DNA of 64,000 nt, taken from assembly GCA_946183925.1 (NCBI GenBank), contig CAMHDS010000001.1:1-64000 (forward strand). The letters run 5' to 3'. The notes beneath the pieces are model-generated. The model saw only the letters and a program-made list of their open reading frames with translations, did not search any database and had not been told where the DNA came from. Of this stretch, positions 1 to 64,000 are shown piece after piece. This stretch comes from an uncultured Fibrobacter sp. (GTDB lineage: Bacteria; Fibrobacterota; Fibrobacteria; Fibrobacterales; Fibrobacteraceae). How positions within the stretch are numbered: position 1 is the first letter of the stretch; each line of letters opens with the position of its first letter. A program made the translations under genes and the position numbers.

Positions 1-173
1 CCGACGCCGAACTCGACGCCCGCCGCAAGGAAATGGAATCCCGTGGCGCCAAGGCATGGCAGCCGGAACACCGCGACCGCGTTGTCAGCAAGGCCCTGCA
101 GGCATACGCCGCCATGGCATCGTCTGCTGACAAGGGCGCTGTCAGAGACCTGTCTCTGATTGGAGTTAAATAA
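1..173 (+). CDS. ilvD: Dihydroxy-acid dehydratase, C-terminal fragment
   Basis: Only the last 56 codons are inside the window (reading frame starts at base 3, TAA at 171-173). The fragment ends in [17 protein letters not shown]. The segment [18 protein letters not shown] resembles the conserved C-terminus of IlvD/Edd family dehydratases (typically ...YAKLVSSASKGAVTD). IlvD converts 2,3-dihydroxy acids to 2-oxo acids in branched-chain amino acid synthesis, using an Fe-S cluster in the cytoplasm; the cluster ligands lie outside the window. Assignment rests on this short tail alone, so phosphogluconate dehydratase (Edd) is not strictly excluded, although the SS-KGAV tail favours IlvD. Confidence 0.72.
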
Positions 174-195
174 GCCATACGTTGAAGCTCTTACT

Positions 196-287
196 GTGAG
201 CCGTAGGCGACTCGTATTAACGAGTCGTCGAAGGCGAGAGCGAGCGCCAACCGGAGAAATCTAACCTGAATCTAGCGCGAGCGGTCG
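196..287 (-). repeat. 92-bp hairpin repeat, unit R1 (minus orientation)
   Basis: Read on the minus strand, this unit has the family layout: a 5' arm resembling GACCGCTCGCGCTA...TTTCTCCGG, then GCTCGCTCTCGC, a hairpin with arms CGACTCGT/ACGAGTCG around TAAT, and a terminal GCTCAC. It matches the units at 52.2-52.4, 59.7 and 60.7-61.0 kb, but the hairpin arms differ by compensating changes. It lies in the gap after ilvD and no minus-strand gene ends next to it, so a simple terminator role is not obvious. Confidence 0.75.
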
Positions 288-340
288 CTACAGGGTGCTG
301 TACGCGATTTGTCCTTGATTGGTGTGAAGTAATTCAAATC

Positions 341-422
341 TAGATCCTTCGACTCCGCTGCGCTCCGCTCAGGATGACACGCCGGAGTTTACCCCGCACT
401 TGATGCGGGGCGGGGATGACAG
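341..422. repeat. REP-like palindromic intergenic repeats
   Basis: Two adjoining motifs are seen. The first is GATCCTTCG...CTCAGGATGAC (341-380). The second is a hairpin CCCCGC-acttgat-GCGGGG followed by CGGGGATGACA (about 391-422). Similar CCTGAG/GGATGAC and CCGG...ATGAC motifs recur near 7746, 16733, 16846, 46640 and 57897. They look like dispersed REP-type sequences. I see no ORF of note in the rest of the 174-584 gap other than R1 and the terminator. Confidence 0.55.
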
Positions 423-526
423 CGCTGGACACGACTCCGCAAGACAGCACCCGTCCATCGCAAGCTGGGGCGGCGCCGAAGCATCCAGGGTTGTTTAAAC
501 CAGAGAAAAACAGGGCTATTAACCGC

Positions 527-556
527 AAAAGCCACCCCATCGGAGTGGCTTTTGTT
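527..556 (+). terminator. Rho-independent terminator
   Basis: AAAAGCCAC...GTGGCTTTT forms a 9-bp stem around cccatcgga, followed by tgttat. It lies 29 bp before the start of the hybrid kinase gene at 585. It would end transcription coming from ilvD and insulate the signalling operon. Confidence 0.7.
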
Positions 557-584
557 ATAATTCCCGTAGTCGGAGGTCCATCTC

Positions 585-3191
585 ATGGATAGTAAAAAAC
601 TGGCTAGTGTAATGCGCGTAGCCATCATCGGTACCTTTCTTGCGGCAATCATCCTGGTTGCAGGCACCTTCTGGAATGGCAGGAGTGCCAGCGCCGATAC
701 CGAAAAGGCCGTCCGGAGCGTAAGCCTTTTGTACCTGAACGAACTGGCCGAACGCCGCGAGCAGGTAGTGGCCGCAAGGCTTGCCAACTACATAAGCGAC
801 ATGGACATCGCCGTAGGCCTAATCGAGAAAGAAGACCTCAATAGCATCGAAAGGCTCCAGAAGTACCAGGCCCGCATGAAACAGCTCTATGGCCTCGAAA
901 AGTTTGCCTTCGTCGATACCACGGGACTAATCTACACCTCCCGCGGAACCCGGACCGACATCGAACTTTACAATATCGACTACAACCACCTGACCAAACC
1001 CGAAATATCAATCAAGAACGTAGATGCAGAGAACAAGACCGTCATTATAGCCATCCCCGTGGACAGGCTCCCTCTCGAAAACCGGATTCTCGTGGTGTGC
1101 TTTATGGAAATAAGCGTTCCCAGCCTGATCGACGGGCTTTCCTTGCAGGGCGAAAAGAACAACGCCACCTTCTGCAACATCTATACCCAGGACGGCAATT
1201 CCCTCACCAACATGGTGCTGGGCGGCCTCGCCAGCGAAGACAACCTGCTGAATGCCGTCCAGCGGGCAAATTACGATACCGGATACTCCTTTGAAAAAGT
1301 GAAAGAAGATTTCGCCCAGCATAAGGAGGGCGTAGTGTCATTCACCTATAACAATATCCGGGAAACGCTGTACTATGTACCCGTGCACAACACGGACTGG
1401 ATGCTTACCTACCTTATCCGTGAAAGTATCATCAGCGAACAAATCGGGTCCATTTCTTCGGGAATCATCTTCCGTGGTCAGTGCCTCTCAGGGCTTACCG
1501 CACTTGTGCTGGTCGGCATGTTCGCCTTTGTCATCGTCCAGATCCGGCGCAACACGAGAATCCGGTTGGAACACGAAATCCAGGAAGCCAAGGACCGCAT
1601 CAAGCAGGAATCCTTGTCCGAAGCACTGAAGGTGGCAGAAGAATCCAACAAGGCGAAGACCATATTCCTTTCCAACATGAGCCACGAAATCCGCACTCCC
1701 ATGAACGCCATCATCGGTCTCGACAACCTGGCCCTTCACGAGCCGGACATTTCGGACAAAGTGCGGGACTACCTCACGAAAATTGGGGGCTCGGCAGAAC
1801 ACCTGTTAAAACTCATCAACGAAATACTGGACATGTCCCGCATCGAGGCGGGAAAATTCACCCTGAAAAAGGAGGAGTTCTCCTTCTCAAAACTCATGGA
1901 GCAGGTGAACACCATGTTCAGCGTCCAGTGCGAAGAAAAGGGACTCAGGTACAGCTGCCATCTTGCGGGCCAGATAGACGAATACTTTATTGGCGACGAC
2001 ATGAAACTCCGCCAGGTGCTCATCAACATCCTCGGCAATTCGGTCAAGTTCACCAACAAGGGCGGGCGCATCGACCTGAACGTAGAAAAGATTGCCTCGT
2101 TCGAAAGGAATTCAACGCTCCGCTTTGTCATTTCCGACACGGGCATCGGCATGAGCAAGGAATTCTTGCCAAAGATTTTCGACTCCTTCGCCCAGGAAAA
2201 CACAGGAAATTCCAGCAATTACGGCGGTTCGGGCCTTGGACTTGCCATTTCCAAGAGCATCGTGGAACTGATGAACGGAAACATCGAGGTGGAAAGCGAA
2301 AAGGGCCGGGGCACCACCTTTACCATCACGGTTACCCTGCAAGATTCCCACAGGAGCCATTCATCCGATGGGGATATCAATGTTCGGCTAAATGAACTGC
2401 ACGTACTTGTAGTCGATGACGACCCCGTGGCCCTGGAGCATGCCCGGCTTGTGCTTGAACTGGCGGGCATCACGACCGAGACGGCAAAGTCTGGCAAGGA
2501 AGCCGTTGAAATGGTCAAGCTGCGCCACGGACGAAGGGAGCCCTTCAACCTGATTATCATAGACTGGAAAATGCCCGAAATGGACGGAGTGGAAACGACA
2601 AGGCAAATCCGCGCCACCACCGGCGACGAGTCGGCAATCATCATCCTTACCGCCTACAACTGGGACGATGTCCTGGACGAAGCCATTCGGGCAGGCGTCG
2701 ACAGCTTTGTCGCAAAGCCGATTTTCACGGGGGCGCTGCTGGATGAATTCAAGAAAGTCCTCAAGAAAAAACAGGATGGTCACCTGGGCAGCCCCAAGAA
2801 GGCCGAGCTGCGGGGCAAGCGTATATTGCTTGCCGAAGACGTCGACGTGAATGCGCAAATCATGGAAAACGTGCTGGCCATGCGGGAAATACAAACCGAC
2901 ATAGCCACCAACGGGAAAATCGCCCTGGAAAAATTCAGCGAACACCCCGCGGGCTATTACGACGCCATTCTCATGGACATCCGCATGCCCGAAATGGACG
3001 GCCTGGAGGCAACCGCCGCTATACGTAAACTGGACCGCGAAGACGCCCAGAAAATTCCTATAATAGCACTTACGGCAAATGCCTTCGACGAAGACGTGCA
3101 GCGAAGTTTGCAGGCGGGCATGAACGCCCACCTCTCAAAACCGATCCAACCAGAAGCCCTTTTCGAGACCCTGGAAACGATACTTTCATAA
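585..3191 (+). CDS. Membrane-bound hybrid sensor histidine kinase with two receiver domains
   Basis: 868 aa. A TM segment at about residues 11-30 is followed by an extracytoplasmic sensor region of about 260 residues (Cache-like by layout only) and a second TM near 297-318. A coiled linker leads to a HisKA domain with phospho-accepting H367 in FLSNMSHEIRTPMN. The HATPase domain has N (NILGNSVKF), G1 (DTGIGM) and G2 (GGSGLGL) boxes. Two receiver domains follow, with phospho-acceptors D660 (IIIDWKMPEMDG) and D798 (ILMDIRMPEMDG). The ATG at 585 has a strong GGAGGT Shine-Dalgarno. There is no built-in Hpt domain; a separate Hpt gene lies two genes downstream, which suggests a phosphorelay. The kinase core is very similar to that of the 5266-7710 protein. 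Confidence 0.93.
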   Translation: MDSKKLASVMRVAIIGTFLAAIILVAGTFWNGRSASADTEKAVRSVSLLYLNELAERREQVVAARLANYISDMDIAVGLIEKEDLNSIERLQKYQARMKQLYGLEKFAFVDTTGLIYTSRGTRTDIELYNIDYNHLTKPEISIKNVDAENKTVIIAIPVDRLPLENRILVVCFMEISVPSLIDGLSLQGEKNNATFCNIYTQDGNSLTNMVLGGLASEDNLLNAVQRANYDTGYSFEKVKEDFAQHKEGVVSFTYNNIRETLYYVPVHNTDWMLTYLIRESIISEQIGSISSGIIFRGQCLSGLTALVLVGMFAFVIVQIRRNTRIRLEHEIQEAKDRIKQESLSEALKVAEESNKAKTIFLSNMSHEIRTPMNAIIGLDNLALHEPDISDKVRDYLTKIGGSAEHLLKLINEILDMSRIEAGKFTLKKEEFSFSKLMEQVNTMFSVQCEEKGLRYSCHLAGQIDEYFIGDDMKLRQVLINILGNSVKFTNKGGRIDLNVEKIASFERNSTLRFVISDTGIGMSKEFLPKIFDSFAQENTGNSSNYGGSGLGLAISKSIVELMNGNIEVESEKGRGTTFTITVTLQDSHRSHSSDGDINVRLNELHVLVVDDDPVALEHARLVLELAGITTETAKSGKEAVEMVKLRHGRREPFNLIIIDWKMPEMDGVETTRQIRATTGDESAIIILTAYNWDDVLDEAIRAGVDSFVAKPIFTGALLDEFKKVLKKKQDGHLGSPKKAELRGKRILLAEDVDVNAQIMENVLAMREIQTDIATNGKIALEKFSEHPAGYYDAILMDIRMPEMDGLEATAAIRKLDREDAQKIPIIALTANAFDEDVQRSLQAGMNAHLSKPIQPEALFETLETILS

Positions 3192-3203
3192 CGGAGAAAC
3201 CCG

Positions 3204-4904
3204 ATGAAGAAATTTCGACAGAACAGGACCATCAAGAGAAACGTACTCATTGTAGACGACGAGATAGTCAACCGAGAAATCCTCGGAAACATCCTCTCTA
3301 CGGAGTACTCGGTAAGTTACGCCGACAATGCGGAGCATGCCCTGAAAATCCTTGCAGGGGCCGATTCGGACTTTTCGTTGGTGCTTCTGGACTTGCTCAT
3401 GCCCGTCATGGACGGTTTCGCTTTCCTGCAAAGGCGTTCCGAAGATGAAACGCTCAAGCGCATTCCCGTCATCGTGATGACCTCGGAAAAGGAATCCGAG
3501 GTACGGAGCCTGAAACTGGGAGCCGCCGACTTTATCAAGAAGCCCTTCGACCTGCCCGAGGTGGTACTTGCCCGCTGTGAACGAATCATCGAACTCTTCG
3601 AGGACAAGAACCTCATCAAGCAGACCGAAAGGGATGCCGTGACAGGACTCTACACCCAGGACTACTTCTTCGAATACATCCGCCAGATCGAGCACTGGGA
3701 CAGCGACACCTGCCGGGACGCCCTGGTCATCGACATCGAGCGGTTCCACCTGGTCAACGAATTCTGCGGAAGGCCCTTTGGAGACCTGTTGCTTTCCAAG
3801 ATTGCTGAAGCCCTGGAAAAGGAACTTCCGTCCATGAGAGCCATTGCCTGCCGGTCAAACGCAGACACGTTCTACATTTACGCCGCCCACCAGGAGGGCT
3901 ACAGGAACGTTTACGACGCTATCCAGAGCGTGCTCGCCGACTTCAAGATGAACAACATTCGCGTGCGTTGCGGCCTCTGGGAAAACGTTTCGAAGGATGT
4001 GGAAGTAGAAGCGTGGTTCGACCGCGCCAAGATTGCCTGCGACCAGATTCGCGGTGACTACACCCACACCCTCGCCCGCTACGACAGCGAAATCCACGCA
4101 AGGCAGGTTTTCGAGGAAACACTCATCCACGACTTGCCCGAAGCTATTGCCAACAAGGACCTGAAGGTCTATTATCAGCCCAAGTACAATATCGAAGGGG
4201 ACTCCCCAAGGCTTTCCAGTGCCGAGGCGCTCATCCGCTGGATTCACCCGAAGCTCGGGTTTATCAACCCTGGAGACTTTATCCCGCTTTTCGAATCCAA
4301 CGGGCTTATCCAGAAAGTGGACAACTTTGTCTGGAACGAAGCCGCCACCCAGATTCGCAAATGGAAAGAACAGTATGGAATCACCGTGCCCGTTTCGGTG
4401 AACGTATCCCGCATCGACATCCTGGACCCGGCTCTCGAAGCCAAGCTGGACGGAATTCTCAAGGAAAACGGGCTCTCTTCCGAGGAATACCTGCTGGAAA
4501 TCACCGAAAGCGCCTATTCCGAAAACGCCACGAGGCTAATCGAAATGGTGGAGAACCTGCGCAGGAAGGGTTTCCGTATCGAGATGGACGATTTCGGTTC
4601 CGGATATTCCTCGCTCAACATGATAACGAGCCTCCCCATCGACATATTGAAAATCGACATGTCGTTTATCCGCAATATGGAAAAGGACGAACGGAACATG
4701 AAGCTTGTAGAACTGGTCACCGACATCGCCAGGTTCCTGAACGTGCCCACCGTGGCCGAAGGCGTAGAAACGGAATCCCAGCTGAACACCCTGAAAAAGA
4801 TGGGCTGCCAGATTATCCAGGGATACTACTTCTCGAAGCCCATGGCTCCACAAGAATTCGCGCAGTTCATCGAGAAGGAACTTGAACGCAGGAAGGGCGC
4901 ATGA
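3204..4904 (+). CDS. Response regulator with degenerate GGDEF and EAL domain (c-di-GMP phosphodiesterase)
   Basis: 566 aa, starting 12 bp after the kinase. An N-terminal receiver domain carries D63 (LVLLDLLMPVMDG). A GGDEF-like domain (about 145-280) lacks the GGDEF signature; CRSNADTF stands at that position, so cyclase activity is unlikely. The EAL domain (about 300-560) keeps AEALIRW, VSVNVSR, EITESAY, MDDFGSGYSSL, DILKID, VAEGVET and IIQGYYFSKP, which are the metal and c-di-GMP binding residues of active phosphodiesterases. The expected role is phosphorylation-controlled hydrolysis of c-di-GMP in the cytoplasm. The gene overlaps the next by 4 bp (ATGA), so it is translationally coupled to the Hpt protein. 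Confidence 0.92.
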   Translation: MKKFRQNRTIKRNVLIVDDEIVNREILGNILSTEYSVSYADNAEHALKILAGADSDFSLVLLDLLMPVMDGFAFLQRRSEDETLKRIPVIVMTSEKESEVRSLKLGAADFIKKPFDLPEVVLARCERIIELFEDKNLIKQTERDAVTGLYTQDYFFEYIRQIEHWDSDTCRDALVIDIERFHLVNEFCGRPFGDLLLSKIAEALEKELPSMRAIACRSNADTFYIYAAHQEGYRNVYDAIQSVLADFKMNNIRVRCGLWENVSKDVEVEAWFDRAKIACDQIRGDYTHTLARYDSEIHARQVFEETLIHDLPEAIANKDLKVYYQPKYNIEGDSPRLSSAEALIRWIHPKLGFINPGDFIPLFESNGLIQKVDNFVWNEAATQIRKWKEQYGITVPVSVNVSRIDILDPALEAKLDGILKENGLSSEEYLLEITESAYSENATRLIEMVENLRRKGFRIEMDDFGSGYSSLNMITSLPIDILKIDMSFIRNMEKDERNMKLVELVTDIARFLNVPTVAEGVETESQLNTLKKMGCQIIQGYYFSKPMAPQEFAQFIEKELERRKGA

Positions 4905-5242
4905 TTACCATAGGATCCCTGAAAGCCTTTGGGGCAAATACCGAAGAAGGGCTTGCCCGCTGCATGGGAAACCAGGCCCTTTACCTGAAACTCGTAGGCG
5001 TCATGCTTGCCGACAAGAACTTCGACAAACTCAGGAGCGCCATCGAAAGCGGGAACCTGGACGAAGCCTTCGAAGCGGCCCACGCCCTGAAAGGTGCCCT
5101 CGGGAACCTCGCCCTCACGCCACTGTTCGACATGGCCGTAAAGATTACGGAACCTTTGCGTAACCGTACCGCCATGGATTACAGCGGAATGGTTTCGGAA
5201 CTGCTAACTCTCCGTGATAAATTGTCGGAGCTGTGCGCATAA
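4901..5242 (+). CDS. Stand-alone Hpt phosphotransfer protein
   Basis: 113 aa, about the size of a single Hpt four-helix bundle. The signature AHALKGALGNL contains the phosphorylatable H61 followed by the conserved KG. Such proteins shuttle phosphate between receiver domains of hybrid kinases and a final response regulator. The start ATG overlaps the TGA of the EAL gene (ATGA). Both neighbouring hybrid kinases lack an Hpt domain, so this is a good candidate for their shared phosphotransfer partner. That partnership is inferred from position only. Confidence 0.88.
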   Translation: MITIGSLKAFGANTEEGLARCMGNQALYLKLVGVMLADKNFDKLRSAIESGNLDEAFEAAHALKGALGNLALTPLFDMAVKITEPLRNRTAMDYSGMVSELLTLRDKLSELCA

Positions 5243-5265
5243 CAACTTAGCCTAAAGGTGTCGCC

Positions 5266-7710
5266 ATGTTCAACCATTTCAAGCTGAACGACAAGAACAT
5301 GTCCATCGTGGAAGACATCGGGCGCTACATGCCCGGTGGATTCTTCATCTACAAGGCTCAGGGTGATGGAGAACTGCTCTACGCAAACCACACGGTGTTC
5401 GATATTTTCGGGTGCCATGACCTGGACGAATTCAAGTCACTGACCGGTTTCACCTTCAAGGGCATGGTTTACACCGAGGATTACGAAAAAATTCAGTCCT
5501 CTATCGACAAGCAGATTGTCAAGTCCAGTGAAAAGCTGGACTATGTTGAGTACCGCATCAAGCGTAAAGACGGAAAGCTCCGCTGGGTGGACGATTACGG
5601 ACACTACGCCGACAGCGAAAACTACGGCGGGCTCTACTACGTGTTTATTTCGGACATTACCGAAAAGCACGAACAAATTGAACAGAAGCTGTTGGAAGGT
5701 CAAAAACAGCGGGCACAGCTGGACAGCATGATTACCGCCATGGCCTCGGACTACCGAAGCGTCTATCACGTGGACCTCGACAAGGACGACGCAGTCTGTT
5801 ACCGCGGCGACCCCGAAGACCACCACCAGCATGCCGAAGGAGTGCATTTCCCCTACCTGGAACGGTTCCGGGACTACGGCAACAACTGCGTTACGGAAAA
5901 ATACCGCGAAGGTTTCTTGAACTTCATCGAGCCCGCGAACATCCGCGAGGCGCTCCAGAACGAACAACTGATTGCCTACCGCTACTTGGCCCGCCGGGAC
6001 GGCAAGGAATACTACGAGATGATCCGCATGGCAGGGGTGCATCACCCCGAAGACCGCAAGGACCACATGGTGCATGCGGTAGGAATGGGGCTTACCATCA
6101 TCGATGCCGAAATGCGGGATTCCATGGCCAAGAACCAGGCCCTGGGCGAAGCGCTGGATGCGGCGGAAGAGGCCAGCAAGGCAAAGACGGCCTTCCTTTC
6201 GAACATGAGCCACGAAATCCGCACGCCCATGAACGCCATCATCGGCCTCAACAGCCTAGCCCTGAGAGACCCGACCATTTCTGAGCGGACCCGCGAATAC
6301 CTGGAAAAGATTGGCGGGAGTGCACGACACCTGCTGGGGCTCATCAACGACATTCTGGACATGAGCCGAATCGAATCCGGCAGGCTGGTGATGCGCAAGG
6401 AGGAATTCTCCTTTGCCGGGATGCTGGAACAGATCAACACCATGGTCATGTCCCAGTGCTCGGACAAGGGTCTCAAATTCGAATGCCACATCGAGGGCCA
6501 CGTTGACGACTACTTTATCGGCGACGATATGAAGCTCAAGCAGGTGTTCATCAACATTTTGAGCAACGCCATCAAGTTTACCGAAGCCCCCGGGAGCATC
6601 ACCCTCACTATTTCCAAGGTTGCGCAGTTCGAAGACCAGAGCACCCTGAGATTCGAGGTGAAGGACACGGGTATCGGCATGGACGAATCGTTTATCCCGA
6701 AGGTGTTCGATTCCTTTACCCAAGAAGATTCCAGCCGCAAGAACAAGTTCGGTTCCACAGGGCTTGGCATGGCGATTACCAAGAACATCGTGGAAATGAT
6801 GAACGGGACCATCTCGGTAAAGTCAAAGAAAGGCGAAGGTTCCGTGTTCACGGTGGTGGTGACCCTCAAGAACTGCGACCACGAGGTAGTGTCGATAGAC
6901 CACGTGAACCTGCGCGACATCAGCGTGCTGGTCGTCGATGACGACGCCATCGCCTGCGAACACGCGCGGTTCGTGCTGGACGAGGCGGGCATCAAGGCGG
7001 ACACCAGCACCAGCGGCGAAGAAGCCCTGCAGATGCTGGAGGTAAAGCACGCCAAGCACGAGCCCTACAACCTGGTGCTTCTGGACTGGAAAATGCCCAA
7101 CATGGACGGCCTGGAAGTGGCGAAAAAGATCCGTGAACGTTACGACAACGAGACTACGGTGATTATCCTTACCGCCTACAACTGGGACGAAATTATGGAC
7201 GAGGCGCTGCATATCGGGGTGGACAGTTTCCTTGCGAAACCGCTCTTTGCAAGCAACGTCATCGATGAGTTCGAACGTATCGCCCGTCGAAACAACATGA
7301 ACCTTTTCAAGAAAAAGTGCCGTGCAAGCCTCGCCGGGCGGCATATCCTGCTGGCCGAAGACATCCTCATCAATGCCGAAATCATGAAGGAGCTGTTGAC
7401 GATAAAAGACGCCATCGTCGATTACGCCGTAAACGGCCAGATTGCACTGGACATGTTCGCCAAGAGCGACGAAAATTTCTACGACGCCATCTTGATGGAC
7501 ATCCGCATGCCCGAAATGGACGGTCTGGAAGCGACCAGGGCCATACGCTCCCTGGACCGGGAAGACGCGAAAAGCATCCCCATCATCGCCCTCACCGCAA
7601 ACGCCTTCGACGAAGACGTGCAGAACAGCCTGCAAGCAGGCCTCAACGCCCATCTGAGCAAGCCCATAGAGGCAGAAACCCTGTACCAGACCCTGGAAGA
7701 ACTGCTGTAA
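5266..7710 (+). CDS. Cytoplasmic PAS hybrid histidine kinase with two receiver domains
   Basis: 814 aa with no TM segment. An N-terminal PAS/PAC-like sensor (about 10-140, including YVEYRIKRKDGKLRWVDDYG) and a second less clear sensor region precede HisKA, with H316 in FLSNMSHEIRTPMN. HATPase motifs are NILSNAIKF, DTGIGM and GSTGLGM. Two receivers follow, with D607 (LLDWKMPNMDG) and D745 (ILMDIRMPEMDG). From HisKA onward it parallels the 585-3191 kinase closely, including the C-terminal IPIIALTANAFDEDVQ motif, which points to duplication. It closes the operon 23 bp after the Hpt gene and has an AAAGGTG ribosome site. Confidence 0.92.
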   Translation: MFNHFKLNDKNMSIVEDIGRYMPGGFFIYKAQGDGELLYANHTVFDIFGCHDLDEFKSLTGFTFKGMVYTEDYEKIQSSIDKQIVKSSEKLDYVEYRIKRKDGKLRWVDDYGHYADSENYGGLYYVFISDITEKHEQIEQKLLEGQKQRAQLDSMITAMASDYRSVYHVDLDKDDAVCYRGDPEDHHQHAEGVHFPYLERFRDYGNNCVTEKYREGFLNFIEPANIREALQNEQLIAYRYLARRDGKEYYEMIRMAGVHHPEDRKDHMVHAVGMGLTIIDAEMRDSMAKNQALGEALDAAEEASKAKTAFLSNMSHEIRTPMNAIIGLNSLALRDPTISERTREYLEKIGGSARHLLGLINDILDMSRIESGRLVMRKEEFSFAGMLEQINTMVMSQCSDKGLKFECHIEGHVDDYFIGDDMKLKQVFINILSNAIKFTEAPGSITLTISKVAQFEDQSTLRFEVKDTGIGMDESFIPKVFDSFTQEDSSRKNKFGSTGLGMAITKNIVEMMNGTISVKSKKGEGSVFTVVVTLKNCDHEVVSIDHVNLRDISVLVVDDDAIACEHARFVLDEAGIKADTSTSGEEALQMLEVKHAKHEPYNLVLLDWKMPNMDGLEVAKKIRERYDNETTVIILTAYNWDEIMDEALHIGVDSFLAKPLFASNVIDEFERIARRNNMNLFKKKCRASLAGRHILLAEDILINAEIMKELLTIKDAIVDYAVNGQIALDMFAKSDENFYDAILMDIRMPEMDGLEATRAIRSLDREDAKSIPIIALTANAFDEDVQNSLQAGLNAHLSKPIEAETLYQTLEELL

Positions 7711-7745
7711 AAAGGCGGCAGGCACGCCCCGCTCCCCCTCTTGTC

Positions 7746-7765
7746 ATGCCCGCGAAGGCGGGCAT
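7746..7765. repeat. REP-like palindrome
   Basis: ATGCCCGC-GAAG-GCGGGCAT is a perfect 8-bp inverted repeat inside GTCATGCCCGCGAAGGCGGG. There is no T-tract on either side, so it is not a standard intrinsic terminator. It resembles the REP-type GTCAT...ATGAC elements elsewhere in the window and is the only structure seen between the kinase and the GLUG gene. Confidence 0.55.
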
Positions 7766-7831
7766 CTCCTTTATAGTTTCTATCTTTTTTGTGTTAATTT
7801 ATCGGGGTTCCCTACCCCAAGGATGGTCAAT

Positions 7832-10800
7832 ATGATTGGGTTTATACTGTTCACCCTTTTCCTTGCCACCGGAACTTTTGCCGAAAGTGTATTCTCCGGC
7901 GGAGACGGCTCGTCCGACAACCCCTACCTGATAGCAACTACCGACGACATGGCCCAACTGGCGGCTGATGTCAACGCCGTGGGCGAGAATTTGTATTATG
8001 GAAAGCACTTTCGCCTCACAAGCAACCTAGACTACACCAACGTCACAAAGGATGAAGCCGGGAACAACTACACCCCGGTAGGCCTCTTCTATTCCGATGG
8101 CATAACCAACAAACCCTTCAGGGGGTTCTTCGATGGATACGGGCACACCATTAAAGGCATCCGTGTGTCTTATAGAAACGACATATCCGGTGGAACAAAC
8201 GGGGTCGGCATTTTCGGCTTTATCCAAGACGGATCCGTGAAAAACCTGACAGTCGAAGACTGCGTCTTTAAGGGAACGACCGTAGGTGGAGTAGTCGGTT
8301 ACAACTACGGAGCAACAATCAAAAACACCCACGTAAAAAGCTCGGTTATCATTAGTTCTGATGAATCTCCTACGGCAAACCATGGTGGCATCGCAGGGCG
8401 CAACCATCTCGGAACCGTAGAAGGAAACATCAGCGAAGCTCAAGTCATCTGCAACGAGGGTCAATCTTGCAGTATTTTCGGAGGCATTGTTGGTCACGCC
8501 CTTAGCAGCACCACCAAGAACAACCTATACCTCGGTACCACGGTAGAAGGCGGCAGCTATGTGGGATGGATTGTCGGAAAAATCGAAAACACTTATCCCT
8601 TCGACGGAAACATCTATCCCAGTTCCCTTGTGGGTGGCGGCGCCGGCAGGGAAAATGAAAGTACAGGTCTTGACATCGCAGGGGCCGCAAAGCCGCGCTC
8701 TATTTCCCTACAAGATAACATTTCCCTTGTTCCCGGTGAACCAGAAGTCTCATACTCCAACGGACTCAAGGTTTACTCTTGGGGCTTAAAGTATGACGGT
8801 GTCACCTACTACAAGCCCAACGGTACAATCTCCCTCGCTTATAACGGCAACACCTTTATATCCGGATTCCAGTGCTCCGGCAGCGACGGCTGCGATGTTT
8901 CCGGAAGCACACTTACCATCGGGTTCGACGTTGAAGGAACCGCTACCGAAGTGAGTACTGTTGCTAGCACCGGCTCTGCCAACGACCCGTACCTGATTAT
9001 GTCCGCAAGCGACTGGGATCATCTGGTTCAAATGGTGGCCCAAGGGGAAACATTCTCGGGGAAATTCTTCAAACTGACAAACAATATTTCTGTTACCACC
9101 ATGGTGGGCAGCGATTCTACTACAAAATACTTTGCAGGAACTTTTGATGGTGCGGGCAATACCATAACGGTCTCCTATGGAGATTCAGACCACCGCATAA
9201 AGCAACCTTTTACGGCACCTTTCCGATTTGTGAATAGCGGCACCATCAAGAACCTTCATACGGCAGGAAGCATTTACATCGGTGCCCAGAAGGACTACAA
9301 ATTCGCCGGAGGAATCGCTGGGCGTGTTGCCGGGAACTCACTTATTGATAATTGCCACTCCAGAGTCACCATAGACACAGATGCTTATGGAGACCGAAGC
9401 CATGGGGGGCTAGTCGGCATCATCAAAAACGGAGCAACAACCATAAGCAATTCCTATTTCAACGGAAAACTCCTGGGACAACTTGTCCACGGTATCGGTG
9501 GACTGGTCGGCTGGGCAGAATCAAGAGCAGGCGCAGGCCCAACCACACTCACCCTCACAAATTGTCTATTCAAGCCGACACAGGTCTATTTAGCTACTGC
9601 TGATAATAGTGACTTCGCCACACTTGCTAGAACTAGCGGAAGCAATTTAATCATTACTAACTGCTATTACACTCAAGCACTAGGAACAGTTCAAGGCACA
9701 AAAGTTTCCAAATCCGTCTCTACAAACGACCTCGACACAATTGTTACCGCAGCTGACGGCGAAGTCTATTATATCCCCACCAACGCAACCATAAGCGGAA
9801 TCAGCAACACCTACAATCAAGGCACATCTACTGCCGACGTAGTTCCCGTAGTAGAAATTGGGGGGCAAGCTCTTACCTACGGGGACGACTACACCTTCTC
9901 AATAACCAAAGGCGAAAATCCCGTCGGTGAAACATTGAGCGAATTGGGCGAACATACCATAACTATCCAAGGAAACAGGAAGTACGCCGGTACAATCTCC
10001 ACCACATTCCAAGTTGTCCACGTATCGCAGTATGGAGCCATAACCATTACCGCTAACGGAACCAGCACCATAGCCTACATAGATGGAGACTTCCGCGAAA
10101 AGGTGGAGACCGTTATCGATCACAATATCGAAGTAAGCTCGGTAACTTTCAACCGTACGTTCAACGTGCGTTCAGATGACACTCCAGTCTACTCCACTAT
10201 CATGTTGCCCTTCTCTATCAAAGCTGGCGAAGTAGGCGGCGCCACCTTCTACCAGCTTACTGGCTTTGAAAAGAATGCCGAAGGCAAGTGGAAGGAAGCT
10301 GTCGTCACTCCGATTGGCAACAATGTCGACCTGGCCGCCAATACCCCGTACCTGCTGGAAGCCACCGAGTCTACAATTTCTTTCAACAACCAGAGTCCGC
10401 TTACCCTGAACACTACCACAGGAACTAAGAGCGTCTCCTTCGGGAATTGGGAGTTCCGCGGAACCTACAGCTATATCGAGTATGCAGACTCCTTGCAGCT
10501 AATCGGTCGCGCTTACGGCTTTGCCGGACAAAATAATGACGGCATTAAGATTGGTGAGTTCGTAAAGGTCGGCTCTGGAGCTTGGACCGTGCCTATGCGT
10601 GCCTACCTTGTGTACATCGAAGATAATTCCTCGCCCAAATCCGCCGCCGGCGCAGCCTTTGACCTACCCGAAACAATGGAGGTGGTCATCGTGAACAGCG
10701 AGGGCAAGTCCATCGGAGGCGGCACCCTGAACACCGTCACTGGCGAAATCCGCATGGACCGCTGGTACGACCTGCAGGGCCGCAAGCTGAATGGCAAGCC

Positions 10801-10852
10801 CACCACCAAGGGAACCTACTACCACAACGGCAAGAGAGTTATAATTAAATAG
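7832..10852 (+). CDS. Secreted GLUG-repeat surface protein
   Basis: About 1,006 aa from ATG 7832. That start has AAGGA 8 nt upstream, whereas the ORF-track ATG at 7823 has none. A hydrophobic leader (IGFILFTLFLATGTFA) is followed by two blocks of GLUG-type repeats (GGVVGYNYGATIKN, GGIVGHALSSTTKN, GGIAGRVAGNS, GGLVGIIKNGATTIS). These are predicted beta-helical surface repeats also found in adhesins and IgA peptidases. An Ig-like segment and a beta-rich C-terminal module follow. The extreme C-terminus (WYDLQGRKLNGK...NGKRVIIK) matches a tail common on secreted Bacteroidetes/Fibrobacter proteins. No catalytic motif was recognised. The stop abuts the Shine-Dalgarno of the 45-aa gene downstream. 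Confidence 0.8.
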   Translation: MIGFILFTLFLATGTFAESVFSGGDGSSDNPYLIATTDDMAQLAADVNAVGENLYYGKHFRLTSNLDYTNVTKDEAGNNYTPVGLFYSDGITNKPFRGFFDGYGHTIKGIRVSYRNDISGGTNGVGIFGFIQDGSVKNLTVEDCVFKGTTVGGVVGYNYGATIKNTHVKSSVIISSDESPTANHGGIAGRNHLGTVEGNISEAQVICNEGQSCSIFGGIVGHALSSTTKNNLYLGTTVEGGSYVGWIVGKIENTYPFDGNIYPSSLVGGGAGRENESTGLDIAGAAKPRSISLQDNISLVPGEPEVSYSNGLKVYSWGLKYDGVTYYKPNGTISLAYNGNTFISGFQCSGSDGCDVSGSTLTIGFDVEGTATEVSTVASTGSANDPYLIMSASDWDHLVQMVAQGETFSGKFFKLTNNISVTTMVGSDSTTKYFAGTFDGAGNTITVSYGDSDHRIKQPFTAPFRFVNSGTIKNLHTAGSIYIGAQKDYKFAGGIAGRVAGNSLIDNCHSRVTIDTDAYGDRSHGGLVGIIKNGATTISNSYFNGKLLGQLVHGIGGLVGWAESRAGAGPTTLTLTNCLFKPTQVYLATADNSDFATLARTSGSNLIITNCYYTQALGTVQGTKVSKSVSTNDLDTIVTAADGEVYYIPTNATISGISNTYNQGTSTADVVPVVEIGGQALTYGDDYTFSITKGENPVGETLSELGEHTITIQGNRKYAGTISTTFQVVHVSQYGAITITANGTSTIAYIDGDFREKVETVIDHNIEVSSVTFNRTFNVRSDDTPVYSTIMLPFSIKAGEVGGATFYQLTGFEKNAEGKWKEAVVTPIGNNVDLAANTPYLLEATESTISFNNQSPLTLNTTTGTKSVSFGNWEFRGTYSYIEYADSLQLIGRAYGFAGQNNDGIKIGEFVKVGSGAWTVPMRAYLVYIEDNSSPKSAAGAAFDLPETMEVVIVNSEGKSIGGGTLNTVTGEIRMDRWYDLQGRKLNGKPTTKGTYYHNGKRVIIK

Positions 10853-10860
10853 GAGCAATC

Positions 10861-10998
10861 ATGAATCAGGAAACCAAAAAGAAAGAATACACCAAGCCCG
10901 AGATGGAAATGATGGCATTTAGCCACCAAACAAATCTTCTCCTTGACTGTAGCGATCCAGGAAATGATGGTTGTTTGCATAGCGGCGGTACCGACTAA
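10861..10998 (+). CDS. 45-aa peptide gene, possible exported or modified peptide precursor
   Basis: This gene is too short for the ORF track. ATG 10861 has AGGAGC 6 nt upstream, overlapping the stop of the GLUG gene, and runs to TAA 10998. The N-terminal half is charged (MNQETKKKEYTKPEMEM). The C-terminal half is short, polar and Cys/Gly-containing (LLLDCSDPGNDGCLHSGGTD), with two Cys seven residues apart. The KK-Y-KPE...LL pattern resembles small uncharacterised peptides in Bacteroidetes-like genomes that have a leader-like N-terminus. No modification enzyme is nearby. The coding call is well supported by the ribosome site and operon position; the function is unknown. Confidence 0.7.
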   Translation: MNQETKKKEYTKPEMEMMAFSHQTNLLLDCSDPGNDGCLHSGGTD

Positions 10999-11101
10999 CC
11001 CCTCCCCTTGTCATGGTTTATGATCATCGGCACAAAGATTTCCCGTCAAGCGTGGAATGACAATGCCGGTTTTAGCATCGCCCATTCAACACAACGGAAA
11101 G

Positions 11102-11131
11102 GTCCCGCATTTCTGCGGGACTTTTCCTTTT
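11102..11131 (+). terminator. Rho-independent terminator
   Basis: GTCCCGC-atttct-GCGGGAC is a 7-bp stem followed by TTTTCCTTTT on the plus strand. It should end the GLUG/45-aa operon and lies just beyond the 3' end of the convergent ankyrin gene. Confidence 0.75.
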
Positions 11132-11146
11132 AAACATCAACGGGAA

Positions 11147-11887
11147 TTACTTTCCGAATTCCTTGGTGTAGGCGGCGGTATTCTTGGCACCGGCCTTCTT
11201 CAGTTCCTTGATCAGGCGGGTGTAGCCTTCGTTCTTGGCCCAGTCCATCACGGAGTAGCCTTGGCCGCACTTTACGTTCACATCTACGCCCTTCTTGATG
11301 AGGAACATCATGGCGTCGTAGTGACCACCCTTCACCGTCAGGTGAATCGGATAATAACCATCAGGGCTCTTGACTTCGAGGGGGGCGCCTGCGTCGGCCA
11401 GCAGTTCCAGCATGTCCACCTTGCCAGTCTTGGCGGCAATGGTCACGGCCGTGCCCAGGTTCTGCACGTCTACGCCCTCTTTCTTGAGCTGGGCAAGGAG
11501 CAGGCTCACCACTTCCTTGTTGCCCATCATCACGGCGTTGTCGATTACCTGTTCGCCGTTACCGTTACGAACGTTGGCCTTGGCGCCATGCTCGAACAAG
11601 TAGTTCAGCACCATCACGTTGCCCTTGTTGGCGGCGATGGCCACGGCGTTGTTGCCATTGTCAGCGGCGGCGTCAATTTCCATAGAAGCCTGCAAGAACA
11701 AGGTCATCTTGGCGGTATCGCTGTTCACCGCATAAGACACGAACTGGTTCGGCGTAAAGGCGATTTTCTGCTTCGTCAGGTACTTACGCACGGACTGGGG
11801 ATCGTTGGGGTCCATCGTATCGTTACAGGCGGTAAGGCCAGCTGCCAGCAGGCCCATAGCGCACAATCCAAGGATTTTTTTGTTCAT
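11147..11887 (-). CDS. Ankyrin-repeat lipoprotein
   Basis: 246 aa from ATG 11887, which has GGAG 8 nt upstream; the 23 residues added by the ORF track have no ribosome site. The lipoprotein signal MNKKILGLCAMGLLAAGLTAC ends in the lipobox LTAC, so the mature protein is probably anchored in the periplasm or outer membrane. About four or five ankyrin repeats follow, with motifs such as AVAIAANKGNVMVLNYL, TAVTIAAKTGKVDML and YPIHLTVKGGHYDAM, ending in VMDWAKNEGYTRLIKELKKAGAK. Ankyrin repeats bind proteins; the partner is unknown. The gene stands 3' of the lytic transglycosylase cluster on the same strand, separated by 99 bp of AT-rich DNA. Confidence 0.85.
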   Translation of the reverse strand: MNKKILGLCAMGLLAAGLTACNDTMDPNDPQSVRKYLTKQKIAFTPNQFVSYAVNSDTAKMTLFLQASMEIDAAADNGNNAVAIAANKGNVMVLNYLFEHGAKANVRNGNGEQVIDNAVMMGNKEVVSLLLAQLKKEGVDVQNLGTAVTIAAKTGKVDMLELLADAGAPLEVKSPDGYYPIHLTVKGGHYDAMMFLIKKGVDVNVKCGQGYSVMDWAKNEGYTRLIKELKKAGAKNTAAYTKEFGK

Positions 11888-11986
11888 TTTCGGGGCTCCG
11901 TAATAGTTTTTTCGTTTTCTGTCACTAAAATTACACTTTTTTTCGGGAAAATACACAATTTTTTCAAAAAAAAGCGATTTTTTGCA

Positions 11987-14134
11987 TTATTTTCGGATGA
12001 TGAGCTTGTCGCCAATGCGGATTTTGGTATCCTTGAGGTCGTTCCAGCGGACAATGTCCTCGATGGTCACGCCGTACTGGCGAGAAATGTCCCACAGACC
12101 CTCCCCCTTCTTGACCACATGGACCCGCTCCTTGGCGGACTTTGCCGGCTTGGCCGACGATTTCTCGCTAGAAGACTTGTCCGCCTTAGCCTGCTTTTCA
12201 GAAGATTTCGGGGCGTTCTTCACCACGGTCTGGGTAAACTCCGGAATCACCAGGGAATCCCCTACAGAAAGGCGGTGGCTGTAGCCGCCGTTGGCCTCCA
12301 GAAGCATCACCACAGGCACGCCGAACTTCTTCGCGATCTCGGCATAGGTGTCGCCCTCACCCACCACGTAGCGTTCGCCCTTGGCAAGCTTCGGAGCCGA
12401 ACTCGCCTGGGGCACCACGGGTTTCAGTTCCGGCTTGGACACGAATAGGGTATCCCCTGGATTCACCACGTGATCTTCCTTCATGGAATTCCACACTCGG
12501 ATGCTTTCTTGAGATACGCCAAAGAGCCGAGCCACCGTAGCCACGTTGTCGCCCAGCTTGGCCACATAGGTCTTGACCTTCGCAGGCTTCTTGCCCGTAG
12601 ATTTCTTGGGGGTGACCTTGATGGGAATCAGCAGGGTCTGCCCCGCACGGATACGGGTGCCCTTCATGTCGTTGGCCTGCTGGAGTTCCTTCACCGAAAT
12701 GCCATACTGGCGCGAAATCACGCCCAGGCTTTCGCCCCGCTTGACCTTGTGGTGGTGCCAGCTAGAAAAGTTGTTCTTTTCCATCTTGTCGTAGCCATCT
12801 ACAAAGGCGCTGCGGGTTCCCACCGGCAGACGCAACAGGTAAGAATCCCTGTTGGGCGGCGTGCACCACTTGACCAGTTCCATGTTCAGGCTCCGCAGGG
12901 TGTCTTCAGGGACCTTCAAAACCTTGGCCACTTCCTCCAGCGGGAAAGAGTCAAAAACCGTCACCGTATCAAAGTCGGGCCTGTACTGGCGATTGATTTT
13001 CATGTCGTACTGTTCAGGATAATGCCCGATAACCATAGCGGCCAAAATGCGAGGCACATAGCGCATGGTTTCCTTGGGCAGTTCCAGGTCCCAGTAGGTC
13101 ACCACCTGGGTGGTGTCCCAGGTAGAATCGGCCATCTTCTCCTTGACTAGGCGGCGCACGCGGCCCTCACCGCAATTGTAGGCGGCCATGGCCAACAGCC
13201 AGTCGTTGAATTCGTTGTACAGGCGCGACAGATACTTGAGGGCAGCCGTAGTGGCCATTTCCGGATTGCGGCGCATGTCCACCCAATAATCGACTTGAAG
13301 GCCATAGCGTTTGCCCGTCTCCGGAATGAACTGCCACATGCCGCTGGCCTTGGCACGGCTATAGGCCTTCAGCTTGAAACCGGATTCCACCAGGGCGAGG
13401 TAAATCAGGTCGCGGGGCATGCCCATCTCGTCGAGTTTAGAATAAACTAACGAATCATAGGCAGTCTTGCGGTTAAGGGAGCCTTCTGTAAAGGACCTCG
13501 CCCCGCCGCTCATGTAGAAAATTTCTTGCATCACCCTTTCGTTGAACACCACGGGCAGCGTAAACTGAGCCACATCCACCGTATCCAAGAAGTTTTCGAT
13601 AACCTGCAAGGCAGCGCTATCCGCGGCGCTTTCGTCCAGGGCATCCACGCCCTCGATAGACACTTCGTTCTGCTCGAACACCCCTGCATCTACACCGATT
13701 TCAGAAATGTTGGGGTAAACCTCGTCCAGGGCATCCACAATGCGGAGCGGCATCTGTGCCCGGTATATGGAATCAACGGATTCGGGAACGTTATGGTAAA
13801 GGGTGTCGTGCTTTTCGGCGATGAACTGCCGCAGGGATTCGTCCAGGTAATGCCTGGCCAAGAGCCATTCCTGGTTGTCCATGGCCTCCAGGGCGTACTG
13901 GTAATAGGTCCAAGAAGGCCTTACCGCCAGGGAATCGTGAACCCTTTCCCGGAGGGCCACCTGGGCAAAGGACTCAGAGCCATCTTCGGAATACACCAAA
14001 GAATCGGGCTTGCCGACAGGGCCGCCCGAAGGAACATCGTTTGCAACTGGAGCCTGTGCCGGGGCACAGGCGGCTAGCAGGATAGCCGAAAGAAAGGTTC
14101 CTAGTACTACGATATGCCTAGAAAGGCATATCAC
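11987..14134 (-). CDS. LysM-containing membrane-bound lytic transglycosylase (MltD-like)
   Basis: About 715 aa if started at GTG 14134, which overlaps the TGA of the upstream gene (GTGA) and places the leader MICLSRHIVVLGTFLSAILLAAC with a lipobox at the N-terminus. The ORF-track ATG at 14170 is possible but lies inside the upstream gene. An SLT domain is visible (about 245-390: ALVESGFKLKAYSRAKASGMWQF, catalytic Glu in VESGF; YLSRLYNEFNDWLLAMAAYNCGEGRV). Four LysM-type modules follow (for example HHKVKRGESLGVISRQYG and HVVKKGEGLWDISRQYG). It cleaves glycan strands of murein to 1,6-anhydro products. The layout matches the MltD family, extended with extra LysM repeats. Confidence 0.92.
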   Translation of the reverse strand: MICLSRHIVVLGTFLSAILLAACAPAQAPVANDVPSGGPVGKPDSLVYSEDGSESFAQVALRERVHDSLAVRPSWTYYQYALEAMDNQEWLLARHYLDESLRQFIAEKHDTLYHNVPESVDSIYRAQMPLRIVDALDEVYPNISEIGVDAGVFEQNEVSIEGVDALDESAADSAALQVIENFLDTVDVAQFTLPVVFNERVMQEIFYMSGGARSFTEGSLNRKTAYDSLVYSKLDEMGMPRDLIYLALVESGFKLKAYSRAKASGMWQFIPETGKRYGLQVDYWVDMRRNPEMATTAALKYLSRLYNEFNDWLLAMAAYNCGEGRVRRLVKEKMADSTWDTTQVVTYWDLELPKETMRYVPRILAAMVIGHYPEQYDMKINRQYRPDFDTVTVFDSFPLEEVAKVLKVPEDTLRSLNMELVKWCTPPNRDSYLLRLPVGTRSAFVDGYDKMEKNNFSSWHHHKVKRGESLGVISRQYGISVKELQQANDMKGTRIRAGQTLLIPIKVTPKKSTGKKPAKVKTYVAKLGDNVATVARLFGVSQESIRVWNSMKEDHVVNPGDTLFVSKPELKPVVPQASSAPKLAKGERYVVGEGDTYAEIAKKFGVPVVMLLEANGGYSHRLSVGDSLVIPEFTQTVVKNAPKSSEKQAKADKSSSEKSSAKPAKSAKERVHVVKKGEGLWDISRQYGVTIEDIVRWNDLKDTKIRIGDKLIIRK

Positions 14135-14334
14135 TGGTCGTAATCCAGGTCTTCGGCGTAGTCGGACCAAATCTGGTCGCGCTTGAAGGACGGCTGGTCA
14201 AAATCGACCTCTTCGTCCAGTTCTTCCTCCTCCTCCTCGATTTCCTCTTCGATTTCCTCGTTGGGGAAAGGAAGGGAATTATCAAAAGAATCACTCTTCG
14301 GCCTACGGCCGCAATGGTACGCATAGTTCAACAT
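14131..14334 (-). CDS. Small highly acidic protein
   Basis: 67 aa from ATG 14334, preceded by GAGGAG; the longer ORF-track start lacks a ribosome site. A short basic start (MLNYAYHCGRRPKSD) is followed by an uninterrupted acidic tract (EEIEEEIEEEEEELDEEVDFD) and a polar end. It has no signal peptide or TM segment. Its stop overlaps the likely GTG start of the lytic transglycosylase gene, so the two are probably translationally coupled. I do not recognise a family; a role in binding a basic partner or metal is only a guess. Confidence 0.7.
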   Translation of the reverse strand: MLNYAYHCGRRPKSDSFDNSLPFPNEEIEEEIEEEEEELDEEVDFDQPSFKRDQIWSDYAEDLDYDQ

Positions 14335-14344
14335 AGAATTCTCC

Positions 14345-14521
14345 TCAGTGCAGGACACGACTGATTCCAACCAGGATTACCCCGCTCATCACCAAAGACG
14401 CCACTATCTGGAGCACGATGATGACCCTATTGACGCGGTAGGCCTTTTGGGCCTTTCTGTGCCAAGGAGGGAGTCCTGATTTAGTCTCTCGGTTCGGTTC
14501 CACGAGTGGAAATGTATACAT
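14345..14521 (-). CDS. Small single-pass membrane protein
   Basis: 58 aa from ATG 14521 (61 aa from TTG 14530). A basic amphipathic first half (PPWHRKAQKAYRVNR) precedes one TM helix (VIIVLQIVASLVMSGVILVGI). The gene is immediately upstream of the acidic-protein gene (10 bp gap) and probably leads the minus-strand operon with the lytic transglycosylase. The ribosome site is weak. No family is recognised, but gene position and the clean TM helix favour a real gene. Confidence 0.55.
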   Translation of the reverse strand: MYTFPLVEPNRETKSGLPPWHRKAQKAYRVNRVIIVLQIVASLVMSGVILVGISRVLH

Positions 14522-14557
14522 AAACTTCAAAAAGTCAATACCTTTGTGAAAAAAAAT

Positions 14558-14564
14558 TAAATTT
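14558..14564 (+). promoter_or_regulatory. -10-like TAAATTT box, leaderless start for 14571 gene
   Basis: TAAATTT ends 6 nt before ATG 14571 and no Shine-Dalgarno lies between. The same geometry is seen before rnd, 46769, cysE and the 53050 gene, which supports a -10 element giving a transcript that starts at or next to the AUG. Confidence 0.4.
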
Positions 14565-14570
14565 TTTGCG

Positions 14571-16607
14571 ATGAATGCCAGAAAAATATTCCTAAGTCTT
14601 TGTCTAGCAACGACTTACGCTTTTTCGCATACCGGTGCCATTCGCAACGGTGACGGCTTCAGGGTACCCTCGTCCACCACCCTAGGTCAGGGATTTTTCT
14701 TCTTTTCCGGGAATTTCGAGAACCTGAGCGACGGCTCCCCCATGGCTATCGACGGATTTAACGAATCCAGAAACAACCGAAAATACAAAGTTCCAAGTAA
14801 TATTCCCTCCTCAGGAGGTGCCTTACAAGCTTCATACGCCCCTTTGGACTTTTTTGAATTCGGTCTATACCAACCCATCTACTACGATGGAAAAGTTGAG
14901 GAAACTGAATTCGACGCCATAGGACTCGGAGATTTGCAGATATACGGCAAAGCCTCTCTCCCTACAGATTTTCCTCTAAAACCCGCAATATCTTTCGAAG
15001 TTTTCTCCCCTACTGGTTCCAAAGATGCAGGTTTTAGGCCAAGACGCATCTGGAACATCAAAGACAACAAGACACATGCCTATACCTATGACAACTGGTC
15101 CGTAGCCACGACCTTGTTCCTAACGCTTGAACTCTTTGAAGTAGTACAATGGAACAACTACATAGGACACTTTAGTACCGAGTACGTGATGTGGGGAACC
15201 GGCCTAAATCTTTTTCCACACAAATTAATTTCTGTTATCCTCGAAATATCTGGAGAAACCAAGATTACCAAGACAAGAATCAGCAATCATCTAGTCAACG
15301 ATGCACTCCGCTTTTCTCCGGCATTAAAACTGCACCTGCCCCAAAATTTCAATTTACTTCTTGGCGTAGATTTAGGATTGGACTATTTTCGAGGAACAAA
15401 ACTTAGTAACGGACATCTAGTAAAACGAGACAATGGCAATAAAGAAATTTCTTATGCGGTCTCCGGATCGCCAAAGATTTCAATGACCGTCGGCATTAGC
15501 AAAGCCATTGACTTCAGTTGGAAAGACGCCGACCGCGATGGTGTGCCCGATCGTTTGGATATGTGTCCGGGATCTGCACGCGACATGGTGGTAAACAACC
15601 GCGGATGCCCCGTTGACGAAGACCAGGATGGTGTGCTAAATATCGTGGACGACTGTCCGGGAACACCCTTGGGCGTAAAGGTGGACTTTTTGGGATGTCC
15701 GCTGGATCAAGACAAAGACGGAGTACCCGACTACAAGGACACTTGCGCCAACACTCCAGACGGCATGGCCGTAGATGCAGTCGGCTGCAAGCTGGACACC
15801 GATGGCGACGGAGTTGACGACAATGCGGACCAGTGCCCGAACACCCGCAAAGACGACCCCGTAGACGGCAAGGGCTGTCCCCTGGACGAAGACCACGACG
15901 GAGTGCTTAACGAAAACGATGCCTGTCCGAACACGCCCGAGGGCTGGAAAATCAACGCCTTCGGATGCCCCATGGACGAAGACCGGGACGGAATCCCCGA
16001 CGAGGTAGATTCCTGCCCCGGCACGGAGCTTGGGGAAACCGTTAACAAGGACGGTTGTCCCGTAGATACCGACGGAGACGGTGTTTCCGACCTGCACGAC
16101 AACTGCACCGAAACCCCGAAGGACTACCCCGTAGACAAAGACGGTTGTCCGACGGACACCGACAAAGACGGGGTACCAGATGCTATCGACCAATGCCCCA
16201 AAACCCCTGCAGGAGCCGTTGTAGACAGCCTGGGATGCATCATGGACTCCGATTTTGACGGAGTGCCCGACCATCTGGACAAATGCCCTGCCACACTTCC
16301 AAAAGTCAAGGTAGACGAAAGCGGATGCGCCCGCAACACCAAGCAGGACCTGAGCGCAATCGCCAAAGAAATCAAGTTCTTCAAGAACTCCGACAAGCTT
16401 ATCGCCTCTAGCTACACCGCTCTGAACGACGTCATAGAACTCATGCGCAAGCACAATTTTACGCTTGAGGTAAGTGGTCCCGAAGGAAAGATAAACGCCA
16501 TCGGCAAGTACCTAGATGGCAAGGGATTTGACTCCAAGCTCGTGACGCTCACGCCCAAGGCTGGCGAAATCAAGTTCATCGCCACCGGCGTAAAGTACGA
16601 GGAGTAG
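14571..16607 (+). CDS. Outer-membrane protein with nine TSP3 calcium repeats and degenerate OmpA domain
   Basis: 678 aa. A signal peptide (MNARKIFLSLCLATTYAFS) is followed by about 290 residues of alternating beta-strand character, consistent with a beta-barrel (LYQPIYYDGKVEE, FEVFSPTG). Then come nine thrombospondin type 3 repeats (D-x-D-x-DGVPD...CP...GCP), which are Ca2+-binding stalks typical of OmpA-like porins. The last 85 residues resemble an OmpA C-terminal domain (IKFFKNSDKLIASSYTALND) but are shortened, and the HTD...R peptidoglycan-binding loop is absent. It may therefore no longer bind murein. The N-terminal barrel part is more A+T-rich than the repeat part. It is followed by a heptamer array. 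Confidence 0.85.
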   Translation: MNARKIFLSLCLATTYAFSHTGAIRNGDGFRVPSSTTLGQGFFFFSGNFENLSDGSPMAIDGFNESRNNRKYKVPSNIPSSGGALQASYAPLDFFEFGLYQPIYYDGKVEETEFDAIGLGDLQIYGKASLPTDFPLKPAISFEVFSPTGSKDAGFRPRRIWNIKDNKTHAYTYDNWSVATTLFLTLELFEVVQWNNYIGHFSTEYVMWGTGLNLFPHKLISVILEISGETKITKTRISNHLVNDALRFSPALKLHLPQNFNLLLGVDLGLDYFRGTKLSNGHLVKRDNGNKEISYAVSGSPKISMTVGISKAIDFSWKDADRDGVPDRLDMCPGSARDMVVNNRGCPVDEDQDGVLNIVDDCPGTPLGVKVDFLGCPLDQDKDGVPDYKDTCANTPDGMAVDAVGCKLDTDGDGVDDNADQCPNTRKDDPVDGKGCPLDEDHDGVLNENDACPNTPEGWKINAFGCPMDEDRDGIPDEVDSCPGTELGETVNKDGCPVDTDGDGVSDLHDNCTETPKDYPVDKDGCPTDTDKDGVPDAIDQCPKTPAGAVVDSLGCIMDSDFDGVPDHLDKCPATLPKVKVDESGCARNTKQDLSAIAKEIKFFKNSDKLIASSYTALNDVIELMRKHNFTLEVSGPEGKINAIGKYLDGKGFDSKLVTLTPKAGEIKFIATGVKYEE

Positions 16608-16714
16608 GGGTTAGGGGCTAGGATTTAGGATTTAGGATCTAGGGGCTAGGATCTAGGGGCTAGGATCTAGGGACTAGGATCTAGGGGTTAGGTTTTAGGT
16701 TATAGGAATTAGGG
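16605..16714 (+). repeat. Degenerate heptamer array A1 (about 16 units)
   Basis: The DNA following the stop divides cleanly into 7-bp units: TTAGGGG, CTAGGAT, TTAGGAT, TTAGGAT, CTAGGGG, CTAGGAT, CTAGGGG, CTAGGAT, CTAGGGA and so on. Phase is kept over about 110 bp while the last three bases vary. The array begins within the last codons of the TSP3 gene (the stop TAG is part of a unit) and is G-rich in the gene's sense direction. Confidence 0.85.
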
Positions 16715-16729
16715 TCGCGGGTCTCAAGA

Positions 16730-16866
16730 AGTGTCATCCTGAGCGCGACCGCGCGAAGGATCCAGGCCAGCGTTTCGTCTCTGGTATAAACGGCAAAAGC
16801 CCTGCGTTGCAGGGCTTTTTACTTATAGTCTTGTTCGTGTTTTCCCGGCATTCGCCGGGATGACAG
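16730..16866. repeat. REP-like elements between array A1 and the adhesin gene
   Basis: TCATCCTGAGCG...CGAAGGATCC at 16733-16763 and CCCGGCATTCGCCGGGATGACA at 16845-16866 belong to the GGATGAC/CCTGAGCG class of intergenic repeats. They flank the terminator at 16795. Confidence 0.5.
16795..16820 (+). terminator. Bidirectional intrinsic terminator
   Basis: AAAAGCCCTG-cgttg-CAGGGCTTTTT is a 10-bp stem with T-tracts on both strands. It is placed to end both the TSP3 gene (+) and the convergent adhesin gene (-). Confidence 0.8.
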
Positions 16867-16872
16867 CCAAGG

Positions 16873-19800
16873 CTACTTCTTGCCGGACTTGGGACGCTTG
16901 TAACCGAAGGACTTCAGCAGATCCTCCGTGACCTTCTTCTTTCGTCCCATCACGTTCGTATTGGCGGCGTCATCAAAGGGAGGCAGATCGCAGCGTAGCT
17001 CACTCCTCATGGTGATTTCCGTCTTGTAAATGTAAGCCCCGGTAGCATACAGGCGGCCACTATCGGTATGGAGGTCGCCGTTTTTGTCGGGCTTCATTTC
17101 AAAGTACAGGGTCAGCACACCGGCATCGCTTGCATAGCTCGGGTCGTTCAACTCCTGAGTGAAGCCGAAGTAGTCCACAAACTGTCCCAAGGAAGTATAG
17201 ACCCAAATCTTTGCCTTCATCTCGGTGTTGTACAGGTTCGCCTTGCTGATATCGCTACCCAGCTCCGCCTTGAAATCGGCATCGCAATGATCCTTGACGA
17301 ATTCATCGACAGTAACCCTCTTGCTGCCCACGGCATCCACTGCATCCAGCAAAATCATGCCATCTGCACCGACCAGGTCGTCAAGTGTGGCAAGACCATC
17401 AACAGAATTGATTACCGGCACCTTGGTCTGAATTCCAAGGGTCGGTCCCAGGTGGCCCTTCAGACCAGGATAAACGGAATCATGAGCCACTTCCTTGTTC
17501 TTGAAACTTCCGCCCACCTGAGTCTCGATTTCCTTGTCGGCCTGAGGATTGTAAATGGATATAGCGAAGGTCTGACCCTTTTCAGGCTCCTTGCTGGCGT
17601 AATACTTATCCACATCTTCCTGGGTAATGGACGTTACCGGCTTTTCCACGGAAATATCCACGTCCTTGGTGTTCTTGGCCATGACAAACACCACATCGGA
17701 GGCCTCGTTACCGGCCTTGTCACGATAGAGGCGGACAATCTCGTTCACTTCGCCAGATTGCAGGCCTTCGAATGTAAGACTATCCTGGGGCACGCATCCA
17801 CGACCATCGCCGAAATCAACGCACCACATTACTTCAACCATGTTGGAATGAAGCACTGAGTCATTTGCAGGCGACATAATCTTCACCTTGGGTGGAATCA
17901 GGTCCACAACGATGTACACGGACTGGGTCGAAGAATTACCCATCTCGTTCACATAGGTATAGCTTACTGAATAACCAACGTTGCCATCCTTGTCCTTAGT
18001 CACCTTGCCCTTCTGGTCCACCGTGTAGCTCACCTGTACCGTGGTCTCACCCATGCCCTTAGCCTTTGTGGTAAAGTCGTAGGTCACGGAGTACAGAATC
18101 TCGCCCTCGGTCAGGGAGTACATATACACAGGAGCAGCATCGCCGGTACCAGAGTTTGCACTTCCGGAACCACTGTTACCACTGGAGCCATTGCCACCAT
18201 TGGAGCCACTGTTCGTCCCAGCGTTCGTACCGCTGTTGCCGCCGTTAGAGCCGGACCCGCCGTTGGAACCGGAATTCCCAGCATTGGAGCCTGAGCCGCT
18301 ATTAGAGGCCGTATTGTTCACCGTGGTGGTCTTCAGGGGCTGACCTGTAGCAGCATCGGCCATATAGGACACATTCACCACTTTGCCGCCCACATTCACC
18401 TGGTAAGATACCGTAATGACCTCGATGGAATCAATCTTTCCGTTGGCGCCAATCACCGGGATCTTTTCCACGTTGCCGTCCTTATCCATCACGTACGAAA
18501 TCGTCACATCCACGCCGGCAACCTTTTCCGTGTAAGAGACCTTGACCAGGTCTTTGTTGTACTGGGAGTATGTTACTTCGGTAGCAGGATGTTCATTGAG
18601 CACCGGCGCCGCAGCGGTGATTTTGTCCATGACGTTGTAAGTACTAGACGGGATGGTCACTGGTTCCAGCTCCGTATTCACCGTAAAGGTATGGCTTTCG
18701 TAATTGCAAGTCGAATCCGTATAGGACTGATCAAGAACCGGTTCCTTCACCGTAATCACGATGTCGTTGTTCTTCTTGTTCACGTATACAGAGGTGTCTC
18801 CCTCGGCAGGGGTTTCCACCAGGGTGTAAATATTTGCGCCATTATCGTGGTTGGCAGAAGTAGTCACCGTCACTTCGGGAGTTCGCGTACTGACAAAGAT
18901 TCCCACGGTCTCTGTAACACCACTATTCTTGGCAGGGTCCGTATAGGTCAGAGTCACCACATTGAAGCCTTCCTTGAGGTTTGTCAGCAGGGTGTCGGGC
19001 ATCTGCTTACCATCGGCTGTCCACTGAAGGAGCATGGTATTCTCGTTAATGTACAGGGTTCCCTCTGGATTGGTCTGGCTCCAGGCGCCACTACCCGTTT
19101 CGGCGTATGTCACCTGAATGTTGGAGGTTTCCTTGACATCCGTAATCTTGATGGTAACAGTCGCCGTGTCGGCATTGCCGTCCTGGTCGTAGACACGTAC
19201 CACTAAGCTGTAAGAAGTCTTGGCTTCGTAATCGAATACTGCGCTAGTCTTGATGACACCCGTCTTTGAATCGATAGTGAACAAGTCCGTATCACCACCG
19301 ATAGCCTGGTAGGTGTTCTGCAGGTTCTCGTTCTTTGTATCCGGATCATAGAGTTCCAAGGTTCCCACCTTGGTTCCCTTGGGCTGGTTCTCAGCCACCG
19401 TCATGGTGGCGTCCTCGATTTCGGCACCATCGTTGATATCGCGGATGGCGATAGTTACAATCGTCTCTGTACTACGGAGTTCTTCTGCATCCTTGGAGAA
19501 CACCTTAATCTTGAATACCGAGTCAGCACGGACAGCCATCAGAGTTTCAAAATCGATATCCTTGGCAACCGTAATTATTCCCGTTACAGAATCAATGGCA
19601 AAGACCTGGCCATCGTTACCGCCGTTAAAGTGGTATGTCAGTGCGCCATTTTCCGGATCTGTTCCGGTAATGGTCCCAACCACAGTGCCCACGACCGTAT
19701 GTTCGTCAATGGTCTGGTCTGGAATTCCAGTAACAGAAGGTTTTTCATTGCCATCGCTCACAGTAATCTTTACGGTCTTGTCAACATAAAGAGTGTCCTT

Positions 19801-22800
19801 TAGTTCACCCGGCTTTCCATTGTCACGGATGCGAATGGTCAGGTTATATTCCTGCTGTTTTTCATAGTCGATAATATCCTTCGCTACCAAGATGTCACCC
19901 ACAGAATTAACTGTGAATGCTCCTTCCGGGTCACCAGCAATAATAGTGTAGGTCAGCGTGGTATTCGCATCTACGTCTTGTCCCTTGACACAGTAGTAGG
20001 CATTCCCGCTAGCATCGGAGCCACAGTCCACATAGGTTCCCACAGGTGAATTCTCGTCAATGGTGCCGTTCTTGACCACAGCTGTGGGAGGCTCATTAAC
20101 ATCGATAATCGTAATGGTCGCCTGGGCATAAACTGTATTTTCCAAATTTCCAGCTTTGTTTCTATCCTTGACGGAGATGTACAAAATTGTCCCAGTGAAT
20201 TTTTCGTAATCTGGAGCCCTTTTTACAGTAATGACGCCGGTAGAATCATTGATTGCAAATATGGGATTGCTGCCATCCATGACATTACCAGCTTCGATTT
20301 TGAATGTCAACTTACGATTTTCCGGGTCTACCGACACAATCTTGCAATTGCTACCATTGGTAAACGCCGTAGTTTTTTCTTTGACAGAGCACGCTATATC
20401 TACATGCGATGGCGGCTCATTTATATCGGTAACATTAATTGTCGCCGTAACCGTAGTGTCATTTCCGCCAGTGTCCGATACCTTGACATTCAGCGTATAA
20501 TACTTGGGCGACATCGTGTCGTAGTCAATCGAAACATCCCCATTCACGGAGATATTTCCATCACTGTCTATGGTGAATAATCCCTTACCGGTTCCCCCCG
20601 TGATATTATATTTCAATTTTTTATATCCATCTTCTGGGTCATCGGCTTGAATCCAGCACCCCGTCGGCGCATTAATATCTGGATTTTCAGTAATTGACCC
20701 AGTGCAGCCCTTGGCAGTGGGTTTCTCGTCTACATTGAGAATGGTAACATTCACGGGGACAACCGTTTTAGCGCCTTGCTTATCGGTTACCGTAACCTGC
20801 AACGGATAGAACTTGATTCGCTCGTAATTCAACTTACCATTGACAGTAATCGCGCCTGTTGACGCATTGATGGCAAAAGGTTTATTGTTTTCTTCATCCA
20901 AGGCAACACCATCGTTTCCGTAAGTGATTGCATAGGTCATGCCACCTTCGTTTTCTGGATCGACAGCCGAAACGGCACAAACAGCGGTTCCCTTAGCACT
21001 ATTCTCATATACATCGGCATTGCATCCCGTACCTCTCGGAGGGTCGTTGACGGGATTTATGTTGATGGTCATCGTCTTTGTTTCAGTGTCCGCATTTTCT
21101 GGTATGGCATGCAGGTGGAACGTGATCGTCGTAAAGTTGTTTCCATACTGATCCGCAGGAGGCGTGTACATCAGGCCATTCAAATTTCCGCTGGGGATAG
21201 GCTGATTCTTTTGAACAGGAACCCCATTGTAGGTCAAGACACCCTTTCCACTAGGCGGCAAGGTCTCTATATACACGCTATAGTTAAGCATGTTCGAACC
21301 ATCGTCGTAGGTCGCCGGGAACGAGGAAATGATTATAGGCACATCTTCATTCGTAGTAATGGTAAAATTACTTGTTTGCGGGACCAAGGGGACTAAATCG
21401 TCGTCGTCGTTGATGAACATACGCACGCGCCATTCGCGGGTATTGTCTCCAAATACGCCACCATCCAAATCCCAAATCTTCAGCTGGAAAGCTTCCGTAT
21501 TTTCAATCAGGTCGTCGTCGTTTATCCAAATCTTGATGTCCGTTGCCGGCTTTCTTGTTCCGGCAGCAACATGGGCTATCCTGTACACTGAATTGTCATC
21601 TTGGCAAAGAGGCAAGGCATGATTCCCCGACAGGTCCACATCATCCGTGGCGGCCTTGTAACTATCGGTAGATTTATCACCATTGAGAGCTCCATCGAAG
21701 GTAAAGCAGTACTTGAAGTTGACATCCGTTGTGGGAGTCTTGGTGAGTTTGATGTCCAAAACACTGCCCCCATTATCGTTATAATAACCCGCAACCTTGC
21801 CTTCGGCTTCGGACAGTTGCTGGTTTACCGCCATGTCCAAGGAAATCAGGGGTGGGTCAAAGGGCACATAGCGAAAATCCCCGACAAACTTGGCTCGGAT
21901 ATGAATGCTATCCGCAATAAGCTGTCCTGCAACTGTAAAGTCGTTTCCTATTTCCAGCGTTCCCGAAGTAATGAAAGAACCCTGATAGCTGGGGTGATCC
22001 GTAGAGCCCCATGTCACATTCTTGTCAGTATAGAATAAAAGATTTCCCGCATAATTTTGATTGCTAACATAGGTAAAGTCAGCTTTGCCGGACATATCCC
22101 ACTGTCCCGTCGTCTTATTGAACTTTGTTCCCGGTGTCACATAAACAACTTGAATCAAAGGCTCATGGGACGAATTGTCTATGTTGAATCCATCTCGAAC
22201 AAATATGCGAGTCAGCCGTCCACCAGGAGGCATAACCACAAACAGTTCAAATTTCGGACATGCGGTCGCTCGTAAGTCCGCTATATACTTATCAAATGTT
22301 CCATATTCGTTAGTGTATATCGAATCTGGTGGTACATGGATATAGTGAACCTGATTTCCCGGAGTAGCATTTATTCCCGGATCCCAATCATTATCATTTC
22401 GAGCCGGAATTTTAGGTACAGACAAATGCGTATCAACGTTAGGAACCTTAGCGGGGCAGCTTCCGTAATCATCCCCCACATACACGCCATCTCTAACTTT
22501 GGCTCTCCATGTGCTATCCGTTTTATCCCACTCTCCCGCGTTACCAGTAACCGACTCACGAATACAATAAGGTCCTTCAAATCGAGTACCAGCGCTATTC
22601 AAATCATTCGTGCTCCACGACGGAATTTTTACGCTAGCCAAGGTACGCAAAGGGCCTCCAAGCATTTCGGCATTAGAAAAATGCAAGAACACGATAGTAT
22701 CACCCGCCAGTACAGGCCCCCCAAAGTGATAATCATGACCAAATTGAATCTTACCAGTTGCCGTACCGCTATAACCAGTCGTATCTTCCAAACGAACTTC

Positions 22801-23007
22801 GCCTTCATCTGTCAGTATAATACCGCGGGTTCCCCACAGTTTGTACTTCATCAGGCTTTCCCAGTAATCCTGTTGTTTCCCAGGCTGTTCACTAGATGAC
22901 GCTCCGAGACTCTCGAAGTAGAATGGAGCCACGGTCGCCGCATGCACCATTCCCACAGCCCCGACCACCAGGGCTAGTCCAAGTAAACTTTTTTTAAGAA
23001 ACCACAT
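16873..23007 (-). CDS. Giant secreted cadherin/Calx-beta adhesin
   Basis: 2,044 aa from ATG 23007, which has GGAGA upstream and gives a proper signal peptide (MWFLKKSLLGLALVVGAVGMVHA); the 19 residues added by the ORF track do not. An N-terminal beta-rich region (about 30-400) has no family I recognise. A Calx-beta-like segment (IKIWINDDDLIENTEAFQLK) follows, then six cadherin-type repeats with DPENG, FAIDSVTGIITV and DYE...Y.L.V.V.D signatures. Next come PT/bacterial Ig-like segments, a Gly/Ser/Asn linker of about 60 residues (SGSGSNAGNSGSNGGSG...) and a cysteine-containing C-terminal domain. Cadherin repeats normally bind Ca2+ and mediate adhesion; a role in attachment to plant fibre is inference. 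No dockerin or sorting tail was seen. Confidence 0.85.
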   Translation of the reverse strand: MWFLKKSLLGLALVVGAVGMVHAATVAPFYFESLGASSSEQPGKQQDYWESLMKYKLWGTRGIILTDEGEVRLEDTTGYSGTATGKIQFGHDYHFGGPVLAGDTIVFLHFSNAEMLGGPLRTLASVKIPSWSTNDLNSAGTRFEGPYCIRESVTGNAGEWDKTDSTWRAKVRDGVYVGDDYGSCPAKVPNVDTHLSVPKIPARNDNDWDPGINATPGNQVHYIHVPPDSIYTNEYGTFDKYIADLRATACPKFELFVVMPPGGRLTRIFVRDGFNIDNSSHEPLIQVVYVTPGTKFNKTTGQWDMSGKADFTYVSNQNYAGNLLFYTDKNVTWGSTDHPSYQGSFITSGTLEIGNDFTVAGQLIADSIHIRAKFVGDFRYVPFDPPLISLDMAVNQQLSEAEGKVAGYYNDNGGSVLDIKLTKTPTTDVNFKYCFTFDGALNGDKSTDSYKAATDDVDLSGNHALPLCQDDNSVYRIAHVAAGTRKPATDIKIWINDDDLIENTEAFQLKIWDLDGGVFGDNTREWRVRMFINDDDDLVPLVPQTSNFTITTNEDVPIIISSFPATYDDGSNMLNYSVYIETLPPSGKGVLTYNGVPVQKNQPIPSGNLNGLMYTPPADQYGNNFTTITFHLHAIPENADTETKTMTININPVNDPPRGTGCNADVYENSAKGTAVCAVSAVDPENEGGMTYAITYGNDGVALDEENNKPFAINASTGAITVNGKLNYERIKFYPLQVTVTDKQGAKTVVPVNVTILNVDEKPTAKGCTGSITENPDINAPTGCWIQADDPEDGYKKLKYNITGGTGKGLFTIDSDGNISVNGDVSIDYDTMSPKYYTLNVKVSDTGGNDTTVTATINVTDINEPPSHVDIACSVKEKTTAFTNGSNCKIVSVDPENRKLTFKIEAGNVMDGSNPIFAINDSTGVITVKRAPDYEKFTGTILYISVKDRNKAGNLENTVYAQATITIIDVNEPPTAVVKNGTIDENSPVGTYVDCGSDASGNAYYCVKGQDVDANTTLTYTIIAGDPEGAFTVNSVGDILVAKDIIDYEKQQEYNLTIRIRDNGKPGELKDTLYVDKTVKITVSDGNEKPSVTGIPDQTIDEHTVVGTVVGTITGTDPENGALTYHFNGGNDGQVFAIDSVTGIITVAKDIDFETLMAVRADSVFKIKVFSKDAEELRSTETIVTIAIRDINDGAEIEDATMTVAENQPKGTKVGTLELYDPDTKNENLQNTYQAIGGDTDLFTIDSKTGVIKTSAVFDYEAKTSYSLVVRVYDQDGNADTATVTIKITDVKETSNIQVTYAETGSGAWSQTNPEGTLYINENTMLLQWTADGKQMPDTLLTNLKEGFNVVTLTYTDPAKNSGVTETVGIFVSTRTPEVTVTTSANHDNGANIYTLVETPAEGDTSVYVNKKNNDIVITVKEPVLDQSYTDSTCNYESHTFTVNTELEPVTIPSSTYNVMDKITAAAPVLNEHPATEVTYSQYNKDLVKVSYTEKVAGVDVTISYVMDKDGNVEKIPVIGANGKIDSIEVITVSYQVNVGGKVVNVSYMADAATGQPLKTTTVNNTASNSGSGSNAGNSGSNGGSGSNGGNSGTNAGTNSGSNGGNGSSGNSGSGSANSGTGDAAPVYMYSLTEGEILYSVTYDFTTKAKGMGETTVQVSYTVDQKGKVTKDKDGNVGYSVSYTYVNEMGNSSTQSVYIVVDLIPPKVKIMSPANDSVLHSNMVEVMWCVDFGDGRGCVPQDSLTFEGLQSGEVNEIVRLYRDKAGNEASDVVFVMAKNTKDVDISVEKPVTSITQEDVDKYYASKEPEKGQTFAISIYNPQADKEIETQVGGSFKNKEVAHDSVYPGLKGHLGPTLGIQTKVPVINSVDGLATLDDLVGADGMILLDAVDAVGSKRVTVDEFVKDHCDADFKAELGSDISKANLYNTEMKAKIWVYTSLGQFVDYFGFTQELNDPSYASDAGVLTLYFEMKPDKNGDLHTDSGRLYATGAYIYKTEITMRSELRCDLPPFDDAANTNVMGRKKKVTEDLLKSFGYKRPKSGKK

Positions 23008-23169
23008 ACACCGTCTCCTGGGCCAGGCCCAAATCCGCAAGGTCCCCTCGACAATGCGGCACACACACGTAAAAATAAATTAATAAAAATTCTTATGCAA
23101 CAATTTTGTTTCTTTTTGGATACAATTTTGCAAGAAAATCGTCTTTTTTTTTCAGATCTACACGCATGG

Positions 23170-24273
23170 TTATTGAGAAACGGTAACTGGAAGACAGTTA
23201 AACCGCTTGCCATCCATGAAAAAGATCGTCTGTTCCTTCTTTTCCGCTATGGAAAACGCGGCGACAAAGGACAATCCACCCGACTGCTTCAGGGTTCCGT
23301 CAGCTGTCAAAATTTGACTATCGTTTCCCTTAATGTTTCCATCATTCAAACTTTGCCATTCTATGTTCCCATCTGAACAGGTCCCCGGATCGGGAGTGTA
23401 AGTCCAAGTGACTTGTTCGTTGAGAGCAACACTATTTTTATCTGGAACGCAGGTCCCCTCAATAGCCTTATCCCCACACAACTTTGCCGAAGCACTTGAC
23501 GAGCCCGTTCCATTATTTTTAGAACTACTAGAATTGCCTGATGTTCCGGAGGCAACACTTACATAGATTGGTTCCACAGAACTACTGCTTGGAACCTCGG
23601 TATTCGCACTGATAACAATCTCAGAAGCGCTACTACGACTATGGGAACTCATGGAGCCGGTATAAGTCCCTCGGCTTGAGCTGCTGGGGTTCGTGTACTG
23701 CGAAGCGTCTATGGAGCTGCTGTTGCCAGACCCATTTCTGGAGCTGCTGCTTTCCTCGGCGTGGTTCCTGGATTTGCCTCCCGAACCTGAGCTATTGGGA
23801 TCATCACCAAACTCACTTCCTTCATCTTTTTCAAAGCCGCTGGCACTGCTCCGCTTGCTGGAACTCCCCGAAGTAGCAGTACTTCCGTTGCTGGTCACGT
23901 CATCGTCGTCATCGTCGTTACTATTGGAGGAAAAATTAAAAACCGGGAGCTTCTTGCCGTCTTTCCAGACAAAGGCGGAATCCCCCTCTACAACGAGAGA
24001 ATCCCCTCCCGTAACAAGCCGTAAGAGCGTCGTATCGGGGATCTTGAAATAAAAGTCGCCCAAGAAAATTTCACCCGTTTTTTCAAACTTTTTCCAGCAC
24101 TCCCCATTCTTGTAACAAACCAGAACAATACTGTCTCTCATATCGACCGGATCAAACCTGCTAATCATTAGCAGTTCCTTGTCACCTAGGGCATCCACCG
24201 AACCATCACCACAGGACCAAACCAAAAGCCCTGCAACAAGGAGAGTCAAACCACAAACACGCTTTTTCCACAT
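23170..24273 (-). CDS. Serine-rich lipoprotein
   Basis: 367 aa from ATG 24273 with GGAGGGG 4 nt upstream; the ORF-track start 24 codons earlier lacks a ribosome site. The lipoprotein signal is MWKKRVCGLTLLVAGLLVWSC. A globular stretch of about 100 residues precedes an Asp tract (NDDDDDDV) and a Ser-rich low-complexity linker (SSSSRNGSGNSSS, NPSSSSRG, SSSKNNG). A small C-terminal domain contains several Cys (CGDKAIEGTC, DPGTCSDG, FNCLPV), suggesting disulphides outside the cytoplasm. Ser-rich linkers of this kind are typical of Fibrobacter surface lipoproteins. It lies directly upstream of the adhesin gene on the same strand. No enzymatic motif is seen. Confidence 0.8.
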   Translation of the reverse strand: MWKKRVCGLTLLVAGLLVWSCGDGSVDALGDKELLMISRFDPVDMRDSIVLVCYKNGECWKKFEKTGEIFLGDFYFKIPDTTLLRLVTGGDSLVVEGDSAFVWKDGKKLPVFNFSSNSNDDDDDDVTSNGSTATSGSSSKRSSASGFEKDEGSEFGDDPNSSGSGGKSRNHAEESSSSRNGSGNSSSIDASQYTNPSSSSRGTYTGSMSSHSRSSASEIVISANTEVPSSSSVEPIYVSVASGTSGNSSSSKNNGTGSSSASAKLCGDKAIEGTCVPDKNSVALNEQVTWTYTPDPGTCSDGNIEWQSLNDGNIKGNDSQILTADGTLKQSGGLSFVAAFSIAEKKEQTIFFMDGKRFNCLPVTVSQ

Positions 24274-24430
24274 AAATCCCCTCCGTACATCTAAAAACGA
24301 CCAGAGTGTAGTATAAATATAACTTTTGGAGAGCCTTTTTGCCAACGAATGTAAAAAAAAGTATGCATTTTATCACATGGAAATGCCGGACCACCCCTTG
24401 TCGTTCAGGCAAAAACAAGCTAAATTGCGT

Positions 24431-24533
24431 GTTCCCAGGCCCTGAACAATGATTATTTGCGGGCAATTCGCCAGGGCGAAAGCAGCAACGGACTTGCGAA
24501 TCTTTATGTGTTCAGGTCGCCTGGGACTTTTTT
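24431..24533 (+). ncRNA. ffs: Small signal recognition particle RNA (4.5S type)
   Basis: The hairpin apex carries the diagnostic SRP helix-8 features: CAGG on the 5' side, stem GC, GAAA tetraloop, stem GC and AGCA on the 3' side (CCAGGGCGAAAGCAGCAACG). The lower part of a rod of about 100 nt is formed by TCCCAGG/CCTGGGA, CTGAACA/TGTTCAG and ATTTGC/GCGAAT. A run of eight T follows. It binds Ffh for co-translational targeting of membrane proteins. The ends are approximate. It lies between two minus-strand genes and is transcribed on the plus strand. Confidence 0.85.
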
Positions 24534-24543
24534 TTACGAGAAA

Positions 24544-24577
24544 GGAACCTGCTGTACAGGTTCCTATCTCTTTTTTA
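24544..24577 (+). terminator. Intrinsic terminator between SRP RNA and trpS
   Basis: GGAACCTG-ctgta-CAGGTTCC is an 8-bp stem followed by TATCTCTTTTTT. It backs up the SRP RNA T-tract on the plus strand and may also end trpS on the minus strand. Confidence 0.75.
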
Positions 24578-24590
24578 GCCCGAGCGGTCG

Positions 24591-25586
24591 TTAATACGTC
24601 CCAAGAAGACTCCTAACCTTCTCCATCATTGCCTTGGATTTAACGCGGGCCTTCTCCTTGCCGTACGCGAGAATCTTGTCGATTTCTTCGGTGTGGGAGA
24701 GCAGGTAGAAGTACTTTTCGCGGGCAGCGCCCAGGTGTTCCTCAAGAACATTCTGGAGTTCCTGCTTGGCGTGTCCCCAACCCATACCACCGGCACGGTA
24801 ACGGGCGGCGAGCGCCTCGGTCTGTTCCGGCGTGGCAAACAGCTTGTACAGCTTGAACACGTTGCAAGTGTCCGGGTCCTTCGGTTCTTCGATGCCCTGG
24901 GAGTTCGTGACAATCTTGCCAATTTTCTTCTTGAGGGCCTTGCTCTCGAGGAAGATGTCGATGACGTTGTCGTAGGACTTGCTCATCTTGCGGCCATCAA
25001 GACCCGGGATGATTCCCGTCGTCTCCTGGAACACGGGTTCCGGAATAGTGAACACGTCTTCGCCAAAATGCTTGTTGAACTTGATGGCGATATCGCGGGC
25101 AAATTCCACGTGCTGCTTCTGGTCCTTGCCCACGGGCACGATATCGGCGCTGAACATCAGGATGTCTGCATCCATCAGGCACGGGTAGCAATAGAGGCCC
25201 ATGTTCACGTTGGCATCCGGATCTTCACCAGCGGCGTTGTTCGCTTCGACCTTCGCCTTGTAAGCGTGAGCGCGGTTCATGAAGCCCTTCGGCGTAAAGC
25301 AGCTGAGCGCCCAACTGAGTTCAAAAATCTCGGGAATGTCGCTCTGCTTGTAGAACAGGCCTTCTTCGGGGTTCAGGCCAAGGGCAAGCCAGGTGGCGGC
25401 AATCTTGTAAATGTTCGCCCGCATCTCGGCACCGTTCTGCACGGTGGTAAGAGCATGGTAGTCGGCGATAAAATAGACCGTATCGTAGGTCTTGGAAAGT
25501 TCAAGAGCGGGGCGAATGGCGCCCAAGTAGTTGCCTAAGTGCGGCGTGCCAGTGGGCTTGATGCCCGTGAGAGAAATTTTTTTCAT
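24591..25586 (-). CDS. trpS: Tryptophanyl-tRNA synthetase
   Basis: 331 aa, the normal bacterial TrpRS size. This class I synthetase shows the HIGH-like motif in GIKPTGTPHLGNYLGAI and the KMSKS motif in LDGRKMSKSYDN. Tryptophan-pocket motifs include FIADYHALT and YCYPCLMDADILMF. It charges tRNA-Trp with ATP in the cytoplasm. The start is taken as ATG 25586 (MKKISLTG); the GTG two codons upstream gives the ORF-track start. There is no Shine-Dalgarno, but TATACT lies 12 nt before the ATG, suggesting a very short or absent leader. The MITE-like element lies 27 bp upstream of this start. Confidence 0.95.
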   Translation of the reverse strand: MKKISLTGIKPTGTPHLGNYLGAIRPALELSKTYDTVYFIADYHALTTVQNGAEMRANIYKIAATWLALGLNPEEGLFYKQSDIPEIFELSWALSCFTPKGFMNRAHAYKAKVEANNAAGEDPDANVNMGLYCYPCLMDADILMFSADIVPVGKDQKQHVEFARDIAIKFNKHFGEDVFTIPEPVFQETTGIIPGLDGRKMSKSYDNVIDIFLESKALKKKIGKIVTNSQGIEEPKDPDTCNVFKLYKLFATPEQTEALAARYRAGGMGWGHAKQELQNVLEEHLGAAREKYFYLLSHTEEIDKILAYGKEKARVKSKAMMEKVRSLLGTY

Positions 25587-25605
25587 GAGCACAAAGGTAG
25601 TATAT

Positions 25606-25781
25606 TTTTATTAGGCCACCTCTAAAAATTGCTTTGATAAAAAGAATTTGAGCGAAACCGAGCGCAGGCAGGAACGAAAAGTGGTGAATACTGGAGGTCT
25701 TTACCACTTTGAGTGACGAAACTGCGCGATGTGTTGCAGCCAAATTTTTGAAAATGAATTTTTAGAGGTGGTCTTTTATTA
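25606..25781. mobile_element. MITE-like element with 17-bp terminal inverted repeats and 8-bp target duplication
   Basis: The element spans about 25614-25773 (160 bp). The left end GGCCACCTCTAAAAATT and right end AATTTTTAGAGGTGGTC are inverted repeats with one mismatch in 17. Both sides are flanked by an identical TTTTATTA (25606-25613 and 25774-25781), the expected footprint of transposition with an 8-bp staggered cut. There is no ORF of a transposase inside, so it is non-autonomous. It fills the trpS-rnd intergenic gap and ends 15 bp before the rnd start, so the right-hand target duplication forms part of the rnd promoter region. Confidence 0.85.
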
Positions 25782-25786
25782 CATTT
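25780..25786 (+). promoter_or_regulatory. -10-like TACATTT box before rnd
   Basis: TACATTT ends 9 nt before ATG 25796 with no Shine-Dalgarno in between. It overlaps the 3' base pair of the right-hand target duplication of the MITE-like element. Same geometry as at 14558, 46755, 50784 and 53036. Confidence 0.45.
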
Positions 25787-25795
25787 CACCCTGCA

Positions 25796-26950
25796 ATGCT
25801 CCAAGACGAGAAATACATACTGGTAGATAGCGAAGAAAGCCTCGTAAGCCTGCTGGCCGACCTGGAACTTTACGATATGGCGGCGGTAGATACCGAAGCC
25901 GACTCCATGCACCATTACGAATCAAAACTCTGTCTGATACAGATTACCATCGGCGACCATCACTATATAGTGGACCCTCTCTGCGGGCTAGACATTTCCC
26001 GTCTTTTCAAGGCCAGGGCCATGCAGACCCTTATTTTTCACGGGGCGGACTACGACCTGCGGCTTTTGTGGCAGACCTTCGGTTTTTCTCCCAAGAAGAT
26101 TTTTGACACCATGCTGGCTTCCAAGTTCCTGGGCGAAGAACACCTGGGACTTGCCGACCTTGTCCGCAAGTATTTTGGCGACGAACTGAAAAAAGAGAAC
26201 CAGCGGGCGGACTGGTCCATACGGCCGCTCCCCCTGGAAATGTGCGAGTACGCCATCCACGACACCTTTTACCTGCACGAGCTGTGTGCCATCCTGGCCG
26301 GAAAGCTGCAAGAGACTGGACGCCTGCAATGGCTTATGGAGCAATGCGACGCTCTAATAGAACATTCCAAAGAACAAGGTCACCCTAAAAAGGACCCCTG
26401 GAGGATTCCCGGTTCCAATGTTTTCCCGCCCTTGGGACTGAATATTTTGAAGCATGTGTGGGAATGGCGCGAAAAACAGGCCGAAGCCATGGACCGTCCT
26501 CCATACAAGGTCATGCCCGCCGAACTCATGCTTTCCATTGTCCGGCACGTGATGCGGGATTACCCGGACCTGAAACAAGAAAGGCTCCCCAGACTTCCCC
26601 GGAATTTCAGGGAAGAACGGCTGGATTCCTTCATGGCCATGCTTCAGCAGGCGATTGACACTCCCGAAGGCGAATGGCCCGAAAAGCTCCCCAGGTCGGC
26701 TCCCCCTGCGGTCATTCCCCATTCGGAACTGCTGGCCGCCCTGAAGCTCTGGCGGGACGAAAAGGCCGAACAGCTAAACCTGGACACATGCCTGGTGGCC
26801 AACAAGAACCAGCTGGTGTGGCTTGCCGTTCCAGGAGACACTCCCTGGGAAGCCCGCTACGAAAACGCCCACCTGCTGGGCTGGCAAAAAAAAGTGTGGA
26901 ACCAGATTCTGCAGGAACACCTGGACAAGGCCGAAAGGATAGGAGAATAA
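25796..26950 (+). CDS. rnd: Ribonuclease D
   Basis: 384 aa, typical for RNase D. The DEDD-type 3'-5' exonuclease domain is visible: Exo I AAVDTEADSMHHYESKLCLIQI, Exo II FHGADYDLRLL and Exo III YAIHDTFYLHEL, which together supply the four catalytic acids. HRDC-type helical regions follow (about 210-380). It trims 3' ends of stable RNAs. It begins a compact cluster with the 5-FCL-like gene (3 bp gap) and the SpoU methyltransferase gene (1 bp gap), suggesting one RNA/housekeeping transcript. The start lacks a Shine-Dalgarno and is probably leaderless. Confidence 0.92.
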   Translation: MLQDEKYILVDSEESLVSLLADLELYDMAAVDTEADSMHHYESKLCLIQITIGDHHYIVDPLCGLDISRLFKARAMQTLIFHGADYDLRLLWQTFGFSPKKIFDTMLASKFLGEEHLGLADLVRKYFGDELKKENQRADWSIRPLPLEMCEYAIHDTFYLHELCAILAGKLQETGRLQWLMEQCDALIEHSKEQGHPKKDPWRIPGSNVFPPLGLNILKHVWEWREKQAEAMDRPPYKVMPAELMLSIVRHVMRDYPDLKQERLPRLPRNFREERLDSFMAMLQQAIDTPEGEWPEKLPRSAPPAVIPHSELLAALKLWRDEKAEQLNLDTCLVANKNQLVWLAVPGDTPWEARYENAHLLGWQKKVWNQILQEHLDKAERIGE

Positions 26951-26953
26951 CCA

Positions 26954-27538
26954 ATGGCCGCCTCCATCGCTATTGCAATTCTTGTCATTCTCGTGTTCAG
27001 TTCCAGCGCCATCGTGGAACTGATCCAAAAGAAACGCCATGAAAAGACGGGAGAATCCATTATCAAGGAGCCCTGGGTTGAAATCCACCAGATTCCAGGC
27101 TACCGGGACGCCCGAAAAGTGGCCGCCTTCTACCCCCTCAAGGGCGAACCCAACATTATGCCCATCGTGCAGGAACTCTCCATGGAAGGCAGGCTTCTAC
27201 TGCCCAAGGTGACGGGCGAAACCACCATGGAATTCTACCCCATCGAAAGCCTGAAAAAAGATTTGGTTCAGGGGCATTTTGGCATCATGGAACCCCGTGA
27301 AGGAATCGCCCCCTGGGAAGGCCCCATCACCGTATTCCTGGTTCCGGGAACAAAGTTCAACTGGGATGGAAGCAGGCAAGGCCATGGCAAAGGCTTCTAC
27401 GACCGGTACCTGGCCAAGTTCCCTAGTGCCTACAAGGCGGGTATTGCCACACCGGCACAAATTTCCGACACACCCCTAGAGCAGAAACCGACGGACATCC
27501 AGATGAATTCCGTTATCGCCTGCAAAGAGAGGTACTGA
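26954..27538 (+). CDS. 5-formyltetrahydrofolate cyclo-ligase-like protein with N-terminal membrane segment
   Basis: 194 aa. The C-terminal 130 residues carry family motifs: LLPKVTGETTMEFYPI, FGIMEPREG, VPGTKFNWDGSRQGHGKGFYDRYL. The enzyme family converts 5-formyl-THF to 5,10-methenyl-THF with ATP. The usual N-terminal helix with basic ATP-binding residues is replaced by a hydrophobic stretch (SIAIAILVILVFSSSAIVELI) that reads as a TM anchor. This would tether the domain to the inner membrane. ATG 26954 has GGAGAA overlapping the rnd stop. Whether it retains ligase activity is uncertain. Confidence 0.82.
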   Translation: MAASIAIAILVILVFSSSAIVELIQKKRHEKTGESIIKEPWVEIHQIPGYRDARKVAAFYPLKGEPNIMPIVQELSMEGRLLLPKVTGETTMEFYPIESLKKDLVQGHFGIMEPREGIAPWEGPITVFLVPGTKFNWDGSRQGHGKGFYDRYLAKFPSAYKAGIATPAQISDTPLEQKPTDIQMNSVIACKERY

Positions 27539-27539
27539 T

Positions 27540-28445
27540 ATGAGTTTCGAAAACAACGACAAGAAATTCGAACGACGCGGCTTCGGAGAAGAACGGCGTT
27601 TTTCTCAGGCAAATACGGCGCGGCCTCGTTTTGACAAGCCCCGCTTTGACCGCCCGCGCCCAGAAAACGTGGTCCGGGCCATCGGCGACAAGGACGCAGC
27701 ACCCCAAGTTGCCGTAGGCGGCCTTAAAGAGGTAGAAGCTCTTCTCGAGAACGAGCCCCTGAAGGTCCATCGGGTGCTGTTCATGCACCAGTCCAAAAAT
27801 CCAAAGCTCTACAGCCTGCAGAAGCTGGCCAAAAAGGCCCACGTGCATGTGCAACAAGTGGATTCTAAAATTTTAGACAGTTATGCGCGACCGAATCAGG
27901 GCGTGGTGGCCTTGATGAACGAAAAGGAACTGCTGGCCTGGGAAGACGTGCGGGGAGAATTTTTCAACGCCCGCGATACCGGCGAAAGAAAGCTTATCGC
28001 CGTAGCCACCAACATCGAAGACCCGCGAAACCTGGGAGCCTGTATCCGTAGCTGCCTCGCCCTGGGCGTGGACCTGTTCATGATTCCCGCAAAAGGCATG
28101 TGCGGAATTACGCCAAGCGTAGAGCGGACCTCTGCCGGAGCGCTACAAAAAATGCGAATTTGCAGGCCTGACAACCTGGAAGGGGCCATCGGGGAGCTGA
28201 AACTGGCGGGTTACCAGATTCTGGGCCTGGACGCCGACACCGAGACGAACCTGGCCGGGTTTGACTTTGCAGACCATGCGGTCATTGCCGTAGGCGGCGA
28301 AGACGTGGGCCTTCCGCCCTTCGTGAAAAAACAGTGCGATGCCGTGCTCCGGATTCCCATGATGCCCGAAGCACACTCCTACAACGCCTCCGTAGCCCTA
28401 TCTTTGGGCCTGTACGAATACGCGAGACTTCGCATCAAGAATTAA
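27540..28445 (+). CDS. SpoU/TrmH-family RNA 2'-O-methyltransferase
   Basis: 301 aa. A basic, Arg/Phe-rich, probably disordered N-terminus (residues 1-40, repeated RPRFDKPRFDRPRP) is followed by a substrate-binding domain (about 50-125, starting VAVGGLKEVEALL). The SpoU methyltransferase domain has motif 1 NIEDPRNLGACIRS, motif 2 AVGGEDVGLPPFV and motif 3 IPMMPEAHSYNASVALSLGLYEY, which form the trefoil-knot SAM site. It probably methylates a ribose in rRNA or tRNA; the closest general type is RlmB. The exact target cannot be read from sequence. It is coupled to the upstream gene (1 bp gap, GAGAGG ribosome site). Confidence 0.9.
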   Translation: MSFENNDKKFERRGFGEERRFSQANTARPRFDKPRFDRPRPENVVRAIGDKDAAPQVAVGGLKEVEALLENEPLKVHRVLFMHQSKNPKLYSLQKLAKKAHVHVQQVDSKILDSYARPNQGVVALMNEKELLAWEDVRGEFFNARDTGERKLIAVATNIEDPRNLGACIRSCLALGVDLFMIPAKGMCGITPSVERTSAGALQKMRICRPDNLEGAIGELKLAGYQILGLDADTETNLAGFDFADHAVIAVGGEDVGLPPFVKKQCDAVLRIPMMPEAHSYNASVALSLGLYEYARLRIKN

Positions 28446-28486
28446 TTATTTATTTTGGAAGGGATAGCAACTAAGAAGGATTCATT

Positions 28487-30205
28487 ATGGAAAGCGCAAG
28501 AAAGATTGTCAACCAGTTTCTGAAAGGAAAATTCGAGGACAAGGACCTAAAGAGCGAGCTGTACAAGGCCGCCGAAGCCGCCATGGAAGACGGCTGGACC
28601 TTTATGGACACTTCCTTCCAGATTGGAGGCCTCGCCCGTGAACGGGGCTTGGCCGACGACGAAGTGGAACAGATTCTGCGCAGGGCCTTCTCCAGCGAAA
28701 AGCGTTCTTCTGAACGGGAAGAAGCAAAGGCCGAAGCCCATAAGGAATCCTCCCAGGCGGTGCCGCCACAGACCACCATCATGCCGGCATTCAACGCCAG
28801 CATGATTCCCATGGAACAGATGCTGGCCATGGGTCTTGACACCCAGTCCCTGGAACTGTTGCAGAACTTCAAGATTGACCCCGAAGCCCTTTCCATCCCA
28901 TGGCCTGCCGCCGACTGGCGTAAGGACCTGGCCAAGCTTCTGGAAGCCACTTTCGAAGAAGACGAAACCATCGACTTCAAGATTTCGGACACTCCCACCG
29001 CCACGTCGGAACTGGTGTCCAACATCGTAGGCCAGGACGACGCCATCAAGAAAATCATGAAGAGCCTGGACAGCCCCGAAGGAGCCCTTATCTGCATCAA
29101 CGCCACCAAGGGTGGCGAAGACGCCTCTGACGAGAGCTGGAAATACCGTTACGTGATGGTGGACAACCCCAAGATGACTTTGGCCAAACAGTTGGCCTAC
29201 TTCAAGGCATTGAACCTCCCCTGCGCCGCCCTCATCAACACCGGCGCAAATTCCGTGCAGGCCTGGGTAAAGATTGGGGCCGACAACCAAGAAGAATACG
29301 ACGAACGGGTAGACTTTCTGTTCAGCACCCTTGCCTCCCAAGGTTTCCAGGTGGATTCCAGCAACAGGAATCCCAATATGATGGTCCGCATGCCGGGCGT
29401 GCTCCGGGGCGGAAAGCAGCAGTACCTGATCAGCCTGGAACAGGGCGCCAAGAATTTTGTCGAATGGAAACAGTGGGTAGAATACTCCCTAGACGGCAAG
29501 CCCCTCATCGAGCTTGCCAGCGACAGCGAAGAGGCTCCGAAAAAAGACGAAGTCCTAATCCAGAACATGCTCCAGGCCGGTGAATTCTTCTTGTTCACCG
29601 CTCCCCCCAAATGCGGAAAATCCATGGCCCTGATGGACCTGGGTCTTTCGCTGTGCTATGGCGAGGAATGGTTCGGAAACGCCACCACCATGAGCGACGT
29701 GCTGTTCATCAACTTCGAACTGACCAAGTCCGTATTCCTGAACCGCCTGTACCTGCTGGCCAACAAGCGCGGGCTCCCCGCCAGCACCGGAAACTTCGGC
29801 TTCTTGAATTTGCGTGGAGTCGCCCTTTCTCCGCTGGAGACGGCACAGCTTATCGCAAAGCGCGTAGAAGGTGCGAAGAAGATGGGAAACCACAACTACC
29901 GCACCATCGTCATCGACCCCATTTCAGCGGTGTTCCACAATCCCAAGGCCATGCGCATTACCGGGGCACCCCACCAGATTTTGATGCAGATGGTGGATAC
30001 CATCATCGCCCTCACGGGCTGTGCCGTAGTGGCGGCCTGCAACAACGACGAGTACCCCTACCTGGAATCCCGGGCTGACAGCGTGCTGAAACTCACGCCG
30101 GTAGAAGGCGGCCTGAACCAGTTCCAGATCAACGGCTCCTTCAGGGAATTCCCGAAGCTCCTGGCTCGGGACTGCTCCTGGATTTACCCGAGATTCTGGG
30201 TTTAG
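28487..30205 (+). CDS. Degenerate AEP-primase / RecA-like ATPase fusion (RepA-type helicase-like)
   Basis: 572 aa. The N-terminal 130 residues are acidic and helical. Residues about 170-340 resemble the archaeo-eukaryotic primase-like module of plasmid/phage replication proteins (LNLPCAALINTGANSVQAWVKI then RNPNMMVRMPGVLRGGKQQ). The usual catalytic His of SxHAWV is Gln here, so primase activity is doubtful. Residues about 360-560 are a RecA-like (AAA_25) ATPase with Walker A APPKCGKSMALMDLG and Walker B YRTIVIDPIS. This layout is typical of mobile-element replicative helicases, yet no integrase or phage gene is nearby. ATG 28487 has AAGGA upstream. A heptamer array begins at the stop codon. 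Confidence 0.7.
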   Translation: MESARKIVNQFLKGKFEDKDLKSELYKAAEAAMEDGWTFMDTSFQIGGLARERGLADDEVEQILRRAFSSEKRSSEREEAKAEAHKESSQAVPPQTTIMPAFNASMIPMEQMLAMGLDTQSLELLQNFKIDPEALSIPWPAADWRKDLAKLLEATFEEDETIDFKISDTPTATSELVSNIVGQDDAIKKIMKSLDSPEGALICINATKGGEDASDESWKYRYVMVDNPKMTLAKQLAYFKALNLPCAALINTGANSVQAWVKIGADNQEEYDERVDFLFSTLASQGFQVDSSNRNPNMMVRMPGVLRGGKQQYLISLEQGAKNFVEWKQWVEYSLDGKPLIELASDSEEAPKKDEVLIQNMLQAGEFFLFTAPPKCGKSMALMDLGLSLCYGEEWFGNATTMSDVLFINFELTKSVFLNRLYLLANKRGLPASTGNFGFLNLRGVALSPLETAQLIAKRVEGAKKMGNHNYRTIVIDPISAVFHNPKAMRITGAPHQILMQMVDTIIALTGCAVVAACNNDEYPYLESRADSVLKLTPVEGGLNQFQINGSFREFPKLLARDCSWIYPRFWV

Positions 30206-30245
30206 TGGTTAGGGGTTAGGGGCTAGGATCTAGGGGATAGGGTTG
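30203..30245 (+). repeat. Degenerate heptamer array A2
   Basis: Six 7-bp units in register (TTAGTGG, TTAGGGG, TTAGGGG, CTAGGAT, CTAGGGG, ATAGGGT) begin at the stop codon of the AAA gene. They run into a REP-like GCGAAGGATCC sequence. G-rich in the sense of the upstream gene, as in A1. Confidence 0.8.
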
Positions 30246-30307
30246 CGAAGGATCCTGTCCAGAGAAATCTACAAACCAGGGTCCTCAGCCATTTGAATAG
30301 GTAAGAA

Positions 30308-31567
30308 ATGAATCGTTTTGTAAAAAAAGGTGACGTAAGAAAACGTCCACAACAAGAAACTCCGAAGGCCGCACCAAAGCCAATTATCCGCAGGGCAGCT
30401 AGTTTCGAAGATATCCAGAAACAGTTCAGTTCCTGGACCAACGACATGAGAATCCCCGGAAAAGTCCAGGCCTGGTTCACCGCTGAAGCAAAGCCCGAAA
30501 ACTCCGACTGGAAAATCTACAACAAGCTCATAAACAGCCACGAAAGCCTGCTGTTGGACACTCCCGCAAAGGGGATGGACACACCCGAAGTCGTCACGCA
30601 GATTTTCGAGCAAATCAAAAAAGAACACTTGCGCAATTTCCGCAAAGCCATCCGGACCATTTGGTTCAGGGCCTGCGGCAACGGAAACTTCGCCCTGGTA
30701 GTGCAGGCAAACCTACGTGGCAAAAATTCCGCCCACGAATGCAAGACCTTCGTTGACTTTCTAGAGCGTTCCTGCCCCGAAATCATCAGTTGCCACCAGA
30801 TACAATGCCAGCCTTTCGTTCCCTTTGACCCTACCGTACATCAAAGCACCCGCATCGAATCCAGGTGCAATTTCGGCAAGGACTTCATGCCCCTAGGCGA
30901 TTCCGGATTCTGCATGCATGTGCTGGACTGGGCTCCCCGCATCAAAGACGCCTGGTTAAAGCTACCGGAAAAAATTGCAGGCGCCATCCACCCTGCAAAG
31001 GGTGACAAGCTCTTCGAATTCTACTCGGGCTCAAGCTTTGTAGCCGCTTCCCTTTCCCCGCTGTTTGCTCAAGTGGAAAGCCAGGACTGCCGCGAAACGT
31101 CCATAGAATCCAGCCGGCAGAACAGCCGCCTCGCTCCACAAGACAACATGCGGTTCCACAGGGGATTCTTTGACCCGGGATTTCTCTCCAAGTTCTTTTC
31201 CAAGTCTGAAAACGACGGACGGTGGACCTTCTATTTCAACCTTCCCGAAGGGGAACCCCTGCCGGCAGGTTCCGTGGAAACCATTGCCGGGGTACGGCCG
31301 GAGCGTATTCTGATCGAAACCGCCGACCTGGAACAGGCCCAAAAACTCATCAAGCAGTTCAGGAACCAGGGGTACGTGCTCCGCAAAACCATACCTCTCT
31401 ACCTGGAACCCGGCCGAGGGAAATTCGAAATTTTGGCCATTTTCGTACCGGATCGGGTGGGGCTTCTTGGCGGAAAACGGCAAAAACCTGTCCAAAATCC
31501 CATAAAACCCGCCCATAAAACACTTTTTGTGCAAAAAAGCCCTACTTTTAGGCAAAGAAAAGATTAA
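30308..31567 (+). CDS. RlmD/TrmA-like class I methyltransferase homologue lacking the catalytic Cys
   Basis: 419 aa. A SAM-binding motif I is visible (KLFEFYSGSSFVAASLSPLF) with following strands typical of RlmD/RumA/TrmA uracil-C5 methyltransferases (VESQDCRETSIESSRQNSRL). The position of the essential SCNP motif, after the PERI strand, reads IETADLEQAQ, so the nucleophilic Cys is gone. The C-terminal GRGKFEILAIF matches the family's final strand, where HVE is usual. It may bind RNA or SAM without catalysing uracil methylation, or use another chemistry. The ribosome site is weak. It lies between array A2 and the LysM gene. Confidence 0.62.
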   Translation: MNRFVKKGDVRKRPQQETPKAAPKPIIRRAASFEDIQKQFSSWTNDMRIPGKVQAWFTAEAKPENSDWKIYNKLINSHESLLLDTPAKGMDTPEVVTQIFEQIKKEHLRNFRKAIRTIWFRACGNGNFALVVQANLRGKNSAHECKTFVDFLERSCPEIISCHQIQCQPFVPFDPTVHQSTRIESRCNFGKDFMPLGDSGFCMHVLDWAPRIKDAWLKLPEKIAGAIHPAKGDKLFEFYSGSSFVAASLSPLFAQVESQDCRETSIESSRQNSRLAPQDNMRFHRGFFDPGFLSKFFSKSENDGRWTFYFNLPEGEPLPAGSVETIAGVRPERILIETADLEQAQKLIKQFRNQGYVLRKTIPLYLEPGRGKFEILAIFVPDRVGLLGGKRQKPVQNPIKPAHKTLFVQKSPTFRQRKD

Positions 31568-31612
31568 ATTATTACATAACTTGTTCACGTTCAAAGAGTT
31601 ACAAGGATTACT

Positions 31613-32779
31613 ATGGGATTTTTGAAAACTGCGACTTTGTGCCTCGGTCTGGGAGTGCTGGTTGCGTCTGCCTATATTGTCAAGGAAGGCGACACCCTCT
31701 GGGACCTGAGTGACGAATTCCTGAACGACCCCTTCGCCTGGCCCGACTTGTGGGAAAACAACAGGCACATCCAGGACCCCCACTGGATTTATCCTGGTGA
31801 TTCCATCTACTTCGGGGACAGCACCCGCGAAGAGCCTGTAGCCATCCCCACTTCGCAGAACCGCTACCCCTGTGGTGGTGCCATCGCCGATACCAACCTG
31901 CCCAAGGGCGTTTCCGCCGTGGGCTGCGACCAGGGAGATGCTCGGAACGGAGACTTCGAGAACATGCTGGGCGACCTGCGCAACCGCGACAAGCGTCCCA
32001 AGAAGGTCAAAAAAGAGGACGAGTACTACTACAAGCAGCGTCCGGCACCCAAGATTTTCAATGGCTATTACCAAATTCTTGCCCCTGAAATCTATGACGT
32101 AGAACAGTTGAAAGAAGACGACCGATTCTTCTCTATCCGTTCTGGCGAGCGCAAGGAGCCCATTCTTCACATTCCAGAAATGGAAGTGGTGGTTGGAATC
32201 GGCAAAAAGACCGATATCAAAGCAAAGAAGGGCGACCTGGTGGAAATCCTAGATGCACGAGCTATCGAAGTCCCCGGCACCCATGGAAAGAGCTTTGACA
32301 CCTACGCCATGCTTAGACTTTCGGGTATTGCAAAAATCACCGCCGTTGGCGACACCTTGTCCCGTGCACAAATTGTGCAGAGTTTCAGGGAAATCAAGAT
32401 CCACCAGTCCAAGGCACGTGTCAAAAAAGCCCCGAAAGTCTTAAACGTCAGCAGCTATGGCAAGGAACAGAAAGCGGATATCGAAGAAATGGCCACCATA
32501 CGCTATTCTATGGATCCTATGCTGATTATCGGAGCCTATTCCTATGTTCTGATTGACAAAGGCAAAGAGGACAAGTTCCGTACCGGAGATGCTATTGCCA
32601 TCTGGGAACAGGACAAATCTGACGAAAGCATTCCGCCTCGTCTGCTTGGTCGAGGCATCATTGCCCGTGCCACCGACCACGAGGCCGCCGTGCTGATTCG
32701 TGAAATCTATTCCAACAACCGCCGCGTAGAAATGGGTCACAAGGTTTCTGTCACCCATAGAGCACAAATAGCCAAGTGA
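31613..32779 (+). CDS. LysM-domain envelope protein
   Basis: 388 aa. A short signal-like hydrophobic N-terminus (FLKTATLCLGLGVLVASA) runs directly into a LysM domain (YIVKEGDTLWDLSDEFLNDPFAWPDLWENN...IYPGDSI). LysM binds N-acetylglucosamine-containing glycan, so the protein is expected at the peptidoglycan layer. A beta-rich C-terminal region of about 250 residues (IKAKKGDLVEILDARAIEV, FRTGDAIAIWEQD) has no catalytic motif I recognise; it has SH3-like spacing. AAGGATTACT precedes ATG 31613. The stop overlaps the GTG start of the 38-aa gene, so the two are translationally coupled. Confidence 0.85.
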   Translation: MGFLKTATLCLGLGVLVASAYIVKEGDTLWDLSDEFLNDPFAWPDLWENNRHIQDPHWIYPGDSIYFGDSTREEPVAIPTSQNRYPCGGAIADTNLPKGVSAVGCDQGDARNGDFENMLGDLRNRDKRPKKVKKEDEYYYKQRPAPKIFNGYYQILAPEIYDVEQLKEDDRFFSIRSGERKEPILHIPEMEVVVGIGKKTDIKAKKGDLVEILDARAIEVPGTHGKSFDTYAMLRLSGIAKITAVGDTLSRAQIVQSFREIKIHQSKARVKKAPKVLNVSSYGKEQKADIEEMATIRYSMDPMLIIGAYSYVLIDKGKEDKFRTGDAIAIWEQDKSDESIPPRLLGRGIIARATDHEAAVLIREIYSNNRRVEMGHKVSVTHRAQIAK

Positions 32780-32892
32780 CAAAAACACTAATCGCCATAT
32801 CGGCCCTGGCCTTTTCGCTGGTCACTTTACTGATGGGGACCAGCGTCCTCATATTGCTGTTCCCCAGTATCTCGTCGCACCTTCCCTTCTAG
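32776..32892 (+). CDS. 38-aa membrane peptide
   Basis: GTG 32776 overlaps the TGA of the LysM gene (GTGA); stop TAG 32892. Not in the ORF track. The translation is almost entirely a TM helix (IAISALAFSLVTLLMGTSVLILLF) with a polar tail. It is followed 4 nt later by the AGGAGG ribosome site of the sensor-kinase gene. The overlap and the clean TM helix support translation. A role in assisting the neighbouring sensor or LysM protein is only inferred from position. Confidence 0.6.
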   Translation: MTKTLIAISALAFSLVTLLMGTSVLILLFPSISSHLPF

Positions 32893-32908
32893 ATTTAGGA
32901 GGTGACGG

Positions 32909-34294
32909 CTGAGAATCTCACGCAACAACCTCCTGTTCTTTGGCTTTTTTGCTGGAGCCATCGTTTTGCCGATGGCGATTCTTTCGTATTTAAGTTTTCG
33001 TAATATTCAAAACGAGAATTACCTCATTCAGAAGAACTTTGACGAAAACCAAATTTCATTACAAAAAGAGCTGGAAGATGCTCTAGATAAAGAACAGAGC
33101 AAAATACTCCAAGAAACAAAAGCTGCTTCCCTATTTTTGTACGAGCTCCCCAAAAGCCTATTGGAATTCGGCAATGCTGCCAACTTCAAAGATGTCCAGG
33201 GAATAGAAGCTATATTCCTTTACAACAATGGGACCTTAGTCTATCCAGACATTTCTTCAAAATTATTGGCGACTACAAGCCAATTTTCAAATTCCAAGCC
33301 CAACTTCACAGAAAGTGCACTATACCAAAGTGAGCAAGACCCCCAAAAAAAGCAAGAAGCTCTATTCGCCCGCGAAATGCTCGCCCGAAATCCACTACTA
33401 TCTCCAAAAGACCAAACTCAAAACATTCTCGGTCTTGTACGCATAGCCTACAAAGAAAAAAATTACAGTGAGGCGCTTCGTTTGCTAAAAAATTTAGAAA
33501 CGAGACCCAAACTGCAAGGGTATCTTCATTCAGACCTCACAAGATCAATCAACCTACTGCATTTTGACATCCTGGTAAAAATGAAAAATCACCAAGAGGC
33601 AGAAGACTACTGCCTATCGGTATTAAACCAGTTTTTACAAGGAAACACCATCGAAGACATTCCCTCCACAAGATTCTTCTTTGAGTCTGCTTTTACCCAA
33701 ATTCTCTCTTTTGAAAATCTAAAACAAGAAAAACGCGAGGCCTTCTGGAACCTGAGAGCCAACTTTAACAGACAGCTAAATTACACCGATATTCTTATTC
33801 ACAACCAGGAGCTATTCCAAAATACCTTACATAGTGAAAGCGCCTCTAAATCGGGCGTTCTTATTAAGTCTGAAGGGGATGTCACCCTATTCAAGTTGAC
33901 TTACCCGATGCTTTCGGGAAATCAAGTTGTCATTGCAAAAGTAAACGAATCTGTTTATAACCATCGTATTTTAGATAAATTAAGAAACGTTGCTCAACGA
34001 TGGAACAACATTCCATTTTCTATTACCGATGGCAAGGATTCCCTACTACTTGGAGCAATCCCCGATAGTGCAAATATCGTTTCACAAGCCTTCTTTAATA
34101 CAGCCCCTTCGTGGCAGCTAAGCCTTTATGAAAAAGACATAGGCGAAATCCATAAAGAAACCCAGCACAGAATGTTCTTGATGTATGGGCTTTTATTCTT
34201 CTCCCTCATCACAGTCATCTTCGGTTCGTTCTTTATGCTACGAACACAAATTACTGGCCATGAAGGCGAATTTCCTTTCAAGTGTATCCCATGA
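32909..34294 (+). CDS. Sensor module of a split histidine kinase (frameshifted), likely CTG start
   Basis: About 461 aa from CTG 32909, which lies 6 nt after AGGAGG. Only this start gives a full first TM helix (NNLLFFGFFAGAIVLPMAILSYL); the ORF-track TTG at 32966 would cut the helix and has no ribosome site. A periplasmic region of about 385 residues includes TPR-like helices (EALRLLKNLETRPKLQ) and is followed by a second TM (MYGLLFFSLITVIFGSFFML). The frame then runs out at 34294, whereas the kinase core continues in the +1 frame. Together with the next entry it would form one normal sensor kinase. The base composition is visibly A+T-rich. Confidence 0.75.
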   Translation: MRISRNNLLFFGFFAGAIVLPMAILSYLSFRNIQNENYLIQKNFDENQISLQKELEDALDKEQSKILQETKAASLFLYELPKSLLEFGNAANFKDVQGIEAIFLYNNGTLVYPDISSKLLATTSQFSNSKPNFTESALYQSEQDPQKKQEALFAREMLARNPLLSPKDQTQNILGLVRIAYKEKNYSEALRLLKNLETRPKLQGYLHSDLTRSINLLHFDILVKMKNHQEAEDYCLSVLNQFLQGNTIEDIPSTRFFFESAFTQILSFENLKQEKREAFWNLRANFNRQLNYTDILIHNQELFQNTLHSESASKSGVLIKSEGDVTLFKLTYPMLSGNQVVIAKVNESVYNHRILDKLRNVAQRWNNIPFSITDGKDSLLLGAIPDSANIVSQAFFNTAPSWQLSLYEKDIGEIHKETQHRMFLMYGLLFFSLITVIFGSFFMLRTQITGHEGEFPFKCIP

Positions 34295-34937
34295 ACTAAA
34301 AACGCCCCTCACTTCTATCAAAATGTTTGCCGAGATGATGGCTCGGGGTCGCGTTATGAAGGTCGAAAAAGTTCAAGAGTACTCGAGGCTCATCAATAAA
34401 GAAGCATCCCGTCTTGAAAACTTAATTGGTGCAATCTTGAACTACACCCGCATGGAACATGGTACGGGAGCTTTCAAATGGGAGAAACTGGATTTTTCCG
34501 TATGTGTCAAGAAAGTTTTTGAAGCCGTAGAAGATATTGGTGTTGAAAAGGGGCTTTCTTTCAAAACCCATTTTGACCCCAAAGTGTATGTCATGGGAGA
34601 CTATACGGCTTTGTACAGCCTCGCCCAAAACTTGATAGAAAACGCCATCAAGTACACCAACGTCCCAGGCGACATCGAAATCAAAGTATACAACGAAGAC
34701 GATCGCGCCGTATTTTCAGTAATTGATACGGGCGTAGGCATCCCTTCTTCGGAACAAAAAAATATATTTAATGATTTTTACAGGGTTGGCGACGAGATGA
34801 CTCGTAGTACAAAAGGCTCAGGACTGGGACTTGCCATAGTGAAACGGGTGGCAGAAACACACAAGGCGACTATTTCCTTGGTAAGTAAACCCGGCAAGGG
34901 CTCCAACTTTACGGTAAGATTTAGAAAGGTGGATTAA
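34260..34937 (+). CDS. Histidine kinase catalytic module (second half of split kinase)
   Basis: 225 aa if started at ATG 34260, overlapping the first half by 35 nt. The HisKA motif FLSSVSHELKTPLTSIKM is just after the start. HATPase boxes are NLIENAIKYTN, DTGVGIPSSE and GSGLGLAIVKRV. These residues indicate an intact autokinase core. The coding frame is +1 relative to the sensor half; removing one base near 34245-34258 would fuse the two after the second TM. The cognate regulator starts 1 bp after the stop. Options are a true frameshift mutation or sequencing error, programmed +1 frameshifting, or two separate proteins. Confidence 0.8.
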   Translation: MKANFLSSVSHELKTPLTSIKMFAEMMARGRVMKVEKVQEYSRLINKEASRLENLIGAILNYTRMEHGTGAFKWEKLDFSVCVKKVFEAVEDIGVEKGLSFKTHFDPKVYVMGDYTALYSLAQNLIENAIKYTNVPGDIEIKVYNEDDRAVFSVIDTGVGIPSSEQKNIFNDFYRVGDEMTRSTKGSGLGLAIVKRVAETHKATISLVSKPGKGSNFTVRFRKVD

Positions 34938-34938
34938 T

Positions 34939-35646
34939 ATGCAACACAAAATCCTCATCGTAGAAGACGAAGAAATCATCCGGCTCGGTCTGCAAGACAA
35001 TTTCGAGCTAGAGAATTACATCGTAGAAACCGCTGCCGATGGCGAAGAAGCTATCGCCAAAGCGGATTCCTTTATGCCGCACCTGGTGATTCTCGACCTG
35101 ATGATTCCCAAGAAAAGCGGGTTCGAAGTTTGCCGAGTCATCCGCAAGAAACACCCCCAAACATTCATTATCATGCTAACCGCCAAGACCGAAGAAACCA
35201 GCAAGGTGGCCGGACTAGAAATGGGTGCCGATGACTACGTGACCAAACCGTTCTCTATTTTGGAACTATTGGCCCGAGTTAAAGCGTTCCTCCGTAGGGT
35301 TGATGCAGACGCCGCCCCCACACAGGTAGCAGCACCTTCCGATGTAGTAGATTTTGCTGACATTCACCTAGATTTCAAAAAATACGAAGCTACAAAGGGT
35401 GGTGTCCCCCTGGAAATGTCCGCCAGGGAATTCCAGATTCTCAAGTATTTCTGGCAGCATAAGGGCGAGGTTGTTTTGCGAGAAGACCTACTACAAGACA
35501 TCTGGGGCTACACCACCGACAACATGCCATCCACCAGAACTATTGACAACCATATCGTGAACCTCCGCAAAAAGCTAGAAGACGATCAAGCCAATCCAAA
35601 AATCATTCTTTCTATCAGAGGTGCAGGCTATAAGTTTGATGTGTGA
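34939..35646 (+). CDS. OmpR/PhoB-family response regulator
   Basis: 235 aa. The receiver domain has VEDEE at the start, phospho-acceptor Asp in LVILDLMIPKKSG, Thr in MLTAK and Lys in VTKPF. The C-terminal winged helix is of OmpR type (MSAREFQILKYFWQHKGEVVLREDLL, ...TRTIDNHIVNLRKKLE, IRGAGYKFDV). It follows the split kinase with a 1-bp gap and is almost certainly its partner. The DNA target is unknown. The downstream gap (35647-35705) holds a short heptamer-phased stretch. Confidence 0.95.
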   Translation: MQHKILIVEDEEIIRLGLQDNFELENYIVETAADGEEAIAKADSFMPHLVILDLMIPKKSGFEVCRVIRKKHPQTFIIMLTAKTEETSKVAGLEMGADDYVTKPFSILELLARVKAFLRRVDADAAPTQVAAPSDVVDFADIHLDFKKYEATKGGVPLEMSAREFQILKYFWQHKGEVVLREDLLQDIWGYTTDNMPSTRTIDNHIVNLRKKLEDDQANPKIILSIRGAGYKFDV

Positions 35647-35649
35647 TAA

Positions 35650-35680
35650 ATAGTGAGTTATGAGTAGCGAGTTCTAAAAT
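35650..35680 (+). repeat. Short heptamer-phased stretch A3
   Basis: GTGAGTT, ATGAGTA, GCGAGTT follow each other in 7-bp register just after the response-regulator stop. It is a weaker member of the array class seen at 16.6, 30.2 and 52.9 kb. Confidence 0.45.
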
Positions 35681-35705
35681 ATGGCTGGAAACTGACAACG
35701 GATAA

Positions 35706-38240
35706 ATGGGAAAAATGCTGAAACGCAAAACAAACATAAGGCTTTTCGGAATACACACAGCATTAATGCTTGTGTGGCTATGTGGTCTTATGTCATTTGC
35801 GAGCGCAGAAAAGATGGAGACTTCTATTCAAGAAGCCTTGTATCTATTCGAAATGAAAGGCGAATTTTCAAAAGCAATTGGCATTCTAGAAAAAGTTGTT
35901 AGCGAAGGAGACAATGAAGATCGGGAGCAGGCTAGTTTTTACCTTGGAAAAATTCAAGAACTTGCAGGAAACAGACAATCAGCACACCTTTACTACAAAC
36001 AGAGCCTTCAAAACAATAAATCCGCAAGCAAAGCCTACTGGCTTGCAGAAAGACTTGCCGCCACCGCAAGTGATCCAGAGACAATCCAAAAAAATACCAT
36101 ACGGTTAAAATCCCCCATACGAAAGGTTTTTGAAGGGAATCCTTCATATATCCTTTTGCAGAACGGGAATGTATACAAGATTCTTAAAGACTCTCTCATC
36201 AACGTACCTACCGGACTCGCAGGTTCTTCTGATATTTTGAAAGCGGATAATACGGGCATTTGGTATTCCACTCCAGAAAAAGATAAGATTTACTTCAAGC
36301 CTTTCAACAATATTCGAAAGCCCATGTCATTTTCCCTAAGAAACCCCAAAGATTTAGCGTTGGGCAATAGTAAAGACCTTATTCAGGGTGACTATGCAAT
36401 TATTCTTGTAAACAAAAAAGGTGATCTTGAACAAACAAACGACAAGTACAACGAATGTTTATTAGAAATGTTTTATGCACCTACGGGACATTTCATAATG
36501 AATTGCCCCGACAATGCACTCCATTTTCTTTCTGATGAGAATCTTTCCGAAACATTCTCAATTAGCCTGTTTGACGCCATTCAGCATGTTTCGTCTTTTG
36601 GAAACAACCTTTTATTCTATTCCGGAGGAAATCTATTCTGTTACAATCCTCAAAAAAATTTAGACCCTCTATGGCGAATTCCATTCAACAATGTGGAAAG
36701 CATCATCCCCTTTGGAAGCAATATTGCTGTTTTAGAAGCCTCTGGCCGTATTTCATTGATTAATTTACAATCAGGAAATTTAATCACTTCTACACGAAGT
36801 GATGCTGACAGGATTCATCAACTTGCTGTAGGAACTCTTGGTATATTCACTAGCGAAGGAGCGCTTATTGTATTAGACTCCTTACTTCACCCCCTTTGGA
36901 ATTTTAACTTTGCTAAGCCTCTTTCTATCTCGCCCCTGCACACCAACGGCAACATCTACTTGTGCTTTGATGGACAGAACCTTCAAGGAATTGCGCCACA
37001 TTATTACGGGAAAACGCCGCTTGCATCAACGATTCTTGCACAGCGAGCAGCTTTCTTAGCAGAAACGGCGCAATGGAACGAGTTAACCACAGTCCTTGAT
37101 ACACTACTCGCTTTAGAACCAGGCAACGCAGAAGCATGGCTTTTCAAAGCCTTAAAATTAGAAAGTACGCAAGGAAAGGAACAGGAGCGACAAATAGCCT
37201 GGTCCGAAGCCGTTAGACTTTCAATCAGCAATCCCCAAGTAACCCCCTTAATCCTAAGCCGCTATAGCAAAGCAATTGGAGCTAAATTTGTAAGTCTTTT
37301 GAATATATCTCCCAAAACCAAATACCCACAATTCTTTGGAAGCAAGAAAAATCTTTACACAGTTGATCCTGCAGCGAGTCGTCTCATTTGCATCAATGCA
37401 GAAACTGGCGAATTACGTTGGACTAGAGCATTGTCCAAATTGGACAACAGTCCAACCCTTAGTAGTGATGAAAAATCGCTTGTTCTTGCCTCGGGGTTCA
37501 ACCTTAACATATACGAGCTTAGCAAAGATGGTACAAAGACAACCATTCAACTTCCTGGAAAAGCGTTCAATATCTCTTTAGAAAATGAAGCCATTTACAT
37601 TTCCACTTGGAACGGATTCTTAATCAAACTTACAAGGCCCGATGGAAGGCTAGCTTGGTCAAGAAAAATATATGACCTACCATTCTTGTTTGCAAGGGAA
37701 AATTCTCAAATTATAACAGCAAGTCTTGAAGGGAACATTACTCACCTTTGGGAAGGCTCTGGGCAAATAAAGCATGAATCTGAGCAAGTTCAAGCCGGCA
37801 TTTCACAAATAACACGAATAGATTCTTTGATTGCCTTTGCTACAAATAATAATAGGTTGCTGATTTATGATTCTAGGCACCCTGACAAGGAACCGTTACA
37901 AATTTTGATGGAATCCCCCATTTCCTCGTTGCAAGCAGTTTCCTTACATGGGTCAAAAAATTTCTTAGTGGGACTAGCAAACCAGAACCTGCTACTATAC
38001 TCCATTTCTGGAACCCCCCTTTGGAGATTCCATGGAAAAAACTCCATTTTCTCTACGCCTTTTATTGATGAAGAAATCGCATGGTTAGACCAAGGAAATG
38101 AAGTCATTGCTATAGACCTCTCTAACGGAGAAATTACCAAACACTTCAGTACCCCTGGAGGCGCAGGGACCCCATTTGTCTTAAACAAGACCCTATTCAG
38201 CGCCTCGTCAAAGCGACTCCTATACGGTTTTTCGCTCTAA
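35706..38240 (+). CDS. Secreted TPR plus beta-propeller (PQQ-like) protein
   Basis: 844 aa. Signal peptide (LMLVWLCGLMSFASA), then TPR-like helices (about 40-115: ALYLFEMKGEFSKAIGILEKVV, ASFYLGKIQELAGNRQSAHLYYKQSL) and a long beta-strand region. The C-terminal part shows PQQ/WD-like propeller blades (LICINAETGELRWTRALSK, GTPLWRFHGKNSIFSTPF, VIAIDLSNGEITKHF). Such proteins usually act as scaffolds at the envelope. It follows the kinase/regulator pair on the same strand and shares its A+T-rich codon use, so it may be a target or partner of that system. Either ATG 35706 or 35715 could be the start. Confidence 0.75.
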   Translation: MGKMLKRKTNIRLFGIHTALMLVWLCGLMSFASAEKMETSIQEALYLFEMKGEFSKAIGILEKVVSEGDNEDREQASFYLGKIQELAGNRQSAHLYYKQSLQNNKSASKAYWLAERLAATASDPETIQKNTIRLKSPIRKVFEGNPSYILLQNGNVYKILKDSLINVPTGLAGSSDILKADNTGIWYSTPEKDKIYFKPFNNIRKPMSFSLRNPKDLALGNSKDLIQGDYAIILVNKKGDLEQTNDKYNECLLEMFYAPTGHFIMNCPDNALHFLSDENLSETFSISLFDAIQHVSSFGNNLLFYSGGNLFCYNPQKNLDPLWRIPFNNVESIIPFGSNIAVLEASGRISLINLQSGNLITSTRSDADRIHQLAVGTLGIFTSEGALIVLDSLLHPLWNFNFAKPLSISPLHTNGNIYLCFDGQNLQGIAPHYYGKTPLASTILAQRAAFLAETAQWNELTTVLDTLLALEPGNAEAWLFKALKLESTQGKEQERQIAWSEAVRLSISNPQVTPLILSRYSKAIGAKFVSLLNISPKTKYPQFFGSKKNLYTVDPAASRLICINAETGELRWTRALSKLDNSPTLSSDEKSLVLASGFNLNIYELSKDGTKTTIQLPGKAFNISLENEAIYISTWNGFLIKLTRPDGRLAWSRKIYDLPFLFARENSQIITASLEGNITHLWEGSGQIKHESEQVQAGISQITRIDSLIAFATNNNRLLIYDSRHPDKEPLQILMESPISSLQAVSLHGSKNFLVGLANQNLLLYSISGTPLWRFHGKNSIFSTPFIDEEIAWLDQGNEVIAIDLSNGEITKHFSTPGGAGTPFVLNKTLFSASSKRLLYGFSL

Positions 38241-38318
38241 TTATGCTGCATCCGCGATAAATACTCCAATTTAGACAGGTTTTGGGAGAAAAACAGTAGT
38301 TTTTTTTCAAAAAAACAA

Positions 38319-38325
38319 TTACATT
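38319..38325 (+). promoter_or_regulatory. -10-like TACATTT box upstream of the SBP gene
   Basis: TACATTT occurs 29 nt before ATG 38355 in AT-rich DNA. It is the same heptamer found just before several leaderless starts, but here there is room for a leader of about 20 nt containing AAGG. Confidence 0.4.
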
Positions 38326-38354
38326 TTTTCTGTGTACTAAGGTTTTTTAGAAGG

Positions 38355-40124
38355 ATGAAGCCCTTGACTCGTTTTAGCTTTTTTAACATCATTCTCTTCA
38401 CCGGCGTCCTGCTCGTTTACTCCGGTTGCAAGACCGAAGACAATGCCGAAGTTGCCCAAGATCAGCAGGAATACCCTAGAAGCGAGACACTTTACATTGG
38501 CGGCTTTGACTGGGCGCCTCCGTCAACGTTCAACCCGCTGGACTACGACCCCAACTTCCCCATCGACGGGAATGTGCGGCTTATGTATGAGACCCTGGTC
38601 ACTTACAACCAGCTGGATGGAGTGTTGGAACCGATGCTGGCAGATAGCTTTACGCAAACCGACGATGCCATTGTGGTACATCTGGACGAAAATGCCAAGT
38701 GGAACAACGGCCAACCGGTTACCGTGGACGACGTCCTATACTCGTTCTTTATCGACTCAATCCTGCCTACACCCCGTCATGGCAACTGGAATTACATCGA
38801 ACGCATCACTGCTGACAAGTCCAACAATATCACATTTTCCTTCGTGAAAAACAACCGCAATCCGCTAATTCTCTCTAACGCCATTGCTGAAACATCAATT
38901 TTGCCAAAGTCGGTGTTTCAACCGATTATTGAAGGGGCTAAGAACGGTAATTCTTACGATTTTTCAAAGGTAACCGAATTTAAGAACGATTTTAAGCCCG
39001 TTGTCTCCGGTCCCTATGACTTAAAAACCTTCTCTCCAGACAAAATTGTCTTGGAAAGGAACGATAGCTATTGGGGTAATATCAAACACAACGGTAAAAA
39101 ACCTGCTCCCAGGTTCATCATCCACTCCCTATACAACGGAAACAATCATTTCAACAGCGCCATGGTCAAGGGCAACCTGGACGTATCCTCTATTTTCCTG
39201 CCACGTATTTGGGACAAGGCCAAGGACAGCATTCGCGCCTGGAGCAGGAACGAACCCTACCATCAACCAGGATCCATTACCACGTTATTGATAGCTCATC
39301 ATCAAAAGCCCTTTAGTGATGTTGCTTTCCGCAGAGCCCTTGCCCACAGCATCAACTTTGAAAAAGTCAAAACCCGCGCTATATCAAACTATACACCGGC
39401 CATGCAGTCTGGTTTTATCCTGCCCTTTGGCACGGAAAGCAAATTTTTCAACAAGGATGATGCCGAAAAATATGGCTACGAATTCGACCTGGACAAAGCC
39501 CGCAACATCTTGAAAGAGGCCGGCTACTCCTGGAATTCCGAAGGTGCTCTCTTAGACCCCGATGGCACCCCCGTCCGGCCCATCAAGTTGGAATGCCCTC
39601 AAGGTTGGACCGACTGGGAAGATGCCATCAAAGTCATCGCCGGAACGTTCCAGGAAATCGGCATTCCTGCCGAAGAATACTTTGTTGATTACGGTGTCTG
39701 GGATAAGGATCTGCGCCATGGATCTTTTGATCTCGCCATGAAAACCCAAACTGCAGAGCTATCCGCAGCAACTCCCTGGACCAGATTCTCCCAAATTATG
39801 GGTCCCATCGGGCTCAAACCTCTAGGCGAGGATGCCTTCTCCAACCAAGGTCGCTTCAGCAATGACGCTGCAAACAAGCTATTGGATAAAATCCCCACCA
39901 TTCGCGATGAAGCCGAGTTGGCACTTGCCTATCGTGAGCTGAACAAGATATTCATGGAGACTATACCGGTACTTCCGGTCATGTACAGGCCTACCCAGTA
40001 CTACCAGTTCTCCACCAAGCACTGGACCAATTTCCCAACAGAAGAGAATCCTTACGCACCGCCACAGCACTTGATTGTTGCCGCCGGAGTGAAGGCGCTT
40101 TGGGAAATTCAAGCCGTAAAATGA
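38355..40124 (+). CDS. Peptide-type ABC transporter substrate-binding lipoprotein
   Basis: 589 aa. Lipoprotein signal (FFNIILFTGVLLVYSGC). The family SBP_bac_5 (OppA/DppA type) is indicated by STFNPLDYDP, MYETLVTYNQLDGVLEPMLADSF, HLDENAKWNNGQPVTVDDVLYSF and FRRALAHSINFEKV. It would bind oligopeptides or similar ligands in the periplasm and pass them to an ABC permease. No permease or ATPase gene is adjacent, so it is an orphan binding protein. A TTG three codons in, with AAGGATG before it, is an alternative start; ATG 38355 is kept. Confidence 0.9.
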   Translation: MKPLTRFSFFNIILFTGVLLVYSGCKTEDNAEVAQDQQEYPRSETLYIGGFDWAPPSTFNPLDYDPNFPIDGNVRLMYETLVTYNQLDGVLEPMLADSFTQTDDAIVVHLDENAKWNNGQPVTVDDVLYSFFIDSILPTPRHGNWNYIERITADKSNNITFSFVKNNRNPLILSNAIAETSILPKSVFQPIIEGAKNGNSYDFSKVTEFKNDFKPVVSGPYDLKTFSPDKIVLERNDSYWGNIKHNGKKPAPRFIIHSLYNGNNHFNSAMVKGNLDVSSIFLPRIWDKAKDSIRAWSRNEPYHQPGSITTLLIAHHQKPFSDVAFRRALAHSINFEKVKTRAISNYTPAMQSGFILPFGTESKFFNKDDAEKYGYEFDLDKARNILKEAGYSWNSEGALLDPDGTPVRPIKLECPQGWTDWEDAIKVIAGTFQEIGIPAEEYFVDYGVWDKDLRHGSFDLAMKTQTAELSAATPWTRFSQIMGPIGLKPLGEDAFSNQGRFSNDAANKLLDKIPTIRDEAELALAYRELNKIFMETIPVLPVMYRPTQYYQFSTKHWTNFPTEENPYAPPQHLIVAAGVKALWEIQAVK

Positions 40125-40155
40125 TTTCGGATTTCGGATTTCAGAATTAGGATCT
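40124..40155 (+). repeat. Degenerate heptamer array A4
   Basis: Begins at the SBP stop codon and divides into GATTTCG, GATTTCG, GATTTCA, GAATTAG units of exactly 7 bp. Same phase rule as the TAGG arrays but a different heptamer flavour. Confidence 0.7.
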
Positions 40156-40204
40156 GTCCCGAATTAAATTTTTAGATTTGTGTTGTAAAAACAAGGAGTT
40201 GATC

Positions 40205-41008
40205 GTGGGAAAATCTCGTTTTATTTTGCCGAATGCGTTTACCAGCATGAACTTTTTGTTGGGCGTTTTCGCCATCTGTTGGGTTACAGGAGCCTTTGAT
40301 TCTTTCACCTCTACAGACACGCTCCGAATGGGGGCTTATTTCGTGATGCTCAGTATGCTTCTCGATAAACTGGACGGTTTCGCCGCACGCCTTGTGAACG
40401 CCAGCTCCGAATTCGGAGCCCAGTTCGATAGCCTTGCCGACTTGATTGCCTTCGGACTTGCTCCAGCTTTCTGCGTGTTTTTCACCTATAAGATTTGCGC
40501 CCCCCAATTCTTTGAACAGAACGCCGCCCTACTGGTGGTGACATTCTCTATCTACGTTCTCTGTGCTGCCATGCGCCTGGCCAAGTACAACGCTTGCGAT
40601 TCCGACACTTATCACCATCACTTTTCTGGGCTCCCCTCCACCTTTGCTGGCGCCATCAACGCCACCCTGGTCGTATTCCTGAAATCCAAGGGGATCTTTG
40701 CCGACCCTAACTCCGCACTGGTGTTTATCCCGGTCATCGTGATGCTTGCCACAGGCATCTTGATGGTGAGTCCCCTGTTCTTGCCCAAGCTTCAGCCCCG
40801 CAAGAACAAGGCATTCAACATTTTCCAAGGCGTACTGATTGTCCTCACCTACATCGCCGGATTCATGTTCATTTCTGAGAAGGTTCCCTACGTGTTGGAA
40901 TACCTGCTTATTCTCGGCGGCTGCTACCTAGTTATCGGTTTTAGCGTTGGTCTTATCAACCGCAGCAAGATTATTGAAGAGGCCAAGGCTTCGAAGAGCA
41001 GTGACTAG
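40205..41008 (+). CDS. pssA: CDP-diacylglycerol-serine O-phosphatidyltransferase
   Basis: 267 aa from GTG 40205, which has AAGGAG 8 nt upstream; the upstream part of the ORF-track frame lacks a ribosome site. The CDP-alcohol phosphotransferase signature D-G-x2-A-R-x8-G-x3-D-x3-D is intact in DGFAARLVNASSEFGAQFDSLAD. About eight hydrophobic helices are visible. It makes phosphatidylserine from CDP-DAG and L-serine in the inner membrane, the precursor of phosphatidylethanolamine. No psd gene is in the window. A phosphatidylglycerophosphate synthase is less likely because of the N-terminal LPNAFTSMNFLLG motif, typical of type II PssA. Confidence 0.88.
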   Translation: MGKSRFILPNAFTSMNFLLGVFAICWVTGAFDSFTSTDTLRMGAYFVMLSMLLDKLDGFAARLVNASSEFGAQFDSLADLIAFGLAPAFCVFFTYKICAPQFFEQNAALLVVTFSIYVLCAAMRLAKYNACDSDTYHHHFSGLPSTFAGAINATLVVFLKSKGIFADPNSALVFIPVIVMLATGILMVSPLFLPKLQPRKNKAFNIFQGVLIVLTYIAGFMFISEKVPYVLEYLLILGGCYLVIGFSVGLINRSKIIEEAKASKSSD

Positions 41009-41028
41009 GAATCAGATTTTCTGATGTC

Positions 41029-41058
41029 ACCCCGGCTTACCTGCCGGGGTATTTTTTT
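41029..41058 (+). terminator. Intrinsic terminator of pssA overlapping the mpaA-like 3' end
   Basis: ACCCCGGC-ttacct-GCCGGGGT is an 8-bp stem followed by ATTTTTTT. The stop codon of the convergent minus-strand gene (41037-41039) lies in the hairpin loop. Confidence 0.85.
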
Positions 41059-41720
41059 AGGAATTCTACAAAGTTTAAACCGTAGCGTTCGTACAAAAGT
41101 TCGGGAGCAAGACGCGGAAGTTCCATGGTCACACATTCCGGATTACATTCTTTACACCAGGTACCAAAACTACCAGGCGTGCTGTACCCGATATCTTTTA
41201 CATAGGGAACATTGAACACCGCCTGAAGATTCTTCACAAGAGTCGTTTCTTCGGGAGCGTCAATGCATCCGATGGGACTGTGGAGAGACAATACCGCCTG
41301 TGGCGCCAGTGTCTCCACCAGCTGGATTAAGGCCTTGGTTTCCGGTTCACTGGCGGGAGCCTTTCCTGTGGAAAGTTCCATATCCCGTTCCGCCTCCAAG
41401 ATGGAGCGGGAACACACCGGAGCCGCACTCCAGTTTTTTGTGGGAAAGTTTCGGTTCAGGTCTACACCGTTGGCGTTTCCGCGGGTTCCAAGAGCTACAC
41501 CATCAGGATTAGCACATAGCACAAAAGCTATGGACTCAAGATTTTCGTCAAAGGCGCGCAGGGCACGACTCAACAAGAAAGTCGTCTCCGGTTCTTCACC
41601 ATGAATTCCTGCCATTACAAGTAAACGGCATGCGCCTTTGCAGGGAAAATACAAGAGAGGGGCCCCCAGCACGCTGGTGCCGTATGGCTTGTATTTCAAT
41701 TTGATGGAACCGGAAAGCAT
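41037..41720 (-). CDS. M14-family murein peptide amidase (MpaA-like)
   Basis: 227 aa. Zinc carboxypeptidase motifs: HxxE in AGIHGEEPET, NPDGVALGTRGNANGVDLNRNFP (substrate Arg/Asn region), LSLHSP with the third zinc ligand His, and VTMELP with the catalytic Glu. The GTRGNANGVDLNRNFP string is typical of MpaA, which cleaves the gamma-D-Glu-diaminopimelate bond in murein tripeptides during recycling. There is no signal peptide, consistent with a cytoplasmic recycling enzyme. The sequence directly upstream of the ATG is the C-rich face of a heptamer array, and no Shine-Dalgarno is seen. Confidence 0.88.
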   Translation of the reverse strand: MLSGSIKLKYKPYGTSVLGAPLLYFPCKGACRLLVMAGIHGEEPETTFLLSRALRAFDENLESIAFVLCANPDGVALGTRGNANGVDLNRNFPTKNWSAAPVCSRSILEAERDMELSTGKAPASEPETKALIQLVETLAPQAVLSLHSPIGCIDAPEETTLVKNLQAVFNVPYVKDIGYSTPGSFGTWCKECNPECVTMELPRLAPELLYERYGLNFVEFLKKYPGR

Positions 41721-41721
41721 A

Positions 41722-41784
41722 ATGAGGTGTGGGGTGTGAGGTGTGAGATTAATTCGGAATTAGGAATTCGGATTTCGGAATTAG
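41722..41784 (+). repeat. Degenerate heptamer array A5, two flavours
   Basis: First block: GAGGTGT, GGGGTGT, GAGGTGT, GAGATTA. Second block: ATTCGGA, ATTAGGA, ATTCGGA, TTTCGGA, ATTAG. All are in 7-bp steps. The array abuts the ATG of the mpaA-like gene (minus strand), so in that gene's sense it is C-rich and upstream. Confidence 0.75.
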
Positions 41785-41832
41785 TTTTTTATTCTAAAGA
41801 ACAATTCCTAATTCATAACTCCGAATTCTGAA

Positions 41833-42504
41833 CTAGATAAAGTACGGATAGATGTATTCCTCCGCCAGTTGAGGGAGACGGGCAAGGACCACCCGCTTGC
41901 AAGCCATGTCCGAACCTTCGTAAATCTTGCGGAGCGTGTCCAGCGAAAAACGCTCCAGACGCTTGCGGGAGGTAGGCAGGTGGGCGATGTGCCAGCCTTC
42001 GGGCCGAATTTTTCCGCGACCTGGGACGAACACCCGGTCAAAACCGAAAGCTCCGTCGGTGGCAAAGCGTTCATCCAAAAACTTGTGGAAGGCGGCAAAC
42101 ATCCCGGAGCACTCCTCCGGCGTAAGCTGGACTTCGTAACCTTCGGGACAGGCACGACCATCAACCACGTCCAGGTCTGTCCCAAGATGATGGCGGCTCG
42201 CTCCCGGAAGGGCCGACCAGGTGAGAATGGCATACATCAGTTCTTCTTCGTCTTGAGGACGTTCCATAGGAACACCTTCTGCCGAAAGCAGGGGCAGTTC
42301 CCCACGGGCCTTGCGGTTCCAGATGGAAAGCTGCCGTTCAAAAGGGCGGTAAGCCGATTCTATCTGGAGTTCAAATCCTTCCGCCGCAGCCACATTTTTT
42401 AATTTGTTCAAAAAAGGTAGGATTTCGGCATCCACAAAATATCCCGGAGCCGCCTCTACAAGGTTCGGCGTTCCAAGTCCGTAGGGCAACAAATCTTCGG
42501 TCAT
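41833..42504 (-). CDS. VanY/DacB-type D-alanyl-D-alanine carboxypeptidase
   Basis: 223 aa from ATG 42504, which overlaps the TAA of ruvC by 1 nt (TAATG); the 13 residues added by the ORF track belong to the end of ruvC. Zinc-site motifs of the M15B family are present: SRHHLGTDLDV (SxHxxGxxxD) and EGWHIAHLP (ExxH). The helper motif SAYRPFERQL is also conserved. M15B enzymes trim the terminal D-Ala from murein peptides. No signal peptide is evident, which is unusual for a periplasmic carboxypeptidase; it might act on recycled peptides like the neighbouring M14 enzyme. Confidence 0.88.
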   Translation of the reverse strand: MTEDLLPYGLGTPNLVEAAPGYFVDAEILPFLNKLKNVAAAEGFELQIESAYRPFERQLSIWNRKARGELPLLSAEGVPMERPQDEEELMYAILTWSALPGASRHHLGTDLDVVDGRACPEGYEVQLTPEECSGMFAAFHKFLDERFATDGAFGFDRVFVPGRGKIRPEGWHIAHLPTSRKRLERFSLDTLRKIYEGSDMACKRVVLARLPQLAEEYIYPYFI

Positions 42505-43070
42505 TAAATTTCCACTCCCATCTTCTTGATCAGGTCTTTCCACTGCTGGACAGAGGCCTTTTTCTTGCGGACCGTAGGCCGTTTTTTCAGAGCCGCAGTC
42601 AAGGGCGGCGGATTTCCGTGGGTCCAGGCGATAGCCAGGGCGTCCGAAGCGTCCAGCGGAAGGTCCGAGCCCTCTATGCCAAGCTGTGCAAAGACCATGT
42701 GGGCCACCTGTTCCTTGGAGGCGGCACCATCGCCAGTAACGGACTGCTTGACCACCTTGGGCGGGTACTCGTCAAAGGACATGCCCCGCTTGCGGCAGGC
42801 CACAAGGACAGCCCCGCGAATATGCCCGAGCACCAGGGCACTCTTGGCATTCTTCGCAAAGAACACTCCTTCCATGGCCAAGGCATCTGGGCGATACTGG
42901 TCCAGCAGGGATTCCAGCTTGGTGATAATCTGTAATAGACGGTCCTCCAACGACTTAGACGACGGCGAATGAAGAGTACCGTATTCCAGCACCGAAAACC
43001 CCTTCGGATTCTTTTCCAGAAAGGCGTATCCTGTCGTAATAGAGCCCGGGTCAATGCCGAGAATAACCAT
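42504..43070 (-). CDS. ruvC: Holliday junction resolvase RuvC
   Basis: 188 aa from ATG 43070, which puts ILGIDPGS at the N-terminus as in all RuvC; the ORF-track extension is spurious. The acidic catalytic residues are visible: D in GIDPGS, E in AMEGVFFAKN, and the pair in DASDALAIAW. VTGDGAASKEQV is the conserved DNA-binding segment. RuvC nicks four-way junctions with RuvAB in recombinational repair; ruvA and ruvB are not in the window. A Lys/Arg-rich C-terminal tail (KKRPTVRKKK) is present. It lacks a Shine-Dalgarno, with TACTTTT lying 5 nt before the ATG. Confidence 0.95.
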   Translation of the reverse strand: MVILGIDPGSITTGYAFLEKNPKGFSVLEYGTLHSPSSKSLEDRLLQIITKLESLLDQYRPDALAMEGVFFAKNAKSALVLGHIRGAVLVACRKRGMSFDEYPPKVVKQSVTGDGAASKEQVAHMVFAQLGIEGSDLPLDASDALAIAWTHGNPPPLTAALKKRPTVRKKKASVQQWKDLIKKMGVEI

Positions 43071-43149
43071 AGCCAAAAAGTAGATAAAATGACCTAAAAA
43101 GTGTTCCATTCCGTGTATTTTTTATTAGATTCCTATATGGAGGCTCCCT

Positions 43150-45033
43150 ATGCTTATCGACCAGGAAAACTCAGGCTTTGTACATGTAAAGACTCACCCT
43201 CGCCAATTGGGAATCCCCCTCAGTCGGTGGGGCCGTAACCTGATTTCCAGTTGTCCATTCCACGCTCCCGAAGAGACCTCCCTGTTCTTCTACGACGCCC
43301 TAGGCTACTGGCGTTACCGCTGCCTCCAGTGCGGTAGCGAAGGCGACCTGGTGGAATTTGTGATGCGGAGCCGTTTCAACGGCATGGATGAGCCTGCCGC
43401 TCGGGCCGAAGCCCTGGAATTCTTGGGCGGCCTCGAACAGGAACAGGACACCAAGAAAGACGACCACCTTTTGCTCAAGGAAGTAGGCGGCGAAAAGTCC
43501 AAGGTTCTGGAATGTTTTGTGAGGTACTGCCACTGGGCAGCCTGCAAGAGCCCCTCTTCCGAAGAATTTCTGCAGTCCAGGGGCTGGAACATCGGTCAGG
43601 CCCAGCTCTACGGCCTGGGCTACTACAGTGGCGATCCAGAGCCCTTCTTCAGTTATTGTATGCTTTCTGGGCTAGAACGCCACCAGGTCAGTTTTTATCT
43701 GGATAACCTGGAAGCCTACCACGAACCTCGAATTACTATTCCCGCACGCAATTCCAAGGGGCTCATCCATTCTGTATATGGACGTCTCATGGAAGACGAC
43801 GGCAAGCCCCACCCCTACGTTTCTTTTGCCTCGGGCCCAAGCGACATTCCTTTCAATATCCAACCCGAAAACAGCAATCCCATCATCGTAGAAGGATTTT
43901 TTGATGCTCTGACTGCAGACCTGGCGGGGATTCCCGGCGTGGTTTCCACCATGTACCAGGAATTGACCCTGAGCCATCTGCTCAAGCTCAAGGCCTGCGG
44001 AGCCGATTCCGCTACCGTCATTCTCAGGCGCGAAGACAACCGTCGCGAACAGGAATACCGTATCCAGGGTTACCTGAAAATGGCCGAAGAACTGGACATG
44101 CGATTCAAGTCCATCGTGCTGTCCAAAGATGAAACGGTAGACGTTCTGGTCCGCGACAAGGGCGCCGATTACCTGCTTGACCTTATCGACAAGACCGAAG
44201 AGGACACGGTTCACACCCACCGCCGTTCCATGCTGCTCCAGGATATCAAGGAGAACTACGATGCCGCCATGGGTTGCCCTCCGGATACCAGCGTGGGCTA
44301 TACCCTGAACAATTTCCCTAAACTCACCAAGGAAATTGACGGTATCCAGTCCGGTTGCTTCTTCGTTTCTTCCAAACCCTTTGGCCTCAAGACATCGCTT
44401 CTGTCTAGCCTTGCCCTGGATCTCATAGACAGCAACCCTATCTTGAAGATTATCTACATCGCCCTGGAAACGCCCCGCCGGCAAATTTTTGACCGCATGG
44501 TGGCTATGGAAACAGGGGAATCGATCCTTACGGTACGAAAGCAAAACGAGGACGACGCGATTAACGGAAAGATTCTTGAAGCCACCAAAAAGCTCATGAA
44601 CCTGGTCCGCACCAACCGTCTCGAAATCTGGGAAGACTACCCCACCTTCGACAACAACGAGATGATGAGCATCTTGAAAGAAGAACGGAAGCAGAATTCC
44701 GACCTCATCGTGATGATTGACGGTCTGGACCACTTGAAGATAGACGGACGGCTTGAGCTTGACGACATTCACGAGCGCAGATCCTTCGTGATGCTGGACC
44801 TGTACAAGAGCCTGGACATTCCCCTGTTCCTTGGCGGAGAACTGATACCCACCGAAGAAGGCTTTGAAGGCCCGAGGCCCTACCTGCGTGATTCCGACGC
44901 CATCTACTGGCTGGATTCCCAGAACAAGACCCTCACCCTGTCCGTGAATTCCAACAGGCTGGGCGTAAGCCACAAGTACAACTGCCCCATCTTCATTGAC
45001 CCCATGTCCAACAAGATGCAAGAAGCGGAATAG
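43150..45033 (+). CDS. Twinkle/gp4-like primase-helicase with degenerate Walker A
   Basis: 627 aa. An N-terminal CHC2-type zinc finger is seen (SCPFHAPEET ... YRCLQCGSEGDLVEFV). A Toprim-like domain follows (NPIIVEGFFDALTADLAGIPGVVS), with KDETVDVLVRDKG where primases have the DPDD region. The C-terminal half is DnaB/RecA-like: GCFFVSSKPFGLKTSLLSSLALDL sits at Walker A but lacks the GKT glycine (LKT), while Walker B (LIVMIDGLDHL) looks intact. The overall layout matches T7 gp4/Twinkle proteins of phages. ATP hydrolysis is doubtful. GGAGG precedes ATG 43150. Neighbours are ordinary chromosomal genes. Confidence 0.75.
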   Translation: MLIDQENSGFVHVKTHPRQLGIPLSRWGRNLISSCPFHAPEETSLFFYDALGYWRYRCLQCGSEGDLVEFVMRSRFNGMDEPAARAEALEFLGGLEQEQDTKKDDHLLLKEVGGEKSKVLECFVRYCHWAACKSPSSEEFLQSRGWNIGQAQLYGLGYYSGDPEPFFSYCMLSGLERHQVSFYLDNLEAYHEPRITIPARNSKGLIHSVYGRLMEDDGKPHPYVSFASGPSDIPFNIQPENSNPIIVEGFFDALTADLAGIPGVVSTMYQELTLSHLLKLKACGADSATVILRREDNRREQEYRIQGYLKMAEELDMRFKSIVLSKDETVDVLVRDKGADYLLDLIDKTEEDTVHTHRRSMLLQDIKENYDAAMGCPPDTSVGYTLNNFPKLTKEIDGIQSGCFFVSSKPFGLKTSLLSSLALDLIDSNPILKIIYIALETPRRQIFDRMVAMETGESILTVRKQNEDDAINGKILEATKKLMNLVRTNRLEIWEDYPTFDNNEMMSILKEERKQNSDLIVMIDGLDHLKIDGRLELDDIHERRSFVMLDLYKSLDIPLFLGGELIPTEEGFEGPRPYLRDSDAIYWLDSQNKTLTLSVNSNRLGVSHKYNCPIFIDPMSNKMQEAE

Positions 45034-45043
45034 TCTGCGTTCC

Positions 45044-46243
45044 ATGCCGCAAGCGCCCTTCACCATCGTCGATTTCAACAACTTCTGGAGTCCGTCCGGA
45101 GGCGGTGTTCGGCGTTATCACCTGCAAAAGATGGCATTCTACGAGAACCGCCAAGATGTGCTGAGCGTATTCGTGATGCCCGACAGCCGCACCTTCACCG
45201 AGAAAAGAGGGACGGGACTCATTATTGAGCATGTTGATGCCTACCGTTTCCCCGGAAACTGGGAATACCGCTTTATCTGGAAGCAAAAACAGATTCGCCC
45301 CATCCTGAAAAAGTACATGCCCCAGGTCATCGAGGTGGGTTCTCCCTATATTTTACCGACTGTAGTCCGCAAGGCTGCCAAGAGGATTTGCCCTGAAGCC
45401 ATACTCCTCAGTTTCTGGCACGCCGACTTCCCTGTCACCTATGTGGGCCGCCCTGTTGCAAACAAACTAGGCCGCATTTTCGGCCGCCTTGCCGAGCGGG
45501 TCGCTTTCTGGTACGCCAAGCAAGAATTCAAGAAGTTCGACGGAATTCAGGTCTCTTGCAAGGAGGTGATGGACCGGCTGGAAAAGCGCCACCTCCCCCA
45601 CAGCCACTGGATTCCCCTAGGTTGCGACATCCAGATGTTTTCGCCCTCCAAGCGGGACGAGGCCCTGGTGGCCGACTTCAAGGGCGGAAATCCCGACAGG
45701 CTTACCATATTTTTCCCGCACCGGTTCTGCGAAGAAAAAGGCATTGAACTTTTGCTTGGAGCTTACGACGAACTGACGGAGCAGCTGGGCGTCGAGCCGG
45801 AAATCATCTTGGCGGGCACGGGGCCGTATCTGCCCCAAGTTAAAGAGGCTGTACAAAAGTACAAGCACATCCGCTATGTAGGCTTTATCAAGTCCATCGA
45901 CGAAATGGCCCGCCACTACGCCAGCGTAGATATGGGGCTTGCCCTTTCGGGCTGGGAAACCTTCGGGCTTTCTATCCTGGAAAGCATGGCCAGCGGAAAC
46001 GCCCAGATTGGAGCCTCTACCGGAGCCGCCTTTGAACACGTGACGGAATCGGGAGCGGGCAAAATTCTTCAGGAGCGCACCCCACATGCCCTGGCAGAGG
46101 CCATCGTGGAGCTGTACCGCTCCGATATGCAGGCCATGAAACAAAAGGCCCGGGCCTACGCCGAGAAATTCAGCTGGAACGACTGTTTTGGGCGTCAGCT
46201 CGACCTATACCGGAAACTTTATCAAGAAAAGAGGAACTCATGA
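45044..46243 (+). CDS. GT4-family glycosyltransferase
   Basis: 399 aa from ATG 45044, taken because the upstream part of the ORF-track frame overlaps the primase gene. The GT-B fold is indicated by an N-terminal acceptor domain with the glycine-rich WSPSGGGVRRY and a C-terminal donor domain with HRFCEEKGIELLLGAYDEL, ILAGTGPYLPQ, YVGFIKSIDEMARHYASVD and SGWETFGLSILESMASGN (the EX7E motif). It transfers an activated sugar to an acceptor in glycolipid, exopolysaccharide or LPS-type synthesis; the substrate cannot be told. The next gene overlaps by 4 bp. Confidence 0.88.
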   Translation: MPQAPFTIVDFNNFWSPSGGGVRRYHLQKMAFYENRQDVLSVFVMPDSRTFTEKRGTGLIIEHVDAYRFPGNWEYRFIWKQKQIRPILKKYMPQVIEVGSPYILPTVVRKAAKRICPEAILLSFWHADFPVTYVGRPVANKLGRIFGRLAERVAFWYAKQEFKKFDGIQVSCKEVMDRLEKRHLPHSHWIPLGCDIQMFSPSKRDEALVADFKGGNPDRLTIFFPHRFCEEKGIELLLGAYDELTEQLGVEPEIILAGTGPYLPQVKEAVQKYKHIRYVGFIKSIDEMARHYASVDMGLALSGWETFGLSILESMASGNAQIGASTGAAFEHVTESGAGKILQERTPHALAEAIVELYRSDMQAMKQKARAYAEKFSWNDCFGRQLDLYRKLYQEKRNS

Positions 46244-46557
46244 TCAGACACATCGTATTCTGGAAACTGAAGGCCGAAGCCGAAGGCGCCACCGCCAAGG
46301 AAAACGGCCAAAAGATGGTGGACGCCTTCCACGCCCTGGAAGGTAAAATTCCCGGTCTCGTGAGCATCGAATCTGGACTGAACTTCGGCAAGGCCGAACT
46401 CGGGAATGGCGACGTGGAATACGACATCGCCCTGGACACCACCTTCCGCACCAAGGAAGCCCTCGATTTCTATCAAGGACACCCGGAACACCAGGCTATT
46501 GTCTCCTTCGTGAAGAAGGTAGTCACCGAACGCCGTGCGGTAGATTTCGAGTTCTAG
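46240..46557 (+). CDS. Dabb (stress-responsive alpha/beta barrel) domain protein
   Basis: 105 aa, the full length of a Dabb domain. It starts MIRHIVFWKLK and ends ...SFVKKVVTERRAVDFEF, with the internal GLVSIESGLNF and YDIALDTTFRTKEALDFYQGHPEH strings typical of the family. These are dimeric ferredoxin-like barrels of uncertain role. ATG overlaps the TGA of the glycosyltransferase gene, so translation is coupled. Confidence 0.9.
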   Translation: MIRHIVFWKLKAEAEGATAKENGQKMVDAFHALEGKIPGLVSIESGLNFGKAELGNGDVEYDIALDTTFRTKEALDFYQGHPEHQAIVSFVKKVVTERRAVDFEF

Positions 46558-46613
46558 AGATGAGGCGTGAGGTATGTGTAATGTGTAATGTGTAATGTGT
46601 AATGTGGAATGTG
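46558..46613 (+). repeat. Heptamer array A6 with near-perfect GTGTAAT units
   Basis: Starts at the Dabb stop codon: AGATGAG, GCGTGAG, GTATGTG, then TAATGTG repeated four times without change, then GAATGTG. It shows how one flavour has been amplified in register. Confidence 0.85.
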
Positions 46614-46669
46614 GTATTCGTCATGTTCGTTCCGCAATAAAGTCCGGGACGAGGATGACAACGTTTAAG

Positions 46670-46742
46670 ACCCATACCCCGAACCTCGTGCCTCGAACCT
46701 ACTACCTAGCCCCTAGATCCTAGCCCCTAAATCCTAGCATCC
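46670..46742 (-). repeat. Degenerate heptamer array A7 (C-rich on plus strand)
   Basis: Reads CCCATAC, CCCGAAC, CTCGTGC, CTCGAAC, CTACTAC, CTAGCCC, CTAGATC, CTAGCCC, CTAAATC, CTAGCAT in steps of 7. It is the reverse complement of the TAGG flavour in A1/A2 and lies upstream of the 46769 gene. Together with A6 it flanks a GTCC...GGATGAC REP-like core (46639-46662). Confidence 0.85.
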
Positions 46743-46754
46743 TTCCCTTTTTAC

Positions 46755-46761
46755 TACATTT
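46755..46761 (+). promoter_or_regulatory. -10-like TACATTT box, leaderless start
   Basis: TACATTT ends 7 nt before ATG 46769 with no Shine-Dalgarno. The distance fits transcription starting at the A of the AUG. Confidence 0.45.
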
Positions 46762-46768
46762 TTCACGT

Positions 46769-47263
46769 ATGGTCCAACTGAGTCAAACATCGTGGCAAGA
46801 GTTCTCCCTGAAGAACGTTCTGGAGACGCTACAGTACGCCCCGATGAACCTGACCATGGGCAAGAACCCCCAGTTGCACTACACCTTCCCCAAAAATATT
46901 GAACCGGGCACCACGGTGCGCTACAACCTCCAGTGGGGGTTCAAGACCTTAAAGTGGACCGGCATTGTCAGTTCCGTCAAAGAAAACAAGATTACCGTGC
47001 GTCTTGGCGAAGGTCCCTTCCGCGGGTTCACCGCAAAGCATTGCTTCTCTGACGAAGGGAATATGACCGCCTGCTACGACGAGATGAGCTTCCAGGGGTT
47101 CACGGATATTCCCGAAGAAGTTTTCGCCGAGATTATCGACAAGGCAAACATAGTGTACGGCATTTATTCCCGCAAGGATACCCGCGACGTGATGCTGGCC
47201 TACGAAGCCCAGAAAAAGACCCAGTCCATCGAGGCCCTGGACCAGAGCGCTACCGCAGGTTAA
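46769..47263 (+). CDS. SRPBCC-like (START-fold) protein, function unknown
   Basis: 164 aa with no signal peptide or TM. Strand spacing and motifs (YNLQWGFKTLKWTGIVSSVKEN, VRLGEGPFRGFTAKHCF, MTACYDEMSFQGF) resemble the SRPBCC ligand-binding superfamily, where a GPF..W.H.H.F string precedes a T..D.+.Y strand. No catalytic residues were recognised. It stands 24 bp upstream of the UbiD-type gene and may be co-transcribed with it, which would fit a lipophilic or aromatic ligand. That link is inference. Confidence 0.5.
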   Translation: MVQLSQTSWQEFSLKNVLETLQYAPMNLTMGKNPQLHYTFPKNIEPGTTVRYNLQWGFKTLKWTGIVSSVKENKITVRLGEGPFRGFTAKHCFSDEGNMTACYDEMSFQGFTDIPEEVFAEIIDKANIVYGIYSRKDTRDVMLAYEAQKKTQSIEALDQSATAG

Positions 47264-47287
47264 GGGCTTTACAACCTGGGGATTTCC

Positions 47288-49123
47288 ATGTACGTGAGCC
47301 TAAAACAAGCCCTGCTTGATTTGGAAAAAGCGGGGATGTTGAAACGCATCCGCTGCGAAGTGGACCCGAACCTGGAAATGGCCGAAATGGCCCGAATCGC
47401 CTTTGAAAAGGGCGGTCCTGCCCTGCTGTTCGAGAACGTGAAAGGCAGCAAGTTCCCGGCGGTGGCGAACCTTTACGGCACGCAACAACGCATGGACTTT
47501 CTGTTCCGCGACACCCTGGAAAGCACCAAGGCCGCAGTGCTGTTCAAGTCTAATCCCGTGAATTTTTTCAAGCGATCCCGTCTCGGGAATTTGATACTGG
47601 CGGCAAAAGCCGGACTCCACAGCCTGCCCGTTAAAAGCGGAAGCATTGCAGACTTCGAAGAGTGTTCCCTGCAAGACTTGCCGCAAATCAGATGCGCCCC
47701 GGGCGACGGCGGAGCGTTCCTCACGCTCCCCCAGGTGGCAAGCCGTCCAGGCAAAAATGCAAGCATCATGACCACGAACCTGGGAATGTACCGTATCCAG
47801 ATTTCGGGGAACGAATACGGTCCAGACGAATGCGGGCTCCATTACCAGATCAAGCGGGACATCGCCAAACATCACCAAAAAGCGATAGAAGAAGGCCGCC
47901 CGCTGAAGGTCAGCATTTTCTTGGGAGGGCCGCCGGCACACACCATCGCCGCCATTATGCCCATGCCCGAGAACCTGTCGGAACTGCTTTTCGCAGGTAT
48001 GCTCTCCGGCCGAAGGTTCCGCTATTTTATCCATAACGGTTACCTCGTTTCTAGCGACGCGGACTTCTGCATCTTGGGAGAGGTGGCGCCGGACTTGAAG
48101 CCGGAAGGCCCCTTCGCAGACCATGTGGGTTACTACTCCGGAAAGCACCTGTTCCCCTACCTGAAGGTAAAGAAGGTCCTCTGCAAAAGGAACGCCATCT
48201 ACCCCTTTACCGTAGTAGGCCGCCCGCCGCAAGAAGACACCCTTTTCGGGAACTTTATCCATAAGATTACAAGACCCATGGTGCCTGCGTCTTTGCCGGG
48301 CGTCCTCGCCGTACATGCCGTAGATGCGGCGGGCGTGCACCCGCTCTGCCTAGCCCTTGGCTCGGAAAGTTTCAGGCCTTATGTAAAGCCCGAAGAACGG
48401 GAACCCATGGAACTTTTGAAGACGGCAAACGCCCTGCTAGGATTTAACCAGGTGAGCCTTACCAAGTACCTGATGATTGCCGCCAAAGAGGACAATCCAA
48501 AGCTGGACGTGAACAAGATTCCAGAATTTTTCGTCCACATGCTGGAACGGATCGATTTCGGCAGGGATTTGCACTTTCAGACAGAAACTACCACGGACAC
48601 GCTGGACTACACGGGAGGCTCCTTAAATCACGGCTCCAAGCTGGTCATTGCCGCCGCAGGGCCCAAGATTCGCGACCTGCGAAGCGACACCGCCGACCTG
48701 CAAAGCCTACGCCTACCCGCCTCTTTCGTCGAGCCCAAAATTGTAATGCCTGGAGTCGTTGTGCTGAAATGGAACAGCGATATGGCGGAATCTTTCGAGA
48801 GCGGAATTGCCGCCTTGCGGGATTCCCTTGCGAAATGGAATTTCCGCGAGAACTACCCATGGGTAAGCATCGTAGATGACACCTCTACATTGGGAGAGGA
48901 ACACCCGCAGACAAACCTCCAAGACTTCTTGTGGCTGACCTTTACCCGGTCGGATCCGGCCAGGGATTTGTACGGCCTGAACGAGCAATACGTCCACAAG
49001 CACTGGGCCTGCGAAGCACCCCTGATTGTGGATGCCCGAATCAAGCCTCACCACCAGAAAGCCATTACCTTCGACAAAGACGTCAGGGAAACGGCCATAA
49101 AAAAATTGCAAGGTATTCTGTAG
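47288..49123 (+). CDS. UbiD-family decarboxylase
   Basis: 611 aa, in the size range of the larger UbiD-like proteins. Family features are the N-terminal LLFENVKGSKFPAVANLYGT, the LGMYRIQISGNEYG region, VSIFLGGPPAHTIAAIMP, EGPFADHVGYYSGKH (with catalytic-type Glu/Asp) and VVGRPPQEDTLFG. UbiD enzymes remove carboxyl groups from aromatic or alpha,beta-unsaturated acids using prenylated FMN made by UbiX. A quinone-biosynthesis role is common but cannot be proven here; no ubiX or men genes are nearby. GGGGATTT precedes the ATG. Confidence 0.88.
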   Translation: MYVSLKQALLDLEKAGMLKRIRCEVDPNLEMAEMARIAFEKGGPALLFENVKGSKFPAVANLYGTQQRMDFLFRDTLESTKAAVLFKSNPVNFFKRSRLGNLILAAKAGLHSLPVKSGSIADFEECSLQDLPQIRCAPGDGGAFLTLPQVASRPGKNASIMTTNLGMYRIQISGNEYGPDECGLHYQIKRDIAKHHQKAIEEGRPLKVSIFLGGPPAHTIAAIMPMPENLSELLFAGMLSGRRFRYFIHNGYLVSSDADFCILGEVAPDLKPEGPFADHVGYYSGKHLFPYLKVKKVLCKRNAIYPFTVVGRPPQEDTLFGNFIHKITRPMVPASLPGVLAVHAVDAAGVHPLCLALGSESFRPYVKPEEREPMELLKTANALLGFNQVSLTKYLMIAAKEDNPKLDVNKIPEFFVHMLERIDFGRDLHFQTETTTDTLDYTGGSLNHGSKLVIAAAGPKIRDLRSDTADLQSLRLPASFVEPKIVMPGVVVLKWNSDMAESFESGIAALRDSLAKWNFRENYPWVSIVDDTSTLGEEHPQTNLQDFLWLTFTRSDPARDLYGLNEQYVHKHWACEAPLIVDARIKPHHQKAITFDKDVRETAIKKLQGIL

Positions 49124-49131
49124 GAGCGACC

Positions 49132-50772
49132 GTGTCCAGAGCTTTGCGAAACCTTTTGAATGTTTGGATAATCCTTGCGACTACGCTGGCCGTTTCTGTC
49201 TTTGCCCATGGACGGTGCGGCACCATGCAGGCTGTAGAAAGCTGGATAGAGAACAAGGGAAAACTCACGTCTGCAGCAACAACCACACTGGGGTCCTGCG
49301 AAGTCGAGGACTACTACGATTCTGTCTATTCTAAGACTACCGCCCATTTCCAAATTTTCTATGTACTGAACGGGCCTCATGCCACTACGGAAAAATTCGT
49401 AGACAGCCTGGCCGTCAACCTGGAAAAAGCCTGGGACCTGCATGTTACAAAAAATAAAATGTTGGTTCCAAAAGGCAGGGACACCACCGTCCATTACCAA
49501 AAGCCCGTTAAGTCCGGACTCTACGGAGTTGAAGTCTTGGAGCTGAACCTTGTCCGCAATCCCAAAACCGTTCACGGCAGCTCCGGTTTTTGCGAAGAAT
49601 GCTTTGCCGTCACGAATTTCTCCGGCAGAAACAACTGGCAGACTTCGGAGCTTATGATCGACAACGATTTTATGGTCATTGACTTGTTCAATCCCGAATA
49701 CGCCAGCCTGGATGTAGGTGGAAAGAAATGCAAATACTGGAAATCCACAAAGCCGATTATCCACGCCACCGAAAAATATTCCTACGCCGAAAAATGGGAC
49801 AAGGCCATCCGCGTCACCGCATTCCACGAACTGTACCACGCCATCCAGGTCCGCTACCTGAGCCCTTACGAGCACATGAATTTCTGGTTCGAGGCTTCTG
49901 CCACCGGCATGGAAGAGGTCGGCGCCCCCGAAGTGAACGACTACGTCCGTTATATTCCAGAGTTCCTGGATCAGACCGGAACCCCAATTGACCAAAATAC
50001 GGCCATCTACGGAGCCTCCCTCTTTTTCCTGTACCTCCACAACCGTGTAGATTCCCTCTTTGACAAGTCCATCTGGGAAAACTTCTCCAAAAATCCTGAA
50101 GGTTCTTTCCGGCAACAGTACGCAAGTGCTGTCGAGGCCCGCAAGAAAAATCCGCAAGAAATTTTCCAGGATTTTGCGGAACGCCTGACCTATTCCGGCA
50201 AGAACAGCAAGACCGTAGATTCCAATGCCTGGTTTTCTGCGGATCAGCCTCTCTGGAAATCGGTCCCGTACATTTATAGCACAGAGGGATTTAGACCCGA
50301 TTCCTCCATATTCGCCTACAATTACTATGTTGCCGGTTTTCCGAATCTCGAAAACTATGCCGGCAAGGCCTCTATGCTGCTGTTCAAAGACGGTCACGCC
50401 CGCCTGCGGAAAATTTCCAGCATAAACACTCTAGATTCTCTGCGTACCGAAAGCTTTGACGCCGATTCCATCATCTGGATTTTCAGCCGTTTCGAGAACC
50501 CTCCTCCCCTGCCCGGAAAACTAGCCTCAAAGTCCCTACGGGCCTACCCTACCCCCTGGCGTCATGGGAACCTATGCTTCGCCCCACTACCGCTAGACAA
50601 GAAATTCATTGAGGTTCGCAACCGCAGGGGCGACCTGGTTTTCCGCGAAAAATATGATGGCGAGACCCTCTGCCTAGACGAGAACTTTGTAAAATCCAAG
50701 ATGGTTCCAGGAGTTTATCGTTATAGGGCGGGCTCCAACGGCAAAACCAAGGATTTGATGATTGTCTACTAA
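49132..50772 (+). CDS. Secreted zinc metalloprotease-like protein (MXAN_6640 type)
   Basis: 546 aa from GTG 49132, preceded by AGGAGCGACC; the ORF-track start lies inside the UbiD gene. Signal peptide NLLNVWIILATTLAVSVFA. The zinc motif HELYH (FHELYHAIQVRY) is followed about 25 residues later by a Glu in FWFEASATGMEEVGAPEVNDY, a spacing that suggests a gluzincin-type third ligand. The WFEA.ATGMEE...NDY string matches putative metalloproteases of the MXAN_6640 group as I remember it. A beta-rich C-terminal part ends VPGVYRYRAGSNGKTKDLMIVY. Several Cys in the N-terminal part suggest disulphides. Substrate unknown. Confidence 0.78.
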   Translation: MSRALRNLLNVWIILATTLAVSVFAHGRCGTMQAVESWIENKGKLTSAATTTLGSCEVEDYYDSVYSKTTAHFQIFYVLNGPHATTEKFVDSLAVNLEKAWDLHVTKNKMLVPKGRDTTVHYQKPVKSGLYGVEVLELNLVRNPKTVHGSSGFCEECFAVTNFSGRNNWQTSELMIDNDFMVIDLFNPEYASLDVGGKKCKYWKSTKPIIHATEKYSYAEKWDKAIRVTAFHELYHAIQVRYLSPYEHMNFWFEASATGMEEVGAPEVNDYVRYIPEFLDQTGTPIDQNTAIYGASLFFLYLHNRVDSLFDKSIWENFSKNPEGSFRQQYASAVEARKKNPQEIFQDFAERLTYSGKNSKTVDSNAWFSADQPLWKSVPYIYSTEGFRPDSSIFAYNYYVAGFPNLENYAGKASMLLFKDGHARLRKISSINTLDSLRTESFDADSIIWIFSRFENPPPLPGKLASKSLRAYPTPWRHGNLCFAPLPLDKKFIEVRNRRGDLVFREKYDGETLCLDENFVKSKMVPGVYRYRAGSNGKTKDLMIVY

Positions 50773-50783
50773 TCCCTAATTTC

Positions 50784-50790
50784 TAAATTT
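50784..50790 (+). promoter_or_regulatory. -10-like TAAATTT box before cysE
   Basis: TAAATTT ends 7 nt before ATG 50798 and no Shine-Dalgarno is present. This geometry also argues for ATG 50798 rather than the TTG at 50789. Confidence 0.4.
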
Positions 50791-50797
50791 GAGCGTG

Positions 50798-51586
50798 ATG
50801 ACTATTGACGAAATCGAAAAGGAACTGCGGAAAGACGCCCAGGAACTTGTGAAGCAGGAGCCCCTTTCCCGCCTAATGCTGGAAGAACAAATCCTGAGCC
50901 GCAAGAACTTTGCGGAAATGCTTTCGGTAACCCTTGCCTGTCAGTTGGCCGGCGAAGTTATTGACCGAGCCGAACTGGAAAAGATTTTCAACGAACTGTA
51001 CGTCAAGCATCCGGAGCTTTTGGACGACGCCATTCACGACTTGCGGGCCACCGTGCTTCGCGATCCCGCCTGCACGGGCTATCTGGAACCGCTTCTGCTT
51101 TTCAAGGGATTCCAGGGACTGCAAGCCTACCGCGTAGCCCATGTGCTCTGGGAAGAAGACCGGCAGTTCCCGGCCAAGATGCTCCAGAACATCATCAGCC
51201 GCAAGTTCGGCATGGATTTCCACCCGGCTGCAAAGATTGGCCATGGAATCCTTGTGGACCACGCCACCAATATCGTCATCGGCGAAACTGCCGTAGTTGG
51301 GAACAACGTGAGCTTTTTGCATGGAGTGACCCTGGGCGGTACCGGCAACGAAGTCGGAGACCGTCATCCGAAAATCGGGAACGGCGTGATGCTTGGTGCC
51401 CACGCACAGCTTTTAGGGAACATCCACATCGGCGACTGCGCAAAAATTGGCGCCGGAGCGGTGGTGCTGACCGACGTACCTCCCCACACCACCTACGCAG
51501 GGGTCCCTGCCGTAGAAGTGGGCCACCCCGACGACGAAACCCCCAGCTTCAACATGCAGCAGGACTTCACCAGGGACTGTAAATAG
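50798..51586 (+). CDS. cysE: Serine O-acetyltransferase
   Basis: 262 aa. An N-terminal helical domain (IHDLRATVLRDPACTGYLEPLLLFKGFQGLQAYRVAH) and a left-handed beta-helix of hexapeptide repeats (GHGILVDHATNIVIGETAVVGNNVSFLHGVTLGG...) are present. Catalytic His/Asp region: MDFHPAAKIGHGI; acetyl-CoA loop: HGVTLGGTGNEVGDRHPKIG. It makes O-acetylserine from serine and acetyl-CoA, the first committed step of cysteine synthesis. The usual C-terminal feedback/CysK-binding tail is short here (FNMQQDFTRDCK). The stop overlaps the nth GTG start by 1 nt. Confidence 0.94.
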   Translation: MTIDEIEKELRKDAQELVKQEPLSRLMLEEQILSRKNFAEMLSVTLACQLAGEVIDRAELEKIFNELYVKHPELLDDAIHDLRATVLRDPACTGYLEPLLLFKGFQGLQAYRVAHVLWEEDRQFPAKMLQNIISRKFGMDFHPAAKIGHGILVDHATNIVIGETAVVGNNVSFLHGVTLGGTGNEVGDRHPKIGNGVMLGAHAQLLGNIHIGDCAKIGAGAVVLTDVPPHTTYAGVPAVEVGHPDDETPSFNMQQDFTRDCK

Positions 51587-52242
51587 TGGCCAGGGTAAAG
51601 CCGGACAAAATCAAATTTATCGGGGAAAAGCTGGACGAACTTTTCCCGAACCCGCCCATTCCCCTGGATTACAAAAGCCCCTACACGCTGCTGGTGGCGG
51701 TGGTGCTCAGCGCCCAGTGCACCGACGTACGGGTAAACCAGGTGACCAAGGTTCTTTTCAAGGAAGCCTCTACTCCTGCCGCCATGGTCAAGCTGGGCGT
51801 GAAACGCATCGCCGAAATCATCAAGCCCTGCGGATTTTTCAACACCAAGAGCGTGAACATTTTCAACCTGTCCAAGACCCTGGTAGAAAAACACAAGGGT
51901 AAAGTCCCCTGCTCCTTCGAAGAACTGGAAGCCCTGCCTGGCGTAGGCCACAAGACTGCCAGCGTGGTCATGAGCCACGCCTACAAGATTCCCGCATTCC
52001 CGGTGGATACACATATCCACCGTCTGGCAGAGCGATGGGGCCTAAGTGACGGTAGCTCTGTGGAGCAAACCGAAAAAGACCTGAAGAAAATCTTTCCCGA
52101 AAACGAATGGGAAAAGCGCCACCTGCAGATTATCTACTACGGACGCACCTATTGCAAGGCCAGGGGTCACAAGGTCGAAGACTGTCCCATTTGCAGCATG
52201 ATGACCGTTCGCGCTAAAGCCAGGAACAAATTCTCTGGTTAG
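51586..52242 (+). CDS. nth: Endonuclease III with repeat-derived C-terminus
   Basis: 218 aa. Helix-hairpin-helix LPGVGHKTASVV carries the catalytic Lys, and VDTHIHRL the catalytic Asp. This DNA glycosylase/AP lyase removes oxidised pyrimidines. The C-terminal Fe-S loop reads CKARGHKVEDCPICSMMTVRAK: three Cys are present with a long first spacing, but the usual fourth Cys after x5 is missing. The final 13 codons from MTVRAK onward lie inside a 92-bp hairpin repeat unit, which supplies the stop codon. The GTG start shares one base with the cysE stop. Confidence 0.93.
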   Translation: MARVKPDKIKFIGEKLDELFPNPPIPLDYKSPYTLLVAVVLSAQCTDVRVNQVTKVLFKEASTPAAMVKLGVKRIAEIIKPCGFFNTKSVNIFNLSKTLVEKHKGKVPCSFEELEALPGVGHKTASVVMSHAYKIPAFPVDTHIHRLAERWGLSDGSSVEQTEKDLKKIFPENEWEKRHLQIIYYGRTYCKARGHKVEDCPICSMMTVRAKARNKFSG

Positions 52243-52293
52243 CGCTCACTCTCGCAACCACCCCTGTTTAATAACAGGGGCTTTGTTGCTCAC
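52201..52293 (+). repeat. 92-bp hairpin repeat, unit R2 (overlaps nth 3' end)
   Basis: Starts ATGACCGTTCGCGCTAAAGC within nth, passes through the nth stop, then GCTCACTCTCGCAACC, hairpin CCCCTGTT/AACAGGGG, outer stem GCAAC/GTTGC and terminal GCTCAC. A second copy follows after 2 bp. Confidence 0.88.
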
Positions 52294-52295
52294 AT

Positions 52296-52387
52296 ATGAC
52301 CGTTCGCGCTAAAACCAAGAGCAACTTCTCCGGCTAGCGCTCACTCTCGCAACCACGCCCCGTTAATACGAGGCGCTTGTTGCTCAC
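52296..52387 (+). repeat. 92-bp hairpin repeat, unit R3 (tandem copy of R2)
   Basis: Reproduces R2 from ATGACCGTTCGCGCTAAA to TTGTTGCTCAC with about ten substitutions in the left arm. The inner hairpin is rewritten as CGCC-CG/CG-GGCG around TTAATA, a compensating change. It includes a duplicate of the last nth codons (MTVRAKTKSNFSG then stop) that is not expected to be translated. Confidence 0.88.
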
Positions 52388-52398
52388 GGGTAAAATTA

Positions 52399-52902
52399 TT
52401 AAAACCTAAAATTCCTAATCCATTCCCGCTGGTGGAATACGGGCACCTCTGCCTGGGCTAGCTTGCGGGCGATTTTTCTGCCGGCGTCAGTAGCCATCTT
52501 TTCTTCCATAGGGTAAATCCCTACACGGCCCAAGTCCAGACGGTCTGCATCGAAACAAGTGTCTATGGTGATGTCACCAGTTTGCCGCTCCGTAGTATGC
52601 AAGCGACAGGCCGTACGAAGCTTTTCCAGGCGCTCAGCATCGAGTTCGAGCCTTTTTTTCGCAATGCAACAGTCAATAAACTCTACCGCACGGGGTCCAT
52701 GTTCACCGTCATAGGCGTCGTCCATGCGCCTGCAGTCATGGAATAAAGCAAAGAGCCTAACCACCGTAATGTCCGCTCCCGTTTTGGAAGCCAACAAAAG
52801 CCCGTTGAACTCCACCTGATGCCAATGTTCCAGCCCATGGTAGGCAGAATCATACAGGCGTTCCGCAAAGGCGTAATCTAGAAGTCCAGTAAAGTCGAGC
52901 AT
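52399..52902 (-). CDS. HD-domain hydrolase
   Basis: 167 aa. HD superfamily residues: H in YHGLEHWHQV, HD in LFALFHDCRRMDD, and later H and D in CRLHTTERQTGDITIDTCFDADRLDLGRVGI. The family covers metal-dependent phosphohydrolases acting on nucleotides; the substrate is not evident. It is a short single-domain protein with no regulatory module. The ATG directly abuts a C-rich heptamer array (CCTAATCCCTAACCT-ATG) and lacks a Shine-Dalgarno. Confidence 0.85.
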   Translation of the reverse strand: MLDFTGLLDYAFAERLYDSAYHGLEHWHQVEFNGLLLASKTGADITVVRLFALFHDCRRMDDAYDGEHGPRAVEFIDCCIAKKRLELDAERLEKLRTACRLHTTERQTGDITIDTCFDADRLDLGRVGIYPMEEKMATDAGRKIARKLAQAEVPVFHQREWIRNFRF

Positions 52903-53018
52903 AGGTTAGGGATTAGGATCTAGGGGCTAGGATCTAGGGAGATGTGAAGTGTGAGATTAGTAATGAGTTTTCAGTTATGAGTTGTGAAGCTCAGGGTTCG
53001 GGGTTCGAGGCTTGTGTA
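52900..53018 (+). repeat. Degenerate heptamer array A8, mixed flavours
   Basis: TTAGGGA, TTAGGAT, CTAGGGG, CTAGGAT, CTAGGGA, GATGTGA, AGTGTGA, GATTAGT, AATGAGT, TTTCAGT, TATGAGT, TGTGAAG, CTCAGGG, TTCGGGG, TTCGAGG. The phase is held through at least three flavours over about 110 bp between the HD gene (-) and the RluE-like gene (+). Confidence 0.75.
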
Positions 53019-53035
53019 GGTTCCATAAATTTACC

Positions 53036-53042
53036 TACATTT
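53036..53042 (+). promoter_or_regulatory. -10-like TACATTT box, leaderless start
   Basis: TACATTT ends 7 nt before ATG 53050; no Shine-Dalgarno. Identical spacing to the 46769 gene. Confidence 0.45.
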
Positions 53043-53049
53043 CTACCAA

Positions 53050-53601
53050 ATGTCCACCGTTATCCTTTTCAACAAGCCCTACGGAGTGCTGAGCCAGTTC
53101 ACCCCCGAAGCAGGCCACCCCGCCCTAGACTCCTTCGGATTCCCTGCCGGTGTTTATGCGGCGGGCAGGCTGGACCACGACAGCGAAGGAGCCCTGCTCC
53201 TGACGGACAACGGCAAGCTTATCAAGAAACTCCTGGATCCGGAATTTGAACACCCCCGGACCTACCTGGCCCAGGTCGAAGGACAAATTAGCGAAGAAGC
53301 CATCAGGCAACTGCAAGAGGGCGTCTCCATCAAGGGGTACCGTACCAAGCCCTGCAGGGCCGAAATCGCCACCGAGCCGGATTGGCTCTGGTCCCGCAAC
53401 CCGCCGGTGCGGTTTCGGGCAAACATTCCCACCAGCTGGGTGCAACTGACCCTTATCGAAGGCAAAAACCGGCAGGTGCGACACATGACCGCAGCCGTCG
53501 GATTTCCGACACTACGGCTTATCCGTATAAAAATCGGGAACATTGCCCTTGGAGATTTAAAGCCTGGACAGTGGCGGCTAATTACAGAAAAAGTGATTTA
53601 G
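53050..53601 (+). CDS. RluE-like rRNA pseudouridine synthase
   Basis: 183 aa, a short RsuA/RluE-family enzyme without the N-terminal S4 domain. Starts ILFNKPYGVLSQFTPE; the catalytic Asp lies in AGRLDHDSEGALLLTDNG. RTYLAQVEG, the PCRAEI strand and LIEGKNRQVRHMTAAVGFPTLRLIRIKIG are family motifs. RluE modifies U2457 of 23S rRNA in E. coli; the same target here is likely but not proven. The start is probably leaderless. Confidence 0.9.
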   Translation: MSTVILFNKPYGVLSQFTPEAGHPALDSFGFPAGVYAAGRLDHDSEGALLLTDNGKLIKKLLDPEFEHPRTYLAQVEGQISEEAIRQLQEGVSIKGYRTKPCRAEIATEPDWLWSRNPPVRFRANIPTSWVQLTLIEGKNRQVRHMTAAVGFPTLRLIRIKIGNIALGDLKPGQWRLITEKVI

Positions 53602-53625
53602 CAGCCCATATCTCGGTCAAGGAAA

Positions 53626-54930
53626 TTATTCCAGGGTCACCTTTTCCCAGGCCTTACTCTCCTTGAAGAGGCCGAGAATATCGCCATCCAGATCCCCCGC
53701 TTTTACCATGCTTTCCAAAATGGAAAAAGCCTTTTCTATCGGCATGGGCCTCTTGTAGGGGCGGTCTTTTGCCGTCAAAGCTTCGAAGATGTCCAAGATG
53801 GTCAGCAGGCGAACTTCTTTTGGGATCTGGGCGCCACTCAAATGGTACGGATAGCCGCGACCACTTAAAAGTTCGTGATGTTCAGAGGCCCATATAGGCA
53901 CATGGCAATACTCGTTAGGGAACTGAATCTGGTCAAGGATTCTCCCGGTCACTACCGCATGACTCTGGATAACGGCTCGTTCCCTGTCATTCAGAGTCCC
54001 TTTTCGAATAGATAGATTCTCAATTTCTTCGTCCGTCAGAATAGGCTTTTCGTCGCCGTTTTCGTCATGGTACTTTTCCACCATGATTTTTTTCAGAAGT
54101 TCCAACTTGTCATCGGGAACAAATTCCGCACGATTGATGCGACGAATTTCGTCCAAGGCGCTGTTCCGTTCGAGCTTGCGGCTTTCCTTTTCTTCGGCGG
54201 TAATTTCTCCGCGGTATACGGCAATTTCATCCAGCAGGGAAATCTTGACAAACCGGTCCTCGATTACCTTCATCTGGGCGCCCAGCTTGCTTTCCTTGTC
54301 CATGATTTCTAGAGGCACTGCCAGCTTACCTACATCATGGAGCCAGACACTCATGAGAAAACTGCGGCGACGGGATTCCTCAAATTTCCAAGGATGGTCC
54401 GTCTTGTCCAACCAATCCAAAAAACTTTCGGCAATCTGGACCATATTACGGGTATGGTTTGCCGTATAGGACGATCGTTCATCGATAGCCTGAGAAAGAG
54501 TCCGGACTACGGAGTCCAGCAACCGCTGGGTCTGTTCCGCGGCACGAGCTCTCTGCTCCACAAATTCCGTCACATCTCCAATCACCACAATGACCCCAAC
54601 CTTCTTCCCATTTTCACGAAGAATGGAGGCTATCATGTGCAATTGGATGATTTTTCCGTTAGCACAGTATGGAACAAGGCTTTCATGTACAGCGCCATCC
54701 TTGTCATAAATGGCATCCATAATAGTCTGGTTGAACTCGTCATTGAGTTCAGACTCAAAGAAAGCGGACACCACGGACTTGCCCTCTAGCTGATCTCTTG
54801 TTTTTCTGAGAATCATCTCTGTGGCGTTGTTCACATAGCTGATGACACCATCGCAGTTGACGGCTATCACGCCTTCCATCATGTCCTTGACGATGATGTC
54901 ACTGATTTGCGAATGAATTGTTCCGTCCAT
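53626..54930 (-). CDS. PAS-HD-GYP signalling protein
   Basis: 434 aa, cytoplasmic. An N-terminal PAS domain (about 8-125, EGVIAVNCDGVISYVNNATEMIL) is linked by a helix to an HD-GYP-type domain. Motifs are HTRNMVQIAESF, LHDVGKLAVPLEIMDK, an insertion of about 70 residues rich in charged helices, then HAVVTGRILDQIQFP, ASEHHELLSGRGYP and LLTILDIFEALTAKDRPYK. HD-GYP proteins hydrolyse c-di-GMP through a metal centre; the GYP motif reads GRGYP. With the EAL protein at 3.2 kb this gives two candidate c-di-GMP phosphodiesterases in the window. The next gene upstream on this strand is the HATPase-like protein. Confidence 0.9.
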   Translation of the reverse strand: MDGTIHSQISDIIVKDMMEGVIAVNCDGVISYVNNATEMILRKTRDQLEGKSVVSAFFESELNDEFNQTIMDAIYDKDGAVHESLVPYCANGKIIQLHMIASILRENGKKVGVIVVIGDVTEFVEQRARAAEQTQRLLDSVVRTLSQAIDERSSYTANHTRNMVQIAESFLDWLDKTDHPWKFEESRRRSFLMSVWLHDVGKLAVPLEIMDKESKLGAQMKVIEDRFVKISLLDEIAVYRGEITAEEKESRKLERNSALDEIRRINRAEFVPDDKLELLKKIMVEKYHDENGDEKPILTDEEIENLSIRKGTLNDRERAVIQSHAVVTGRILDQIQFPNEYCHVPIWASEHHELLSGRGYPYHLSGAQIPKEVRLLTILDIFEALTAKDRPYKRPMPIEKAFSILESMVKAGDLDGDILGLFKESKAWEKVTLE

Positions 54931-54953
54931 AACCAGACCCAGATTATCTTGGA

Positions 54954-55541
54954 TTAGAAGGCCTTTTTCACCACGATATCTACTTGACCGCCCTGCAAGG
55001 CCACAACCACGTCATCGGCCAGGTTTGCCACGATGGACTTTTCCAATTCGTCCCAAGTCTCGCCCTTGGCTTTCTTTGCCCCTTCACGGTAAGCATTGAG
55101 GGTCCACAGAGGGTCGGCCAAACTGACCACCGAGGGGGTTCCCGGAATATAGAAGGTTTCCGACATGCTGGCGCTCCTTTCGTAGTCCACCAGCATGAAC
55201 TCGGCGGCCAGACGAATTTTGGCCATAATACCTACGGCAGCGGCATTGGTCTTGGAAGTCGAAACATCCAGTAGCTTTTTGCGGCGTTCCGCGGTCAGGA
55301 GTTGGTTCGGGCGCAAGGTCACATGAAGTTCAAAACTCTTACCTTCGCTTTCTACCCAGAACTTGCCTTCTGAAAAACGAAGCAGTGCCGGAAGCATTTC
55401 CACCAGTTCCTCGGCCAACAGGCGAAGGCGGTAGGTTTCCTTCTTGTCCAGTTCCCTATAGGCGGCGGACTTGGCCGTTTCTTTCAGTACGGTTTTAAGG
55501 TCAGCGGCATTGACGGAAAGCTCACAAACATCAGATTTCAT
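54954..55541 (-). CDS. HATPase/anti-sigma-like regulatory protein
   Basis: 195 aa from ATG 55541 (GAGAGGG upstream). YRLRLLAEELVEMLPALLRFSEGKFWVE resembles the N-box helix of small RsbW/HATPase-type proteins, where E and N residues coordinate Mg-ATP. The following strand (KSFELHVTLR) also fits. Clear G1/G2 boxes are not visible, so ATP binding is uncertain. It precedes the PAS-HD-GYP gene by 23 bp on the same strand and is probably co-transcribed, which suggests a shared signalling pathway. Confidence 0.55.
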   Translation of the reverse strand: MKSDVCELSVNAADLKTVLKETAKSAAYRELDKKETYRLRLLAEELVEMLPALLRFSEGKFWVESEGKSFELHVTLRPNQLLTAERRKKLLDVSTSKTNAAAVGIMAKIRLAAEFMLVDYERSASMSETFYIPGTPSVVSLADPLWTLNAYREGAKKAKGETWDELEKSIVANLADDVVVALQGGQVDIVVKKAF

Positions 55542-55665
55542 GGGAACCCTCTCTAGTATGAAATAACATCTTAAAAATAACATTCCTCAAAAGAAAAACA
55601 ATTCATTTTTCATACATAATGGGCAAATTGGGATTTTTTGTTTATATTCCCTTATGGAGGTGTAT

Positions 55666-57828
55666 ATGGGTTTTTCAAAAAAAAGCTACTTAAGCCTCAT
55701 TTGGCGTTACTTTATCCTAGCTGGGGTTTCTTTTTCCTTTGCCCAAGATGTTTTCATCACGGTGGACCAGTTCGGTTACCGTCCTTCGGCAAAGAAGGTC
55801 GCCGTGCTCCGGTCTCCAGAAAAAGGGTTTGACGCAGCCCTTTCCTACACCCCCGGAACCACCATGGAAGTGGTTGATTCCGCCACATCGAAGGTGGTAT
55901 TTTCAGGTGCCCCCGTCGCCTTCCAAGAAGGGGCCATCGACACGTCTTCGGGCGACAAAATCTGGTGGTTCGATTTTTCCAACGTCATAACTCCCGGCAC
56001 CTACTATGTGCGGGACAAGTCCGACAACCTTAAGCAATCATTCTATTTCCACATCAAGGACGATGTTTACAACGACATCTTGAAGGCCGCCATGCGCATG
56101 ATGTTCTACCAGCGGGTAGGCATGGCAAAAGAGGCCAAGTACGCAGGCAAGGAATGGGCAGATGCCATCAACCACGAGCAGGACAAGCACGCCCGTCTGT
56201 TTACGGACAGCACCAATACCGCTACCGAACGAGATGTAAGCGGAGGCTGGTTCGATGCCGGCGACTTCAACAAATACACTATCTGGAACGGCAACTACAT
56301 CGAGATGCTCTTGCGGGCCTATCTCGAAAAACCAAAGGCCTTTACTGACGACTACAACATTCCCGAATCCGGGAACGGCATTCCCGATATCCTGGACGAG
56401 GTCAAGTGGGGTATGGACCACCTGCTCCGCATGCAGAATACAGACGGCTCCGTACTTTCAGTAGTTGACGAGGACCACGCCTCGCCGCCTTCGGCCGCCA
56501 TGGGCAACAGTTACTACGGAGCGCCCAACGCCATGTCGGCCTACTCCGCCGCCAAGGCTTTCGCCCTGGGTTCAATCGTCGCCGACAAGCGTGGGAATAC
56601 CACCTATGCAGCCACACTGAAAGATGCTGCCCAACGCGCATTTAAATGGGCCGAAGCCCACCCGGATTCCATGTTCTACAACAACAGAGCCGAATACGGA
56701 ACCAAGGACCTGGCCGCAGGCCAACAAGAAATCGACACCAACTATGTAACAGGAGCACGCTTCGTAGTGAAGGTAGCCGCAGACTTTGCCATGTACGAAA
56801 TGACCGAAGACCCCAAGTACCTAAAGCGTTTCGAAGGCGCAACCGACAGTCTACCCCTAATGCGCCAGTACGGCAGCTGGGCCCTGGACCAATACCGCAT
56901 CGCCCACGACCTACTCTACCTGCTTTACCTGGGGTATAAAGACGCCAACGCAGAAACAAAAAGTCTTGTACAAGAGCGTTTCGTGACGGTATTCAAGAGT
57001 AGTAACTACATCGTCGATGGATTAGGCAAGGACGGTTACCGGGCCTACATTCGCGATTACAACTGGGGTTCCAACTCTGCCAAGGCATCGAGCGGACTTC
57101 TCTACGAAAAAATGGAGAACCACGATGCCGCCGAAGACTACCTGCACTACCTGCACGGCGTAAACCCCTTCGGCATGGTGTACCTTTCCAACATGGGCAT
57201 CTATGGGGCAGAAAAAAGCGTCACCGCCTTTTACCATGGCTGGTTTAATGACGAAAATCCTGCGCCCGGGTACCTGGTAGGAGGCGCCAACTCCCGCTAC
57301 ACCTGGGCGGATTGCTGTAAGCAATACGATGCCGACCATTCTGCCAAGGGCTGCGGAAGCGCAAGCAACAACGCCCTCTGCTATGCAGTTTCTATCCCCG
57401 TAGGGGAACCCCACGAAAAGATGTACAGCAACATCAATAGCGGATGGCCCATCGATTCCTGGGAACTCACAGAACCGAGCCTCGGTTACCAGACCTACTA
57501 CATCCGCTTGATTTCCAATTTCGTTCAAGAAAAAGGCGTGGATATCGGCGAAAAATTTCCAAGCACTATCAAAAAGCCCGTGATGACATCGGAAAGTAAT
57601 TCTACATTCGGCGTCACTTCCATACACAAAGCTCTCCTGATAAGCTCGCCGCAAGAAGCCCCCATCAACATCTGCATTTTCGACATGCAGGGCAACAAGG
57701 TGAAAACCGCCCAAGTAAGCATCCGCGGGACTCAAAAAGTTTCACTTGAAACTCTGCCCCAGGGGTACTATATCGCCCGCATCGCAAACGGGAATGCCGC
57801 AAAGAGCATTCCAATTGCCATCAGGTAA
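55666..57828 (+). CDS. Secreted GH9 endoglucanase with C-terminal sorting-like domain
   Basis: 720 aa from ATG 55666, preceded by GGAGG (the ORF-track ATG 12 nt earlier is part of the leader). Signal peptide SLIWRYFILAGVSFSFA. An Ig-like CelD_N domain (VDQFGYRPSAKKVAVL...) precedes the GH9 (alpha/alpha)6 barrel. The acid/base-nucleophile region is SGGWFDAGDFNKYT, with HGVNPFGMVYLSNMG and the catalytic Glu in SWELTEPSLGYQ. It cleaves beta-1,4-glucan. The last 70 residues (ICIFDMQGNKVKTAQV...LPQGYYIARIANG) look like a T9SS-type C-terminal domain. An intrinsic terminator follows. Confidence 0.93.
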   Translation: MGFSKKSYLSLIWRYFILAGVSFSFAQDVFITVDQFGYRPSAKKVAVLRSPEKGFDAALSYTPGTTMEVVDSATSKVVFSGAPVAFQEGAIDTSSGDKIWWFDFSNVITPGTYYVRDKSDNLKQSFYFHIKDDVYNDILKAAMRMMFYQRVGMAKEAKYAGKEWADAINHEQDKHARLFTDSTNTATERDVSGGWFDAGDFNKYTIWNGNYIEMLLRAYLEKPKAFTDDYNIPESGNGIPDILDEVKWGMDHLLRMQNTDGSVLSVVDEDHASPPSAAMGNSYYGAPNAMSAYSAAKAFALGSIVADKRGNTTYAATLKDAAQRAFKWAEAHPDSMFYNNRAEYGTKDLAAGQQEIDTNYVTGARFVVKVAADFAMYEMTEDPKYLKRFEGATDSLPLMRQYGSWALDQYRIAHDLLYLLYLGYKDANAETKSLVQERFVTVFKSSNYIVDGLGKDGYRAYIRDYNWGSNSAKASSGLLYEKMENHDAAEDYLHYLHGVNPFGMVYLSNMGIYGAEKSVTAFYHGWFNDENPAPGYLVGGANSRYTWADCCKQYDADHSAKGCGSASNNALCYAVSIPVGEPHEKMYSNINSGWPIDSWELTEPSLGYQTYYIRLISNFVQEKGVDIGEKFPSTIKKPVMTSESNSTFGVTSIHKALLISSPQEAPINICIFDMQGNKVKTAQVSIRGTQKVSLETLPQGYYIARIANGNAAKSIPIAIR

Positions 57829-57850
57829 CACCAAAGCGCTTCGTTATGAC

Positions 57851-57887
57851 AAAAATCCCGCCGGTTATTCCGACGGGATTTTTCTTT
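57851..57887 (+). terminator. Intrinsic terminator after GH9 gene
   Basis: AAAAATCCCG...CGGGATTTTTCTTTT forms a 10-bp stem with a T-rich tail. A REP-like CCTTCGGCC...CTCAGGATGAC follows at 57897-57926. Confidence 0.85.
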
Positions 57888-57942
57888 TGGCCAGGTTCCT
57901 TCGGCCTCTGGCCTCAGGATGACCCTATATTAGAGCAAGTCC

Positions 57943-59580
57943 TTAGAGAAGATCCTTAAAGAAGTCATTTCCCTTGTCATCCACGAGGATAAATGCCGGG
58001 AAGTCCTTGATGGTAATCTTGCGGATGGCTTCCATGCCCAGTTCCGGGAAGGCCACGATGTCGTTGCTCAAAATGTTCTGCTCGGCAAGGATAGCCGCCG
58101 GGCCGCCGATGGAGCCCAGGTAGAAGCCGCCGTACTTGTGGCAAGCGTCGGTCACGTCCTGGCTGCGGTTGCCCTTCGCCACCATAATCATGGAAGCACC
58201 CTTGCTCTGGAAGCGCATCACGTACGGGTCCATGCGGCCGGCGGTCGTGGGTCCGAAGCTTCCGGTGGGCATGCCTTCCGGAGTCTTGGCCGGGCCGGCG
58301 TAGTAAATCGGGTGGTTGCTCACCACTTCGAGCACAGTCTTCTCGATATCGGTGAGGGCCTCGCCCTTCTCCTGCTTGTCAAAGATTTCGGCAATCTTCG
58401 CATGAGCCATGTCGCGGGCCACAATCATGGTACCCTTCAGGTTCAGGCGGGTCTTCACCGGGTACTTGGTAAGTTCGGCAAGCACGTCCTTCATGGGGCG
58501 GTCGAGGTCGATTTCTACCGCCGGGGCCATGTTCACGGCATCGCCCTTGGGCAGGTACTGTTCCGGGTGGTGTTCCATCTTTTCGAGCCAGAGGCCGTTC
58601 TCGTCAATCTTCGCCTTGATGTTGCGGTCGGCAGAGCAAGAGACACCGATGGAGACCGGGCAGCTAGCCGCATGGCGCGGGCAGCGGATCACGCGCACAT
58701 CGTGCACAAAATACTTGCCACCGAACTGGGCGCCAATGCCCGTCTTCTGGCAGATGTGCAGAACCTTTTCTTCCATTTCCAGGTCGCGGAACATGCGTCC
58801 GCCTTCGGAACCCGTAGTCGGAAGGTCGTCCAGGTAGCCGCAGCTAGCCAGCTTCACTGTGTGGGTGTTCATTTCGGCAGAAGTTCCGCCAATGACGATG
58901 GCCAAGTGGTACGGGGGGCAAGCCGCGGTGCCGAGCGTCTTTACTTTGTCCGAAATGAACTTTTCAAGGGACTTGGGGTTGAGGAGTGCCTTGGTCATGG
59001 GCCAGTAGTAAGTTTTGTTGGCAGAGCCGCCGCCCTTGGCGACGAACAGGAACTTGAGGTCAGCCCCTTCTTCGGCGTGGATGTCAATCTGGGCGGGCAA
59101 GTTGCAGGCCGTGTTCTTCTCCTCGTACATGGTGAGGGGGGCAATCTGGCTGTAGCGCAGGTTCTTGCCGGTGTAGGCGTTGTAGATACCTTCAGAAATC
59201 GCCTTCGCATCGTCGGCGCCGGTCCAGACCTGCTGGCCCTTGTGGCAAATACAGATGGCAGTACCGGTGTCCTGGCAGAACGGGAGGATTCCCTTAGCGG
59301 CCACGCAGGCGTTCTTCAAAAGCGTGAGGGCCACGAACTTGTCGTTGTCCGATGCCTCCGGGTCCTGCAAAATCTTTGCCACCTTCTGGGTGTGGGCCGG
59401 GCGGAGCCTGAAGCTCACTTCCTCGAACGCCGCCTGGGCGATCTTGGTCAGCGCCTCGGGGGCGACCTTCAAAATCTTCTTGCCTTCGAACTCGGCGACA
59501 GAAATGCCGTCCTTGCCGAGGTTCACGTATTCAGTCTTGTCTTCGCCGTGCTGCACGGTCGCTTCGTATTTGAATGCCAT
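57943..59580 (-). CDS. fumA: Class I fumarate hydratase
   Basis: 545 aa, the size of single-chain class I (FumA/B) fumarases, with the alpha part ([27 protein letters not shown]-like [11 protein letters not shown]) and beta part ([28 protein letters not shown]) in one protein. Cys in [18 protein letters not shown] and [10 protein letters not shown] supply candidate [4Fe-4S] ligands. It interconverts fumarate and malate in the reductive branch leading to succinate, the main fermentation product of Fibrobacter. No Shine-Dalgarno is seen: the ATG abuts the C-rich face of a heptamer array (CAACCTAAAACCTAACT-ATG). Confidence 0.94.
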
Positions 59581-59622
59581 AGTTAGGTTTTAGGTTGTAG
59601 GTTGTAGGTGTTAGGTTGATTA
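59581..59622 (+). repeat. Degenerate heptamer array A9
   Basis: GTTAGGT, TTTAGGT, TGTAGGT, TGTAGGT, GTTAGGT units lie between the fumA start codon and its probable promoter, so the array is within the fumA leader. Confidence 0.8.
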
Positions 59623-59650
59623 GTTACAGGAAGTTTACGTCAAAAGTCAA
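59621..59650 (-). promoter_or_regulatory. Candidate fumA promoter
   Basis: On the minus strand TTGACT (59650-59645) and TAACTA (59626-59621) are separated by 18 bp. Transcription would start about 35 nt before the fumA ATG and run through heptamer array A9. Confidence 0.4.
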
Positions 59651-59659
59651 AGAAGGGCC

Positions 59660-59747
59660 GTGAGCCACAAGCGACTCGTATTGACGAGGCGTGGTGGCGA
59701 GAGTGAGGCGATGCCGGAGGTACACCCCCGAGATTGAGCCGAACGGT
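59660..59747 (-). repeat. 92-bp hairpin repeat, unit R4 (minus orientation)
   Basis: Minus-strand reading: ACCGTTCGGCT...CCTCCGGCATCGCCTCACTCTCGCCACC, hairpin CGCCTCGT/ACGAGtCG around CAAT, and terminal GGCTCAC. It lies upstream of the fumA promoter. To its right (59750-59860) are further inverted repeats (GGGGAA/TTCCCC, AATAG...CTATT, GCGGGC/GCCCGC) of unknown nature; I see no gene in 59581-60054. Confidence 0.75.
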
Positions 59748-60054
59748 AATTAAAGGGGAAAGCCTTCCCCTCGCTCCATAATAGCCGACTTGAGCCGTCT
59801 ATTATTTCGCTACCCTTTCTAGCGGGCTTCAATCGCCAGCCCGCAACGCCTGGCTTACAGTTCATATATTACAAGATAAAATTTCCATGCCCAAATGGAG
59901 CGTTTTCGGCTCTTTTAGGCCGCAATAATCAGCAAAAAAGCGACAAAAGAATAAAAAAAGCGGACAAAATGATTTTTTTTGAAAAAAAGTGAGCAAATCG
60001 GACAAAGAAGTGCTATTTTTAGAGCGTTAAAGTTTAAACATAGAGAGGATTACT

Positions 60055-60726
60055 ATGAAGATTAAGAATCTGTTGCTGGCAACCATGCTGGCTTCTGCCG
60101 TTGCCTTTGCAGCTGATGCCGCAAAGCCTGCCGCCGCAGCCCCCGCTGCCGCTCCCGCAAAGACCGAAGCCGCCGCTCCCGCTGCTGCTCCTGCACCTGC
60201 TGCTGAAGCCGCTGCTCCCGCAGCTGCCGCTCCTGCTGAGGCCGCACCGGCACCCGCTGCCGAAGCTGCTCCTGCAGCCGCTCCCGCCGAAGCCGCCGCT
60301 CCTGCTACCGCTGCTGCTCCTGCTGATTCTGCTGCCCAACCTGCTACCGAAGCCGCCCCCGCAGCCGAAGCTGCTGCCGCCACGGCTGACTCTGCCGCAG
60401 CTCCCGCTGAAGCTGCCGCTGCTCCGGCCGACTCCGCTGCCGCCGCTCCTGCTGAAGCCGTAGCCACTGCCGACACCACCAAGGCAGACTCCGCCGAAGT
60501 GCTGGAAGCCAAGACCGAAGAAGCTCCGGTTGACAGCGCCGCCCTCGCCCAGTCCGAAGCTGACAAGAAGGCCGCCGAAGAAGCCGCCAAGGCCGAGGCC
60601 GCCGCTCAGCCCTCCGAGGCTACCGCTTCTGCCAAGTCTTCCATCATGGAAAACCCCTGGGAATTCCTGATTGTGTCCGCTGCCTTCGTGGCATCCGTGC
60701 TGGTGATTATCTTCACTGGGGACTGA
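60055..60726 (+). CDS. Ala/Pro-rich low-complexity membrane protein
   Basis: 223 aa. Signal peptide MKIKNLLLATMLASAVAFA, then about 150 residues of AAPA/AEAA repeats with scattered Glu and Asp, an acidic/Lys helix (SEADKKAAEEAAKAEAA) and a C-terminal TM helix (FLIVSAAFVASVLVIIF). The extended Ala-Pro region could span the periplasm, as in TonB- or lipoprotein-like stalks, but no functional motif is present. GAGAGGATTACT precedes the ATG, the same ribosome-site string as the LysM gene at 31613. Long antisense ORFs here are artefacts of GC-rich repeats. Confidence 0.8.
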   Translation: MKIKNLLLATMLASAVAFAADAAKPAAAAPAAAPAKTEAAAPAAAPAPAAEAAAPAAAAPAEAAPAPAAEAAPAAAPAEAAAPATAAAPADSAAQPATEAAPAAEAAAATADSAAAPAEAAAAPADSAAAAPAEAVATADTTKADSAEVLEAKTEEAPVDSAALAQSEADKKAAEEAAKAEAAAQPSEATASAKSSIMENPWEFLIVSAAFVASVLVIIFTGD

Positions 60727-60729
60727 TAC

Positions 60730-60822
60730 TGACCGCTCGTTCGTTTTTTGAGTGAAATTCCTCCGGAATCTCACTCGCTCTTGCGACCGCCCCTAGTTAA
60801 TACTAGGGGCTTTGTTGCTCAC
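60730..60822 (+). repeat. 92-bp hairpin repeat, unit R5
   Basis: GACCGCTCGTTCG...TCCTCCGGAATCTCACTCGCTCTTGCGACC, hairpin CCCCTAGT/ACTAGGGG around TAAT, then CTTTGTTGCTCAC. First of three consecutive units after the Ala/Pro-rich gene; it could terminate that transcript. Confidence 0.85.
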
Positions 60823-60828
60823 AAAAAA

Positions 60829-60919
60829 GACCGCAAAGTCTAAAAGCTATAAGAATAAGTTGCTATAGACTTTGCTCTCGCAACCGCCCCTAGTTAATAC
60901 TAGGGGCTTTGTTGCTCAC
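60829..60919 (+). repeat. 92-bp hairpin repeat, unit R6
   Basis: The hairpin CGCCCCTAGTTAATACTAGGGG and tail CTTTGTTGCTCAC are identical to R5, while the left arm (GACCGCAAAGTCTAAAAGC...) has diverged strongly. The hairpin is therefore more conserved than the arm. Confidence 0.85.
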
Positions 60920-60924
60920 AAAAG

Positions 60925-61013
60925 CGAGCGTTCACGATAAATTTGAGAACAACGTTTCCGGACAGTGCACACTCTCACAAAAACACTGGTTTTCAACAAC
61001 CGGTGTTTTGTAT
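60925..61013 (+). repeat. 92-bp hairpin repeat, unit R7 (diverged)
   Basis: GCGAGCGTTCACGATAAATT...CAACGTTTCCGGACAGTGCACACTCTCACAA matches the left arm of R2/R3. The hairpin is replaced by ACACTGGTT/AACCGGTGT with loop TTCAAC. It ends 11 bp before the GspE-like start codon. Confidence 0.7.
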
Positions 61014-61023
61014 TTTGGCCGGC

Positions 61024-62250
61024 ATGAATTTTAGCAACGCCTGGTGCAAAGCACACTTGACCACTCCCCTACCCACGCCAGCAGGCGGTAACCCTGCCGC
61101 CCTGTACCTGGGCATGGCAAACATCCACGACGAAATGCTGCTGGAACGCATCCGTTTTTCGCACGACGGGCCCGTTGTTCCCTGCCCCATGACCGAAGCC
61201 GAAGTGCTCCGGACCATACGGATGAACTTCGCAAGCGAGGCGGAAGCTCTGCAAGAAAGCAAGGCCAACTCCTGGGAATCGGAACCGGTCATCAACCTGG
61301 TGGATTCGCTGCTAGACAAGGCCCTGGAGCAATGTGCCAGCGACATCCACCTGGAACCCACCGAAAAAGACCTGAAAGTGCGGTTCCGCATCGACGGACT
61401 GCTGCAATTCCACAGAAGTCTGCCCCCATGGCTGAAAGACCCGGTCCTGGTACGGCTAAAGCTCCTGGCCCAAGTGGACATTACAGACAAGCGAATTCCC
61501 CATGACGGGAGTTTCAAATTCCAGGGTGTTTCGGGAACGGTGCGGGTCCGGCTCAGCACCCTGCCGGTGCAACATGGTGAGACCTGCGTACTGCGGCTTT
61601 TACCCGCCAAGGACGAAGGCGGCACCCTGGACGATCTGCAATTCAGCCCGAAAATCCTTACAGAACTCCGACGAATCTTTTCCATGCCCCAGGGACTGTT
61701 CCTGATAACAGGCCCCACCGGCAGCGGCAAGACCACCACGCTGTACGCGGGCCTGCGTGAAATCATCCAGAAAAAGATAAATGTCACCACCATCGAAGAC
61801 CCGGTGGAATACAGCCTCAATGGCGCAAACCAGGTGCAGGTCAACGAAAAATGCGGGTTCACCTTCGCTGTAGCGCTCCGCTCCATACTCAGGCAAGACC
61901 CCGACGTAATTCTGGTAGGCGAAATCCGGGACGAAGAGACTGCCCGCATTGCGCTCCGCGCCGCAGAAACGGGCCACCTGGTGCTTTCCACGTTACACAC
62001 CAACAGTGCAAGGGGCGCCTTTGCACGACTCCAGGACTTAGGAATTTCTGGCGCCGCCCTGCAGGACTCCCTGCTGGGGGTAATGGCCCAAAGGCTCCTA
62101 CGGAAAAAGTCCGGCGGGCGCATCGCCGCACTGGAACTGTTACGGCCCGACGGCACCTACGCCGACGGAACGCTGCAGGAATACGCAGACCGAATTGTAC
62201 AGAACGGGCTTGTAGAAAAAGAAGAACTAGTTCGCATCTTGGGGAACTGA
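61024..62250 (+). CDS. GspE/PilB-type secretion or pilus ATPase, short form
   Basis: 408 aa from ATG 61024. TATTTTG ends 6 nt upstream and no Shine-Dalgarno is seen, so it may be leaderless; the earlier ORF-track start lies inside repeat R7. Motifs: SDIHLEPTEKDLKVRFRIDG, Walker A GPTGSGKTTT, Asp box EDPVEY, Walker B ILVGEIRDEET and His box STLHTNSA. The ATPase would power a type II secretion system or type IV pilus at the inner membrane. The zinc-binding tetracysteine insert normally found after AQRLLRK is deleted (RLLRKKSGGRIAALELL), and the N-terminal domain is short. No other gsp/pil gene is in the window. Confidence 0.9.
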   Translation: MNFSNAWCKAHLTTPLPTPAGGNPAALYLGMANIHDEMLLERIRFSHDGPVVPCPMTEAEVLRTIRMNFASEAEALQESKANSWESEPVINLVDSLLDKALEQCASDIHLEPTEKDLKVRFRIDGLLQFHRSLPPWLKDPVLVRLKLLAQVDITDKRIPHDGSFKFQGVSGTVRVRLSTLPVQHGETCVLRLLPAKDEGGTLDDLQFSPKILTELRRIFSMPQGLFLITGPTGSGKTTTLYAGLREIIQKKINVTTIEDPVEYSLNGANQVQVNEKCGFTFAVALRSILRQDPDVILVGEIRDEETARIALRAAETGHLVLSTLHTNSARGAFARLQDLGISGAALQDSLLGVMAQRLLRKKSGGRIAALELLRPDGTYADGTLQEYADRIVQNGLVEKEELVRILGN

Positions 62251-62259
62251 AGGATCGGA

Positions 62260-63174
62260 TTATTCCGATACAGGGGTCGAACTTTCCACAACCGCAGACT
62301 CGGCAGCCGCAGGAGCCGGCGCCGCCACAGGTTCTGTAGGAGGCGGTGCCATCAGTTGCCTTAAGGAATCCACCAGCAGGCTGTCCTTCTTGGGGAACAT
62401 GTTCTGGTAGATGACCGCCCGGCGTTTAGCCATGAACTGGCTTTCCCGCATGTTGGGGTGGTGCTTGCCGGGGCTAGCCAGCATGGCGGCCAGATTGATG
62501 GCCTGGTCCACGCTAAGCTTGCTGCAACTCTTCTTGTAATAGGTGGAGCAAGCCGCCTGACATCCGAAAATATCCTTGCCCCACTGGGCGTAATTTAGGT
62601 ACAGTTCCAGAATGCGGTCCTTCCCCAGCTCGTGTTCCATCAAAAGTGCGTAGGCCAGCTCCTTGAACTTCCGCTCCCAGGAGCGTTCCCCACTCAAGAA
62701 CAGGTTCTTGGCCAGCTGTTGCGTGATAGTAGACCCGCCAAACTTGGTCTTGCCGGACATCTTGTTGGCGTTCAAGGCCTCGGCGATGGCGTTCACGTCA
62801 AAGCCCGGGTGGAAATAGAACCCTGCGTCTTCGCTGGCAATCACCGCCTTCTGCAGGTAGGGGCTGATGGAATCCAGAGGTACATAGGTATGCTTGATTT
62901 CTACCGCCGGATTGGAATCCACCAAGGCCTGCATGTAGCGGCTCATCTCGGGCTGGGTATCTTTCAGGGACGCCACACCGTCGTACAAGTTGTAGCCGTA
63001 AATAAAAGCCTTGTACAGGGCCACAGAGGCCACAATGCTGAACACCGCCGAATAGATGATGAGAATCAGCAGAGCACAACGCAACAAAAAGTTGATAAAC
63101 CCGTATATTCCCTTGAAAATCTTGAAAGCAAGACTGCCCCTGATCTTCTCGATGATGTCCTTAACTTTTTTCAT
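62260..63174 (-). CDS. mtgA: Monofunctional peptidoglycan glycosyltransferase
   Basis: 304 aa. One N-terminal TM helix (FLLRCALLILIIYSAVFSIVASVAL) is followed by a GT51 domain: catalytic Glu in VIASEDAGFYFHPGFD, then GGSTITQQLAKNLFLSGERSWERKFKELAYALLMEHELGKDRILELYLNYAQWG. There is no transpeptidase domain, so it polymerises lipid II into glycan strands only. A Pro/Ala-rich C-terminal tail of about 35 residues is added. It converges on the GspE-like gene with a 9-bp gap and follows the primase gene by 29 bp. TATATT lies about 18 nt before the ATG. Confidence 0.93.
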   Translation of the reverse strand: MKKVKDIIEKIRGSLAFKIFKGIYGFINFLLRCALLILIIYSAVFSIVASVALYKAFIYGYNLYDGVASLKDTQPEMSRYMQALVDSNPAVEIKHTYVPLDSISPYLQKAVIASEDAGFYFHPGFDVNAIAEALNANKMSGKTKFGGSTITQQLAKNLFLSGERSWERKFKELAYALLMEHELGKDRILELYLNYAQWGKDIFGCQAACSTYYKKSCSKLSVDQAINLAAMLASPGKHHPNMRESQFMAKRRAVIYQNMFPKKDSLLVDSLRQLMAPPPTEPVAAPAPAAAESAVVESSTPVSE

Positions 63175-63203
63175 AAATCAACCGCACCAATATATAGTAT
63201 TTG

Positions 63204-64000
63204 TCAGTGCTTTCCGCCGAACCAGTCGTTCACGTCTTCGCCTTCCTTTATAGAAGAATCCAGATGTTCCATGCCCTCCCCCAGCACGATGGTGCGGATT
63301 CCCGCATTGCCGAACACCTCTTGCAGGTACTTGGTGGCCTCGCGACCGGCGTTGTCCTTGTCCATGCACAACACCACGTTCTTGTTCTTGAACAGGGGCA
63401 GCCATTCCACCTTGAAACTGCGCACACCGGGTATGCCCACCGCTTCGATTTTACGGCCTAAAAAGGTGAGGGTGTCCACCACTCCCTCGCACAGGTAAAC
63501 CCAGCCCGGCTTCTCGTCCAGGGCAGACATATTGTACGGGTAAGGCACCGTGCCCCGCAGGTTCATTTCCTTGGGCACTACGGAACTTTCCAGCGCACGG
63601 GACTGGAAATAAAAAGCCCTGCGCTGGGTGTCCAGGTACGGGAATATCAACGGGTGCTTGTAGAACTTCAGGTTTCCCTTCTCGTTGAACAGGCCCACGT
63701 ACTGCAAGACATCCATGCTGTAGGTGTCCTTGAGGGCGTTGTTCAGCTGGCCGTAGTCCTTGATGGTCCTAAGGAGCATCTTGTCCCATACGGGCTTGAA
63801 GATGCGACGCCCCATAAGCCAAGCGGCGGCCTGGGTTCCGTCTACCGGCGAAAGCATCTTCAAAAAATTCAGGATGATCTTTTTGCGTTCGTCTTCGCTG
63901 ACCAGCTCCTCTGCCGGTGCCGGTTCCGGCATGGGCATAGGCTCCGTAGCGTAGATTTCCTGGGGAGCCTGAGCGGCAACATTATGATGGGTGCCCACAA
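63204..64000 (-). CDS. DnaG-like primase, C-terminal part (runs off window)
   Basis: About 265 residues are visible; the 5' end is probably beyond the window. A Pro/Glu-rich linker (PMPMPEPAPAEELV) and a primase-core region (LIFPYLDTQRRAFYFQSRAL) lead to a Toprim domain: VYLCEGVVDTLTFLGRKIEAVGIPGV with the catalytic Glu, and VVLCMDKDNAGREATKYL with the DxD pair. It ends shortly after, at EGEDVNDWFGGKH. Toprim primases make RNA primers; this resembles phage or plasmid type DnaG proteins, but the zinc finger is outside the view. Whether it is the housekeeping DnaG cannot be decided here. Confidence 0.8.
   Translation of the reverse strand, partial: VGTHHNVAAQAPQEIYATEPMPMPEPAPAEELVSEDERKKIILNFLKMLSPVDGTQAAAWLMGRRIFKPVWDKMLLRTIKDYGQLNNALKDTYSMDVLQYVGLFNEKGNLKFYKHPLIFPYLDTQRRAFYFQSRALESSVVPKEMNLRGTVPYPYNMSALDEKPGWVYLCEGVVDTLTFLGRKIEAVGIPGVRSFKVEWLPLFKNKNVVLCMDKDNAGREATKYLQEVFGNAGIRTIVLGEGMEHLDSSIKEGEDVNDWFGGKH

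Follow-up and report, generated by a model that had tools for sequence, protein, structure and literature searches.

A hairpin-forming MITE family of Fibrobacter with IS5-type ends and its copy between trpS and rnd

The element between trpS and rnd

The window analyzed here is a stretch of 64,000 nucleotides from the genome of an uncultured Fibrobacter sp. (contig CAMHDS010000001.1). An element of 160 bp lies between the divergent genes trpS (ATG at 25586, minus strand) and rnd (ATG at 25796, plus strand), in agreement with the first-pass annotation of the site. The start of rnd is located 22 bp from the element and 14 bp beyond the second of the two copies of TTTTATTA which, as that annotation had stated, flank the element with eight identical bases on both sides. 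The coordinates of all features are given in Table 1.

Table 1. Features of the trpS-rnd region (positions in the window)
Feature	Position	Strand	Remarks
trpS, tryptophan--tRNA ligase	24591..25586	-	TIGR00233, 297 bits, cut-off 177
Putative trpS core promoter box TACCTTTG	25592..25599	-	outside element; recurs, slightly changed, in relatives; candidate role from Bacteroidota-type TAnnTTTG boxes
Left TTTTATTA	25606..25613	.	forms with the right copy an apparent 8-bp repeat, considered coincidental
MITE	25614..25773	+	160 bp; listed strand is the better-folding one as RNA
Left terminal inverted repeat GGCCACCTCTAAAAATT	25614..25630	+	ends shared with IS5-type IS
Right terminal inverted repeat GACCACCTCTAAAAATT (reverse complement)	25757..25773	-	
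Right TTTTATTA	25774..25781	.	reads TTTTGTTA in G015 and G007, both with this insertion
Putative rnd core promoter box TACATTTC	25780..25787	+	outside element; recurs in element-free relatives; candidate role
rnd, ribonuclease D (homologue)	25796..26950	+	below TIGR01388 equivalog cut-off

The element has the general features of a MITE: it is short and non-coding, with no transposase gene, and carries terminal inverted repeats of 17 bp each. The earlier descriptions as MITE-like and as having 17-bp ends that differ by one base both hold, with a single mismatch between GGCCACCTCTAAAAATT and GACCACCTCTAAAAATT and several copies in the genome. The end pattern, with up to three mismatches, was matched twice in the window (expectation 0.23), both times by the ends of this element. 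The listed strand is predicted to fold into a single end-to-end hairpin of -67.6 kcal/mol (z = -11), the opposite strand reaching -43.1. Comparison with the Rfam covariance models gave no match up to E = 1, and no match to the element was found in phage records.

Two conserved stretches border the insertion, both outside the element: TTACATTT adjoins rnd and is kept with small changes in relatives with an empty site, and CAAAGGTA precedes trpS and recurs with small changes in element-free relatives. Bacteroidota-type promoters carry TAnnTTTG boxes, and by analogy TTACATTT and CAAAGGTA are presumed to contain the core boxes of rnd and trpS. If so, the element would supply only the upstream halves of both promoters. 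Since TTACATTT is not part of the element and also occurs at empty sites, no more than the upstream portion of the rnd promoter was replaced; to this extent a rebuilding of the rnd promoter by the insertion, as proposed at first, is possible, and the element may affect the promoters or RNA of its neighbors. The TAnnTTTG-like boxes (window 25587-25599 and 25780-25795) end 5-8 bp before the start codons of trpS and rnd, positions which suggest nearly leaderless transcripts of both genes.

Copies, flanking duplications and partner insertion sequences

The element occurs at eight places in the host genome, which bears out the expectation of further copies; seven are complete (87-100% identity) and the eighth is a deleted copy of 95 bp. 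The other host copies share 87-95% identity with the copy at trpS-rnd. Of 80 congeneric genomes 37 contain matches, and a search of 168 genomes of the phylum added six from four further genera within the family of the host (approximately 70-78% identity over longer stretches), so that relatives of the element are present in 43/168 genomes. The copies are thus dispersed; their setting is intergenic, with all gene arrangements represented. For the Fibrobacter succinogenes major domain 44 matches were counted in the host genome, which makes a Fibrobacter-like host likely. A search of the open-access literature yielded no account of a MITE of this kind in Fibrobacter, and the family, which is real, old and of a known kind, is apparently undescribed.

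The length of the target duplication was examined by comparing the flanks of 71 distinct copies with 500 re-pairings of these flanks. Exact 4-bp duplications occur at 20 of the 71 copies (re-pairings: mean 2.8, maximum 9), and at 25 of 76 after addition of the other genera and strict de-duplication (shuffles: mean 3.3, maximum 11), TAAA and TTTA being the commonest targets among the 76 copies. The family therefore has a duplication of constant length, 4 bp, whereas 8 bp are duplicated at the window copy alone (1/76). Chance 8-bp matches expected over the 71 copies amount to about 0.06 exact and 0.39 with one mismatch; taken alone, a perfect 8-bp repeat is unlikely to arise by chance at one given site. 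The same insertion in G015 and G007 has a flank repeat of only 7/8. At the corresponding position of the right flank most relatives with an empty site read TTTGTTACATTTC and two read TTTATTACATTTC, so the matching A appears derived, and the base that completes the match is most simply explained by a G-to-A substitution that arose later, in the lineage of the host. We infer that the perfect repeat arose by chance; the 8-bp target duplication of the first-pass annotation is not sustained, as both the family and its partner insertion sequence (IS) make 4 bp and the sister species show 7/8. No 4-bp duplication is visible in the flanks of the trpS-rnd copy.

Partner elements were sought across the genus with the Pfam profile DDE_Tnp_1 (PF01609), which gave few hits. 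One IS in G044 (L147:1006-2260) is 1255 bp long, has the ends GGTAACCTCTAAAAATT and GGGAACCTCTAAAAATT and is flanked by TAAA on both sides. Its transposase (335 aa) is intact, contains the Pfam domains DDE_Tnp_1 and DUF772 and scores 293 bits with the NCBIfam IS5 model NF033581 (cut-off 140). The MITE and this IS5-family partner have the 17-bp end pattern GGNNACCTCTAAAAATT in common. G055, which is closely related to the host, has a broken copy of 900 bp whose ends match and which is flanked by ACAA on either side; a remnant in G026 retains one end beside a transposase fragment. IS relatives with both ends recognized show exact 4-bp duplications in 14/23 cases and duplications of 5-8 bp in 0/23. 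The partner family is accordingly IS5, duplicating 4 bp: the MITE carries the ends of an IS5-family IS and duplicates targets of equal length.

Five congeners (G067, G014, G071, G003 and G050) gave further PF01609 hits, which were dismissed as partners because they lack a pair of GGNNACCTCTAAAAATT-type ends. A transposase-bearing partner with the same ends does exist, in G044, but the prediction of an active one in this genome is unsupported, none having been detected in the host assembly (81% complete). Beyond the ends, the interior of the MITE has nothing visibly in common with the G044 IS, so that descent of the MITE from it would be conjectural.

Beside one MITE-type end in G026 (L153:1330-1761) an open frame combines the C-terminal portion of an IS5 transposase with a radical-SAM-like segment; it is probably a decayed fusion. 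A Clostridia assembly encodes a transposase with 100% identity to that of G044; such IS thus appear to travel between phyla, the G044 case being an apparent recent transfer.

Age of the insertion and conservation of the hairpin

Three species (the host, G015 and G007) carry the trpS-rnd insertion at the same place. Between them 2 to 4 of the 160 bases of the element have changed, and 5-8% of the four-fold sites of rnd. Copies at orthologous sites in other species correspond to five of the eight in the host (contigs C1, C29, C68, C4 and C59). The insertion looks ancient rather than recent, and the fairly recent movement once read from the well-preserved ends is contradicted by its presence in three species, by the divergence among the host copies and by their orthologous positions. 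Species with an occupied site are spread over the rnd tree, in which most inner forks are weak, and loss or recombination must consequently have acted. The comparison with empty sites in relatives, proposed as a check, yielded empty relatives but not an exact pre-insertion allele: the sampled empty alleles either contain some 12-20 bp near the insertion point that are absent from the occupied allele or have a wholly different spacer.

Pairing was examined in 14 representatives less than 88% identical and proved to be kept through many compensatory changes. Two-sided changes occur in 28 of 53 consensus pairs, with 77 two-sided-change cells vs 23 in shuffles and 51 unpaired cells vs 128 in shuffles, a control that leaves shared ancestry in. 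The listed strand folds better in 59/61 copies. A first count of G-U pairs as a sign of strand-specific RNA selection was rejected because the pairs had been chosen on the favored strand; with strand-neutral pair choice the excess of G-T over A-C is weak (6 vs 4 in the representatives), so that selection at the RNA level is no more than a possibility. The copies of G000 and G015 differ at two positions, 71 and 90; these differences were discarded as a compensatory pair, as they weaken pairing in the predicted fold.

Versions with the same ends range from 35 to 758 bp. The longest, non-coding and located in G028 (L087:501-1258; G028:C11:2342-3099), has z = -14.5 and contains the 160-bp core in pieces, in order, with hairpin inserts between them; longer versions in G026, G057 and G069 likewise have an insert after approximately core position 106. 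G024, with 75 matches to the end pattern, contains minimal palindromes of 35-37 bp with little beyond the two ends (L094:1188-1222, L101:423-458 and L089:550-586), some with 4-bp duplications. A tentative and rather doubtful proposal is that of a mobile hairpin family which keeps its end-to-end pairing by compensatory change across genera and grows by taking up entire hairpin modules at certain internal positions, the reason being that the folded strand either functions as RNA or is required for transposition. The kept hairpin and the modular growth form a natural series in which RNA function can be set against transposition needs and palindrome repair in long palindromic MITEs.

Origin of the element and comparison with known systems

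Very probably the element is a non-autonomous MITE that depends on an IS5-family transposase of the NF033581 type, and its insertion at trpS-rnd is old, with a coincidental 8-bp repeat around it. Such a transposase would recognize the GGNNACCTCTAAAAATT ends, mobilize the MITE in trans and duplicate 4 bp of AT-rich target. The family would have entered a Fibrobacter-like lineage at an early date and filled gaps between its genes, its copies now being inherited or exchanged together with their flanks; the copy at trpS-rnd would once have had a 4-bp duplication of its own that can no longer be seen. Recent movement of a MITE whose family duplicates 8 bp and whose active partner resides in the host genome would account for the perfect TTTTATTA on both sides and for ends only one base apart, yet it conflicts with the 4-bp signature of the family and of the same-ended IS, with 8 bp at a single site of 76, with the imperfect repeat in two sister species and with an insertion common to three species, and is very improbable. 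Still more remote, close to negligible, is a REPIN-like element, which a RAYT (Y1) transposase would move and leave no target duplication; short hairpins dispersed between genes would fit it, but the 4-bp duplications are clear and the ends are identical to those of an IS with a DDE transposase.

RNA roles have been claimed for the Correia/NEMIS and ERIC elements. By analogy the hairpin might be retained as RNA for the neighboring genes (stability, RNase processing or termination), mobility being merely its mode of spread. The two-sided changes in the diverged copies, the better fold of one strand in nearly all copies and the few changes of the element between species as against the four-fold sites of rnd speak for such a role; the presence of copies in all gene arrangements and the weak strand-neutral G-T excess speak against it, and the stem could also be kept by palindrome repair or by the needs of transposition. 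On balance this function appears unlikely; it is compatible with an IS5-type MITE, to which it would add a function. For the trpS-rnd site itself the lesson is that one perfect flanking repeat can mislead: comparison of many copies and of the partner IS led to another duplication length, another transposase family and another age.

Among known systems, the IS5 family (NCBIfam NF033581, transpos_IS5_4) resembles the MITE in the 17-bp end pattern and in the 4-bp AT-rich duplications; the window element differs in having no transposase, only the ends being common to it and the IS examined. RUP of Streptococcus pneumoniae is a non-coding element of about 100 bp whose ends and target match the IS630-Spn1 transposase (PMC2229807). 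Here as there, ends and target are common to a short element and an IS, whereas RUP goes with IS630 and a TA target and the present family with IS5 and 4-bp duplications. Correia/NEMIS and ERIC are dispersed, mainly intergenic, end-to-end stem-loops (PMC2229807, PMC10969869), and a Correia variant with an internal insert is described (PMC2229807). In architecture they match the MITE: their size is similar, they pair from end to end and they lie mostly between genes. The Fibrobacter family, for which processing of a transcript by RNase III or RNase E, as in a Correia/ERIC-like repeat, would be hypothetical, differs in its wider size range and its repeated hairpin inserts.
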